Part shown: piece by piece, positions 1 through 64,000 of the stretch
How the letters are laid out: each line of letters begins with the position of its first letter
Numbering within the stretch: the stretch's first letter is position 1
The notes under the pieces: generated by a model
Seen by the model: only the letters and a program-made list of their open reading frames with translations
Database searches by the model: none
Told to the model about the DNA's origin: nothing
Source of the DNA: Mesorhabditis belari
Lineage: Eukaryota; Nematoda; Chromadorea; Rhabditida; Rhabditidae
Length of the DNA: 64,000 bases
Assembly: GCA_958450365.1 (NCBI GenBank)
Contig: CAUEEP010000927.1
Location: 976,001-1,040,000, forward strand
Direction: 5' to 3'
Program-made: the position numbers and the translations under genes

Positions 1-328
1 AAAAATCTATAAAAAACTCTACGGAAAAATTGGCTGAATGAATTTCTCTGAAATTTTGGCGAAATATCAAACGTTTTTTTTCTCTATCTTTTATCTATTG
101 ACACGAAGATAGGTTTTCTTTAGCTAAGGTGTCTAAACCGCATCATCGAGTTAGCCCTTTTTGACTACCCGACTTCATACTCTCAAGAAAATCCAGGCAT
201 TAAATATTTTTAAACCCGTTTTAATGTTATTTTGCAGAAAAATAATTGGTTTTTCTAATGAAATCAACCGTAGTTTAATTCGTGCATTTGTTGGCTTCAA
301 ACGGCAGACGAAAAGGAACAAAAAGACT

Positions 329-592
329 TACCGTAAATACTGTAATAGTACCCCACCCCCATAATGACGGTGCGGAGTGATGTCTAGCTTTGATCGAGCT
401 TTTCTCGACACTGGTTTATGCTACAATGAGCGCTTAGATATCAAAAAATAGCCCTGAATTTCAGCTATTTTTTGATACCAAAGACGCATTTTTTGAAAGT
501 ACGGGCGCTTTGAAAAAAATGAATTACTAAAAAACTTTTGCGACTACGCGACTGTACGAGGGGGGTGGGGTACTATTACAGTATTTATGGTA
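329..592. mobile_element. TACCGTAAATACTG-family MITE, copy 1
   Basis: A non-coding inverted-repeat element. The left end reads TACCGTAAATACTGTAATAG followed by a C-rich run; the right end is its complement with one change (GTATTTATGGTA). The middle carries a near-perfect hairpin in which GATATCAAAAAATAGC meets its complement GCTATTTTTTGATAC. Flanking TA dinucleotides fit a Tc1/mariner-type target duplication. No open frame of note lies inside. At least five more copies occur in this window. The rest of 1-1120 shows no gene. Confidence 0.8.
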
Positions 593-1120
593 TGCATCAA
601 CCTAATATTTTAGCAAACACTCAGTGCAAAGAAGATTTTTTGAAAATACAGCTTCTTTGTAAAAAATTTTTGGCTAAAAATAGAGATTATTGAGTGTATT
701 GCTGATTTATGCTAACTTTATCTCATAAAGAATCGTTTTCTCTTTATCTTTATCTCATAAGTGAGCTGAATTTGGAAAAAAAGCTTGGAAAATAATAAAC
801 TTTAAAAAATCTCGAAAATTCTAAGGAAAAGCTGCACTTGGAGCACTTGGAGGACTGCACTGTAATTTCTTGAAGTCCATTAATAGTCCAATAATAGAAA
901 ACTTGTAACAAAATGTTCTTGATTTGGTTTTTAACTCGTTTTTAAGAAATTTCAGTCAAAACATTTTTCGAGAATTTTCTTTCCAACCTAATAATGGTAA
1001 GTAGTGATATCAAAGCTAAAGTATTGCTTATCTGAGCTGCATCTGAGCTGCATCTGAGCTGCAGCCAGCTTATCTAACAGTAGCTTAACAATCCAAAGCT
1101 GTAATCCTTCAGTTTCCCTT

Positions 1121-4100
1121 TAACTCACTTGATTGCTCATATCCTCGACTCGTTGTACACGGGGTGTGTGCTGTGCTTTCGGAGATTGTAGATGTTCACC
1201 CGGCTTGACCACCATGTAATTGATCACATCGGCTAATGAGATGATACCCTGAAAAAGGTTAAGATTTGTAAATGGTTCTAGCTACAATCATCAATCAATT
1301 CTAAGAATATGGTTGATGATAAAGGTAAACTTGTGCCCTGTGCCCTATGCGCACACGCACAGGGCACAGGGCGATGATAAAGATAAACTTGTGCCCAGGC
1401 TCAGCTTAGGCTTAGGCTTAGGCTTAGGCTTAGGCACAGGGCACAGGGCACAGGGCGATGATAAAGATAAACTTGTGCCCTGTGCCCTGTGCGTGTGCGC
1501 ATAGGGCACAGGGCACAAGTTTATCTTTATCATCGCCCTGTGCGTTCTTTTGACGTCGCCCGTAAGGAAAAGCGGCATCTGGCGCATTGCCCTCAGTAAA
1601 GCGGCCGAAAAACTCCCCAAGCCGGTTTAATTACCCAAGACTGTCTCTCAGAAAGCTAGAGTTTTAGAAATGCTAAATTCAATTCGATTTTAGAAGTTGA
1701 ATCTGATAATGAATGTTTCTACTCACTTCAACTTGTTGGTGCTCATTCAGAACACACAATCGATGCACATTTCGATCAACGAGCACTTGAACGGCCGTCC
1801 AAAAGGTATCCGTTGTGTTGATCGACACCACCATGCTGGCAAGATTCTAGAAATGGAAAATAAATTTAAAATTGATATCTCATGAACAGATTAGCTTACT
1901 TTGTTAAAATTCTTGAAGTCAAGAGCTGATTGAACGGATTTTTCCAATCGATTTGGATCATTATCGGTGGCAATAGCGATTGCATCAAATCGAGAGTACA
2001 TTCCGATCATCTGAAGCCATTTGAAATGTACATAGTACGATCAAGCAAATACATAGTACGACAAGAAGTACAACTAGATTCTTATCTGAGAAAGAAACCT
2101 TTTTTGTTTCCTCATCGACAACAGGGACTCCAGAGATGTTCTGAGTGCTGAGTATTTCGAGGCATTCATGCAATGGAGTGCTTGGGTAGACCTGAAGATT
2201 CTTTTAGCATTACTAAATAGAAGATTGGATAACAATTGCATATCTAGGCTGAAAACGGAAACAATTTTTAGCTTAAACCAACCATTTTCAAGTTTTCCCA
2301 AGTGCCTACTCCAAGCACTCGAGGGGTTTTCACGTGATATTCGGGTAGAGAGAATTGAGTACCCTAAAAAGAAGTGAAATTTTTTAAATCTAATAGAGTT
2401 TTGGAATTTAAAATAAAAGATTCAAGATTTAGTGGCACTACGGGGAGTCGAACTCGACACTACCGGCGGGCCGTATGGGACGTGAACAACCCCACTCCCG
2501 ACTGCACCAGGGCGACATGACAGCAAGCCGGGAAAAACCCGCTGATTAACCTGCTAGGCTGATTTTCAGCTGGTTTCCATAGAATAAGAAATACTGGTAT
2601 CTTATCTTTAAACTTAAAACTCACAAAGCACCACAAAAATTTGAGAATTCTTTTGTGGGTGATGATGAAGAGAGGACTGCCCTCTATTGGATCCATTACA
2701 GGTAAACGATGAATTCGATATTTCGCAAGAAGACGAGCCGCTTCAAGGATACTATAAGAGTTGGTAATTTATAAAAGAATGAACATGATTTTTCCCTTTA
2801 AAAAAAGGATCAATTAAGACGAGTTGGAAGAGTTTTATGGGTGATGATGAAGAGAGGACTCTTCCCCTTTTTCCCTTTTTCCCTACCTTTGATTGGCATC
2901 AATTGAGACGAGTTGGAAGAGTTTTCCCGATGATTCGACAAAGTCTAAATAGTTATCAAGGCTTAAAACTTGAAACTGATAAGTGTGTTCAGAAATACTC
3001 TAAATGTAGACTCATAAGAAATACAACAATTACAGGTTTGTAAGACAGGAAAATGTCAATCCAGAGTTGACTTTCTTTAGATATTTTCCTTTAGAACAAC
3101 TCCACAAACCTCTATATTGTCGAACAGTCATATTTCCAATGTCATTGCAATCAACTTCGTGCTCACTCGGCACACCCATAACCTCTCTAAAACCTTTAAA
3201 CTTAATTCGAATAACAGATTTTAACGATCATTTATAAACACTTTTTACAGTACTCACCTATATTTCATCAAGAGTACTCTGATGAAATCAGTGACCGAGA
3301 GGATCCCCGAGATCTTCCCTCCATCACCACCGCTTGAAATCAAAACATGACGAGTATCTAATAATTGAAATATCGGAAATTCTTAGATTGGTTTCATCTA
3401 AAACTTGAATTCGAATAGCTTTCCAATAGATCTACATTACTGGATCTACAGTTTGGTTTTACAGTTTAGTTTCTAATATTGAAAATTTGAACACAAATCA
3501 AATCCTATCTTCCTTTTCTCAACATTTCTTGTTCTTAAATTTTATCTACAATCTACAGTACTGGACAATGAAATATGATATTTGAAAAAACGATCGTCAC
3601 TTTCGCGCGTCTGTAACTCCCTTGTCTTTGAGTTTAAACTATTAGTGTTATACATTTTCTGAAAGCTCTTTTCAAGGGCTATACAATGGTAATATTAATA
3701 TTTAGAAATACGGTAAAGACAAGGGAGTTACAGACGCGCGAAAGTGCGAAAGTGTTTTTCAAATATGATATTTCATTGTCCAGTACTGTAGGTTGTAGAT
3801 AAAATTTAAGAACAAGAAATGTTGAAAAAGGAAGATAGGATTTGATTTGTGTTCAAATTTTCAATATTAGAAACTAAACTGTAAAATCAAATACTGATCT
3901 AATGTAAACTGGTTTCTTTAGAGCTTTGCTTGTATATTCTCAAAACTTACTCTGATAGATCAATCCATTAAAGGCTTTCTTCATCAAAAGATCCTTATCA
4001 AATACAACCATTTTGCTGCTCGTTGGCATTGCCTGTAAACTTAGAAAATCTCGGAAAATATAACAGAAATAGGAGAATGATTTAAGAATTCACAATTAAA

Positions 4101-4373
4101 GATGACTTACATCATAACAAACATTCAATTGCAGTAAACGGGCATAACTGTCGGCTTCGTGTTGCTTGATCTGAATGAGAAGAATAAAGAATACGCTTAT
4201 TATTAAAATCTAATAAAAAACTTGAAGCACAGTATCTTAGGCATTTAGTTTATTGTACTCACTGAATGCGTTGGACTATCATCAACGAACATCGGCGAAT
4301 CCGAAGCAACCGGTGGAAGTGGTGGTCGTTCATGGGGAACGCTTACTGAATGAGAATCACGGGTGAGTGGCAT
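1121..4373 (-). CDS. aakg: AMP-activated protein kinase gamma subunit (CBS-domain)
   Basis: Regulatory, nucleotide-sensing subunit of the AMPK heterotrimer, a cytosolic energy sensor. Exons on the minus strand: 4373-4263, 4170-4111, 4032-3951, 3357-3258, 3186-3110, 2968-2887, 2751-2625, 2363-2283, 2191-2099, 2010-1900, 1846-1727, 1248-1121. All phases join, giving about 390 residues. Landmarks in order: CYDAMPTSSKMVVFDKD (CBS1 start), ISGILSVTDFIRVLL, AKYRIHRLPVMDP and ITHKRILKFLW (CBS2), GVPVVDEETKKMIGMYSRFD (CBS3), DRNVHRLCVLNE and GIISLADVINYM (CBS4). This is the four-CBS layout of the family. The start ATG lies one base after a TTTTGCAG acceptor, suitable for cis- or SL trans-splicing; longer N-termini are possible (see 4615-4740). 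The introns hold several repeats, including an inverted-repeat element and an interstitial TTAGGC run. Confidence 0.93.
1313..1545. repeat. Palindromic GC-rich repeat with five TTAGGC units
   Basis: This lies in the last AMPK-gamma intron. Blocks of TGTGCCCTGTGCCC and GATGATAAAGATAAACTT recur in direct and inverted orientation. At 1406-1435 there are five exact copies of TTAGGC, the nematode telomere repeat. Open frames predicted here on both strands are by-products of the repeat. Confidence 0.75.
1546..1665 (+). repeat. Dispersed repeat ending in an SL1-like sequence, copy 1
   Basis: About 120 bp resembling 8645-8760. Shared blocks are AAAAGCGGCATCTGGCGCA and, at 1624-1639, GGTTTAATTACCCAAG, identical to the first 16 nt of nematode SL1. 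After this the sequence reads ACTGTCTCTCAG rather than an SL RNA donor. I see no convincing Sm site, so it is listed as a repeat and not as an SL RNA gene. Confidence 0.55.
2426..2530 (-). repeat. tRNA-like (possible SINE head) segment
   Basis: On the minus strand an A-box-like CTGGTGCAGTCGGGAGTGG is followed about 50 nt later by a B-box-like GAGTTCGACTCCCC. The stretch is GC-rich compared with its intron surroundings. The stems do not fold into a clean tRNA, so a tRNA-derived retroposon remnant is more likely than a functional tRNA. Confidence 0.35.
2828..2880. repeat. Partial duplicate of AMPK-gamma exon sequence
   Basis: The 20 nt encoding SPLFIITHK in the exon at 2625-2751 recur at 2838-2863 within the neighbouring intron, followed by a T/C-rich run. 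The short AATTGAGACGAGTTGGAAGAG block also occurs twice (about 2813 and 2901). These are local duplications without coding use. Confidence 0.6.
3443..3898. mobile_element. TACTGGACAATG inverted-repeat element with extended arms
   Basis: Core 3554-3790: ends TACAGTACTGGACAATGAAA and complement, arms running through CGATCGTCACTTTCGCGCG and CTGTAACTCCCTTGTC, with a short unpaired loop. Outside the core a second pair of arms of about 105 nt continues the palindrome (3450-3553 against 3791-3898). Other core copies lie at 58913-59138 and 61906-62141, plus a left arm at 61663-61725. It is located in an AMPK-gamma intron. Confidence 0.85.
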
Positions 4374-4614
4374 TCTGCAAAAGGTTATTGCAAAAGATTA
4401 GTTTACAAAAGAACAAAGAATTACATGAAAAGATTGTTTTTACATTTGAAAGTCAGGCAATTGAAAGTTTGAAAAAAAGAAATGGAAAATGGAGAACGTG
4501 GAAAAGGGAAAAGGAAAACAAATTTGAGATTTTCATTTTTTTCCCTTTTTAGGTAAAATTTCTCGGAATTCAATAGAATTCCCTCAAACTTTTTAGCAAA
4601 GTACACTGCAAAGA

Positions 4615-4740
4615 CTGTGACGTTGAACTTTGCTGGACTTTGAATCTCGTAAACGTGCCCCATCCGACGTATCAACACTTAAATCAATTACAGGCAGATC
4701 TCTGATTGCAATTGTCCTCAAATCTTAACATCGGCAGATA
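4615..4740 (-). other. Candidate upstream exon, duplicated at 11.5 kb
   Basis: The minus strand has an open frame starting LRTIAIRDLPVIDLSVDTSD and continuing with basic, Ser-rich residues to a stop near 4608. It lies 240 nt upstream of the AMPK-gamma start and could be a 5' exon of a longer isoform, but no splice phase joins it cleanly to 4373. The same stretch recurs inverted at 11,540-11,690, with only a few substitutions. It may be coding or simply a duplicated segment. Confidence 0.3.
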
Positions 4741-4875
4741 TTTTTCGTTTCTCAAACATCCTCGCAAAGCAATCACATCTTCAGCTTATTACTAATGATT
4801 TCATTTCTGTAATCATCTTCAAAAGGTATTGAATCTGATTCTATTTCATGCTTAAACTTACCTTTGCATACTGCC

Positions 4876-5268
4876 TACCGTAAATACTGCAATAGTACCC
4901 CACCCCCATAATGACGGCGTGGAGCGTTGCGTAGTCTAGCTTTGAACGAGTTTTCTCGACACTGGTTTATGCTACAATGCGCGCTTAGGTATCAAAAAAT
5001 AGCTGAAATTCAGGGCTATTTTTTGATACCAAAGATAATGACGGTGCGGAGTGTTGCGTAGTCTAACTTTGGACGAGTTTTTCTCGACACTGGTTTATGC
5101 TACAATGCGCGCTTAGATATCAAAAAATAGCCCTGAATTTCAGCTATTTTTTGATACCAAAGACGCATTTTTTGAAAGTACGGGCGCTTTGAAAAATGAA
5201 ATACTAAAAAACGCGACTACGCGACTGTACGAGGAGGGGGCTGGGGTACTATTACATTATTTACGATA
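4876..5268. mobile_element. TACCGTAAATACTG-family MITE, copy 2
   Basis: Left end TACCGTAAATACTGCAATAG; right end ATTATTTACGATA (diverged). The internal hairpin block is present twice in opposite orientation, giving a longer element than copy 1. The left flank CTTTGCATACTGCC is the same as the flank of the copy at 10963-11400, so the two filled sites are related by duplication. Confidence 0.8.
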
Positions 5269-5381
5269 GGTAAACTTTTTGAATCAATCTCTTCAAATCC
5301 GAGCATTCTAAATTTGAGTTGATTCATTTGGATTAAAATCATTTTGCATTAAAATTTCTAAAGAAAATTTAGATGTGTTCA

Positions 5382-6660
5382 TACAGGGTGGCTGATAATT
5401 ACGTGCGCCAAAGAAAACGCCATAATTTGATTTTCTTTCAAAGAAAATGTAAAAATCTTTATTTATATAATAGTTGTAACAAAAAGCATTTAATAACACA
5501 AGAAATTTTCGAAGTGGCCTCCATCCGCTTTGATACAGGCTTCAATTCGCTTCTTTACAGAATCGACGGTGCGGCGGAGATAATTTGCATCTAAGTCGTT
5601 CCAAATTTTGATCAATTCTCGACGTAAATCATTCAAATTGGTGATTTTTCTATTTCTCAATTGTTCTTCCATAAAACCCCAAACCGAAAAGTCCAACGGA
5701 TTGAGATCCGGGCTGTTTGCAGGCCATTGATCCTTCGTCAAAAAAGGGCCAATTTTGGTTTCGAGAAAGCGAATTGTTGTTTTGGCTCCGTGGGCCGGCG
5801 CCCAATCTTGTTGAAGGGTCAAATTGGGATGGCTCCTCTTCCATGGCACCACAGCTTTCTCGAGAATCTCTTTTTGATAGACTTTTGCGTTAATCTTCAC
5901 ATTTTTATCGATAAAAACCAACGGGGTCTTGCCCGAAGCACTGATGCCACCCCAAACCTTTTGGAAACAGACCTTTTGTAGCGACTTTCGTTTACGAGTG
6001 CTCTTGAGAGCTGGACTGAGAAGTTGACGGTGATTTTGTGAGTTTTAGCCACTTCCAAGGTGAAAATCTTCTCATCTGACCAAAGAACATCGTCAATGCG
6101 CCGCACCTTGAAAAAAGCTCGCAATTTCTTGCATTTCTCCTTCCGGTTTTGCTTGGCTTGATCGGTGAGCACTTGCCCGTTTAACAGTCGATAACTTCGA
6201 AGTCCGAGCTCATTTTTCACTATCGATTGAACCGAGAAACGCGAAATTGGAAGCTGTTTTGCCATCTTGTTCAAACTACGATCGTCTTTTCGCTCGATCC
6301 TCCTCTTGATGATCCCACGCATCTTTCGGGTGTTAACGGTCCTCTTTGGTCCTCTTCCGGGCTTCGACTGAACATGCCCCTCATCTTTCCATTGCTTTAC
6401 GATCTTCTGGACGGTCCTCAGAGCCACCCCAAGCCTCGATGCGATCGACGAGTTCTTCATGCCGCTCGTCGCCAGCTGTGCGATTGCGTCCCGACTAGCG
6501 CACGTCTTTGTCATGACCTAGAAAACAACTTTTTTAACAAAAAATTATTAGACCACGATAAAAGAATATTAAAACACAAAAAGATGAGTAGTAATGCTTT
6601 ATACATTGTTTAAAACTATGATGCTGATGCTGCGCGCACGTAATTGTCAGCCACCCTGTA
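5382..6660. mobile_element. Full-length Tc1/mariner-superfamily transposon (DD37D, maT-like)
   Basis: 1.28 kb with terminal inverted repeats of about 27 bp: left end TACAGGGTGGCTGATAATTA, right end the complement of TACAGGGTGGCTGACAATTA, both continuing CGTGCGC. Both ends carry TA. Between them lies a single transposase on the minus strand (5490-6514). It sits upstream of the AMPK-gamma gene and directly next to the exon-like segment at 6661-6848. Confidence 0.92.
5490..6514 (-). pseudogene. Tc1/mariner-type transposase, one frameshift
   Basis: Transposase in two overlapping frames: the N-terminal part is 6514 to about 6040, the C-terminal part about 6040 to 5490. Seen: an N-terminal helix-turn-helix region (MTKTCASRDAIAQLATSGMK, then a second HTH ending KPGRGPKRT), the first catalytic Asp in LWSDEKIF, the second in LQQDWAPAH, and the third in SPDLNPLDFSVWG. 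Counting to the Asp of NPLD gives 37 residues between acidic residues 2 and 3, the DD37D spacing of maT-like elements. A single base change near 6030-6045 shifts the frame between the first and second catalytic residues; each half is otherwise open. Either the copy is recently dead or there is a sequence error in an A/C-rich run. Length without the shift is about 340 residues, normal for the family. Confidence 0.88.
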
Positions 6661-6848
6661 ATAATACTTTATTCAAACGATAAAGTGAAAGAAATCATAG
6701 AGAAATGCACAGTGATACTTAATCATACAATACATACTGAAATCAATAAGCCAATTACTTACGGCAAAGAGCCACTAGATCTAAAGCATCGATACGTTTC
6801 TTGAATATGAAAAGCGACTGAATTTCTCGTATGTTCATGTTAAAAAGT
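6661..6848 (-). other. Exon-like segment, duplicated in the sulfatase intron
   Basis: On the minus strand a TCAG acceptor (6849-6851) is followed by ATG at 6838 and an open frame [20 protein letters not shown], ending at a perfect donor GTAAGT (6762-6757). I could not find a following exon that names a gene; it may be a 5' exon of AMPK-gamma or of an unknown gene. Positions 6661-6834 recur at 38709-38882 with no difference that I can see. Confidence 0.4.
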
Positions 6849-7253
6849 CTGAAAAATATTGAAAAATATCGAAAATTTGAAGATTTCACGAAATGATAAA
6901 GTGAAAAACAGTTTTTTTTTTGCTTTGAAATGACTTTTTCCACTTTTTTTTAAAAACATAAACAAAATGTAACAACAAAATATAGTAAATGTGATGCAAG
7001 TGAAAAGAAAAAGAATAGAAATAAAATAGAAATAGATTTGAGTAAAATATTGCGAACAAAAATGGAAACAGAGACAGAAAATGAGGCAAATTTCGGGCCA
7101 ATTCTCTGGAGAATGTCGAAAATATTAGGTTTTCCGGAAATAAATGAGCGTTTTCAACTCGAATATTTTAAAATCCAATAACTTGATCCAAACAAAACTT
7201 TATTAATCGAAATAAGAACCATTACAATTAACACATTATGATTAAAGAGAGCA

Positions 7254-7625
7254 CGAAGTCAGCTTTCTAATGGAAAGGCTCGTTTTCATATTGGAGCCAC
7301 TTGTTTACCTTGGTTCTTTACCTTACCACAGACGGAGACTCTTGGCTCATTTCATGGTAAGTAAACATTAGAAAAATCATTTTACTAATAAAGGAACGTT
7401 CCCAAGTTACCCGCGAGTTACAATATGAGGTAGATGCCAAAAGAAAGCTTATTTTGAAGCTTCAAGAGTCTGGGAAAGGCTCGTTTTCATATTGGAGCCA
7501 CTTATTTACCTTGGTTCTTTACCTTGCCACAGACGAAGACTCTTGGCTCATTTCAAGGTAAGTAAACATTAGAAAAATCATTTTACTAATAAGGGAACCT
7601 TCCCAAGTTACCCGGGAGTTACAAT
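7254..7625. repeat. 150-bp direct duplication with a splice-donor-like site
   Basis: Two copies, about 7272-7424 and 7476-7625, start at GGAAAGGCTCGTTTTCATAT and end in GAGTTACAAT. Each contains a GGTAAGTAAAC site and about six scattered substitutions. Both copies are open in at least one frame up to the donor-like site, but no protein family is recognisable. The remaining DNA of 6850-8100 shows no gene. Confidence 0.6.
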
Positions 7626-8110
7626 CTTTCTCTTAGCCAAGAAAGCAAGGAATTTTTAATATAAAACTTGAACCGACTTCATTTTTTGGATTATGATAAA
7701 TTTGACGGCCTTCTTTTAACTAAATCCCGATTTTTCATTGTTCTATTCTATTTAAATGAAAGAAATTTGCAAAAATTTAGAAATAAACAGCTTTTGAAAC
7801 AAAAGTTTCTCGTAAATCAAAAGATTTAGAAAAACAAAAATATCTTTTGAGCGATGGGGAAATCTGCAGGATTTGTGAGAGAACAAAAGATCAAAAGAAG
7901 TAAAGAAAGTAAAAAAAAGTTTCAAGATATCCCCGAAATCCTGAAAATCAAAATTGTAAAACAAAATCTAATAAACATTTTCATAAAGTATTCAATTGTA
8001 TAGATATTTCTAATCTTTATTTATCTAAACTAAGGTTTTGGGACACGGTTTGGTTAAGCAAAGATTGAAGTAAAGATTTGTTTCACTTCTAGGAATGATT
8101 TTTAAAGGAT

Positions 8111-8146
8111 AAAAGGATAAAAGGATAAAAGGATAAAAGGATAAAA
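8111..8146. repeat. Short tandem repeat GGATAAAA
   Basis: Five consecutive copies of the 8-mer GGATAAAA. A purine-rich low-complexity run (GGGAAAAGG-type) follows at 8340-8430 and a TGTCTG run at 8540-8580. Nothing coding is supported here. Confidence 0.85.
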
Positions 8147-8639
8147 ATCTCTATGTAAAGCTTTGATCTTTTTTACTGAAATCTAACAGTATATTCGATT
8201 GGTTTTTAATTTAAATTGGTTTAATGTAGTTGAACCAAAAACAGGAAGTTTTTCTTTTCAAAAAGAAATCCCGAAAAACGAAGTTGTTAATGAAAATGAA
8301 GAAATTTGCAGCTGTGGTTGAGGAAAAGAGATCAATAAACGGGAATGGGAAAAGGAAAAAGGAAAAAGGGAAAAGGAAAAGGGGAAAAGGAAGAAGGAAA
8401 AAGGAAAAAGGAAAAGAGAAAGATTGAATAAAATGGGGAAACATTGGGAAATCTGACGAGAAAAGATTAAAGAAAAAGAGAAATGAGAGGAAATTTGAGA
8501 AGTGATAGATGAAATGGGGAGATTTTCGGGGAGAGGAAGTGTCTGTGTTTTATCAGGAAGTGTCTGTGTCTGTGTCTGTTAGAGCGATGAACTTTTAATC
8601 TCATAGTCAGATGAAATCATCTATGAGATCACAGTAAAG

Positions 8640-8765
8640 AGAGCGTATTTTTCATGTCGCTCATAGGAAAAAGCGGCGTCTGGCACAGTGACCCTGGGTA
8701 GGAGGGCCGAATTAACCCTCGAGTCGGTTTAATTACCCAAGTTTGTGTGTGAGAAAGCGCTAGTT
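8640..8765 (+). repeat. Dispersed repeat with 20-nt SL1 match, copy 2
   Basis: Contains AAAAAGCGGCGTCTGGCACA and then GGTTTAATTACCCAAGTTTG at 8726-8745, identical to SL1 over its first 20 of 22 nt; the next bases are TGTGTGAG. The upstream 80 bp resembles 1546-1623. An SL RNA gene would normally continue with a GT donor and an Sm-binding site after the leader. I do not see these clearly, so the call is a repeat that carries SL1-like sequence. Confidence 0.6.
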
Positions 8766-8796
8766 TACAGGCAAACACAGCGTTGAGTCTATATGT

Positions 8797-9107
8797 CGTA
8801 GCCGATTATGAATGAGTGGGTCTAGGAGCGTCCAACCATCAAGTATTTAGTATCATTCAACGCAGAATCATTGATAATTATGTTAAATTTTTAAAATTAG
8901 CAAGAGTGGATAAAAAGAACACAAATTATGGGGCTTCAAAGTTTTCTCTTGAACAAACAGTTTTTTTGCTCTAATTTTTTTTCTTTTCATCAAATCTTGC
9001 TAATTTTAAAAATTTAACATAATTATCAATGATTCTGCGTTAAATAATACTAAATACTTGATGGTTAGACGCCCCTAGACCCACTCATTCATAATCGGCT
9101 ACGGGGG
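8797..9107. mobile_element. Foldback element (110-nt arms)
   Basis: The left arm starts CGTAGCCGATTATGAATGAG and continues through TCAAGTATTTAGTATCATT and AATCATTGATAATTATG. The right arm is the complement and ends ATAATCGGCTACG, leaving a 60-90 nt spacer. The ATAATCGGCTACG end recurs near 9288. No coding capacity. Confidence 0.8.
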
Positions 9108-9652
9108 TCCCGCCGATTTTGAATGCAACGTTGTAGCGCCGGCAATTTTCAACCTAAACTCACAAATTTGGTACCAATCGACGCAGAATTGAATTCGCTA
9201 CAAGATGATATAATATTGTCCTCATACATTAAAGGGTTGCTCTACTAGAAAGATTTACCAAAAAATTTCATTCATAATCGGCTACGTTACATTGTACATT
9301 ACAATACATTAAAAGTTGCCTCTCTTTACGAAAGCTTTCTGGACAGCTTATTCTTTGATATTTTAAAATCGAATGACCAAGTTATTAAAAGTCTATAAAG
9401 TTCAATTTTATGCAAATCCTAGAAAATAGACAATCGAAAATCGGCGCTTCACTTAAAAATGTAAATGCTCAATGTACACGTTTGTAACAGGGTTTTTCAT
9501 TAAGGAAAATGTTATTTTGAACATGATTCTTACACGAAAGAACATCTAAAATCTAGAAAAGTTTTAAAATGATTGAATTGGGCTTAAAAAAACTTGCAAA
9601 ACTTGCAAAACTTGCAAACAAGTCTACAAAAGATGAGATTCAGCTCCTCCAT

Positions 9653-10870
9653 TCACCGCCGTCTTGTCCGCATCATCGGCACATCGTTGCACGGATTCTC
9701 AAAGTCGAAATGTCTAAAACTGTTTAGCTAATTGAAAATGGTAGAGAATTTATTGTGTTCAAAGTTCAAATCAAAGCTCTACATCAAAGTAGAGCTGAAA
9801 GTTCAACTACCTTGACTTCATTTGTTTCTCATTAATGTAAAGGTCGAGTGATTGTTCTTTTGGGATTGGTTGATAAATATATGCTTCTTGAATCGTTCCC
9901 TTCATATTTACTAGAGATCCATTCCAATATTCAAGGCTAAATTTTCATTTATTGATAAAGATTGGGGTTTTTTTGAATGAATAAACATTTCAACACACAT
10001 CATATCCTTTGGATTAGCCTCAAAAATCTCGCAGACAAATGGATAAAAAGTTGAAATCAATTCAGTCATGTCTGGCTTTTCGTACAATGATAGAGTTGAG
10101 TTCTGAAAGTTTGAAAGTCCATAACGTTTAGAATGACAAGTGAACTGTACTTGCTTACGTGTTTTACGATACCGTGCTCTCTCTAATAGTAGTGCACCCT
10201 GAGCATCGCCTAAATTCCTCGAGATCTCAAGAACCGCTTATCAGAACCTATCGATGTAGGGTCGGAAAATGTAGCTCACGATGAGATCTAGTGCGGGTTT
10301 TGAGTGTTGAGCTTCTGTGAAAGCTTGGGAACTGTAAAATAGTCATCAACTCGGCTCGCCGGGGTGCACTACTATTAGAGAGAATACGGCATGATAAGAT
10401 CCTATCTCTTGTCGAACCCACCACCGATTCCACGTACACATCAATGACCGTCCATCCCATCTCCATCCAGTGCATCATTTGATCGAAATTCTCCTTTCGA
10501 ACATCCACTTTTCGCATCTGAAGATCATTTTTGATCAGTTTTCAATCAGCTTCATAGGAGAAATAGGTTCTTATAGGTTTTGTAGCCAAAATGACTTTAG
10601 ATCAGCCCAAATTAGAGATTTTGATACAACAAACGAACTCCGCCAATCGCAAAAACCCCTGAGTACAAACTTTTGGCTTCATATCGCATCTGAGCAATGT
10701 TTACAGAACAAAAGAAATCTCTAGGGGAATAACTGGTGTTCTTTCTGTGGCCACGTAATCGCTCGTCGTCTGGCAAACGGTCTCGGTATGCGGTGTTGCC
10801 CTTTTGCAATGCGCAAAGAGGAAGGATCGGTGATCGACTGAGCCGACTTCACGTGACTATTCCCAAAATA
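9653..10870 (-). CDS. Unrecognised gene, 3' exons
   Basis: A multi-exon minus-strand gene that I cannot name. Candidate exons: about 10870-10715 (open after an AATAG acceptor, including HTETVCQTTSDYVATERTPV), a part around 10690-10650 (GFCDWRSSFV), 10516-10390 (MRKVDVRKENFDQMMHWMEM, continuing WTVIDVYVESVV), about 10080-9960 (NSTLSLYEKPDMTELISTFY), about 9930-9810 (MKGTIQEAYIYQPIPKEQ) and 9713-9653 (FENPCNDVPMMRTRRR, stop). A MITE lies at 10172-10389, directly at the end of the MRKVDV exon. An upstream exon is possible at 13185-13119 (ELMSTKDESRSIP, then GTAAGT), which would place the inverted block 10.92-12.87 kb in an intron. Joins between exons are only partly verified. A protein that ends as above is not one I recognise. 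Confidence 0.5.
10172..10389. mobile_element. CGTATTCTCTCTAATAG-family MITE (218 bp)
   Basis: The left end reads CGTGCTCTCTCTAATAGTAG, the right end is the complement of CGTATTCTCTCTAATAGTAG. It lies between coding-like sequence of the unrecognised gene. Short (75-bp) relatives lie at 57410-57484 and 61500-61577. Confidence 0.8.
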
Positions 10871-10962
10871 TTGGGATCAATTTTTGCTAAAATTCCACTG
10901 ATTCGAGAAATATTGCACTCAACTACCCGAACAACAATCCAAAAAGAGTCACAAAATTTGCC

Positions 10963-11400
10963 TACCGTAAATACTGTCGTAAATACGTAAATTCTTTCCA
11001 ACCTAATAGCAGGGATGTATTATATACGGTAAATACTGTAATAGTATCCCACCCCCCTCGTACAGTCGCGTAGTCACAAAAGTTTTTTAGTAATTCATTT
11101 TTTTCAAAGCGCCCGTACTTTCAAAAAATAGCTGAAATTCAGGGCTATTTTTTGATATTTAAACGAGCATTGTAGCATAAACCAGTGTCGAGAAAAACGC
11201 TTCCAAAGCTAGACTACGCAACACTCCGCACCATCATTATCTTTGGTATCAAAAAATAGCCCTGAATTTCAGCTATTTTTTGATACCTAAGCGCGCATTG
11301 TAGCATAAACCAGTGTCGAGAAAAGCTTGTTCAAAGCTAGCCTACGCAACGCTCCACGCCGTCATTATGGGGGTGGGGTACTATTACAGTATTTACGGTA
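10963..11400. mobile_element. TACCGTAAATACTG-family MITE, copy 3
   Basis: Both ends carry TA. The right end is a canonical CAGTATTTACGGTA. The left end is TACCGTAAATACTG followed by about 45 nt of other sequence and a second ACGGTAAATACTGTAATAG, a sign of a rearranged left terminus. Two internal hairpin blocks are present, as in copy 2. Confidence 0.8.
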
Positions 11401-11733
11401 GGCAGTATGCAAAGGTAAGTTTAAGCATGAAATAGAATCAGATTCAATACCTTTTGAAGATGATTACAGAAATGAAATCATTAGTAATAAGCTGAAGATG
11501 TGATTGCTTTGCGAGGATGTTTGAGAAACGAAAAATGTCTGCCGATGTTAAGATTTGAGGACAATTACAACCAGAGATCTGCCTGTAATTGATTTAAGTG
11601 TTGATACGTCGGATGGGGCGCGTTTACGAGATTCAAAGTCCAGCAAAGTTCAACGTCACAGTTTTTGCAGTGTACTTTGTGGTAAATGAAAGAAACCCAT
11701 CGATTTTTCAAGTACAAAGCACAGCTTTGTACT

Positions 11734-12118
11734 TGAGGTTGGACCTAGAGGTTGGACCTAGAGGTTGGACCTAGAGGTTGGACCTAGAGGTTGGACCTAG
11801 AGGTTGGACCTAGAGGTTGGACCTAGAGGTTGGACCTAGCGGTTGGACCTAGCGGTTGGACCTAGCGGTTGGACCTAGCGGTTGGACCTAGCGGTTGGAC
11901 CTAGCGGTTGGACCTAGCGGTTGGACCTAGCGGTTGGACCTAGCGGTTGGACCTAGCGGTTGGACCTAGCGGTTGGACCTAGCGGTTGGACCTAGCGGTT
12001 GGACCTAGCGGTTGGACCTAGCGGTTGGACCTAGCGGTTGGACCTAGCGGTTGGACCTAGCGGTTGGACCTAGCGGTTGGACCTAGCGGTTGGACCTAGC
12101 GGTTGGACCTAGCGGGTT
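11734..12118. repeat. 13-bp minisatellite GGTTGGACCTAGC, about 29 units
   Basis: A highly regular tandem array. The first seven units carry A where the remaining ones carry C before the GGTTGG (AGGTTGG against CGGTTGG), a clean boundary near 11830. The last unit gains an extra G. A related GGACCTAGAACT array occurs at 49614-49678. The region 12120-12480 shows no gene, and a CCCAAGGACCCAAGG-type short tandem repeat follows at 12535-12612. Confidence 0.95.
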
Positions 12119-13582
12119 GGTCACTCCTTTGTTGAGTTTAAGTTGTCTAGTCAGAAAGAATAAAAGAATAAAGTGAATAAGCAATATAGGTAAATATAAC
12201 AAACAAATTTCTGACCAAGACACAAGTCTGGTTGTGTTAGAAATGCCGAATTCTAAGGTGGAACCTCCATATTCGTTCCTAGGTATAAACGGATGTGGAC
12301 TAGAATTTGGGTTAAGTTAAAAAGAGTGGATCCCTTTTTGATATCCCGCCATCTCTAACACACCGACAACCCAACTCAACTCCTCCAACGGGAGTCCCTG
12401 TGAAATGACCGACCTGTACTGCAGTTGCATAGACCCGGAAGATATGTATCTTTATTTACAGTAGTATAATAAGACGAATAGATTACAAATAAGTGTAAGG
12501 GGAAGGGGGGACTTCAAATGAGAGTCTCACTTGTCCTCCTAGGCAATCCCAAGGACCCAAGGACCCAAGGCATCCCAAAGACCCAAGGCAATCCCAAGGA
12601 CCCAAGGCAATCCTTCTTGGCAATAAAAGGGATAAGCACAGGGAAGGACACATTTGCATAAGAATGGACATAAGATTCAATAATAACAATAGTAACTAAA
12701 ATATCAGTTTGGCTCGGAGCTGGCAACATTCAGCGTATTACTAATGATTTCATTTCTGTAATCATCTTCAAAAGGTATTTAATCTGATTTTATTTCATGT
12801 TTAAACTTACCTTTGCATACTGCCTAGGCAAATTCTGTGACTCTTTTTGGATTGTTTATTCAAAATTTACAAGATAAATAAAGTGAAACCAGAAAAAAAT
12901 GAACAAAAATATGAGATATTAAGGATCTTGATATAGCATAAAAGCTAAAAACAAGGAAATAAATAACTTCATTGTACCAATTCATCGCTAGTGTATGTGA
13001 AAGTAAAGCATTTCTTTGGTGAATATTGAAAGCTGATAGATTCTAGAGATTGAATTCGTTTTTGATGCTCATAGAATAAATGTCTAGTTGTCTTTTAGCT
13101 CTTTGACTGTTTTTACTTACGGGATACTTCTGCTTTCGTCTTTGGTGGACATCAATTCTATCATCAAAGGTTGAGGAAATTCAGTCAAAGTTCTGATTGA
13201 AGTCCTGATTGCTTTTGAACTGGACTGCTTTCTAGACTTTCTCTTCTATGATTTAAACAATGATTTAAACCAGAAATCTGCTTTTATAATTTAAATTCTT
13301 TCTCTTTTCCCCTTTTTTTTTGTCTACCCTCGTTGAATCGTTTTTCTTTCTGTCGAAAGGATCATCGCGTTTTTGATGGCCTTTGTCAAGAAATTTGTTT
13401 ACAAAAAAACGTGCTTTTTTTGATTATATCTGTTAAAAAAGAAAGCTTTTCATAAAACCTTTTAGATGAGTTTGTGATCAATCGAAAAGTTTTGAGAAAA
13501 TCATGTCAAGGTTGAGCGCGAGCTCGAGTCGAGGTTTCATTTATTTCTTAAAATAACCAAAATCTAATTTTTTAACTTTTAG

Positions 13583-16500
13583 CTTGTTCGTCTCCAACGA
13601 ATCGAAATGTGAACATCAATAAGCTCTTGAGTTTGCTTGACTCGGATGACAAGTGGGAAACACAATAGCTTGAATTTAGCTTTGAACAAATAAACGTTTA
13701 GACAAGTCGAGAATGACATTCGCCAAGCGCTTCACTATCAACTTGGAATGGGTATTTGAAATTTGATTTGAAATGAAGCCAGCAAGTTTTATATCTCATT
13801 TAGGGCAAGGGATTCGTCAACTCGTCAATCATTACTACGAGCATGGATCAGGAAGAGCACTGGACTTGTTGACAGAGATCAAAGATCCGCACGATTTTGT
13901 AGGTTTAACCATTAAACAACCGAACGCTGTGCTCCAAAAAGTATTGCCAAACTTTCAGGCTTTATTAGACGTTGTGAAAGAAATGATGATGAACGCGAAA
14001 AAGACTCCAGCAGCTATAATCCTTTTGGGTCAAATCGTTCAATCAGCTCCGTCTTGGGTCCCTCGAATCGCCAAGCATGAGATCTTCCAAACTGTGCTCA
14101 AGTTTGTTAATGTGAGTTGGAACCCCTAAGCCTAATATCACAATACAATTATAATAATATTAGCAAAACGAAAAGACTTACTCAATAACTTAATACTTTT
14201 AGAGAACGCACACTCATGTAATGGCTGAAGACATCGCCGCTCTTCTCTTTCTCGCCTCTTTGTTGCCCCATTGTGCTGTGATGTCGGAGATTCAACTTCG
14301 ACAACTTTTTGATACTTTTGTGAATGCCGCCGGTTTTCTACAGGGAAAGGTTTGTGTTTTTTGGTTTAGATCTGTCCAAACTATGGTTTAGATGGATTGA
14401 TTAGGATCTGTTACTATTGGGTTGTCCAGTTATGAATGCGCGTTTTTTACTATTTTGTAAATTTCTCAAGATACCGAAATCAAGAAAAAGATATATTATT
14501 CGTATTATTCGAAAGCTGAAGATCTCCTCTACATTTTGATATAAAAAGTTTTTGAATTTGTCCAGCTTTTGGGCAAATTGATTGCACAGAAGAAAAGGTG
14601 ACCAAAAAAATGAAAGGGTGCCTTTGGATCAAGTTTTGGCTCCGCTCAAATTGAGTTAACCGTTTGATACCGAAATCAAGAAAAAGATATATTATTCGTA
14701 TTATTCGAAAGCTGAAGATCTCCTCTACATTTTGCTATAAAAATTTTTTTTCTTTCAGTCTTTCAGTCTTTCAATGGGATTGTTATTATACTCTCAAATG
14801 CCCCAGGTTCTCAGGCGGTAATAATTACATAATCTACCGTTGACGAATTCCCGTTTGAACCATTTCAGTTCTTTTTAACGATCCATCAATTATCGAATCT
14901 CCGAATGGAAATGGATGGTTAAACGGTTAACGATTAACTCCAAACGGTTAACTCAATTTGAGCGGAGCCAAAACTTGATCCAAAGGCATCCTTTCATTTT
15001 TTTGGTCACCTCTTCTTCTGTGCAGTCAATTTGCCCAAAAGCTGGACAAATTCAAAAACTTTTGGCCCTGTTTGGCCAATAGATATATCAATATAACTTT
15101 TTTTTAAATATAACAATTTCAGAGCATTAACAATTTCTTTTCTGGGCGGTTATTTTACACCATAAAACTTGAGGAATAGCTAAGCTGGAATGGGTTTTTT
15201 CGAAAACGATCTCTCCCTTTGTGCAGTCAATTTCCCAAAAAGTTGAATGAATTCAAAAACTTTTTTTATTCCAAAATGTAGAGGAGATTTTCAGCTTTCG
15301 AATGATATATAACACTCGTATACATCTGTTCGATATCTTGAGAAATTTACAAAATAGTAAAAACGCGCATTCATAACTGGACAACCCAATAGTATTGGGT
15401 TGATGCATAATTATCCGGACTTCTTTTATAAATGATTTTATTTAACAAAAAATAACATAAATAGTTAGAAAAATATGTTTAATTGATTATTCTGGAGCAT
15501 ATTCACCGCCTACATCAATAACTGATTGCCATTTGCTTGGAAGACGATCGATTCCACGAGCGAAGAATAAACGATCTTTGGAGGCAATCCACGCTTTAAC
15601 ATCGTCTATCAAGTCATCCAAATCGTTGTAGATCTTATTTGTTTGCCAATTTTTGAGCGATCGATTGACGTGGTAGTCCGTTGGGGCTTCTCCAGTTCTT
15701 TGAGATCGCGAAACGACTCTGCGGCAGACCATCCCTTTTCGAAGTGGTAGAGCATGATATGGCGAAGATGGATATGATTGTCGACACGCATTTTGTTCAC
15801 TAAAGAATAACGAATATTTAAAAAAAAGAAAAAGACAAAAAGCTTTCAAAAAAAAGATACAAGCACGCAAAAAGAAGTCCGGATAATTATGCATCAACCC
15901 AATACTATTGGGTTGGTGAATTGAAAACTGCGGGACTTTGAACTAAAATTTATTTAACATAAAACCATAAATTGATTCCAAATAATTTCCATTATTATTG
16001 TCGACTTCTGCCCATTTTACAGGCAATTTGCGGATTCTTCTTTCGTAGCTTACCGACCAATAAATTTTCATTAGCAAGTCCTAGAGAAGTAGTAAGAATT
16101 GGAAAACTCACGTCTACTCACTCTGAGCTCGGCCAGCTTTCGCACCGCTTCAAAATGAACGTATCTGTCCATGGGCTTTAATTTGATTGTTCCTTCCCAA
16201 ATAGCTGCCGTATTTTCTGAATTCTTTATGAAACTCCAGCAAAGAGAACATAATCTTGGTTTTATTATTAGGTTAATTTTTAAAAAAAAAAAAAATACCG
16301 ACTGGGGCTACCAGTGGTGAATTTATCGCATACACGAAATATATCAATCACAATACAACGACACACACAATACTAGGCTATATCTTAACTTAACCCACGT
16401 CATGACAGACGGCTCCCTAACCCTAAGCTCAATGGGGAACTAAATAGCTTTTTGGTGGTGAAGGGAAGATGACGATGAAGGAGTGGCTTGTCACTTTAAA

Positions 16501-19500
16501 GAACTGGGGCCACAACCACCAGACTGCCCTCCAGAAAACCTCTCAACCCGAAGGGAAAGGAAATCGAGGGGGTGACCATGTCGCATGTGGGGTTCGAACC
16601 CTCGACCTTCCGATTAAGATAAAAGACACTTAACCAGTCAGCCACACGTGCTCTATTTTTTATTATTAGGTTAATGAATTGAAAACTGCGGGGCTTTGAA
16701 ATAAAATTTATTGAACATAAAACCATAAATTGATTCCAAATAATTTCCATTATTATTGTCGACTTCTGCCCATTTTACAGGCAGTTTGCGGATTCCTCTT
16801 TCGGAGTAGGATTTTGGTTTGTGTGTGAGACAAGTGTGAGACTCAAAAATTGAGGGCTGGAGATGTCCCAGTTTGAGCACTTTCTTCAAAAGAAACCCAT
16901 TTTGGTGTGAATAGAAAAGTTGTAGAGAATCAAAAATGAGGCTTATAGCCAAATTTCCAAAAAGATACACTTAGTAGTTTCGCTTAAAATGCAAGTTTTG
17001 TGAAAATTCGTAAATTTGGCATTTCTTGAAAACCAGGTTTTGAATCGTTCTGAAAATTTGGATATAAGCTTGATTTTTGATTCTCTACAACTTTTCCATT
17101 GACACCAAAATGGGTTTCTTTTGAAGAAAGTGCTCAAACTGTCACATATGACAATAGCCCGCAGTTTTCAATTCACCAACCCAATAATATCAAAAAAAAA
17201 TAGTTAAAACCATCTAATAGACATTCATAAACTATAAACTAATACAAGGAAACTCCTAAAATTCATGCCATCCTTTTCCGATCAATTCAATTTCCCGCAG
17301 TTTTCAATTCACCAACCCAATAGAACAGTTCTAGCACTAGTCTAGGTGGGACGGACATACGTTAAGTTTGAAAGTTGGATGCAAGATAAGGACAAGACAG
17401 TCATATTTGTTCGAAAGAGGGCTTTATATAGTTATCTCTAAGCACAAACAATCTCTAGATGCGAGACTTGCGGGCGAACACAAATCCAGTGGATCGAATC
17501 AATGTCTCTCACTTGCAATATGCCGTTCGAGAATATTTCCATTCTTTGTATGGAATCTATCCATACATGCTCATTCATCATCTTCGCTCATATTTCAAAA
17601 CGATTCATAGTCCAGTAAAAGTGAGGTGAAGATAAAGAATGTCAAAGTTACAGGAACAACAAGCAATTCTTGATGGAGTGGTGATCCCTTTGTTGAATGG
17701 AGTCAAACTTCATCCAAATTTATTGATTATGGATAGAGAGAAGGAGTTGTCGAGAGAAAGGTGGAAAACTTGGAAGTGTTGAAGATGGGGGAAAGGTTTC
17801 AGATGGGCAAAGAAAGAGGCACACGATTTCTTGGATGATTGTAGGCGAGTCGTGATTGGATTGATTCCAACTACTTACAATGGTAGGGAAAAGTTTTGGG
17901 AAAGAGGGCTATTTTTAAACCAAGTTAGGAACAGGATATGCTCCTGCTAATAGATGGCTGGCTTTAGTCTTAGAAAGTAAGCCAGGATTGTGATAAGCCT
18001 AGATTTGATCTAGACTAGTTTCCTAAAGAACACTAGTCAGCTTTCTTGAAAAAAGCAAAAGAAAAATCCAAAGCTGGGGTCGAACTTGCGAGGGCTGGCT
18101 CTGGAAACGAGAGTGGTCGGCCCTGGAGGCCCCGAGAGTGGTCGGCCCGCAAGGAGGCCATTAAGACCCAAAGGCCACTGACCACATTTTTAGAGTCCAA
18201 ACAAAACTTTAAACACTTATAACTCCTGACAGATTGTCATTTAGCCAAAACAGAATATGTATGGATCTGGAGAACCAGCCCTATTAGGAACAAAGCTTAT
18301 TGATGATTAGTAATCTACTGCTATCAATTTAAGACTTATACCAATCATTATAGTTGATCAACCCGATGTGGAAGGTGAATCTCGAGGTGGTGAGGGTGGA
18401 GACGATATTTTTTTGGCACTTCTCCCAACAACGAGTCAAGATGGGCAAATGTCGAATACACAAACAGAGGAATCAGCTGCGACTGATGGTTTCTTTGAAT
18501 ACTTTTGATAATTTCAGTGATTTCTTTCAGCAATCAATACGGGTGCAAATTTTGACTTGATGTCATTGTTAAACACGCCACCAGGCACTCGCTCATCATC
18601 TCCGCATGGGAGAGCCATAAACGAAAGCTTAAAAGATTCAGTTATTTCATCAAGGGTCAGTTTTGATACAGCTGAAGATTCAGCTGAAGATCCAGCTGAA
18701 GATCCAGCTGAAGATACATCTGAAGATACAGCTGAAGATACAGCTGAAGAATTGCACTAATTGAAAGTAATCGATTAGAGCTATTCATTTTATTGAGTCT
18801 ACCAATTAGAACTGAGCTTCAAAACTATATCACTACACCTATCTGCCGATAATTTGGCTTTAGTGAGAACCGAACTTAATTCGAATCTATCCTTTAACTT
18901 AACTTAACTCCAAGAAAGTTTTCAGCAACGCGATGCCTCTGGAAACTCAAGCAGAAGTCGCTCTTTCATCTCACAATTGATTGGAAATGTGAAGAAAGCT
19001 ATCTCACCCCAAGTTGAAAGAGTTTACGAGCCATTGATTGAGGTGGTGGCTGAAGATGGGGATAATGCGAGTGGAACTGTGAGTAGACTGATTTCTGCTT
19101 TTAGAACAGTATCTATTCACCGAAATATTGAACTCAGGTGAGTACAGCTGAAGAAGCGGAAGAAGTTTTCGATGTGGATCATCTTCTCTCCGCTAAAGTG
19201 ACAATGGTTCAAAGGGAAAGAGCTGAATCGAATGCTGAAGAAATGAGGAAAACGAGGTAGAGAAGAATTGGAGAGGAAGTTAATATTCAGAATATTCAGT
19301 CAAAAGCATTCTGTTCAACGTTTATCTGGGGAATTCGATGAAAGGAGTCGAGATCCGAGCGGGAATAGTGGAGGAAAAAGGAGTGGACCGAGAAGAAGTG
19401 ATCCAATGGTAAATAAGAGAACAAACACTAAGAGAACTACTAAGGAGCTTTAAAGGAGCTTTAAAGGAACTATAAAGGAGCTTTAAAGGAGCTTTAAAGG

Positions 19501-22500
19501 AACTAAATAGGAACTATAAAGGAGCTTTAAAGGAGCTTTAAAGGAACTATAAAGGAGCTTTAAAGGAGCTTTACTTCAAGTCCTAGAATAGCTAAAGCTG
19601 ATTGTAAGCTTAAGAATTGAGTTAGCTAAACATTTCCTAGGTAAACTATATGGACGAAGTTGTGGCGGCGAGAGAAGCGGCTCGACAATCCGTTCGTGAA
19701 CGAGGATTTACAATTGATGAGACAAAAGTACATCTCAATGATGCCGGCGATTTCATGTTTGTTGTCTACTACAGTCCTTGAGCATAAATAATCAAATAGA
19801 AAATGTTTTATATTCAAAGATCATTCAAAGATCATTCATCATTCATCAGAAGATCATTGAAACTTCTTTTTAGGTACAACAACAATGCCATTTCATCAGA
19901 TTCTGTCTCAAACACTTCACATGTATTTTAAAACTATTTTTGAAGATCTTGATAATATTTACAGGAAGATCTTGATGTCTCTAGTGAACCTCAACACCTT
20001 GTTCGTCCTCGTTTCTCTGTATCCGCCTTTTTTAACAAATTTAATCGCCAACGCTTTCATTCTGGTAATTGTTGGAAAAGAAATAGTTTCAGCTGTATTT
20101 TTAGAATGTCCTCCATTGCAAAATGATGAAACTGATATTACTGGTCAAGTGAAAGATGAGAATAGCCCTGAATTAGAGGGAGCTACGTCAAAGAACGTTT
20201 CAGAGATGCAGGGGTGAGTTGAATGGAACAATAGATCTAGCTGAGAATCAGAGTCATTTATAAACACTTGCCCATTTCCAGTCTCCGTTCCTCTTCTTGT
20301 CCAGACATTCGTGATCTTCTCCGTCGTCGTCGGAGTGTTCCCGATGCTTTTGTAAATCAAATCGAATCCCAAACATTTCAATCGATCGCTTTCCCGCAAA
20401 ACGAGAAGCAACTCCTTCAAGCGTTTCCATATTTGACGCTGATCACTGGACCGCAAATGAGTTTGTGTGAGTTTAGAAAATATATAAAACAAATATTGCT
20501 TCTAGTATTTGATTTTTAAAAGAAATGTGGGTACAACAAAGGATAAAATGCAAATTAGAGATGAATTTATATTCTTAGCTAAGTCGCTGTTGATGTATAA
20601 CCAATAAGAACTGAATATGTTCAAATCTTACAATGTTTAGATGGAAAGCTTGAGAAAACACTGGAACAGCAACATGAAGAGAATCGAGCCGCTTACATTG
20701 CTGCCAGTAAAGCGTATCACAACACGCTCAAGGATTTGTACTTGGCTGATCGTTTGCCTGGAAGAATCTACGATGACATGTCTCATATCTTGCAGGATTT
20801 GACTCCAGAAGCTCAGGTGTTTAACAGTAGCTTAGTTGTTTTGCAAGTGCAAATTTTAGACTGAAGTCCTTCAATCGCGTCTTCGTCTCGTCAATCAGCA
20901 TCTTCTCTACGAGCGGAGTTGTCGTCTATTGCACGCCAATCGGAATCGTCGACTTTATGGAAGAATCCGTTTACAGAAGGTAGAAAAGTTTAGAAATAAA
21001 AGCTAATCTTGTTCTAGAATCTTGAGAACGAGTTGGCGAGATATCGAGAGAATGAGATTGAGATGTTGACGGAGAGGGAAAATCTCATTAAGGTGATTGA
21101 GAATATTCAAAAGAAAATCTCATTAAGTTTTCAAGAGCTGATTGAGAATATTCAGCTATTGAACTGGCTTTAAAACTTTAAACCATCTAGATCTTTTAGG
21201 CTTTATCACAAATGCGAAGTCAGGAAAAGAAATTGAAAGATGAGAGTAAAAAGGCGCTGCAACAGCTCAAGGAAAAGTACGCTTTGTTGGCTGAGGTTTG
21301 AGGGAAAAGTAATAGTAAAAGTAATCAATTACATAAATTTACAGAAAAACAAGAAATTGGAGTTTGATGTGAAAGAACAAGACATGAAAATTCAGATATT
21401 AGAGGTGAGTGGTGAAATGAAGTTCATCGAAAATGGTACACCACCGTTTTAGCATCCGTACAATATTCAGAATGCTTATAGAAACTATTTAGAGACTTAA
21501 AAAGTGTATAGAGATAAGTATTAAAGCAAAATTTAAGGATGACTTGGAGAAGAAGTCTCAGCCGATCGAATTGGCGTGGCGTAAAGCGACCGACGCTGAG
21601 GCTTGCATCGACATTACCCAAAAGGAACTCGATGCGACAAGGGTATGCTATTGAATAGAGTATAGAATCGAGTTTTTCAATAGTTGAAGTCAGCCAATCA
21701 AACCAAGGCAATTTTAGGCTCAACTTGTAATGCATGAGGGTGTGGCTCGAGAAAATCAACAGTTGAAAGATCAAATTGAGATGTTGAAGAAAAAGAATCA
21801 GGTTATTTTTTTGTTTTTTTGTCATAGCTAACAAGATAACAAAAAGCTCTTAGCTATAAAAGATATTCAGTTCTAAAGATTACAATTTCTAGGATATCGG
21901 AATGAGTCCAGAGGTGATCAATCGGATTCGTTCTCTTGAGATCGCTTGTGGGGATTATGAGAATCGAATCGGTGAGTGGGAAATGGGAATTGCTTGTAGA
22001 AATATTTGTTTTTAAAATAAATATAAACGATTTTAGCCATTTTAAATGGAGAAAGGGACAACTTGGAGACGTCGGTGACGACTTTTGAGGAAATAGTCTC
22101 AGGGTTAGTTGATAGGAATTTAGAGCCCACTAAAAAATACCGTACTTTTGTAAATCTAAAGCTATTCAGGCAGAAAAGAGAGCTCGAGATGCTTCACGAG
22201 AAATTGCGAAGAGCGGCACGACAAATAAATGAGCAGGTAACTGAAAGTGAAGCATGAAGTACTGTAAAGCTCCAGTCTCTTGTCTCGCTATAGTATCCCG
22301 GAACACTAATCAACTAAGAATCTTTAATTAGAAGCATACGAATACTAGTAACAAGATTTAAAATCTTTTTATATAGTCTATTATATCTTCAGGCTGACGC
22401 CGCCGAGCAAAAGTTCATCTCCTTGCAATTGGTTTGTCGAGAGTTGGAATCCCATGTGAATGAGCTGTATCTCAAATTAGAGGTAAACAATTAAGTTCAT

Positions 22501-22935
22501 ACTACGTAGACTTTTGTACCTTAACTTTCTATGGCTCCGAAATAATTTGACTTAAATTATAATGAGTCTGCCTTTTCAGAGCATTGAAGAAAGCCCAATC
22601 GATGAAAGCGTGGAAAAAGCGAACATCTTCAGTTTTGTGGAGTTGCCCGAATCCGAGAGAGGACGGGTTGAAAACTGGTCCAGGTAAAGAAATTGCTCAC
22701 AATCCTTGCAAAAAAGAACCACCGTTTTAGTGCTGAACAAATGTTGGATTCAAACCCAGATTCTCCAGTCAGTCTTCGTCCGTCACCTGCAGGTTCGGCA
22801 GTCTTTGCAAAAACACAAATCCCACTCTCAGTTGATAACGTTACTGGAATGGACCGTTCAATCTCTGTCCCACCTGATTCCTACGACAATTTTGTCTCCA
22901 CTTCACCACCAAATGAGCGTTGTTCGCTACCATGA
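13583..22935 (+). CDS. tsc1: Hamartin (tuberous sclerosis 1 protein)
   Basis: Scaffold of the TSC complex that restrains Rheb and TORC1. About 30 exons. The first supported ones are 13583-13652, 13702-13751, 13804-14111, 14203-14349, 17459-17620, 17654-17775, 17803-17882, 18354-18488, 18531-18655 and 18926-19078; the last ends at 22935 (TGA). The first exon with ATG was not found. The N-terminal helical core matches hamartin in order: NVNINKLLSLLDSDD, IRQLVNHYYEHGSGRALDLL, LGQIVQSAPSWVPRI, YFHSLYGIYPYMLIHHLRSY, VKLHPNLLIMDREKELS, RERWKTW. The middle is Ser/Asp-rich. From 20,641 on a long coiled coil follows, including LRLVNQHLLYERS, the equivalent of the human HNQLLYERF. Splice phases agree across the exons checked. 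The 3.1-kb intron 14350-17458 is filled with transposons. C. elegans lacks this gene, so its presence is taxonomically informative. Confidence 0.92.
14415..15391. mobile_element. Foldback element FB1 (TTGGGTTGTCCAGTTATG ends)
   Basis: Long inverted repeats: the left starts TATTGGGTTGTCCAGTTATG and the right ends CATAACTGGACAACCCAATA (both TA-flanked). Inner blocks such as GCTGAAGATCTCCTCTACAT and GCGGAGCCAAAACTTGATCC also recur in inverted orientation. A second copy lies at 38474-39233. No transposase frame is visible. It is in the large TSC1 intron. Confidence 0.85.
15393..15904 (-). mobile_element. Internally deleted mariner element
   Basis: Ends TATTGGGTTGATGCATAATT and complement, continuing ATCCGGACTTCTTTT. 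On the minus strand an N-terminal mariner fragment (HLRHIMLYHFEKGWSAAESF) is followed, in another frame, by the mariner C-terminus (TDYHVNRSLKNWQ, then FARGIDRLPSKWQSVIDVGG). The whole catalytic middle is missing, a typical step in the birth of a MITE. It directly abuts FB1 (one base between the TA sites). Confidence 0.85.
15906..17322 (-). mobile_element. Compound mariner remnant (GGTGAATTGAAAACTGCGGG ends)
   Basis: The outer left end is TATTGGGTTGGTGAATTGAA and the outer right end its complement at 17294-17322. A second left end (TATTAGGTTAATGAATTGAA, 16664) and a second right end (to 17186) mark an inner copy. Both copies encode a mariner C-terminus on the minus strand; the inner one reads ERGIRKLPVKWAEVDNNNG. 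The central transposase is missing. A SINE-like insertion splits the array at 16278-16659. Confidence 0.75.
16278..16659 (-). mobile_element. tRNA-derived SINE-like insertion with 16-bp target duplication
   Basis: Flanked by identical 16-mers TTATTATTAGGTTAAT at 16262-16277 and 16660-16675. The minus-strand head is tRNA-like: GCACGTGTGGCTGACTGGTT (A box) and GGTCGAGGGTTCGAACCCC (B box) with partly pairing acceptor-arm sequence. The opposite end is a T13 run on the minus strand. Long direct repeats at the target point to retroposition, unlike the TA sites of the surrounding mariners. Confidence 0.75.
18036..18185. other. GC-rich repeat-like patch in a TSC1 intron
   Basis: GAGAGTGGTCGGCCC occurs twice and the sequence GGGGTCGAACTTGCGAGG resembles the T-arm of a minus-strand tRNA. 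Base composition differs strongly from the neighbouring intron. No complete tRNA fold is seen; a degenerate tRNA-derived repeat is one possibility. Confidence 0.25.
18666..18752 (+). repeat. GCTGAAGAT tandem repeat
   Basis: Nine-base units GCTGAAGAY with one variable codon, read as AEDPAEDSAED if translated. It lies just after a GTCAGT donor and before the CAACGCGAT exon of TSC1. Splicing past it keeps the frame, so it is probably intronic; retention would add an acidic repeat and then a stop at 18760. Confidence 0.6.
19440..19577. repeat. GGAGCTTTAAA tandem repeat in a TSC1 intron
   Basis: Alternating 11- to 12-bp units GGAGCTTTAAA and GGAACTATAAA fill most of the intron between the exon ending at 19408 and the exon starting at 19641. 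No coding role is seen. Confidence 0.85.
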
Positions 22936-23225
22936 GATGAGAATTCGTTGAAGTTAAAAACAGATTAATGTCGAGTCTATCGTTGCTATGGCTTTAGCTT
23001 TTTTACAACTTTTAATTAGCTTGAATATCTTTCCAAAACCTGTGATTGAACGAATATCCTTTTCTGTTTCGGGGATTCTTACTGGTAAAATAAACCTTTC
23101 AAAAAGCAATTTCGAAGATTTGTACATTTACTCTCAAGCAATATCGAAACCTCACAAAATACACACAAAATCAAACAAACCGGTTAAAAATGAGATCAAT
23201 AAATCTAATAAACCTATTGCAAAAC

Positions 23226-24523
23226 CTATCGGTTATATGGCGCCAACTTTCGCTTATTCGAACCTTGTCTTTTCTCAGCCCGTAGCCACCTGAAACAAAA
23301 ATGATAAAATTTCTTCAAATTGCATGTTTCAGAAAAACCTATCGTATATTCAACTGATTACCTATCAAAATCCTCTTTTGTTTTAACTCCAATCATAAAA
23401 ACCGCTAGCTCTTCTTTTGTGGCGCCGTCAATTCTCGTTTGTCCCTAAATAAAGGAAATATAATAAAAGTGGTAAAATAAACTCTTTATTAACAAGGTTC
23501 TTGCAAATATTGTTTAAAGTGAACCAAACCTGCAATGATCGTGAAAAGAAAATCCCACATCTTTGTATCCACGTACTCAAAAGCGATTTCGAAAGTGGAG
23601 AGGCCAAATCCAGGGATATTATTCGACATAGTGATTGTCCAAAAGCTAAAAAATTGAATGAATAAATTGTTGTAAACCCAAGTAAAATTCATTGTAGTAA
23701 AACACACTGTAGTAATAGTGATGTAGTTGGTCAAGTGACATTGTGTCGGCATTTGCTTGGAGCACATTCTGATACTTTATGTTGTAACCGGTCGGATACA
23801 TCGCCTAAAAATATACACTTTGAAGCCATAAACGATTTTCACTCTCTAATGTAACATTTAAAACAACTAACCATGCCGTAATGCCCATCTTTCACACTTG
23901 ATGCAAGCCAAAGCGGGATGTCGACTCGAATTCCTCGTGGGCCGATCGATGGTGGTGCCGCGTGACCAATGAGTGGAAAGATTCCTAAAAAAATGTATTA
24001 AAGGTCTATAATTAAAGAATCTACTAGTTCAATTAGTTCAAACTAATAATCGGCACTAGTAAAGTTGGGGGACCCCACTTTTTTTCCGAAATTTTCTGCT
24101 ATTCTTAGGTTTTCAAGTACGCTGAGCACAAATATCACATTTTGAAGCACGTTTTACAAAAAAAATTCGACTTTTCGAAAATTGTGTCATTTTAAGGGGT
24201 TTTGGCGTTTTAAATGCAAATCTCACGCCTTTTTTACGCGAATTATTTATTGAAAACCGAGCTTAAAAATGTGATGTTCGTGCTCAACGTACTTGAAAAC
24301 ATAAGGATAGCAAAACATTTCAAAAAAGTGGGGTCCCCTAACTTTAATAGTACCTAATAATCAATATAAGCCTTTAAAAAGAACTATTAGAAGTCTACAC
24401 GTAAAAAAACTTACCGGGTGGTGCATTCTCGTTCAATTGCATTGGAACAGTCGACCCAGCTGCGAGAATTGCATCCAATGACATGTAGTCGCTCTCCACC
24501 GAAAATTGGCGACTCGACGTCAT
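23226..24523 (-). CDS. psf-3: GINS complex subunit PSF3
   Basis: Subunit of the GINS tetramer, part of the nuclear CMG replicative helicase. Exons: 24523-24415, 23984-23872, 23804-23708, 23645-23530, 23444-23362, 23289-23226; all phases agree and the product is about 190 residues, the usual size. It starts MTSSRQFSVESDYMSLDAIL, matching the PSF3 N-terminus with its Ser-Leu-Asp-Asp-Ile-Leu-like motif. The core has RGIRVDIPLWLASSVKDGHY (family pattern L-x-LPLWLA) and HHYYYTFGQSLCRIISLD (family FGSQLL). It ends ATKEELAVFMIGVKTKEDFD followed by RWLRAEKRQGSNKRKLAPYNR-like basic residues, matching the family's DFxxWEK...YKKRK tail. A TTTCAG acceptor sits two bases before the ATG, as expected for SL trans-splicing. 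It converges with TSC1: the two stops are 290 bp apart. Confidence 0.93.
24050..24355. mobile_element. Foldback MITE in PSF3 intron
   Basis: Left arm GTAAAGTTGGGGGACCCCAC to GTTTTCAAGTACGCTGAGCAC; right arm GTGCTCAACGTACTTGAAAAC to GTGGGGTCCCCTAACTTTAAT. Arms are about 85 nt with a few mismatches and one small indel. No TA duplication is obvious. No other copy is evident in the window. Confidence 0.8.
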
Positions 24524-24854
24524 TGCTGAAATGATAAAATGAATGCAACATTTCGAAAAAAGTAATGAAAAAGGTTAAAGAATCACAAAAGCCTGTCAAG
24601 AATTGGGAAATTTGGAAAGCTTAAATGAAGATTCTGTTGAAATTGCGCTGCTACAAGTACCTAACACCTACTACAAAACTTGCCTGAATATCTTTAAGCA
24701 ACTACGTTATTATATAACATCAATAAGAAACTTTATTTTGTTTTTCCAACTCACTTTAGTTGGAAGTGGACCTATCTAGGCATTTTACGCTTTTGATACC
24801 TTTTATCTCTGTTTGCTTTTTTCAATAATCTATAAATTTTTTTAAATTTAGTAA

Positions 24855-24920
24855 TGCGAGTTCGACGAAAGATGACCGAGTCGGTGAAAGCAGAAAGCCT
24901 GGCAAATGTTGTACCAGGTA
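24855..24920 (+). other. Possible 5' exon upstream of ZCCHC8-like gene
   Basis: After a TTTAG at 24848-24852 an ATG frame reads MRVRRKMTESVKAESLANVV and ends at a GTAATG donor-like site. It may be an alternative first exon of the gene at 25132 or a small separate transcript. No domain is seen. Confidence 0.3.
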
Positions 24921-25131
24921 ATGGTTTGATTTTTAACTATAACTTTGAAAACATCCTCTATTTTCTGGCTAATTTGAACTTGTGCCTAAAAAGACGTAAT
25001 TGGGTGTAGTTTGGACTGGACTTCGAAATTGACCCGATTTGATTCAGCAAGCTACTACTTATTCTATTTGAACGCTTAAGTTTGTTCTAAAATCTTGCTA
25101 GAACAGCGTATCGCTTGCTAACTTTTCGAGG

Positions 25132-27974
25132 ATGTCTAAAAGCAAAAACGACAATGTGATTTCGTTAGATGACGGTACTTTTTATAGTGTTATATGTTTA
25201 GTTTTGTTTTCAAAAAAGAGGTGGATGTTTTTAAAGGAATAAAACTAGGTTTCGAGATCATAAAATTGAAGGTTAAAAGCAAATTAACTTGTTTCTTTTT
25301 AGATGCTGATGAAAATGAGGAAGGCGAGATCATCTTGAGTAGCGATGATGAGAAATCAGGTATGTTTTATGGTAACAAAGCAGAAAATTCAATTAGCTTC
25401 TATATTTATTGTTTCTTTTTAGAAGAAAAGGTTATAACAATCGACGACGATGAAATGCGGAGCGATAGTGATGGAGCTTTGGAAGAAACTCCATCGCCTG
25501 CAAGTTAGAATCATCTTTTTTAGCGGAGTATACTTTGTTTCAGAGAAGAATAAGCTCTTGATAAAGAAGTCTCGCAAACGACCGGCGCCCGAGAAGATTT
25601 CAGATGGTTGGCTTTTAACTTTGATCAATGGACTTTCTTTTTTAGAGGTTATCGATATTCATTTCGAGCAAAGGACGGAAATTGTGGAAACGCCAAAGAG
25701 TAAGCAACCTTTAGTAATGAGTAGCAGTTTTATTGGAGATAATACTTAATCAAATACTTTCTTTTAGATGTAATCACCACAAAGAGGACACAAGTCAAAG
25801 CAAAGAAGGCAAAAAATGAAGCTGATGGAGGAGTGTGCGAGGAGTACGGGGATTTCGTCTTGGATCGCGTTGAAACAACAACCACCTCAATTGATGTCGG
25901 CGAAGAAGAGGAACCAGGAGAGATTGCGTTAGTTTGTTTACCTTTAGCCTCATCTATATTTTGCAGTCTTTCTTGTATTTAAAAGCGGAAGAAAAGAGTA
26001 ATGTTCCAATATTTTTATTTAGTGATTAAAAGAAACTGTTTAGATCCGCTTGGCGCGAAAGCTTGCTGAAGAAGATCCTGACTCCGATTGCTGCCAATGA
26101 TACGGAATCAGCTTCGAAGTCAAATCGCAAGCGCCCATCTGTACGAACCATTTTTCATTCGACTATTAACAATGTTTTAGATTCAATGCTGGAACTGTGA
26201 TGGTGATCACAACTTACAAGCGTGTCCCGAAAAAAGAAATGGAAAGAAGATTGCCGAGGCCCGAAGATCGTTCCAAGAGATGAAGCAAAAGAATGAAACG
26301 TTGGTTATTTTTGATAAATAACTTGAAGTTTTATTTAGCCCTGATCGTTATCACACGGAAGAGGCAACGACAAGCGATAAATTTCGACCTGGCCGAATTT
26401 CAGATGCTCTACGCAAGGCTATGGGTCTGGGTAGGCTTTGCAACTAACAATTTGCTATGCTCTATGTGCCAATTCTGATTTTATCATTTAAATTATGTAA
26501 AGAAAATTTTTTTTAGGGCTTCCCAATGAGACAATTAAACCATATTCCTTTGCCGAAAACAATCGGTGCTGTTTAGGTCGAGACGATTTGCCCGAGCACA
26601 TCTATCGAATGCGTAAGATGGGTTTTGTGAATGGGTATCCACCTGGCTATTTGAAGAAAGCTTTGGTGAAAAGTGAAGACGGAGAGGTATGCAATCTTTT
26701 TGAAGCATAATAGTCTTTTGAACGTGGCGAATAAGGAACAAAAATATTTTCAGCTTGTTCACTAATTTGCCTCAAGCAGTAAATTATTAAATTATTAATA
26801 TATTAATAAATTTTAGCAAAAATAACTTTTTTTTAGACCTTATCGTTCATTATGGATGCGCCCCCTTCGATGGCTGCCAAGATTATTCCTACAACAAGAA
26901 AAGGAGCCGATCCACCAAAAGTCGACCAAAAAAAGTGCATTATTATATGGGTTTCAACAACACATACAAATACATGAGAGATGTAAGTTAGAACTTTTTT
27001 GCTGATTTAATTCAACGTTAAGCGAGAGAAAAACTTCAACATCCCTCCATTCGATATCTTCATCGAAATGTTGCAAGAGGAGGTCAGTTTAACGGGCGCT
27101 TTTAGTTGTATATTGGGTTTAGCAAAACCGCCTCTTCAAAGAAGCGAAACGTGAAAAGGCAAAGCAGGTTCCGGTAAAGTCTTCTCGCACTGAACAGCTT
27201 CGAGTTAAAGGTAATTTGTCTATTTTGCTTGATTTTGGATTACCTCTAAGAAAGCATTTTAGAAGAGGTCGACATGGATGTTGATCGTGTAAACGGAGAC
27301 GCCGACGAGGTTCGATCGATTCAATCAATTGGTGATGAGAAAAATGAGGACGAGTCAATTAGCGTAGGTTTTTGGGAAATTGCATTGGGTGGGGTTTAAG
27401 TGCCATTGCGTACGCAATAGCTTTGCGATTGTCCAAAATAGCACAGCTTCATTTTTAGGAAATGTTCACGATCGACACTCAACCAACAGCGACCCCGGAA
27501 ACGCCGAAAGGAAAAGTACTATCCGATGTAGTTGAAACGCCAAAACTTGCAAGGGTAATTCGAAATAATTACTTAATATTCTAACGATTGATATTTAGGG
27601 CTCATCGACGTCGATTATTTCCGGCACGCCGGTGATACAATATCGATCTAGTGTCACTGGAAATTTGATCGAGGTCAGAAAAATGATAACTTTGCATTAA
27701 GCTCAGAATAGTTAAAAACTGTTTAAACTTTAAATTTAGTCTGGCAGTCTGCCCGATATCTCTGCTTTTGCAGCTGGAGTGCAGCCATTTGAGAGAAACG
27801 AGGAAGTGAGCGAAAAGAAAGTGGGCTTTTACAGTTTTTTTTGTTAAGAATTTACGTATTTAGTTGAAACGCGCAGTTAATTTTAAAAATATGATTGTTT
27901 AGGGTTTCTTCAAAAAAGCATTTGCATCAATTAAAGAGAAGTTCCTCACCAAGAAGCCGAATTTAGATTCGTAA
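25132..27974 (+). CDS. ZCCHC8-like zinc-knuckle protein (NEXT complex)
   Basis: ZCCHC8 scaffolds the nuclear exosome targeting (NEXT) complex with the MTR4 helicase. The gene starts MSKSKNDNVISLDD and has about 16 small exons. The first third is acidic and Lys-rich. The knuckle is CWNCDGDHNLQACPEKRN (CX2CX4HX4C) at 26180-26240. Right after it is the PSP proline-rich region: ISDALRKAMGL, LPEHIYRMRKMGFVNGYPPG, YLKKALVKSEDGE, then YSYNKKRSRS and HYYMGFNNT, matching the order in human ZCCHC8 (IYRMRxLGYPPGWL). The C-terminal part is Thr/Pro- and Glu-rich; the last exon reads GFFKKAFASIKEKFLTKKPN with stop TAA at 27972-27974. Exon joins around 25500-25700 and 27100-27400 were checked only roughly. 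Confidence 0.85.
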
Positions 27975-28072
27975 AGTTTCATTTTTTGGTTATTTGAATA
28001 GCTATTTTGTTGTTGATGTCCTTTTTTTGTGATGTTTGTTGTACGAGAGATTTTTAAATTATTTTCTGTTTA

Positions 28073-28078
28073 AATAAA
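28073..28078 (+). terminator. Polyadenylation signal of ZCCHC8-like gene
   Basis: AATAAA about 100 nt after the stop at 27974, the first such hexamer in the 3' region. Confidence 0.55.
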
Positions 28079-28165
28079 CACGTTTTGTTTCATACTAAAA
28101 AGACAAATGTCGTATATAAAGGAAATGTAGAAATATTTCAGGGCTTGAGAATTTTGGCTTCCAGA

Positions 28166-28202
28166 CGACTTTTATACCCGCAAAGGTGCGGGTATAAAAG
28201 TC
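28166..28202. repeat. Perfect hairpin in the intergenic gap
   Basis: GACTTTTATACCCGCA and its exact complement are separated by five bases. The arm is a 16-nt palindrome between the ZCCHC8-like gene and the chemoreceptor gene. It could be an inverted-repeat remnant or a structured RNA element; there is no further support. Confidence 0.6.
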
Positions 28203-28493
28203 TAAAAGTCTTTGTGAAAAGTCCGGTTGAAAGAATTAGCGTGAGAGTTTGGACAAGCAAGCAATTTTATTTTGTTTTTAGTTTGTTTGAAACAGTTTTT
28301 AGGGCACAATTCATTCAGTTTCAATCATAGCTGAAAAAAGCGGTCTATGTGCGCTTATTTTTATCCGAAAGTTTCGGAGAAAGGAAGTAGACCGAGTTCA
28401 CTTATTTTTATTTTCACCTGTCTTAAGTATTTTGTGGTGATCATTCGCAGATCTAAATAAGAAATATTTATTTCTTTCGAGTTGCTTTTTAAA

Positions 28494-30372
28494 TGGACGT
28501 CTGGAATTTACTTCACAGGTAGGATTTTTTTCTTGGCATGTCAAAGCTACCGTATACTCAGTCCCAGAAAACTACCGTTCACTTCCAGATTGCACGAACC
28601 GGTGGCTTGGTTGAGCACTCTTTTGACGATCTCTCTAAATGGTCTCCTCTTCTATTTTATCACTTTCAAAACAAAACATGATTTTGGCATTTATAAACGA
28701 ATTTTGAAATTTCTTACCATATTCAACATTGTTTATTCGACGATGCAGAGCGTGACACTACCGGTTTAAGTTGAAATCTCCTTTATGTGAAAAGCTTTTA
28801 GATCCTCTTTGCTAGTGATTATTACTTTATCTTGATGCCGACTGGATATTTATTGAGATTTTTCGGGAAACACGGTTAGTTTTACGGTAACTGGGACTTA
28901 AATCTAAAAGTTCAGGGCAAACGATTCTCGGTTGTTTCAATGCTTCGTGCTTTGGAACGAACAACGCCGTGTTGGCCGTTCACTTTGCCTATCGATACAT
29001 TCAGATTTGCCAGTAAACTTATAAAAACCCTATAATTTCTATAGTAGTGAAAACCAATTCAAAAGCTTATCTCCAGTCTTTGGAGCGAATTTTATCTCAC
29101 AAGTTTAGTTTCCGCCGTGGCTACCTTCTCACAGGCTACTATCAACTTATCTGGCTTGGCTACATGTTACTATGTAAACTTTTAATGAACATAAGATCAA
29201 TGAGAAATCCTAGGTCTAACTGTGTGGATGTTGGCTTGTATAACTTTTTTGGGACCATCACTTGAAAAGGAACGATTGTTGATACCTGATGTCTTGAAGG
29301 CTTTCGATATAAACATGGAGAATAAGGGCTATGTGGGGCCACAATATTGGGTAATTTTGATGAATCTCTGAATAGATATTTACAAAAACATATAATATTA
29401 TTTCAATCAGTAATCAGTATAGGTGCATCGAGGGAAAGACCTCGAACTCCAAGCGAAAGATTGCTTCGGGATGGTGGTCGTCTCAACAATGACAAGTTCG
29501 GCACTACTAATGGTAGAAAATTAAGCAAAACTTCAAAAAATGCGTTTTCAGATGTGCATCTGTGGCTATAAAACGTATCACGGAATGGTAAATGTAGTGG
29601 CGAGCGCGAAAACGAAACGCTTGCAAAAGCAACTCTTTGTCTCATTGGTCATCTTGGTATAGTACTTTGAGGGAAAATCATAAAGAAATTAGCTTATAAA
29701 TTCAATTCGTTAAAAGAATTCCTTACTTCTAAGAACTCTAGACCACTGTTCCACTGGGTGCTATCTATTGTCCACTTATGGCGCTTTTTGTCGGTCCGGT
29801 TATCGGCTTTGGAATGGGTCGTTTCGGCTTAGTCTATCATTATTTTCTGACCATTCCACCGTTCTTCGATCCTCTTGTTTTAATGTATTTCATCGGTAAA
29901 CAATCAATCCAAAATTTCAATCAAACTAAGATTTTCAGCTGATTACCGTCGTGCAGCGGTGGATATTCTGCGTCGACTTGGTCTCGGCTTTTTATTCCCA
30001 CAATTACGAAGGTGAGCTAAATGAATGAAAGCTTTGTTTTGCGATAATACTAATTTTGTAGTTGTGCTTTGTGAAAGTGCACAAAGTTGTTACTTTATTT
30101 CTTTTCTCATGACGTTCTAGCAGAAAATAGCCTATGTGGGAAGAAGGCAATGAAAATAGACCCCAATTTCAAAATCATTCTATAGCTCCAGCGATAATAC
30201 TAATTTTAATCTTAGCTTTGAAAGCTAATAGTAAGTTCAACTAAATCAATCGTCAATTTTTCTTTACATTTTTAGAATCGAACCAACAGCCTCATCCACC
30301 TATCTAGCAAGTACAGCGGCGAACTCCCAAAGACGACCGTCTTCTGTCACAAATCTATCACAGAAAATTTGA
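28494..30372 (+). CDS. Str-type 7TM chemoreceptor
   Basis: G-protein-coupled receptor of the nematode chemosensory superfamily, expected in the ciliary plasma membrane of sensory neurons. Start MDVWNLLHR at 28494; the following exon holds TM1 and TM2 (ISLNGLLFYFITFKTKHDFG, then YKRILKFLTIFNIVYSTMQS). Later exons give DYYFILMPTGYLL, LAVHFAYRYIQIC (family pattern HFxYRY), LTVWMLACITFLGP, and then KTKRLQKQLFVSLVIL with TTVPLGAIYCPL, the Str pattern of a basic TM5-TM6 loop followed by the LQKQLFxxLxxQxxxP-like motif. The end is PPFFDPLVLMYFI, DYRRAAVDILRRLG and a Ser/Thr-rich tail with stop at 30370-30372. Exon lengths and seven hydrophobic stretches fit an intact gene of about 330 residues. Confidence 0.85.
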
Positions 30373-30595
30373 GTTATTTTGTGAAGAATGTTTATAAAAC
30401 AAAGATTTTATTTATCGTCTGCAATCTCTGCATTTGTACACAATTCAATTGCTTTAAAAATCTTAAAGGCTTACTTTAAAAGCTTTAAAAGCAACCAGAA
30501 GGAAGCTTTTACTCTTCAAAATCTGTAAATCACAAATCAGAATACTTATTTATGGTTGTTTAAACCTGTCGTTGTGTTTTTTGTGGTTGAACTTA

Positions 30596-30712
30596 AATTC
30601 AGGCCAAACGATTGTTTCAATGCTTCGTGCTTTGAAACAACCGAGAACAGGGACGAATAACGCCGTGTTGGCCTTTCACTTTGCCTATCGATACATTTAG
30701 ATTTAACAATAT
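30596..30712 (+). pseudogene. Decayed duplicate of a chemoreceptor exon
   Basis: Matches the exon at 28917-29013 (CAAACGATT, TTTCAATGCTTCGTGCTTT, AACGCCGTGTTGGCC, TTTCACTTTGCCTATCGATA). It lacks CTCGG, has an extra stretch of about 20 nt in the middle and has TAG where the functional exon has CAG. It represents a partial tandem duplication that is no longer coding. Confidence 0.75.
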
Positions 30713-31058
30713 TTGTGTAAATCAACAAATTGTGATCAGTTCCTGAAAGCATTAAAACATAGACTTTTGTCTTCTTTTGTTCCCATTAATGAAACGGCGT
30801 AAAAATTTGCGAACAGACTGGGGGATTTCTTGCAAAATACACGTTACGATGATCAACTTTCTATATTTTAAATATGGCATAAACAATGTGCTTTTTTGGT
30901 ATTTTTTTAGAACGATGAAAGAGAACTATAGATCGGTAAGTTAAAGCTAAACGACACCACCAATCAGCTCTTCTAAACTTATCCGACTCTTGAGGTAAAG
31001 TGGAAACCTAGCAATAAGTAAGTACCAAAGTTTTTGATCTAAATTCCATTCAGATCAG

Positions 31059-32086
31059 ATGTTCTCATCCAAATCCACCTTTTTCTTTCTCCTTTTGGCT
31101 ACTCCATTGTGGGGGCTTGGGCTGTTCCCCCAACTCCGAAGATTCTAATCCCGAATCCGAATGGAGTCTGCCAATGCCCCGTGATCCCCAACTTGGACAA
31201 TCTTATTTGTATCCTTGATTGGAGTAAGTTGATCACAGAAAACATTTAACCAAAAACTATATCTCACATGTGTAGATCCTCGACAAACAGATCCGCATAG
31301 TGAATGGAACAACTTTCAATCAATGTTCTCTCAATACATCAAAATCTTGAAGGTATAGAAGTACAAATCTTTTCCTCAATACATATTTCAGGAACTCGAA
31401 CTTTCCGCGGTTCTCATTGTTCCCGAGAGTCCATGTGGATCTGGGGAGTGGGACAAATGTGACCTTTTTTTGCGCACTTAGCCCATTAGCGCACCTTTTT
31501 TCGCGTTTTAAAAAAGCTCTAAAAGCTAATATTAACCAATTTCTATTCCAAAAGTCATTTTTCTAGGTAATTTGAGGGTGTCGAATTCAAATTTTAACAT
31601 AACAGAGCGTGTGGAACCAATTTGAAAAAAACGGCTAGGTCAAATTACAGAAAATTGTTGATTTTTCTCTTTGTATAACTCCGTCCGTTCGCTTCCACAA
31701 GCTCTGTTATGTTAAAATTTGAATTCGACACCCTCAAATTACCTAGAAAAACAACTTTTGGAATAGAAATTGGTTAATATTAGCTTTTAGAGCTTTTTTA
31801 AAACGCGAAAAAAGGTGCGCTAATGGGCTAAGTGCGGAAAAAAAGGTGCGCAAATGTCCGGGTGCGCAAAAAAAAGGTCGCATTTGTCCCACTCCCGTGG
31901 ATTGGAATTAGAATTTTTAGTGGCTAATGTTCAATATCTTTTTTCAGGTAAAAGGATCACGGCAGCTACAAATATGTTATTGTATTGTTTTTTAATCTAA
32001 ACCCATTTCCAGCCCTGCTTACCGGAGAATCTAATCTCTATACCGGTCTTTGCCTCCAAGTTCTCAATATTCTTTCTCCCGTTTGA
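31059..32086 (+). pseudogene. Small secreted-type protein gene, broken by an element
   Basis: Exon 1 (31059-31223) begins with a signal-peptide-like MFSSKSTFFFLLLATPLWGL, but the frame that joins the next exons (AVPPTPKILIPNPNGVCQCP, DWNPRQTDPHSEWNNF) is shifted by one; a one-base change in the GGGGG run near 31100 would explain this. Exon 2 is 31276-31352, exon 3 is 31392-31947, interrupted by the element at 31444-31896; the reading frame continues on the far side (LELEFLVANVQYLF) to a GTAAAA donor. The last exon 32013-32086 ends NILSPV-stop. No family is recognised. Two independent lesions suggest a dead or polymorphic gene. Confidence 0.55.
31444..31896. mobile_element. 453-bp foldback element inside a coding exon
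   Basis: Ends GGGAGTGGGACAAATG and complement CATTTGTCCCACTCCC. Long inner arms pair throughout (for example AAAAGCTCTAAAAGCTAATA with its complement, and GTGTCGAATTCAAATTTTAAC). It is flanked by GTGGATCTG on the left and GTGGATTGG on the right, a possible 9-bp target duplication with two differences. That would suggest a MULE-like rather than a Tc1/mariner origin. Confidence 0.8.
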
Positions 32087-32390
32087 ACTCTGGTGAGTTC
32101 TTTACAATAACTGAATACAGGAATCCCGCTTTATAACGTTCTCCATACATAAATTGTCACTGTAAATCAAGCTTAATTTCACTTACAGGTCAACGAAAGT
32201 TTCCTCGATTAACTCTTGAATGCTATCGGAAATCTCCTTTGTGGCATTCTCATTGAAATTGTTGTGTTTCCTAAAATGTGGAAAGTACCGAAACTGTTTA
32301 AAGTGACGTGGGCTGAATTCCTAAATTTTCCCGTGGTTGTAGGTTTGAAGGATTGGCAGGTTAGCAGAAATTATTGCAAAAGAATGACGC

Positions 32391-32645
32391 AAAAATGACG
32401 AGCCCCGGCATTATATATGACACTTTTAAAAGATACTCAGCCGTTTAACTGATTTGGTGCGGAATTCTCTTCCAATGTAAAAACTGGGGGGTAAGCTAGT
32501 TTCCGCAAATTTCTTCGCCCAACAGGTTCATTTGCGCAACTCGCCATAACTTTCTTCTAAGTGGACCAAAATCACAAAGATTAGCTCACTTAGAAGAAAG
32601 TTATGACGAGTTGTGCAAAAAATTTGGCGCAAAGTAGCCCCGAGG
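32391..32645. mobile_element. GGGGTAGGCTAGTTTCCG-family MITE plus flanking repeat, copy 1
   Basis: 32487-32643: arms GGGGTAAGCTAGTTTCCGCA against TGCGCAAA...AGCCCC, with TTTGCGCAACTCGCCATAAC and its complement in the middle. The 85 bp in front (TGACGAGCCCCGGCATTATA onward) resembles the DNA that precedes the related copy at 52480-52566, so the two repeats may travel together. Confidence 0.65.
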
Positions 32646-32879
32646 AGTAACGCAAGTTTTGCTGAATGCAAGCATAAATTTTGATCCGATGTTGCTTTTT
32701 GCAGAAACAAAACAATTGAGACATCTCTATTCTAGATACATATTTAAAATACCATCTAATGAAATTAAAAGCTTGCTAGATATTTCTCTGTAATAGTTTA
32801 GCTGTATTTCACGTCCTACTTTGTACTTGTCTTTAATTTTTCCCCATTCTTTTAATATATTCTTGATTTAGTTATCGAC

Positions 32880-34918
32880 ATGCCGCTCAGTTCGATTCGA
32901 TTGGCGGTTGTAAAGGAGAAGAACCAGATGATCTTCGTCATCCACACGACTCAACCGTCGCGGCTCGTTCAAGTATGTTCTCTTTTGCTCATTTATAAGT
33001 AAAAAGTTTATTGTCTATTGACAATTCTATGAGGTAAATGGACATGTGTTTGGTTTAAAATGTCAACTCTTTTTATTATGAATACTTTAGGAAGCATTTC
33101 AAAACCTCGCTGCGTTGCCTCTCGATGAAGTGTCGGTGAAGCGCTTTCACACAGAATATGATACTTGGTAAGTTTGGATTAAATTGATTAGAAGGAGTAA
33201 CTAAACTAAGCTGGATTAAGAAAAATGTAACGTTTCATATAACAATTCTTTAGGCATCAGATCTTCTGCAAGAGCGAAGTCGAACCGATGAAAGACGCGA
33301 GGCTGGAAGGAGGTCATCTATTGTATACGGTAATTCTATTCATTTAAGCTCTATCTTAAAATGTTCTTTCAGTTGCTTTCCGATAGTTGGAAGCGGCTCT
33401 TTAAAGTGGAGGAAGGAAAGAGCTTTCAAGAATTTTTCGACCAAAACCTTGTGCCAATGTACAAGGAAGACGACAAAGACGTGAACAACTTCGAATTTAT
33501 GTTCTATCGCAGGTAAACGTTTTTGGTGAATGTAGTAGAGATAAAGGTTTAACAGGATGAATTCGAGAACATGAGGCATACTTGAAACAATACATTATGA
33601 GTTTTGTTTAGGCATTCGTCCGAGACGGCAAACGTTTTACCTTCATATGATGATCGTCTCCGATACGATGAGATCGCGAAGATTACCCAAGAAGTCGACG
33701 ATTTGGACGAAGGCTGCGAGCAAGAAGCAGCAATGTATAAGGTTTGTAATATCTATGCCGAATGCAGGAGATTGAATATCTGTTATAACAATTAAACGAA
33801 ATAATTCTTCTTTAGGAAAGGAAGCATCCATTGACGCTCGAGCTGTTACGTGAACTCCAAAACAAGCGTTCGATCACGCGGGGCTCTTGGATGATTTATT
33901 TGGTTTGCTTCTTTATATCACAAAGATAATTTTTTTCATTCCAGAATGCCCAACTTGTCATGCACCAATTCTTAAAACCAGCCCAAATTGTAAGTTGTTT
34001 TGGATTGTATTATCAAAATCTTTTTTACAAACGTGTTGTTCATTTTTTGTTTAGAGTGAGTTGCAACAAGATTACGTCACTTGGAAGGCGTGTCGAGACG
34101 TAGGTTTACTTTTTGCAAGTGGTCATCAGATTTTTAGGATTGGATGAAAATACCCGATGAGTTTCAAGGGTGTAAGGAGAAATGCCTAGAGTTACTGATT
34201 GCCGCAAAAGCCTCCGTCATTGAATGTAAGTTTTTAGTTAGTTTTATAATTTGGTTCATTGAGTAAGGTAAAGACCTGAATTTTTTTAGCTTTCTTCAAC
34301 GGTGAACTCTCGCAAATGCCATTCGTGGATCAAATCGCAATTAGGAGATTTGAGAACCGTGCTTTCATGGTGCGGGTGTTTAACAAGGTAGGCAAGTTTA
34401 TGAAATCTCCAACTTAATTAGTTGATCGTTATAACTTTGTATTCAGACCACGAAGTGTTTCAACACGGAACCACCAAAGCACACGCAGGCCACACAAGAT
34501 TTTGGACGAATGCTGACTTTTTTGAAGGAATTAGACGCCGAGCCATTTAAGGTAAAAGTTAGAAATTCCATTTTTTAGACATTATTGAGATTTTTTTATA
34601 GTCAGTTTAAAAACAGGTTTTTCTAAACAGTTAAAAAAATATAAATTATCCTCAAAATTACACTTTTATATTTAGGTTGCTCATGTGTTGACAAAAGTTT
34701 TCGGTGATGATTATCAATATCTTCAAATTAAATACAAGCCACATCTATATACGTAGGTTTTTCATTCAAAATTTCGTTATAAGTTAGAATTTCTTTTTAA
34801 AGCCGTATTGAGGTTTACTCTCTTTAGTTTGCTTCAAATTTACGACTGGGAGCCAAGGGCTGTCTGGACGAGCGTGGTTTATCGAATTCTCTTATCTAAT
34901 TACAATTTCACAATTTGA
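32880..34918 (+). CDS. Unrecognised protein, about 350 residues
   Basis: About 13 exons with consistent phases. Start MPLSSIRLAVVKEKNQMIFV at 32880; the ATG follows a TTTAG acceptor by eight bases. Later exons read EAFQNLAALPLDEVSVKRFH, SWKRLFKVEEGKSFQEFFDQ, EIAKITQEVDDLDEGCEQEA, HPLTLELLRELQNKRS, SFFNGELSQMPFVDQIAIRR, and finally LLQIYDWEPRAVWTSVVYRI with stop TGA at 34916-34918. The protein looks soluble, helical and charged, with no signal peptide or membrane segment and no motif that I can assign. AATAAA at 34980-34985 fits its 3' end. Confidence 0.7.
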
Positions 34919-34997
34919 TAGAATTTACTTGGTACACTGTTGTTATTGCGTTGAATCTGTTTTTTTTGTTGTTAGTCTCAATAAAGTTTTGGAATTG

Positions 34998-35149
34998 AAC
35001 TACGGTCGAACTTCGATACAACGAAACGTCCTTTGTAATGAACACTATTTTTGGTCCCAACGAAGGGTTTTACCTTAAAATGACCTTCGATATAACGAAC
35101 TTTTTGACCGGTCTCTTGAAGTTCGTTATATCAAAGTTCGACTGTACCC
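34998..35149. mobile_element. Inverted-repeat element with GGTCGAACTTCGATA ends
   Basis: The left end ACGGTCGAACTTCGATACAACG pairs with the right end TCGTTATATCAAAGTTCGAC. A repeated CTTCGATATAACGAAC block lies between. It is located just past the 3' end of the gene ending at 34918. Such TTCGATATAACGAA palindromes are typical of small Tc-like MITEs. Confidence 0.65.
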
Positions 35150-35255
35150 GTTTTCTTGTTGGTCCGAAAATAGGTCAAAGTCTTGCTTTAGTCATGAGCC
35201 AGTCGCAATATTCGAATATTGTATCTTGATTGGGTCATTGGAAGTTAAAGTTGAG

Positions 35256-38200
35256 TCAAATCTTTATTAGCAAATCTGTCCAATGCGAACTAGAAGCTCT
35301 TTCACACTCCTTTCTTCCGCGGCATTTTCGTAAAAGTCGCAATTGTAAGCTCAAGCTCTCGAGGGTGGACATGTCCAGTGAATAGACAACATTTGTTAAC
35401 TAAGCTTGAGATAAATTCTTGTACAAAATGATTCTTACTTGGAATGGATCGGTATTCAGATCATAATACGAAATGAATTCAGTCACGAATTCGCAATAGA
35501 GGAAATTGTGAGTCGAGTTCAACGTGCGAAGACACCAGTAAGTATTGCTGAAAGTGTTGAGATTCTAATGATTTAATATGATTGATACTTGTTTGAGTTT
35601 TGACAAAAGCAGAACTCGCCGAACTCTTCAGGCCATAAAGGAGGGGTTCTCCAATGGGAAGCACCGTGAGTGAAACAGTTCATTTGTGGCAATGAGCACG
35701 AATGAGGACCGCTAAAGTTTAAACCTTTTAAATTACTGTAATACTTATATAGAAACCAAATTGTTCAGGTATTACTATAACTGACGAACCAGAAAGTTCT
35801 ATTTGAATCGATTTTTTGAAAGCAAACTCACTTCTTGAATTGTTTCTTTGCTCTTCTATACGCAATTAAATCATTCTCGAGCTCGTTTTCAAATTTTTCC
35901 ATATCTTTTCTAAAGTTTTCCCCAATGATTTGGAACTCTAAAGTTTTCCCAATGATTTGAAAAAAACTAACAATGGATGATCGATACTTGTGAAATTTCC
36001 TTCACAATCACAGATAGACATTTTTTCTCGTTTCATTCGTTTCTGAGAATCCTTTTCGAAATCAAAAACCCCTTGGTGCCAATTTGAGGAATTTTTCATC
36101 TCTTCCACATAAATTTCAAACAAAAATTGATCAATGAGTGTTTCCTGAAAATACTTTTTTTTTTATGAACACTTTTTAGATTATAATATAATACCTGATT
36201 CTCCTCTCTCTTCTTTCTCACTTTGCAATCACAACCATTTCTCTTCCGATGATGACATTTATAGATTCGCCAACGTCCATCTTCCGCGATATAGCATTTC
36301 CAGAGCTGAAAGTAGGGGAAAGTTAAAAGAAAGCTACAATATGCAAACAACAAGCTTTTTACAATGTCTCACTTGACTCTGACTGCACGGAGCACTCCAT
36401 TTCCCAGTCAAACATTCTTTTGCTAATCTCGCCTCTTTGCTGTATTTGGCTTTCTGACGCATCCACCGATCCCGCACTTGTTTCAGTTTAGGCATCTTTC
36501 TAAAAACGACTTAACATCTAACTGTTAGGCTTATGATCAGAGTTCAAATGATTTCTGAGTTAACTTACCCTCTTTCGATGAGCAGAGTGTCACGCCAGGG
36601 TGCCACCATTTCAGCTTTCTTCTCATCTATTAAGAGAAAATTTTAGACTAAAAATAAAAGAAACTTTTCTCAAGAGCTATTAGATCTAATAATGATCGAC
36701 CGTCCATTGAATCAGGAATTTCTAATTCAGCCATATGCAGAATTGTGGGCGCGATGTCGATGTTGGCGACTGGTTTGCGGATTCTGGATTGTGGATTACC
36801 AGAAAGTGAGCAAATGAGCAATCAGGTATTCTCAGCAAAAGAGTTTATTTTAAACAACTTACGTCAAATTCTTCGGCAAACCAGGTCCTCGCATCAAGAA
36901 AGGCACTCGAATATCGAATTCGTAGGGCATATTCTTTCCCTAAAATATTTGACATCTTTATAAAAATCATCTTTGTTTATCAAAAACCTTGATCAATCCG
37001 AATTGTCCCAAATGATAGCCATGATCGGATGTATAAATCACATAACTATTCGCCAATTGATTCTCATCGCGCAGAGTGGTTAGGATCTAAAATCCATTTA
37101 CTTAAGAAGAAGAATTCCTAATAGACGGGCTTTTTGTAGAAAACGAGTCAGTTTTTTTTCTAAAGATTAGATACAATTCTAGTTTGAGCTTTAGAAAACG
37201 AGAGCTGTTTGTTAAAATGTGGAATTGACTCTCGTTTTCTATAAAAGGCTAATGTATAATACCTTGTGCACAGAGTCATCAACACTTTGAAGTGTTTGAA
37301 TTCGTCGGCGATGGAGAATATCGGTGAAAGCAACGTGAACCTAAATGCTGACCTAGAGTCAGCTTTTAAAGTCTTCAATCAATTACCGGTTCCATTTTCC
37401 CTGTGTGTTGTAGAATCCACTGTTTGTCGGGGTTTGGAGCATAATTCCAGGACTCGGTTCTAAATTTAATTGTGCTTTTCAAAAGAATTTATTCTTGTGC
37501 ACAGATTGTATGTTTCCATTCTTTCAAGTAAAATTCTTTACCGATGAGTAAAGATTTCTGGAAAGAGATTGCTGTATTGTGGAGCTGGATCTTCTGGACC
37601 GTGTGGAGCCGGATAGGATAAAACGACGAGAAATGGTTGCTCTGGAGTGTAGAAGAGATGGGTGGAGATCCAATCGAGAGAAGCATTTGTAATCACATCC
37701 GATAGATAATCCTGAAACGTTTTTAAGGTTATATTATTTTATATTATTATATTAGGTTATATTAGGTTATATTAGGTTATATTATTTTATAAGGTTATCT
37801 TATCAAGTACTTTACGAGGTATTAGTTATCTACCAGTTATCTAGAAAGCCTTTTCGTTTCTTTTCGTACTTTTAAAACCAACAAATGCACTAATTAAACT
37901 ACGATTTCTTTCATTAGAAAAGCCAATTATTTTTCTGCTTGAAAGTGAATCGAAATTGATTTAAAAAGATGGGAAATTGACCAAGAAACACTTTTGATTT
38001 AGAGTAATAGTAAATAGTACCTTCATAGTACCTTCATAGTAGTAAAGTAATAGTACCTTCATAATGACGTTGCGCAGTGTTGCGTAGTCTAACTTTGAAC
38101 GCGGTTTTCTCGATACTTGTTTAAGCTACAATGCGCGCTTAGGTATCAAAAAATAGCTGAAATTCAGGGCTATTTTTTGATACCAAAAAGACGCATTTTT

Positions 38201-39993
38201 TTGAAAGTACAAGGGCGAAATGTTTGAAAAGTCTTTGAAAACGAATTAAAACTTTTATCCTTAATTTACCGTTTCGTATTTTGCCCCAAATTTTTGCTTC
38301 TTTCCATTGACATTTAGTGTGTAATTGTAGAAGCGACTATTTCGAAGAAGACCCATCCAATGTGACCAACCGGGAGGCACATATTGACCATTGTACTCGT
38401 TCAGATATTTGCCTAGAGTGATATTTGAAAGTTATTGTTTACTTGCTTGCTTGCTTGCTTGCTAACATTGTTTTATTGGATTGTCCAGTTATGAATGCGC
38501 GTTTTTACTATTTTATAAATTTCTCAAGATATCGAACAGATGTATATGAGTGTGATATATCATTCGAAAGCTGAAGATCTCCTCTACATTTTGAAATAAA
38601 AAAGTTTTTGAATTCATTCAACTTTTTGGGAAATTTACTACACAAAGGGAGAGGTCGTTTTCGAAAAAACCCATTTCAGCTTAGAGCTATTCCTCAAGTT
38701 TTATAATAATAATACTTTATTCAAACGATAAAGTGAAAGAAATCATAGAGAAATGCACAGTGATACTTAATCATACAATACATACTGAAATCAATAAGCC
38801 AATTACTTACGGCAAAGAGCCACTAGATCTAAAGCATCGATACGTTTCTTGAATATGAAAAGCGACTGAATTTCTCGTATGTCGTTTGGGAGCAAGTTGG
38901 TGTAAAATAACCGCCCAGAAAAGTAAAGATGCTCTGAAGTTGTTATATCTTAATAAAAAATTGTGTTGATATATCTATTGGCCAAACATCAAACGGCCAA
39001 CTCAATTTGAGCGGAGCCAAAACTTGATCCAAAGGCACCCTTCCATTTTTTGGCCACCTCTTCTTCTGTGCAGTCAAGTTGCCCAAAAGCTGAACAAATT
39101 CAAAGACTTTTTATATCAAAATGTAGAGGAGATCTTCAGCTTTCGAATCATACTCATATATATCTTTTTCTTGATTTCGGTATCTTGAGAAATTTACAAA
39201 ATAGTAAAAAACGCGCATTCATAACTGGACATAATAGCTAAAGTAACATTGTTTACTCACCAAAATACGCTGTTTTATAACCGCTTTCTTTAAGATGAAC
39301 ACCGAAAGTGTGTGGCTCAAAGTGTTTTCTAAAGATTTCTCCTTTTTTTTTCTAGAACTAAATTCTTTTTAAAAACCTCCACATGGCACCCGAGCAATTG
39401 TTGTTATTTGTGTGTACATTGTGATTGTGAACATAGAGCCCGGTGAGAATCGAGGAACGGCCTGAAATTAGGCAAATCTGGCTTGATTTATGTGTCGATA
39501 TCAAGTCTAACAATTGAAGAATAGATTAGCATTGATACTTGGCAACAATGGTGTAAATGATCAGCGACATACTTGGACAACAAATCGGAGTCGTGACAAA
39601 GCCGCCGCTAAACTCGACACCTTTTTCCTTAAATAGATTACCATTAATACTTGAAGGTTTTATGAGGCTGGAAGAGATTTTTAGAGTTAGGGGAAAGCTG
39701 TTTTCACAAACCTGTAATAATTTCCTTGTTTTTGGCATAAAATCCATTGATCCAAGCTCAATATCTTGATCATCCGTTAATATTAAAATCACATTTTTTC
39801 GACTAAAAAATAAATTTTTTAAGCCAAAAACAAACAAATAAACCTTTCCAAAAAGCTTAAATAAAGAAAGAAAATAAATAGAATAAGTAGAAGATTCATT
39901 TGATAAGTAGAATTTTAGAAAAAAACCATTGGGCAATTGTGATTTTGATCTTGTGTTTTTGATCACACATCTGGCCGATTTATTACACCTCAT
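35256..39993 (-). CDS. sul-1: Extracellular heparan-sulfate 6-O-endosulfatase (SULF)
   Basis: Removes 6-O-sulfate from heparan sulfate outside the cell and so tunes growth-factor signalling. About 16 exons on the minus strand, all recognisable: [37 protein letters not shown], whose Cys-x-Pro-Ser-Arg formylglycine signature is cut by an intron (39585-39463) and completed by [122 protein letters not shown]; a basic hydrophilic domain ([20 protein letters not shown]); and the SULF C-terminus [40 protein letters not shown]. Stop at 35256. Domain order and length fit the family. The N-terminus is uncertain: the frame above 39993 reads LIPVLLFFLSSPQSSS, a good signal peptide, but without an ATG. 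Confidence 0.93.
38030..38215. repeat. Internal fragment of the TACCGTAAATACTG MITE family
   Basis: Contains ATAATGACGTTGCGCAGTGT, GCTACAATGCGCGCTTAGGT and the GGTATCAAAAAATAGC hairpin of the family, but lacks both intact termini. Found in a SULF intron. Confidence 0.7.
38474..39233. mobile_element. Foldback element FB1, second copy, carrying a gene fragment
   Basis: The left end TATTGGATTGTCCAGTTATG and the right end CGCGCATTCATAACTGGACA match FB1 at 14415-15391, as do the inner blocks CTCAAGTTTTAT and TAAAATAACCGCCCAGAAAAG. Between these two blocks about 200 nt are inserted; 38709-38882 of this insert equals 6661-6834. It lies in a SULF intron. Confidence 0.85.
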
Positions 39994-41573
39994 TGAGGAA
40001 GATTGAGGAGAGGAAAGAAAAAAAAGAAGAACAGGAATCAATGGGATTCACTCATTAATCAATACGAGTTTGTATGTGCGTAGGTTTTAGGGAAACTCTC
40101 TGTACCCAAATCTTTGCTCAATAGCTCATTAACGCTAATGATTAGAGGGTAGTCCTCTCAAGGAATAGTGTGAAATAGGAAACGGGTTAGGTCGAAATTA
40201 ACTGAATATCTTGAATCTTTCCTTTTAAAGGATCACTACGCTTAAACCCTTTGATCAATCCCCAAATTTGGCTGTATTTTTGCCAAAAACTCGACATTTT
40301 GCCAAGCCAAAAACAACCGAGGCACGCAAAGCTGAAACTGAGCTGAAAAATATGCAAAACCCAAAGCTTTTTTCATATCTACAAGATGTTCTCTAGCTTC
40401 GAGGTATAGTAAAACTTTTTAAAACAACTCTTCTCAGAATCTTAAACTAAAGATATAGTGTACTGAAGGTATTCAACGTTTTTCCTTTTCCCAATAAGGC
40501 TTTAAGGAGTTGCTTTCTTGAATTCATCAATTCGAGTTCGATTTTCATTTCGGATCTCATTCATCAGTTCAGTTTATCTTGGTTTGATAGAGGGGGTTCG
40601 AATTGGAACCGATTTTCACTGGAACCAAATCATCGGTGGGTGTAGTATTATAATTTTTGATGAGGGTTTTTTGCAGAAATGAGTCATTTCTATTTCGTGT
40701 CAAATTTAAAGCGATTTCGACTCTTTTTTACATCTATATTCTCCAACTCCGGGATATCGAAAAACTTTTTGCCGGGCCATCAGGGTGTGGAATTTGTAGA
40801 GGGGAATTGCGCAAATTTGGGGCAGAAATTGGGGCCGAGAGCAGCGAGGAGATGGCTCGTTTACTCACAACTCCTTCCTCTTTAAGGATTCCTTTAATAT
40901 CAGGTCGCGGGCGATTACACGACCGCACAAAGAACATCTCGCACACAGGGAAATCTTTTGCTCTGATGCTCTGCTTCTTTTGACTCCCAGATGAGAAGCC
41001 AAAAATTTGTATCCGGGGGTTTTCAGGGTCGAGGAATTGATTGGTGTTGGTCATTTTGTCGCATCTTATGCCAAAACGGTCACTTTGGGTAGTCTTACAA
41101 TTAGATGATTCCTTTATCTAAAGATCGTTCACTATAATAAATAGCTGACTTTAAATTCTTTTCTGTAAAAGATACCAAAAGTATACAGCTTTAATTAAAG
41201 TCGTTCTCAAAATTCGACACATTTTAATAGAAACAACTTTTGTTTTTAAGTCTAAGTGCAGTGCCCGCATTTCCCCAAACCCCTGCGCACGTCATTTCCC
41301 GTACTTGATCTCGAGACTCACCCATTCCATGCCAATCAATCCAACAAACTCTTTCAAAAACAAAAATTAAACATTCAAACGATCGTTTTCCTTTAGAATT
41401 TTCTCTTGTTTTCTCTTGTTTTTGATTTTCCTTTTTTGACCGAAGGACTTTACGACTTTTCTCCTCACTCTTTTCTCAATTTTCCTCCCGAAAAATCTCA
41501 GGGTAAAATCATTTCGAAAGTCGCTTTCCAAAATCAACCTGAATTCTTGATTCTTTTATATTTTTCCTGTGAT

Positions 41574-43390
41574 ATGGGGAATTCACATTCGAATGGGACA
41601 AATCTGATGAGCTCTGATATCGAGCGATTGATGAGAGAAACTGGATGTGGGATTTGAATTCTATGCAATAGTTGATGCAAAATTATAGTTTAGTTGATGG
41701 TAAAGGTTGTTAAATATTCAGTTTAGAATGATTTTGAGCTAAATCAAGATTCGAGTCTGAATCCCATCACAAATTTGACTGGTCTTTTCCAGTTCTATGA
41801 AGAATAAGACAATGAGCCAGTGTGTCTTTTCCAGTTCTATAAAGGATAAGACGATGAACCAGTCTGCTTGTCATTGTTAAACCTAGTTTATGAAATAGCA
41901 AAATACTAATGAATAATGAAGCAAACTGATCATTCACAATCAACAACTTTTCTGTACCAAAGAAATCTCATGCTCGATTTATGATCGTTTTTTTCAGTCT
42001 CTCGTGATCAACTCAAACATCTTTATGTTCGTTTTTGTTACATCGACAAAAAGGGTTTGTAACTTGAACAGTTCAAGGACATCAACACGATCTTAGGTCG
42101 AGGATATTTGACGCCAGAAGATTTCACTGCAATTTCTGAATTGACACTAAACCCGCTTGGAGCAAGGATTGTTGGCACGCTTTTCACTCATGCGTTAGTT
42201 TTATAAAAGTTCTATTTAGATAATTCAAAAAGATAAACATTTGATAGGAGGTGGTAAAAAATATTTTTATTATCCATTTTTATAAGTACCCAGCCTACGT
42301 TCATTTACTTACCGTAAATACTGTAATTGGACCTCTAATAGTACCCCAGACATCCGCACGAAATAAGGCAAAAAAAACACACTCTCTATCAGAATTTCAC
42401 GTTTGAATATTCATTTGACGCAGAAAATTGTGGTAAATCGAATGGTAAAGAAATTCTCGAAATCCGTCTGACTTGATTTTTTGAAAACACCTTTTATCGA
42501 AAAAACCACACTTTTACAATCAACTCGCTCGTCGCGATCAACTTTCGGTGGCTCGTTCTCAGCGTGGTCGAAAGATTGCGCCCTCAAAACCTATAACTTT
42601 TGTGTGGACGTGTGCAAAGATCATTTTGATACCAAAAAAATAAAAATTGATCAACTCTGCGAAGACTTGATGCCTTTTTAAGTTGAAAATGATGTTTTTT
42701 AACTTTCTGTAGTACCTCCCTCTAATAATACCCCACCTTAGACGGGGAGAGAAAAAAATAGTACCTCGTGGGGTCCAATTACAGTATTTACGGTAAGTTA
42801 TCGTATCATGAATGATTCGTTAAGCTTTATGGTAACTTTACAGCGGCTGTGAAGAGCCAAAAATGGTTTTTCGTCAATTCGTGCACGTTCTCTCAACTTT
42901 TCGCCCAATCGACAACCATTCGAGAACACTCGTCAATGCAAAGATCCAAAAGATGAGATGTGAGTCTTGAAAAGATATCAGTAACAATTAAATTATTTCA
43001 AGTTGCTTTTGAAATCTGTGATGTTGATGGGAATGGGTATATCACGAGGAACGATTTTCGAAAGACATTGGCAAAAGTGCTTGGGACAAAGATACCGATT
43101 GATCGAGTGAGTCATTGAAATCATTTTCGAATTATATCAATCTTTATGAAATGATTTTTTGATCTAGATTGATCAAATCTTTGACTTGTCAATCTCTGAA
43201 TCCGACGGTGATCAAGATGAGAAAATCTCGTTTAACGAATTTTGCAAGTAATTTAACCACAAAAATCTCATCCATCACTTATTATTAAAGAAGATTATCA
43301 AGATTAGTATCACATTTTATGATTATACTTTGTTATTCTAGAGCAATGGATAATGTGGAGGTGGTGAAGAGGATGAGTATCTACCTATGA
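41574..43390 (+). CDS. Calcineurin-B-homologous EF-hand protein (CHP)
   Basis: CHP proteins are N-myristoylated calcium sensors that bind Na+/H+ exchangers and traffic with membranes. Start MGNSHSNGTNLMSSDIERLM (41574): Gly2 with Ser6 suits N-myristoylation. Next exons: VSRDQLKHLYVRFCYIDKKG, then RGYLTPEDFTAISELTLNPL (family ELAINPLGDRI) and GARIVGTLFTH; FRQFVHVLSTFRPIDNHSRT (family AHFRPI); FAFEICDVDGNGYITRDDF, an EF-hand with Asp-x-Asp-x-Asn-Gly-x-Ile; IDQIFDLSISESDGDQDEKI with FNEFCKAMD, a second one; and finally VVKRMSIYL with stop at 43388-43390. A TAA at 42059 is removed by a 42-nt intron (GTTTGT to TTAG). The intron near 42.3-42.8 kb holds a MITE. Length about 190 residues, as in the family. 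Confidence 0.88.
42310..42795. mobile_element. TACCGTAAATACTG-ended element with a different interior
   Basis: Termini TACCGTAAATACTGTAATTG and CAATTACAGTATTTACGGTA with flanking TA. The 440-nt interior is unrelated to the other copies: it lacks the AAAAAATAGC hairpin and includes a 66-codon open frame (FCVDVCKDHFDTKKIKIDQL). It may be a second subfamily or a copy that picked up other DNA. In a CHP intron. Confidence 0.75.
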
Positions 43391-43997
43391 AAGTTTGATT
43401 GCTCAGAAAGCTCAGAAACATTTATTTCCTTCATTGATTTCCTTCATCGATTTCCTTCATTCATTTTCTTTATTGATTTCAAATAAATCTCCGATAGACC
43501 TAGCAATTTGCATTTATTTTTTAAAAAAGAAAGAAACAACAAATAGAAAAACTTGTATACAAATCATCATTAGATTTGCGTTTTGTGCTTGAAAATTCTC
43601 TTTCTAATGAAACACACTCTTTCTGATGCACTTAATTTACTATTTTGCTTTACTGATAGCTTCACTAGACTGTTCTTTGTGCTTAAAAATAGAAATAGAA
43701 ACACAAGCTTTCTAGCGTGCTGGCAGTTAGATATAAAAAGACGACTCGATTGGTTTCTTGGTTGGTTCTATTGGTTCTTTTGCTTAAAATGGAAACGCAA
43801 TCTCTTTAGCATACTCATTTTCGATTTCTCTTCTTTACACTTTTTAGAAGGAATGCCGAAAACTTTAAGTTCTTTAAGGACTTTAAGGTTTTTTAAAGAA
43901 ACCTTTAAGATTCTTTAAGTTTAAGAAAAATTATTACCTTTAAGTCTTTAAGTCATAACTTTCTGGGCTTTCCTCAAAATAGGGATTCTTTATGAAT

Positions 43998-44706
43998 TAT
44001 TGGGTTGGGGAGAATGAGTCGGCGCCGAAAAACAAAGAAATTTCTAAAACTTATAGCAGACTTTGTCAAATGATATGCGTTTGATATGAGTAGAATGGTT
44101 AACTAATTCTCTACAAAATGACATTTAAAAGAAAATTCAAACAGCGCCTCCGCTCAAGAAAAAGCCATTTTTTCACAAAAACTACAAACTGTGATCTAGA
44201 AAAAACCATTGGTGGGATCTTCCTGCAAATTTGGCAACTTAAGTAATTCAATGTGCTCTATCTTTTTTATATAAACACCAAAGAAGGTTTATGTGAAAGA
44301 AACTGTTCAAATGATGAGTCGGACTCTTTGCCATTTTAACCAGCTAAACATTTTTTTCACAAAAACTACAAACTGTCATCTAGAGTAAACGGTTGGAGGG
44401 ATCTTCCTGAAAATTTGGTAACTTATGTAATTGAGTGTGCTCTATCTTTTTTATATAAACACCAAAGGAGGTTTATGTGAAAGAAACTGTTCAAGCAATG
44501 AGTCGGACTTTTTGTCATTTTGATTAGCTGTGTTTGGGAATCCATAAAATCCCAAAAAAGAAAAGCTTTGTGGAATCTCTCAAAAGCCATTTTGTAAAGA
44601 AATAGTCGACCATTTTGATGAAACAAAACGTGTATTTAAAGAAGGTTTTATGGGTGCAAAAAGTTTCTTTAAATTTCGGCGCTGACTCATTCTCCCCAAC
44701 CCAATA
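43998..44706. mobile_element. TATTGGGTTGGGGAGAATGAG inverted-repeat element
   Basis: Ends TATTGGGTTGGGGAGAATGA and complement, continuing GTCGGCGCC, TA-flanked, 709 bp. The middle holds two direct copies of a 150-nt unit (CACAAAAACTACAAACTG, CTTTTTTATATAAACACCAA). There is no intact transposase. A shortened copy lies at 61061-61385. Confidence 0.8.
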
Positions 44707-45069
44707 CTTGCAAACATTTGCCAAAAGTTTGACTTTATAAAAGCACAAATCTATTAGTGTTTTCAGTTCTGTTTCCATTTAGTGTTTTTTTTTATTCGAT
44801 ATATACGATAAAGGTGTGTTACTGAAAGAGCTTTTCTTTGGAGTTCACCTATATACTTTCACCCCCAGCAAATCACCCTCTCATCTACACCAATTTTCCC
44901 AGCTCACCTTGTTTTCTTGTTTCTCTCTTGTTTTCTTCCACGCTTACAACGTATCATTTCGTAATGTTTTTATCTAAAAAATGTTTTAGAATTATTTTTT
45001 AAAAAGTATTTAAAGTTTATCTTTTGAAAGAGATTCGAATCTTGATTGGAATCAAGCTACAAATGTACT

Positions 45070-45464
45070 TACCGTAAATACTGTAATAGTACCCTACCCC
45101 CCTCGTACAGTCGCGTAGTCGCAAAAGTTTTTTTGGTATTTCATTTTTTTCAAAGCGCCCGTACTTTCAAAAAATGCGTCTTTTGTATCAAAAAATAGCT
45201 GAAATTCAGGGCTATTTTTTGATACCTAAGCGCGCATTGTAGCATATACCAATGTCAAGAAAAATTCGTTCAAAGCTAGACTACGCAACACTCCGCACCG
45301 TCATTATCTTTGGTATCAAAAAATAGCCCTGAATTTCAGCTATTTTTTGATACCTAAGCGCGCATTGTAGCATAAACTAGTGTCGAGAAAAACTCGTTCA
45401 AACCTAGACTACGCGATACTCCGCACCGTCATTATGGGGGTGGGGTACTATTACAGTTACGGTA
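45070..45464. mobile_element. TACCGTAAATACTG-family MITE, copy 4
   Basis: Left end TACCGTAAATACTGTAATAG, right end ATTACAGTTACGGTA (short deletion in the terminal repeat). Two hairpin blocks in opposite orientation, as in copies 2 and 3. Located between CHP and the next plus-strand gene. An AAAAG short tandem repeat follows at 45709-45745; otherwise 45,470-46,300 shows no gene. Confidence 0.8.
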
Positions 45465-46309
45465 GGTTTATCGCTTTTTTTTTGCATCCAGCAATTATTC
45501 AACTCCTTTGCTCCTTTCACTTGCTAAAGTTTCTAAATCAAAATTGAAAATTTTCTAAATCTTGTTCTATCTTGTTTTTTAGATCTTTCAAACTTTTTCT
45601 AACATTTTGGTTTATCGCTTTTTTTGCATCCAACAATTATTCAGAAAAGAAAAGCCGGAGATTTCCTTAAGGTTAACAAAAGAGAGTTGTTCAAGGAAAG
45701 CAAAAACGAGAAAAGAAAAGAAAAGAAAAGAAAAGAAAAGAAAAGCTTTAAATGGAACTCCCACACATGAAAGGAGAAGAAAAAAAAAATAAGAAACTTT
45801 TTAAGAAAAAGAAGAACTCTTTAAAATTGGGGTATTTTGGGGAATTAGATTGAGTTGAGCTTTACGAAATTGAGCTTAGTTTAAAACTGATACAAAACTA
45901 GCTACTTTTGCAAGGACAATTTTTTAAAACAAATTTTTTTTTCTCTTCCTTTTTTCACGATGAAACTGTTTTTTAGTTTTGAAATGTTTAAAAAGAAATT
46001 TATTCAACTTTTATTTTACGTTTGAATCCGATCAGATTGAGTGTTTGTCGAATTCGGGTGTAACATATAAATTGAATGAAATCAACCAGAAGAAATGCCT
46101 TTCTTGCAACATTTTTAGCTTCAAAAAGTCTCCAGAAAGCTCTCCAGAAAAAAAACCCCACTTTTTGTGTCCTTTGATACTTTTTTTTCCTATTACCTTT
46201 TTGTAAACTTATTTTATAGATAAATAAACCTTCAGGGTAACTGAAAGTCTTTCACCTTTATATTCAGTCTTTCACTTTTCTGTATGCTAGTATTAATTTC
46301 CTATTGAAA

Positions 46310-49300
46310 ATGCTGAAAGTTGCCGAGTCATCGGGAAATGAAGTGGTTGAGGAGTTGCTGAAGTTGCCAAGAATTGTCGATCAGAACAAGATCATTCGGA
46401 AAGATCAAGATGTCAAAGTAAGAGTAAGGCAGAATATTAGACTTTTTAGAAAGTCTTTTCGTTCCTTTTTGTACATTCGTTTAAAATCAACAAATGCATC
46501 AATTGAACTACAGTTTTCTTCATTTGAAAGATCAATTATTTCTCTTTAAAGAAAAGAATAACAAATTTGTCAACTACAAGGTGAGAAAATGACTTGAATC
46601 AAGTAAGAATTGCTTTTGCTAGCTAGAAGCACGCCTTTTGGCATAGCTTAGCGTTTGAAATTCAACTTTACATTAAAACAAGTTTAGAAATATCTTATTT
46701 CTGGATTTTTGGGAACAAAAAACCTTTCCATATCTCTTTTTTAGACTAAACTTTCCAGAAAAGAACGTCTGAGCGAACGTTTGATTGCGAGAAGTGCGGT
46801 GGACCGAAGAGTCGTTTAACCACTGAAGTTGATGGAGTGTTCAATTGTTTGTCTGGACAAGAAAAGGATAACAAATTTGTCAACTACAAGGTGAGTAAAT
46901 GACTTGAATCAAGTAAGACTTGCTTTTACCAGCTATAAGCATAGCTTAGCGTTTGAACTTGAATTCAACTTGAACTTTGAATTCAACTTTAACAACATTT
47001 ACACTTAAATACTTGAACTGAATAAATTGAATAACAATAATAACTCTTACTACCTTGTTTATTCGTTTGGTGAACCACTTTTTTGTACATAAAAATGCCT
47101 AAGACACCAATTTATGGTTTGCTTTAAATAGAAGATGTTTAGCATTCATTTTTTAATCATTTTTTAATCAAGCCGATTTGAACCTAAATCCAAGTAAATT
47201 CAAGTACAAAAACTAGTTTTTTGATAAAAACTCCTAAAAAGAAACTGAATGAATAGATTGTTTTGAAAATTTAGCTATATACCAAACGTTTTATGCTTTA
47301 TCTTTTATCTGACACCAAGATAGGTTTCTGTAGAGGAAAGTGACTAAATCGTATCTTTGAATCGTATCTTTATCTTTGTTATCGCCTTTTTTTGACCACC
47401 CGACGAAAAAAATCGGAGACAGAATATTTTAATAATATTTCAACAATCTTTTGTAGAAAAACAACTCATCTTTATAATAAAGCAAAGCGTCAATTGATAA
47501 ATAGGTTATTTTTAATGTAATATCGGTATCAACATCTTCTTTTTTAGAGTCAAACTAGAGTTGAATTTGTCCTCAAAAATTCTCACATCATTTTGCCTAG
47601 TCTGTATTCTCATGTTCCTACAACTCCTTCTCAACTACTCATCATTTTTCTCACCAATTTTCCCCCTAACCTAGTCGAAATCCTGTACTTCAGTGCCCAT
47701 TTCACGGTCATCCACCCCAACTATACAAAGTATTATTTTCGTGTCTGTTTTTTTTTCTAAATCCCGTGCAAGTGTACTAGATTCTTTTGATGGAAATCGT
47801 TGTTGAAAGGAGGAAAAGCTGGTGCGAGAATTGCTTCCGCTCGGTTGGGAGGAGACCCATTTTAGGGAAAGGGATTTATAGAGATTTCCCTGCACTCCAT
47901 AACTTTTTGTGAATCGAGTGAATGTAGAGAAAGTTGATAAATGATAGAAATGAAGAGATAAATGATTGACAGAAGAGATAAATGATAGAAACGAAGAGAT
48001 AAGTGATAACGAAGAGATAAATGATAGAAATGAAGAGACAAAAGAGGGAAAGAAAAGAGAAAAGATAGAAAAGAAAGGAGAAAAGAAAAATAAAGGAGAA
48101 AAGAAGGAAAAGAAAAGAGTTTTTTTGAATTTCTCATGAAATCTGTACTAATTTTGGTATTGATCTGTAAGCAATGGCCTTTTCATTGAAATTGATAATG
48201 TTTCTAGATTACATTACTTATTCTCTTTCCAAGAAATTCTAGAACCTGTTTAAAACATCCTTGGTCAAATGTATGATACTAGAGAATAGTAATGAGGATT
48301 TAAATGCTCTTTAGAGACTCATAGTCAGTTTTCGAATCTAAACTAAACTCAAGAGCATTTCTATAGCCAACTTTTTTTGAAACGGAACTAGAATCCTTTT
48401 TGGTTGGTGAATGATTACTGATAATGATCTCTAGAATGTTCCACACTTCCGCGATACGACTAAATAAGTAGAATGGATATAGGTGGCTATGGAGAAGGGA
48501 TAAAGGAGATATATTCAAGGTGGGGCTCAACTTCCGTTCAAGAGAGAGGGCCATTATAGAGCTGTAAAGGGTCCAACTGGTCATTCCTTTTTCGGGATTT
48601 CTCCTATGAACTCTTTAGACTCTTAGACTTACTTGACTCTGGGTTTTCTATAAAAAAGATATGAATGGGGGCTTTTAGAGAATGTGGGTTCCTCATTTTT
48701 TCAGTGTTCCGTCTAGGCCGTTCATTGACTCATGCGATTATCGTTTTTTATCAATACAATTTCAAATTTACTTACAAATAACAAGTCTAAGTCTTTCACA
48801 TTTCTTTGTAATAGCTATTTTACAATTATAACGAAACAGCAGGATTGCTACAAAGAGATCTTTCCAATCAGTGAAGGCTTTGCAATCTGGATCTTGGAAT
48901 CAGACTTAAATCTAACTTCTGGCCGATTAATGACCTTCTGCCGCCTGACTCTAACCTTACTATAATATTAGAATCCTGGACACATTCCTGGCAAATATCC
49001 TTTCAATATGTCACTTTGAAAGCTGCAATAAAAGTATTTGCTTTTACTGGAAAGAAGCAAACGACATCTTTTCCCTTATAGAGTCATTCTTTGCTCGCTC
49101 TTTCCCCCATTTTCTCACTTCTATTCATAGCCAAGCACGTGGTAAACAGAAAGCTTGACTCTCAAAAAAACCAGCTTCCGTTTTTATTTTGCTTTAGAAA
49201 AGTCTTTTCCATGATTTGTATTTAGAAGCGTGTGCTTTTAAACCGAACCGAGGAGTGTTGTAAAGACGAGGTGACAAGGAGAGACACAAGAACTGTTGAG

Positions 49301-50562
49301 GAATCAATGAGGATGGATAGTCCAAGAGAGGTTTGGCATACATTTTGGTCTGTAGTAGTCATGCTTAAGGTATTAGAAAGTTTAAATCCACTAACTAACT
49401 TGAATAATGTCACAAAAAGAGAGCTTGGATACAGTTTTGTCATGTCATTGTCAGAAAGTTGCTTTCAAATATGAATATTTTCTTTTTAACTCTTTCCAAA
49501 TTATCAGTTTTTCTGTATATTTGTAAAAATGAAAAGCTTTTTGCAATATCAATGAAAGATTAGCAAGTAAAAACTGTAGGAAATTGAGAGAAGCTTGAGG
49601 AGAAGAACTTGAGCTGGACCTAGAACTGGACCTAGAACTGGACCTAAAACTGGACCTAGAACTGGACCTAGAACTGTGAACAATATAACAAACAATTCTA
49701 CTTTAATCTTTTCAAGTTTAGCTTGATCATGACCTCTACGACAAGGTCTCTTACTTGAATTTGATGGACGATTATCGAAAAGAAGATACAAGAAAGAGAA
49801 ATGATCGAATGGATTCGTTGAGAAGAGTTCGAGATGAGTGAGTTTCAAGTTTTACCTTTAACATTGCAATTTTTAGAGTTTAAAAGTTCTATCTAGCTAA
49901 TCAGCTAATCAATCTAGCTAATCAGCTAATCTATCTAGCTAATCTATCTAGCTAATCAGCTAATCTATCTAGCCAGTCAGCTAATCTATCTAGCTAGTCA
50001 GCTAATCTATCTAGCTAATCAATCTAGCTAATCAGCTAATCTATCTAGCTAATCAGCTAATCTATCTAGCTAGTCAGCTAATCTATCTAGCTAATCAATC
50101 TAGCTAATCAGCTAATCTATCTAGCTAATCAGCTAATCTATCTAGCCAGTCAGCTAATCTATCTAGCTAGTCAGCTAATCTATCTAGCTAATCTATCTAG
50201 CTAATCAATCTAGCTAATCAGCTAATCTATCTAGCTAATCTATCTAGCTAATCTATCCAGCTAATCATTGACTTATAATTTCATCTTCTAAAGTCTAGTT
50301 TACGACTTTTACCCTAAAAACCCTTTAAATATCTTTTTTTCTATACCTTAGCAATTGGTTGGCTCCCCTGGAAACCTCCATTCAACACTTCCAACTCAAA
50401 GAAAACCCTCAATCTCCTCAAAAAAGAAGAAATTTCTCTGAACCTCAAGAATTCCCCAAAAAAAAACACCTACATTGTATAGTAGGAAATTTCAAGACGA
50501 ATGTCACCCCAATAACTCTTAAATCTTTCACGCTTCACTTCAATCCTTTAGCTTTTCTATGA
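46310..50562 (+). CDS. Unrecognised Cys-motif protein
   Basis: Exons whose phases agree: 46310-46417 (MLKVAESSGNEVVEELLKLP), about 46760-46890 (RTFDCEKCGGPKSRL, FNCLSGQEKDNKFVNYK), about 49207-49330 (KRVLLNRTEECCKDEVTRRD), 49725-49836 (LDHDLYDKVSYLNLMDDYRK, then Arg-rich) and about 50352-50562 (NWLAPLETSIQHFQLKENPQ, stop). A CxxC with a later Cys could bind a metal, but no family is recognised. The last exon may instead splice into the Twinkle gene 317 bp downstream; if so this would be its N-terminal extension. A 2.3-kb intron (46.9-49.2 kb) holds A/T-rich DNA and purine-rich runs but no clear element. Confidence 0.5.
46548..46660 (+). repeat. Duplicate of the 3' end of the Cys-motif exon
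   Basis: AAAAGAATAACAAATTTGTC AACTACAAGGTGAG and about 70 nt of following intron repeat 46862-46945 with small changes, including a donor GTGAGA in place of GTGAGT. It lies one exon upstream of its source and is probably not used. Confidence 0.65.
49614..49678. repeat. GGACCTAGAACT tandem repeat
   Basis: Five 12-bp units GGACCTAGAACT (one variant GGACCTAAAACT). Shares the GGACCTAG core with the minisatellite at 11.7-12.1 kb. Confidence 0.85.
49893..50272. repeat. CTAGCTAATC satellite, about 380 bp
   Basis: Interleaved units CTAGCTAATC, AGCTAATCTAT and variants (CTAGCCAGTC) fill the whole intron between the exons ending at 49836 and starting near 50352. Longer higher-order units are visible (about 40 nt). 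Confidence 0.9.
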
Positions 50563-50879
50563 GAGATCCTTTCCGCTTTTTTTTGAGTCAACCATTGACT
50601 ACTAATCCTATTTGGAGACGAATTTCGACTCTCAGAACACTAAATTATTGATATTTGTTGTTATTGAACTGTTGAACTTTGAACTGATTTACTAGAGTCG
50701 ATATTTATCTTCAAGTAGATTTGTATTATCCGACTGCTACGACTATCAGCTCTTTTACGTCAGCTATATTCTTTAGCAGACACTATTTTTCCTATAGTAT
50801 CTCATTCTTGTCCAGCTGATTACCATCTGAAACCCAACGAGCGAAAATTTATCTAAAACCCAAAGATCTTGAATTCTCA

Positions 50880-53800
50880 ATGCGACGCCGTCGCCACGAT
50901 CGACCGTACCGCTCTCGGCCGGTCTCCCCCGAGGAACTCGACTACAATAATTCCCTTCGAGCCTCCGAATCTCTTCCTTCGTTCCGCCCAAATCTTTACT
51001 CTGATTCAGACTTTGAGAGTTGCCCAGCTGAACGAATTCTACGAGAAAAATACCTAGAAGAACAGATTTTGAAAAGAAATCGAAAACCTCGAAAAAGATG
51101 GGACCTTGATCCACCGAGAAAACATTGGGAATACGATAAAGATGTTGAGTCTGAAGATTTTGATGATTTGAATCACGAGAGAAGGATACGATGGCAAGAT
51201 ACGGAAGAGAAATTTGATATTGATGATTATTTGATATTGCCGTCGGATGATGAACAATTGCGATATCGACCGAGATTTGTGGAGAGTTTCGATCGAGACG
51301 AGTTGCCGATTAGTGTTTATCAAAATCAGACAATAATGAGGGGGTTAGGGGACAGGTTTTTCGAGGTTCGAGATTGAAAATCCAATTTTTTTTAGTGCTG
51401 ATACGATTTCACCGAGGAACAACGAGGAGGGGACATCAAAACAAGCAATGATACAGCAAAGTCAGGTAAGGCAGTGGCGTGATCGGGAGAGGATTGGTCT
51501 ATAATTCACACGAGCCGGGTTCGACCCCCCGTACTGTCAATCAATTTTGACTTTTTTGAAAAAGCTCGTACAGACGGACAGACGGACAGATGGACGGACA
51601 GACAATGTTCTTTTATATATTGTAGATTATTCTCTCTTTAGAACACAGCTCCCGATCCAGCAATTCGTCAATTCTGGTCTGAATCGATCGATGTGCACGA
51701 AATGAACGCGATTGAGCAGAGTGACATGTTGCATTTGAGGACAATGCTCGGAATTGATGTAACTTTGTTAAGCTTATGAAAGTTCTAAGTTTTAAGTTTT
51801 AAATTGAAAATCTAGATCTTTTCAAAATCTAGAATGAACTCCACTAATTTCAGCGAATCAAACTCGAGACTCTATCACGTTTCAACGTGAGAGCACACAG
51901 TGACAGCTATGACCAGATGGCAATTATGTATCCAAGGTGAGAAAGCCAAGAATTCTTTATACCATAAATAAAACTTTAGATACAGAGGCCCGAGCTCGCG
52001 AATGAGACCACCCCAAGGTCTAAAACTGATCCGACGAATCGGTGACAAGCTGGAAAAGGAGAACTATCCGGATGAACTTGAGGGGTAAAATTGAAACAAA
52101 AACTTTTAAAAAGGAAAAATTTTAGCAAAAGATTCTCGGGAATCTTTGGATATCATATGATGACGGGATCTGATCGAAAAGTGATTCTCACGACAAACGA
52201 AAGAGATGCGCTAGCTGTTTACGAGGCGACTGGTGGCATGTTGACTTTTGCATTACCACAAGGGGAACACTTGGATATGGATGTGAGTGGGATTTTGGAT
52301 AAAATCCTCTAATTATTTGATTTTATCTTCTTCGGGAATAGGTGGACTCGTAATCTTAGCTGTATGTTCGTTGCGAGTAATGCGTTTTTTAAAAGCACAC
52401 TTGGGAAAATAAAAAAACTACGTTTCGAAAATGGAAATGTAAATTTTCTACTCGAGTAAAATGATCGAAAAAAATGAAAAAAAATGACGAGCGCCGAGTT
52501 ATATATGAGTTCTTTTAAAGATATTCAGTTGTTTAGCTGAATTGGTCGCAAATTCCCTCCAAATATAAAGATATTCAATTTACTCGACATGTAAAGAGGA
52601 TTAATTGTAGTTAGTCGACGAAAAATGTCAATCGAGTTAAAATTATGGGGTAGGCTAGTTTCCGCAACTTTTTTTGCGCAACAGGGTTATTTGCGCAACT
52701 GGGTCCTTTGCGCAACAGGGTCATTTGCGCAACTCGCCATAACTTTCTTCTAAGTTGTGCGATCTTTATGGTTTTGGTGTCATGTTATTGCACTTGTTGA
52801 GATCTACAAAATGAAACCAAAATCATAAAGATTGGTCCACTTAGAAGAAAGTTATGACGAGTTGCGCAAATGACCCTGTTGCGCAAAAAAAAATTACGGA
52901 AACTAGCCTACCCCAAAATTATTTATGTTAATTAATTAACTAAGTAAATTACTCGTGTAAATTTTCTACTCGAAAGAAACACTCTAATCTTCTTAGCTAT
53001 ACTCAACCTGTAAAGCGCTACAAATTGTATTGCTACAGCTAACTAGAGCCAACTTTGGGCTGGTATGTTAAAGTCTTCAGTTTCTTTTTTGTTTAATTCC
53101 TCTTCTACTTTTACCTAATTAAAACTTGATTCAATCAATTCTTTAGGTAATCCCTTTCCTCGAGGAGTTTGACGTGATCTATTTGTGGTTTCCCCAGCGA
53201 CACACCGAGTTTGCAAAGGATTTTGCGCATGTCTTGAATCCAACGAGATGTCTATTAATCAAGTAAGCTCTGGTAGTTTTGAAATTTTTATTTATTTTGT
53301 ATTTATTTATATGACTAAACTGTTTCCAGGTGTCCAGATCGACCAATCGAGCTGTTGAGAAACGATCAAAAGAAAGAGATCAATCATATTATTCGAGAAC
53401 AGGCATCAAGGATGAGAGAGACTGGCTTCAGGTAAATTCTTCTAGATTTAGCAATTCAACTTTTATTTGAAATTGTCATTGTTTCAGATCAATGCTTGAT
53501 ATTCGTGATGAGGTTAGAAATGAGTTGTTGAATAGCAAGACGAGGACGGCCGGGTTGTGTCAGGTTGGTTAATATTTGAAGATGAGCTTTTAAAATCTAA
53601 AGAGTTTATTTTATTTTTCTTATTTTATCTCCTCACTTTAGTGGAAACGTTTTGATGCTTTGAATCGATATTTGATCGGTTTTCGTCCGGCTGAGTTAAC
53701 TGTTTTAACTGGTGGGACGGGATATGGGAAGACGACGTTTCTCTGCGAGTACGCGTTGGATCTTCTGACACAAGGGGTAATTTTAGTAGATTGTAGTAGA

Positions 53801-56412
53801 TTGTAGTTTATTGTTATGGTATATTGTAGTATATTGTAGTATATTGTAGTAAAAGAAAATTGGCAGATCTATTGAGTTTAGTGAAAGCTTTAAAAAGATC
53901 TTCTCTTTAAATATAAAGAAACACTCTTTTTGACAAAGTATAACTCTGTATAAGAGCTAAATTTCCAGATTCGTACCCTTTTCTGCAGTTTCGAAATGCC
54001 CGAGGAGAAGATCCTCAAATGGATGCTTGTTCAATACGCTGGGTGAGTGCCACAAAGAGCATGTGTTTTCCTAGAGTTTGTCCCGTAGAGCACTCGGCTT
54101 CTTTACTCTATCCTTTGAAATTATTTCCTTCAAAAAATATTCTAGTCCTTCCCATCTTCGGAGTTTGGCCCGCTCGAGGACTTACAGTAGTGGGATCAAG
54201 TAAGGAGGCCGTGAAAAGTGCCGAGATTTCCATTGAATTTGTGCCCTTTGTTGCTTGGAATTAGAATAGTGTTAGAGTAAGTAGTTTGGTATTAGACTTA
54301 CGATTGGTGAATTCATTAAGAATACTATAAAATATCTCTCATGGCTAGCTACAGTATGCCAGAATTATTTCAGGCCTTAAGACTTGTTCAGCCTCCAGAC
54401 ATTGACAACTAGATTTTTTTTCCTTGGACATACTGTAGATGGACTGATAGTGAGTATACTGAATCCCATTTTTTTCTAGAAATTAGTGAACTCCGGCTCT
54501 TTACGTTTCTTAATTTGGTGTGATTGATCTGGGCAAACAATTATACATTTCTTCCTTCAGAATCCCTCTTCACCGTGTCGAACATCATCCATCAGTGGAG
54601 GCTTGGCTTGATCGTTTCGAGAGGACGAAAGGAGCGATGACAATTATGAAATCAGAAGAGTTCAGGGACAAAACGATTAACCAGATTGCGGGGGTGGGAA
54701 AGTAAATGGATCTTTTTTAAAAGCTTATGTTCAGGCGATCAAGAACGAAATCGCGAACAGCGGGGTTCAACACGTTGTCATTGACAATCTCCAGTTTTTG
54801 GTCGGTTTAGCAACGCTGCACGATGAGAAAACGACGAGTCACGATAGAGCATCGATGCAGGTTTGAGAATACTCTGTTCATAAAATATCGACTGACTGAC
54901 TGTTTATGGATTGGGTTAACTGGAGTTACTGTGCCCAAACTTGTATTTTATTGTATTGTAAGGAAGTAAGTAAGTATTGTAGTCCAAAGCTGTTCCAAAG
55001 TTCTAAACTAGATCGTCTAGAGCTATATTTCACTGAAAATATTAAAAATCGAATGCAAGTGACAAATATTGGTATATCTGTCTTATTCCATCTATATTTT
55101 AGGATCGTTTCGTCGGCTTGATCCGTCGAATTGCTACCGATTATGGAGTACACGTGACGATGGTCGTTCACCCGCGAAAAAATGAAGTCCGTTTCAAAAA
55201 TGAGAGTGATTAGGCAAAAAAAGCGAAAAAAAAACCAGGAATGCGGAAAGGGGGAAGTGATTGAATTAGTAATGAGAAAAGGAAACGGAACACGGCTCTC
55301 GTTTTTGTTTTTTTTTTGGAATTTATTACAGTTTTGACAGAATAGCATAGCTTGGGTAAATTAATTACCAAACCAATTAGTTACTTATCAATTTCCAGAG
55401 TGAAACCTCTGAAATGGAGGCGCCAATGCTGGGTGGATCATCTCGTGTACTCCAAGAAGCCGATAATGTGTTGGTGATTGTGAGGAGAAGAGATGAAGGG
55501 AAGAAAGCGTCAAATTATCGCAAATTTCTGCGGGTGAGTCAAGTTTTTAGCAATAGATTTAATAATATTTAAAAGAACAACCGATGGAGTCTCTGTCTTT
55601 GCTGCCAATTGATCACAAATGTTTTGTAATGAAATCTTACGGCTTTACTTGATTGATTAGCTGTTAGGGTTATTCCCTTTTTCGTGTCATGTTCTAAACC
55701 ATTTCAAATGAATATATTATAGTAGTGAATGAGTCTTTTCATTCCTTTTCATACTTCCGTTTAAAACCAACAAATTCACCAATTGAACTACGATTTGTTT
55801 CATTAAAAAAGCTAATTATTTTTCTGAACGAAAAGATTTTCTCGAAAGCCTAATAGTTTAAGGAAAGTGATGCTTATTGTTTAAGTTTCTGTGTTTAAAG
55901 TTTAAAGTAAGTTTAAACCTGATAGGTCTAAACTAGTTACCGTAAATACTGTAATAGTACTCCACCTCCATAATGACGGTGCGGAGCGTTGCGTAGTCTA
56001 GCTTTGAACGAGTTTTTCTCGACACTGGTTTATGCTACAATGTACGCTTAGGTATCAAAAAATTGCTGAAATTCAGGGCTATTTTTTGAAAGTACGGGTG
56101 CTTTGCAAAAAATGAAATACTAAAAAGCTTTTGCGACTACGCGACTGTACGATCAACGTGTGTGAACGACTAAATACATACCGAATAAATAGTACCCCAC
56201 CCCACGACTTACAGTATTTACGGTATGTATTTAGTTTAGTTTATTTATTATTACGGTAGGTGTATTGACATGGGATATGGTATCAATTTTAAGTGAAATT
56301 CCAGATCGTGAAGAATCGTTACGGTGGCCGGAAAGCTGAGGGTGATACGCTGGAGATGCTCTTTCAACCAGCCACTTATTCACACACGTTGATCGATTTG
56401 AGTTTACGATGA
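50880..56412 (+). CDS. twnk-1: Mitochondrial replicative DNA helicase Twinkle
   Basis: Hexameric SF4 helicase that unwinds mitochondrial DNA. Supported start 50880 ([20 protein letters not shown]), opening a 160-residue Arg/Asp-rich stretch that is unusual for the family. Following exons cover the primase-like (TOPRIM) part: [64 protein letters not shown]. The helicase part begins [20 protein letters not shown] and has Walker A in GGTGYGKTT (53710-53750), the [18 protein letters not shown] segment (human SFEISNVRLARVMLTQFA), Walker B in [23 protein letters not shown] (human HVTLVIHPRKED), [20 protein letters not shown] and [14 protein letters not shown]; stop 56410-56412. Introns contain two MITEs and a tRNA-like repeat. 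If the gene at 46.3 kb is joined, the N-terminus changes. Confidence 0.92.
51472..51600 (+). repeat. tRNA-like repeat with ACAGACGG tail
   Basis: GGCAGTG and TACTGTC at its ends can pair as an acceptor stem (two G-T pairs); a GTTCGAC loop with a B-box GGGTTCGACCCC is present. The anticodon arm is poor: position 33 is not T. It is followed by four ACAGACGG-type units. More likely a tRNA-derived repeat in a Twinkle intron than a working tRNA gene. Confidence 0.4.
52480..52918. mobile_element. GGGGTAGGCTAGTTTCCG-family MITE plus flanking repeat, copy 2
   Basis: 52649-52918: ends GGGGTAGGCTAGTTTCCGCA and complement, with several TTTGCGCAACAGGGTCA repeats and a CGCCATAACTTTCTTCTAAG arm. Preceded by the same roughly 85-bp repeat seen before copy 1 (AAATGACGAGCGCCGAGTTA). 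In a Twinkle intron. Confidence 0.75.
55938..56225. mobile_element. TACCGTAAATACTG-family MITE, copy 5
   Basis: Left end TACCGTAAATACTGTAATAG; right end CTTACAGTATTTACGGTA. A shortened interior with one degenerate hairpin and an ACATACCGAATAAATAGTAC sequence near the right end. In a Twinkle intron. Confidence 0.75.
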
Positions 56413-57409
56413 ATGACGAAAATAAGAGGGAATCAAAAGAAAAGCAACAATGATAACAATGGCAATAACAACAGCAACAACAATCATCCTTTCAGTAGTA
56501 TTGTTCTTGTTTTTATTCAATCTTTAGCCATACTTTTAACTTTTAAATGCACACTTTTTGCCCAAATTTTACACTATTTCTGTTATACCTAATTTGAAAA
56601 AGAAAGCTGAAATTTAGGCTTTAAATATTTGCACAAAATTCAAAAATCAATTTCTAGTTATTCAGAGTTAAATTATGAATGAAAAAGAGTTAAATTCCCC
56701 AAAAAAACAAATATTTCCCTGTTCCCCATCCGAAAATCCGCCCATTTCCCCACAAACAAAAAAAATCGTTTCCCATTGTCAAAAAGTTTCATTTAAAAAT
56801 TCAAAATTCATGATTCATTTTGTGGAAAAATTCTGAAATTTTTCAATCAGCTTATAGGGATTTGTAAGGAAAAATTGAGCAAAGCATTGAGCTCAATGAT
56901 TGAGCAAATCAATTTATGCAAATCTTTAAGCCTTTAAGCTTAAAGATTTGCATAAATTTATCTAAAAATTTCAATTTTTCCATTTTTCCCATCCAATTCC
57001 TAGAGAATTCATTTTTTGTTTTTTCATCTTTATCGTTTTTCATCTTTTTTTTCTTCCATAATATTTGATTTGTATGATTTATTCTTTTTTTTAAGCAATT
57101 CTTTCTATTTTACCTTTTCAAGTTCTTTTCAAAGCTTCTTTGAACTTTGTCCAATCGTGTATTTCTCCCCAAACGGTATACGGTAGAAAAGTCTTTTTCT
57201 TTGGTCTTTTTCTCTAGTCTTTTTTTGTTGTTTCTAAAATTACTGTAGTTTATTTTTATGCCTGCCTGCCGTAAGTCTTTCGAAAATTTTTCGATTTTAA
57301 AACTAGAATTGATTTTTCTTTTTTTGTTTTTCGCCATACAAAAGCTTTCAAATTTATTAAATCTGGATAATAAAGTAGATTTTTGAAATTTGCAAAAAAT
57401 ATATCGTAT

Positions 57410-57484
57410 TCTCTCTAATAGTAGTGCGCACTACTATTTTTTCAACTCCCTCCCGGACCGCAATACTATTAGAGAGAATACGGT
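57410..57484. mobile_element. 75-bp CGTATTCTCTCTAATAG MITE
   Basis: CGTATTCTCTCTAATAGTAG facing its complement around a short TTTTTTCAACTCCCTCCCGG centre. Almost identical to 61500-61577. The rest of 56,413-57,700 is A/T-rich 3' flank without a supported gene. Confidence 0.85.
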
Positions 57485-57724
57485 ATATGCTTTACCGTTG
57501 AATAGTTGAATAGCGACCAAACAAAATCACAATAATTACCCGGAACATCACTCAAAACATACCATTATAAAGAAATTAACATAAAGCACAATTCTTTGTT
57601 AAAATAACTCAAAAAAGAAAAAACAAGTTCCAACTTTTATTTGGAGAGTTGGAGAAACTCTAATTGATTCCAATCCAAATCCCAATTCCAACTCCAACTC
57701 CAACTCTAATTCATTATCTTCTCT

Positions 57725-57930
57725 AGTGCGCGTACTTTGTTGTCCAAAGAAATCCATCTGGCACACTGCAAAGCTAGCAAATCATTTCAATCACTAAAAT
57801 CTTCTCTGGTGTGCGTCCTTTTTTGTGTCTGGTAAGAAAGTAGCACCTAACACACTGCTATGGAGCCAGGAAATCGGTTCAATTACCGATTCAATTACTA
57901 CTTGGGTAATTGAACCGATTTCCTGGCTCT
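57725..57930. repeat. Dispersed repeat with SL1-like sequence, copies 3 and 4
   Basis: Two tandem, diverged units (from 57728 and from 57811) show the AAAGAAATCCATCTGGCACAC and AAGAAAGTAGCACCTAACAC versions of the block found at 1.56 and 8.66 kb. The second ends in CGGTTCAATTACC; facing it on the minus strand is GGTTCAATTACCCAAGTAG, one base off the SL1 5' sequence over 16 nt. The two form a hairpin. Confidence 0.5.
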
Positions 57931-58074
57931 AGCAAACTCAAAGCTCGCCAAAAGCAATTGACAATGAGTAAAAGAAAAATTGAAAGTTCAAACTTGTGAT
58001 CAAAATTGTTTTTTTTGATCTGAATCTGATCTGAATCTGATCTGAATAACTTTTCTTCTTCGTAGCTTTTATGA

Positions 58075-58180
58075 TTTAGTAGTTTGATTTCATTTGATTT
58101 TATTTGATTTGATTTTGATTTTGATTTTGATTTTGATTTTCATATGATTTCATTTCATTTGATTTGACATTTGATTTCAT
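58075..58180. repeat. GATTTT/GATTTCATTT simple repeat
   Basis: Low-complexity tandem GATTTT units with TGATCTGAATC triplicated just before. The flanks 57,930-58,520 hold no supported gene. Confidence 0.85.
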
Positions 58181-58520
58181 TTGCTGATCGCAAAAATCCC
58201 AAAAATTGCTGATCGCTAATCATTTGCTGATCCCAAAACCCCAAAATCCCAAAAAAAGTCTTTCTAAAAATAAAAGCCGACAAAAATTCCCGACAAGATC
58301 AATCATTTCGAGATTTTTCTGTTCAAAATTGTACCGTTTTTTCGTCATTTTTTTGTGCTAATGAAAGCATGGAAGTGACCTTGAGATGATTGGATCATTT
58401 TTTAAAATCTTTCGAACGAGCAAATCTTTCATTTTCTCTTCAATTAACACTGAGAAGTGTTCTAAATTTTTTCCCAGATTTTCTAAGAGTTTCTTCTTGT
58501 TTTTCGTGGGAATCTTAAAG

Positions 58521-59413
58521 TATTAGGTTGTTCGGATATAAACGAGCGTTTGCACTGCTTAACTCGTGAGGAAGCCATTTCCTGCATCTGATCGCCTTTC
58601 CAATGGCGCGGAGATGCTCATCAATGGTAGAATTTGAACATAGAAATTGTTGCGCAAGCTCACGCGTCGTTTGACATGGATCCGATTCGATTGCAGCCCT
58701 CAAAATATCGTTGTCTACCGCTTGAGGTCGACCAGAGTGTTCATGATCCTCGAGACTTTCATCACCGTTCCGAAAGCGTTGGAACCAGGCTTGGCAGCGG
58801 CTTTCGAACAATACATCATTCCCAAATGCTTTGACCAAATCTCAATGGGATTCCGTTACTGTTTTGCCCAGTTTGAAGTCGTAAAGTAGGCAGAACTTGA
58901 TATACAGTACCGGACAATGAAATATCATATTTGAAAAAACGATCGTCACTTTCGCGGGTCTGTAACTCCCTTGTCTTTGAGTTTAAACTATTAGTGTTAT
59001 ACATTTTCTGAAAGCTCTTTTAAAGGGCTACACAATGGTAATATTAATATTTAGAAATACGGTAAAGACAAGGGAGTTACAGACGCGCAAAAGTGACGAT
59101 CGTTTTTCAAATATCATATTTCATTGTCCAGTAGTGTATTTGAAGTCGGTCATCTAAAGCTGAAGTCGGTCATCGAAAGCTGAAGTCGGTCATCTAAAGG
59201 TGAAGTCGTAAAGTAGGCAGACGCGAAACTGATATTTGAAGTCGGTCATCTAAAGCAAGAAAAAAAAGATCTTAATAATAAGAAATTATCCATTTAAAAA
59301 GATTCCAAATATACACAAGATAACGTATTGTTAAATACAGAAAGACATATTTTAAAAGCTTCTCTCACAGCAATAATTTTAGTAACGCTTCTTTATATCC
59401 GAACAACCTAATA
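58521..59413 (-). mobile_element. Mariner remnant keeping the N-terminal transposase
   Basis: Ends TATTAGGTTGTTCGGATATA and complement, with TA. The minus strand (about 58895-58560) encodes YDFKLGKTVTES, MVKAFGNDVLFESRCQAWFQ, the linker GDESLEDHEHSGRP and the second HTH (TTRELAQQFLCSNSTIDEHL), typical of mariner N-termini. The DDE/DDD part is absent. A TACTGGACAATG-family MITE (58913-59138) has inserted into it. Confidence 0.85.
58913..59138. mobile_element. TACTGGACAATG-family MITE inside the mariner remnant
   Basis: Ends TACAGTACCGGACAATGAAA and TTTCATTGTCCAGTAGTGTA; arms contain ACGATCGTCACTTTCGCGGG and the central GGTAATATTAATATTTAG. Followed by four AAGTCGGTCATCTAAAGCTG-type tandem units (59149-59252). 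Confidence 0.85.
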
Positions 59414-59809
59414 TTTCTAGTTTTAGAAATCAACTTTTTCCACTAAAGCTTTAGTAAACTTAAGACCAAGAGTACTGACAATAAGAGAACGCAAGAAAAG
59501 CTAAACTTTTTGGTGAACATCTTATTGTGTTCATTTTTATTGATTGCTTAGGAAAGCTTTACAAAAGTGTCTATTAATCACTCAATTAATCATACTTTCG
59601 TGTGAAGACGAAATTCCAGCGTTTGATAGTTTATTCAATAGTTCCTTAACACTTAAAACTTTGTAAAATCTCAGTAATGCAAATTGTAGATCAAAAATCA
59701 AACACTTAGCTTTCTTTTTTTCTTTTCGATTGAGATAATTTCTCCCTCACCTTTTCCTAAAAACTCGCACTCATCTAGGCGGAAAAAAGAACGTGTTGAG
59801 TGCGGATTT

Positions 59810-60560
59810 TGCGGGTGTTTTGACCTTGTCCCATAATTATTTGACATTTGAAAATCGCAAAAGAATCCTTTAAATAAGGAATTCTTAAGAATTCTTAAGA
59901 TTTCCTTATTTAAAGACTTTCAAATTCTAGAGTTTACTAAGGCTAAGGATTACTAAAGATTACTAAAGCTATTACATTCTCAAATGTGATAGCCTTAATA
60001 ATCTAGTATCTTTATTTAATATTAGTGCTTGTTTTCTTCACACTTTTACTTTAAAATCGGTTTTCTAATCTTTTTGACCTTGTCCCATAATTATTTGACA
60101 TTTGAAAATCTTAAAGAATTCTTTAAATAAGGAATTCTTAAAAATTCTTATGAATTCCTTATTTAAAGACTTTCAAATTCTAGAGTTTACTAAGGCTATT
60201 ACATTCTCAAATGTAATCTAGTATCTTTAGTATCTAGTATCATTCAGCCTTAGTAATCTAGTATCTTTAATATCTAGTATCGTTCAGCCTTAGTAATCTA
60301 GTATCATTCAGCCTTAGTAATCTAGTATCTTTAATATCTAGTATCGTTCAGCCTTAGTAATCTAGTATCTTTATTTAATATTAGTGCTTGTTTTCTTTAC
60401 ACTTTTACTTTAAAATAGATTTTCTAATCTTTTTGACCTTGTCTCATAATTATTTGACATTTGAAAATCTTAAAAGAATTCTTTAAATAAGGAATTCTTA
60501 AAAATTCTTATAAATTCTTAAGAATTCTTAAGAATTCCTTATTTAAACACTTTCAAATTC
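59810..60560 (+). repeat. Three direct repeats upstream of the aquaporin gene
   Basis: TTTTTGACCTTGTCCCATAA and the palindromic GAATTCTTTAAATAAGGAAT block occur three times (near 59818, 60075 and 60435) with CTTTCAAATTCTAGAGTTTAC and CTAGTATC units between. The array ends 90 bp before the aquaporin ATG, so it overlaps the likely promoter. No gene is seen in 59,414-60,640. Confidence 0.8.
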
Positions 60561-60649
60561 TCTTTTTAATTGTAAATTTAAAAAATAAACACTTTGTTGT
60601 TAAAGCTTTTTAATCTTTTCTTATCTAACTTTAAAAGAAAGCTTCTAGA

Positions 60650-63466
60650 ATGGCGATGGAGGACTTTCGGGAAAAAATCGTCGGAAATTTTCGAATCGAG
60701 GACAAGAGTCTTTTAAGGGAATTGTTGGCTGAGATGATTGGCACTTTTATGTTAGTGGTGAGTGAAAGAGATCTAAAACTTAAACTAAAGTCAATTCAAA
60801 GTCATATTCATCTTGCAATCTTGCATTTTAGTTTATCGGAACCTCAGCAAACGTTCAAGGTGCAATGCCTGGCGGAGACGCTGCTGTGGCGACGATCGCT
60901 TGGGGAATCGGGTTCATGTTTGCCGTTTATTTGGCAGCCAGTGTTTCTGGTGAGATTCGAAAATCGATTTTCAAGTAAAAGTGTGAAGAAAACAAGCACT
61001 AATATTAAATAAAGATACAAGATTTGAGAATGTAATAGCCTTGAAGTTGATTTGAGAATGTATTGGGTTGGGGAGAATGAGTCGGCGCCGAAAATCAAAA
61101 AAATGTCTAAAACTTCTATTCGACTTCGTCAAATAATATGCGTTTGATATCAGTAGAATGGTTAACTAATTCTCTACAAAATGACATTTAAAGAAATACA
61201 GCGCCTCCGGCAAGAAAAAGCCACAAAAAACTACAAAGTCATCTAGAAAAAAGGGCTCCTGCAAATTTAAAATTGAACCCTCCCTTTTATATAAACAAAG
61301 AAGGTTTATGGAAAACTGTTCAAAGAGTCGGGTATAAACTCCAAGAAAAGAAAGTTTGGAACTCTCAAAAGTCATTTTGAGAAAATATGAAGCAGAGTTA
61401 AGAAATTAAGGGTTTGTGAAGGTTAGGGTCCCTTAGGGTGCGGCGGGCACCCCCCCAACCTAACTAAAGCAAGTTGTAACATGTTTATATATATATATAG
61501 TATTCTCTCTAATAGTAGTGCGCACTACTATTTTTTCAACTCCCTCCCGGACCGCAATACTATTAGAGAGAATACGGCATATGCTTTATTCAGTTGAATA
61601 GCGACAAAACAAAATCACAATAATTACCCGGGACATCACGCAAATCACACCCAAAAGAGAAATACACTACTGGACAATGAAATATGATATTTGAAAAAAC
61701 GATCGTCACTTTCGCGCGTCTGTAACTCATCTATATTTTATCAAGAGTACTCTGATGAAATCAGTGACCGAGAGGATCCCCGAGATCTTCCCTCCATCAC
61801 CACCGCTTGAAATCAAAACATGACGAGTATCTAAAAATTGGAATATCAGAAATTCTTAGATTTGTTTCATCTAAAAATTGAATTCCAATAGCTTTCCAAT
61901 AGATCTACAGTACTGCACAATGAAATATGATATTTGAAAAAACGATCGTCACTTTCGCGCGTCTGTAACTCCTGTGTCTTTGAGTTTAAACTATTAGTGT
62001 TATACATTTTCTGAAAGCTCTTTTCAAGGGCTACACAATGGTAATATTAATATTTAGAAATACGGTAAAGACAAGGGAGTTACAGACGCGCGAAAGTGAC
62101 GATCTTTTTTCAGATATCATATTTCATTGTCCAGTAGTGTAGATACCTCAAGAAAGAATCACAGAGCAGTCAAATCAATTGCCGAAATTGCGGCTTTAAA
62201 TCTAACATATACAATAAAGATGTACTAGCTAAATCTAGCCAAGGTGGGAATATCACGAACATGAGGGGGAAAGGGTTCCAGAATTTAATAACTCGATTAA
62301 AAAAGAAACTGTGGGAGCTTTTAGAGGAAACGGAAGGTTGGCGTATGAGAAAAGGCCCCCTTTCAAAGATAAATCCTTGTTCAAAAGTAAGATAAGAATT
62401 AATGACTTTTCTAAAATCCAGGTGGTCATCTCAACCCTTCAATCTCCTTAGCGCAATTGATTCTCGGGAATCTGTCAGCTGGAAGAATGTTAAGTTATTG
62501 GATTGTTCAAGTGATTGGCGCTTTTCTTGGCGCTGGGATGACTTGGTTTGGGCATTTTGGTAAGAAAAATCTAGAAAAATCTAGATCTAGACAAAAACCA
62601 AATCTAGATGATCTTCGATATTTGGGATCCGGTGAGAAAGAGGTGATTGGAGGGAATGCAACGGCTGGCCTCTTTGCTACTTATCCAACCGCTCATATGA
62701 GCACCTGGGGAAGTCTCTTCGATCAGGTAAAGCTGAATTGAATTGAAAGCTTACTTTAGAACTGAAAGAGCAGTTTGCCATTAGCCCAATCGATCTTAAG
62801 AGCTGGTTAATAAGATTTTAAAGCCAAGCATTCAGATCATTGGTACAGCTCTCTTGTCTGGGCTTGTTTGCTTGATCACTGATAAGAGACACAAGATTCC
62901 ACCAGGTTTCATTCCACCACTTGCTGGCACAATCATGACAATGGTGAGACAAGAAAAGCACAATAAGCAATGTATTTTTAACTGATTACTCCAGATTGCT
63001 GGTACTTATGGTAGCAATGGTGGTTTTGCAATCAACCCTGCTCGAGACCTCGGTCCAAGACTCTGGCTCCTCTGTGCCGGTTATGGAGGAGCTGCTTTCA
63101 GGTAAGATGTCCAGCCTTGTCAAGGATTCTGTACACTTAACAAATATTGAATTTATCAAGATCTAAATCAAGTAGTACATAATCTTTCAATATCCTTCAG
63201 CGCCCATTCCTTCTATTTCTGGATTCCGCTTGTTGGACCAATCATTGGAGCGATCATCGGTGAGTAGTAACAATAAGATCTATAATCTAACAATAAGATC
63301 ATTTCTAGGTGCTTGGATCTACAAGGTTTTTGTTGGGCTTCATGGTGGGATGGATTCAATTGAGGTTACGAAATCCTCAGAAACTCAAAAAGGATATCAA
63401 GTCAGTGTCACTTCACATCACGAGCATTACAAAAACCCGAACTACTCAAGTCCTAGGGGTAATTGA
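60650..63466 (+). CDS. aqp: Aquaglyceroporin (MIP family)
   Basis: Channel for water and glycerol. Starts MAMEDFREKIVGNFRIEDKS; TM1 LLAEMIGTFMLV and FIGTSANVQGAMPGGDAAVA; TM2 IAWGIGFMFAVYLAASVSG; first half-helix GGHLNPSISLAQLILGNLSA with NPS in place of NPA; TM3 YWIVQVIGAFLGAG; loop with EVIGGNATAGLFATYPTAHM; TM4 IIGTALLSGLVCLITDKRHK; TM5 IPPLAGTIMTM; second half-helix GGFAINPARDLGPRLW; TM6 FYFWIPLVGPIIGAIIGAWI; then a Ser-rich tail ending 63466. The Asp after NPAR is the known mark of glycerol-permeable members. Eight exons; the intron 60952-62419 carries at least four repeats, including an AMPK-gamma exon copy. Short upstream repeats may affect expression. Confidence 0.92.
61061..61385. 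mobile_element. Truncated TATTGGGTTGGGGAGAATGAG element
   Basis: Matches the left half of 43998-44706 from its terminal TATTGGGTTGGGGAGAATGA on, with many small internal deletions; the right terminus is missing. In the large aquaporin intron. Confidence 0.75.
61500..61577. mobile_element. 75-bp CGTATTCTCTCTAATAG MITE, second copy
   Basis: Sequence and flanks (GCATATGCTTTA, AGCGACAAAACAAAATCACA) match 57410-57540, so the two loci share about 150 bp beyond the MITE and are related by duplication. Confidence 0.8.
61663..62141. mobile_element. Compound MITE carrying an AMPK-gamma exon
   Basis: Left: one arm of the TACTGGACAATG family (61663-61725). Middle: 61726-61909, a copy of AMPK-gamma DNA 3252-3440 (the exon 3258-3357 plus intron). 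Right: a full TACTGGACAATG element (about 61906-62141). The exon copy 61731-61830 differs from the gene at one base I can see; its donor site is changed from GTGAGT to ATGAGT. Confidence 0.9.
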
Positions 63467-64000
63467 GTAATCCCCGATTCAACCGCTGAACAATGAAACT
63501 AATCACTTATCGCTTTCTAACAAAAGTATTTCTGTTTTTTCAATTTGTTCTCTATATTCTTGTTTTGCTAAATTTGCTGACTTTTTTAAGAGTTAAGACC
63601 AAATGAGATTGCTTTGAATTTATTTTTTGCATTTTTTTTTTTGGATTTTTTTTGTTATCTCAGTTGATTGCTTTGATTAAGAACAACGAAGCGATTGGAA
63701 ATTGAAATAAATGATTGATAAGAAATACAGAATAAAAGAATAAAAGAATAAAAAGAAATATTGTTGAATTGTTGAATTTTTGATTATTATTGTTGGCAAA
63801 GACAAATTGGAGTTGATTTAAAATTTAAAAAATCGTGTCTAAATTGTATTAAACCTTCTGGGTCGATATCGAATGAATAGCTTATCGGTTTAGTTGCCCA
63901 ATTTACACATTGGATAACTAAGACTATAGGTTGTTATAAGTTGTTTTTTTAGCTTTAGTTAGATCAATTCTTGTCCTAACACTATCCAACCATCCAAGTA
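63467..64000. other. 3' flank without recognised gene
   Basis: A/T-rich DNA with AATAAA near 63708 and an AATAAAAG short repeat at 63731-63755. Nothing else is supported. Confidence 0.5.

What the first reader, a model, noticed from the sequence alone, without database searches (positions are those of the whole stretch)
61663..62141. AMPK-gamma exon captured between two MITE copies and moved into the aquaporin intron
The 100-nt exon at 3258-3357 and 80 nt of its intron reappear at 61726-61909 with one visible exon change. The piece is joined on the left to a single MITE arm at the shared bases AACTC and on the right to a full MITE at the shared bases GATCTACAG, with about 110 nt of the source intron missing. 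In the source gene the same MITE family lies 200 bp from the exon. The simplest reading is a composite unit (MITE - gene piece - MITE) that was mobilised or formed by template switching in the palindromes. The donor is lost, so the piece probably is not spliced in.
Basis: seen in the sequence. Interest (0 to 1): 0.87.

Follow-up and report, generated by a model that had tools for sequence, protein, structure and literature searches.

The report
MITE repair copied an AMPK exon
In the nematode Mesorhabditis belari, a short mobile DNA element in an aquaporin intron holds a copied piece of a neighbouring gene that lay beside another copy of the same element, most likely because a broken element was mended from its sister copy and the copying ran on into the gene.

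Summary
Window 61725-61905 copies AMPK-gamma exon plus intron (3252-3432; 8 differences in 181 nt), and 61665-62139 (475 nt) is a TA-bounded unit: truncated MITE arm, gene piece, full MITE. One paralogous repeat shows the empty site with a single TA. The genome is Mesorhabditis belari.
A third locus on the same contig (C703:1,170,004-1,170,307) has the same AMPK-intron|MITE junction but a shorter arm and piece. The '110 nt missing' is not a loss in the copy: the source gained an inverted copy of its own right flank across its MITE. A fourth locus holds the opposite AMPK flank beside a MITE. In 40 sampled MITE loci, 7 show arm-X-MITE, all 7 arms pointing outward. Of 8 traced X donors, 6 have X directly beside a MITE (2 of 4 within the sample).
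Best explanation (inferred): a break inside this palindromic MITE was mended from another MITE copy; synthesis overran the donor MITE's end into its flank and rejoined the recipient arm. This is a variant of known Pack-TIR gap filling, with the donor marked by a MITE. Unit transposition is not excluded. The exon lies antisense in the aquaporin intron.

The parts
61663..61664 (.). left TA target-site duplication
61665..61728 (+). truncated MITE arm (64 of ~232 nt), terminus outward; last 4 nt ACTC shared with the gene piece
61725..61905 (-). copy of AMPK-gamma exon and intron (source 3252-3432), gene sense on minus strand, antisense to the aquaporin gene
61906..61907 (.). TA at the piece|MITE boundary, same junction as the third locus
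61908..62139 (+). full palindromic TA-inserting MITE (hairpin z = -18)
   Evidence: the fold was made on 61907-62139
62140..62141 (.). right TA target-site duplication
60950..62421 (+). aquaporin intron 2 that holds the unit
   Evidence: MIP domain
3258..3357 (-). source AMPK-gamma exon (100 nt)
3433..3444 (+). likely remnant of the original left MITE end in the source (11 of 12 nt), at the TA where both copies carry the MITE; it can also be read as part of the inverted copy
3452..3553 (-). inverted copy of the source's own right MITE flank (start approximate)
3556..3788 (+). MITE in the AMPK intron (present donor locus)
3791..3891 (+). right flank that was duplicated inverted; the flank to 3947 is also found beside a MITE at C549:345,041-345,214 (81%)
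58905..59137 (+). another plain MITE of the family in the window (approximate end)

Best explanation
A plain MITE sat at a TA in the aquaporin intron. It broke inside one inverted-repeat arm (hairpin, fork stall or attempted excision). One end paired with the homologous MITE in the AMPK-gamma intron 58 kb away, copied through that MITE's end and on into its flank (75 nt of intron, the 100-nt exon, 6 nt beyond), then was released and joined to the truncated recipient arm at ACTC. Result: arm-X-TA-MITE. The same donor MITE served at least once more (third locus), and a similar event with the palindrome pairing to itself would give the inverted flank duplication in the source. Shown: anatomy, shared donor junction, variable arm junctions, an empty paralogous site, recurrence, donors with a MITE. 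Inferred: the break, the strand invasion, the pathway (homology-driven synthesis ended by polymerase-theta-like joining) and that the recipient MITE was there first.
For: Two AMPK-derived units share the X|MITE junction exactly but differ in arm (64 vs 33 nt) and piece (181 vs ~32 nt). Their MITE bodies are no closer than other family members (95.3%, rank 31 of 57). Source: inverted right flank on the left of the MITE, 98%; C549 holds the right flank beside a MITE at 81%. Survey: 7 of 40 loci accepted by eye, 7 of 7 arms outward; by script 9 arms, 9 outward, 0 inward. Donors: 6 of 8 traced have X running into a MITE or MITE arm (AMPK, inferred for its ancestral state from the two copies; L091; L028; L032; L041; L098). 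Serial mosaic L017. L044 and L049 share X and its two junctions, but the MITE bodies lie in opposite orientation. Arm|X joins: 5 of 9 share 2-4 nt, 4 of 9 have 1-8 nt inserted (no chance control). Both AMPK copies lie on the donor's contig.
Against: The single arm begins CACTACTGG, the usual RIGHT-end form (42 of 58 right ends against 3 of 58 left ends), so both outer ends of the unit look right-type; a plain repaired MITE would be expected to have one of each. It is one base. 2 of 8 donors lack a MITE at the boundary (L086: TA only; L095: join not at a MITE), and within the unbiased sample it is 2 of 4. The unit [half MITE-X2-MITE] appears with the same outer boundaries at two unrelated sites (L018/L039 and L040), which unit transposition would also give. 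No outgroup allele with a plain MITE in the aquaporin intron was available. Outward arms are also expected under rival models.
Confidence: 0.55

Rival explanations
1. Template switching made the composite elsewhere (at or near AMPK) and the finished TIR-bounded unit then transposed to the aquaporin TA (the FoSTeST model of Tan et al. 2021). The third locus would be an internally deleted sibling.
For: Outer TIRs and TA/TA with an empty paralogous site; a composite unit at two sites with the same outer boundaries (L018/L040); L044/L049 share both X junctions; both outer ends right-type.
Against: Third locus: different arm length, source-like at the two diagnostic bases it covers, MITE body no closer than average, right flank TG instead of TA. 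Copying from a composite donor could also multiply units.
Confidence: 0.28
2. Hybrid element from two neighbouring MITEs: MITEs once flanked the AMPK exon; deletion of the inner end of the left one gave a Pack-like element that moved (the Pack-CACTA model described for Arabidopsis in PMC13317346, section 7).
For: Same outward arm orientation is predicted; MITE-Y-MITE pairs exist at two loci (L021, L044).
Against: No MITE seen on the exon side of the source; needs an insertion a few nt from a splice donor plus loss; does not explain the third locus or the inverted flank in the source.
Confidence: 0.09
3. Assembly artefact or tandem AMPK paralogue.
For: The assembly holds haplotig-like duplicate contigs (C4 with C711).
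Against: 8 differences in 181 nt, distinct flanks with a TA empty site, third locus, one exon copied. Reads were not available.
Confidence: 0.03

Closest known systems
Pack-TIRs by gap filling in animals (Tan et al. 2021, PMC8277862; sections 4, 7, 8, 9, 12, 14 read)
   Same: Non-TE sequence inside a TIR element with TSDs; microhomology at breakpoints; cis bias; breakpoints inside the element; P-element gap repair as precedent.
   Different: Here one junction is the donor MITE's own end plus TA. Their pipeline excluded parental copies with TEs in the flanking 100 bp, so donors with an abutting MITE, like five of ours (L091, L028, L032, L041, L098), were left out by design; today's AMPK source lies 121 nt from its MITE. 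[quoted passage not shown] 7 of 40 here under looser criteria, not directly comparable.
End bypass / transduction of TIR elements (as described in Tan et al. 2021)
   Same: DNA next to the element is taken along.
   Different: End bypass uses a chance downstream end in transposition; here the far end is a truncated arm of a real MITE.
Pack-TYPE elements, Pack-CACTA transduplication in plants (PMC13317346: section 7 and passages read; PMC8903248: search listing only)
   Same: Gene fragment between TIRs, usually non-functional.
   Different: Hybridisation of neighbouring elements does not fit the source locus.
Turmoil-1 transduplication in C. elegans (PMC2572040, search listing only)
   Same: Gene pieces in a nematode DNA transposon.
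   Different: There inside the ITRs of one element; here flank pieces scattered over many copies of a MITE.
Polymerase-theta end joining of Tc1 breaks in C. elegans germ cells (PMC4490562, passages read)
   Same: Microhomology and templated inserts at transposon breaks.
   Different: Not tested in Mesorhabditis; our inserts include long ectopic tracts.

Membership tests
Tc1/mariner-type MITE | TA target-site duplication | tested here: met
   TA beside 57 of 58 left and 53 of 58 right ends of unique full copies; empty site
Tc1/mariner-type MITE | short palindromic element, high copy | tested here: met
   ~232 nt, fold z -18.0; 2076 forward and 2071 reverse arm hits
Tc1/mariner-type MITE | ends shared with an autonomous Tc1-like transposon of the genome | not tested
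Pack-TIR | non-TE sequence >100 bp flanked by termini of one TIR family | tested here: met
   181 nt between arm 61665-61728 and MITE 61908-62139
Pack-TIR | identifiable parental copy, >=90% identity | tested here: met
   95.3% to 3252-3442
Pack-TIR | parental copy without TE within 100 bp (Tan et al. filter) | tested here: inconclusive
   X ends at the TA where two copies carry the MITE, so the ancestral source would fail the filter (inferred); in today's source the MITE lies 121 nt further, behind the inverted copy, just outside 100 bp
Pack-TIR by gap filling | orthologous plain TE without capture in an outgroup | not testable with these tools
   no Mesorhabditis relative genome held
Pack-TIR, multicopy by transposition | same chimeric junctions at sites with different TSD context | tested here: not met
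   third AMPK locus shares only one junction; other units, L018/L040, do share theirs

The most novel reading that the evidence does not exclude
This MITE family works as a genome-wide flank-copying network: roughly one sampled locus in six is a mosaic, many of them made when ectopic MITE-to-MITE repair overran a donor MITE's end and carried its flank (exon, intron, tRNA-like repeats) to another MITE site, sometimes serially, so palindromes spread gene pieces without needing transposase.
Probability: 0.35. Interest if true: 0.75.

Novelty: new variant of a known kind. Interest (0 to 1): 0.5.

Why it matters
Several models compete for how TIR elements acquire gene fragments (gap filling, hybrid elements, fork switching). 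Here donors are themselves marked by a MITE at the exact boundary, and one donor has given several products of different identity (81%, 95%, 98%), so template and rejoining point can be read from one genome. Donors with an abutting TE were filtered out of the main animal survey. Mesorhabditis belari is a nematode in which population and repair tests are thinkable.

Tried and rejected
Assembly artefact or AMPK paralogue: rejected (divergence, empty site, third locus). Outer palindrome in the source as a separate MITE family: first assumed, dropped because C549 continues past it into AMPK intron. Deletion of 110 nt in the copy: disfavoured, two copies share the short form and the long form is an inverted repeat of the other flank. 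Exonisation: the public M. belari protein P0001 and M. spiculigera P0002 run through the exon 2/3 join without extra residues; no RNA data. tRNA genes in captured X: sequences look tRNA-like but ARAGORN found none in 9 loci. Second allele of the aquaporin site: the exon part of the query hit only itself among 40 scored of 382 candidates. An autonomous partner was not searched for. In the survey, L047 and L052 passed the script but were dropped by eye: old scrambled MITE, and local internal duplication. L074/L076 look like two copies of one structure and L044/L049 share X, so the 7 loci hold 5 distinct X; donors of L074/L076 were not searched. C29:150 was left out of the sample (contig edge). 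X1 of L017 includes a dispersed repeat (positions 19-152; of its many other hits, the two looked at, L031 and L033, have no MITE), so its donor rests on the rest of X1 and its MITE boundary, found at L028, L029 and L030. The paper on DNA elimination (PMC13370393, passages) was looked at and not used.

Full report
What is there. The window is G000:C703:976001-1040000 of a 207.6-Mb assembly. A hand-spliced aquaporin matches a Mesorhabditis belari protein at 98% (93% covered) on a contig of 2,050,382 bases, the length of C703, so the host is this nematode. The exon at 3258-3357 belongs to an AMPK-gamma gene on the minus strand (three joined exons hit AMPK gamma-1 at 2.5e-10; the CBS match stays below Pfam's cut-off). 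The aquaporin (MIP, 1.4e-44) is on the plus strand; its intron 2 (60950-62421) holds the finding. The exon copy is therefore antisense to it.

Anatomy. TA (61663-61664) - arm 61665-61728 - gene piece 61725-61905 - TA - full MITE 61908-62139 - TA (62140-62141). The right flank belongs to a high-copy repeat (46 matches, 40 scored of 382 candidates). Of three repeat copies compared, one on C542 reads through the site with a single TA, two (C545 and the one in L020 on C703) read TG at that place: an empty paralogous site. The MITE is a ~232-nt palindrome (fold z -18); TA flanks 57 of 58 left and 53 of 58 right ends in the 58 unique full copies I aligned, mean identity 93.2%. An arm pattern with up to 2 mismatches hits 2076 times forward and 2071 reverse, so about 2000 copies, inflated by duplicate contigs.

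The gene piece in the genome. Three places: source, aquaporin copy, and C703:1,170,041 (L020/L002). The third has a 33-nt MITE arm, one inserted base, ~32 nt of AMPK intron, and a full MITE, with exactly the same ...CCAATAGATC|TA|MITE junction. I infer that this junction is the original insertion site of a MITE in the AMPK intron. In today's source the same TA (3433-3434) is followed by what looks like 12 nt of MITE end (11 of 12 match; it can also be read as part of the inverted copy) and then by an inverted copy of the flank on the other side of the MITE (98%). C549:345,041-345,214 carries the right AMPK flank, beyond the duplicated part, beside a MITE, at 81%. Identity suggests the order: C549 oldest, the aquaporin copy next (95% overall; 7 of the 8 differences lie in the 81 intron nt), the inverted duplication youngest.

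Is it general? 34 of 40 hold a full copy. By eye 7 of 40 (L044, L049, L056, L072, L074, L076, L082) show a truncated arm, about 100-300 nt of other sequence X, TA and a full MITE; they hold 5 distinct X. The script rule gave 9 arms, all pointing outward, none inward. Outward arms and TA at the inner boundary are also expected if two neighbouring MITEs suffered a deletion, so donors matter. I traced 8: AMPK; L091 for L044/L049; L028 and L032 for the two X of L017; L041 for L018; L098 for L056; these six have X running into a MITE or MITE arm (for AMPK in the ancestral state inferred above; for L017 X1 also L029 and L030). L086 (for L072) has the TA but no MITE; L095 (for L082, 2.2 kb away) joins away from any MITE. 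L017, L018 and L032 came from the first searches, not the sample; within the sample the count is 2 of 4 donors. L017 is a chain arm-X1-20 nt of MITE-X2-MITE with two different donors.

Joins. At arm|X, 5 of 9 joins (L044 and L049 being one join) share 2-4 nt, 4 of 9 have 1-8 inserted nt; I ran no chance control. Several copies also carry local duplications (L047, L049, L052). This resembles polymerase-theta joining described for Tc1 breaks in C. elegans germ cells (PMC4490562, passages).

Mechanism. A constant X|MITE junction with a variable arm|X junction is what repair of a broken recipient MITE from a donor MITE, with overrun, predicts. Unit transposition of a finished composite explains the aquaporin site equally well taken alone, but needs an internal deletion for the third locus and says nothing of the source's inverted flank. 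Against repair: both outer ends of the aquaporin unit carry the base typical of right ends, and another composite (L018/L040) appears at two unrelated sites with the same outer boundaries. Both processes may run in this family.

Known or new. Tan et al. 2021 (PMC8277862) described Pack-TIRs in animals and gap filling; they excluded parents with TEs in the flanking 100 bp and said they may miss end-bypass cases, where the TE is linked with the parent. Novelty searches: Pack-TIR, Pack-mariner, 'MITE-mediated gene capture', 'chimeric MITE' (3 papers); MITE, nematode, captured gene fragments, Tc1 (4); MITEs with strand annealing (2); template switching, palindrome, gene fragment (31, 15 listed); transposon duplications (69, 20 listed); end bypass, gene capture (297, 20 listed); one search was off target. 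Judged by titles and abstract starts, I saw no report of this anatomy; only an open-access library was searched. I rate it a new variant of a known kind. The effect on the gene product is probably nil: public proteins skip it.

Noticed in passing
L044 1144-1276, L049, L074, L082 (captured X): Several captured segments contain tRNA-like or SINE-like stretches (A-box and GGTTCGATTCC motifs, recognised from memory); ARAGORN calls no gene.
   Followed up: partly
C4 and C711; C50 and C687; C13, C503 and C706: Small contigs duplicate stretches of large ones at up to 100%: likely uncollapsed haplotypes, so copy counts are inflated.
   Followed up: partly
L047 1080-1440; L091 1880-2000: MITE interiors or ends interrupted by repeated GCTCCAG-like insertions, as if the palindrome broke and was patched again and again.
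   Followed up: no
L044 1277-1864 and L021 1409-2006: A MITE-120 bp-MITE pair occurs at two loci (C4 and C711) with different left contexts, a composite that seems to have been copied whole.
   Followed up: partly
window 2657-2678 and 2839-2860: A 22-nt motif GGGTGATGATGAAGAGAGGACT occurs twice near the AMPK exon, with GAGTTGGAAGAGTTTT repeats nearby.
   Followed up: no
window 61503-61575: Another palindromic repeat (ATTCTCTCTAATAGTAGTGCGC...) lies in the same aquaporin intron just left of the unit.
   Followed up: no
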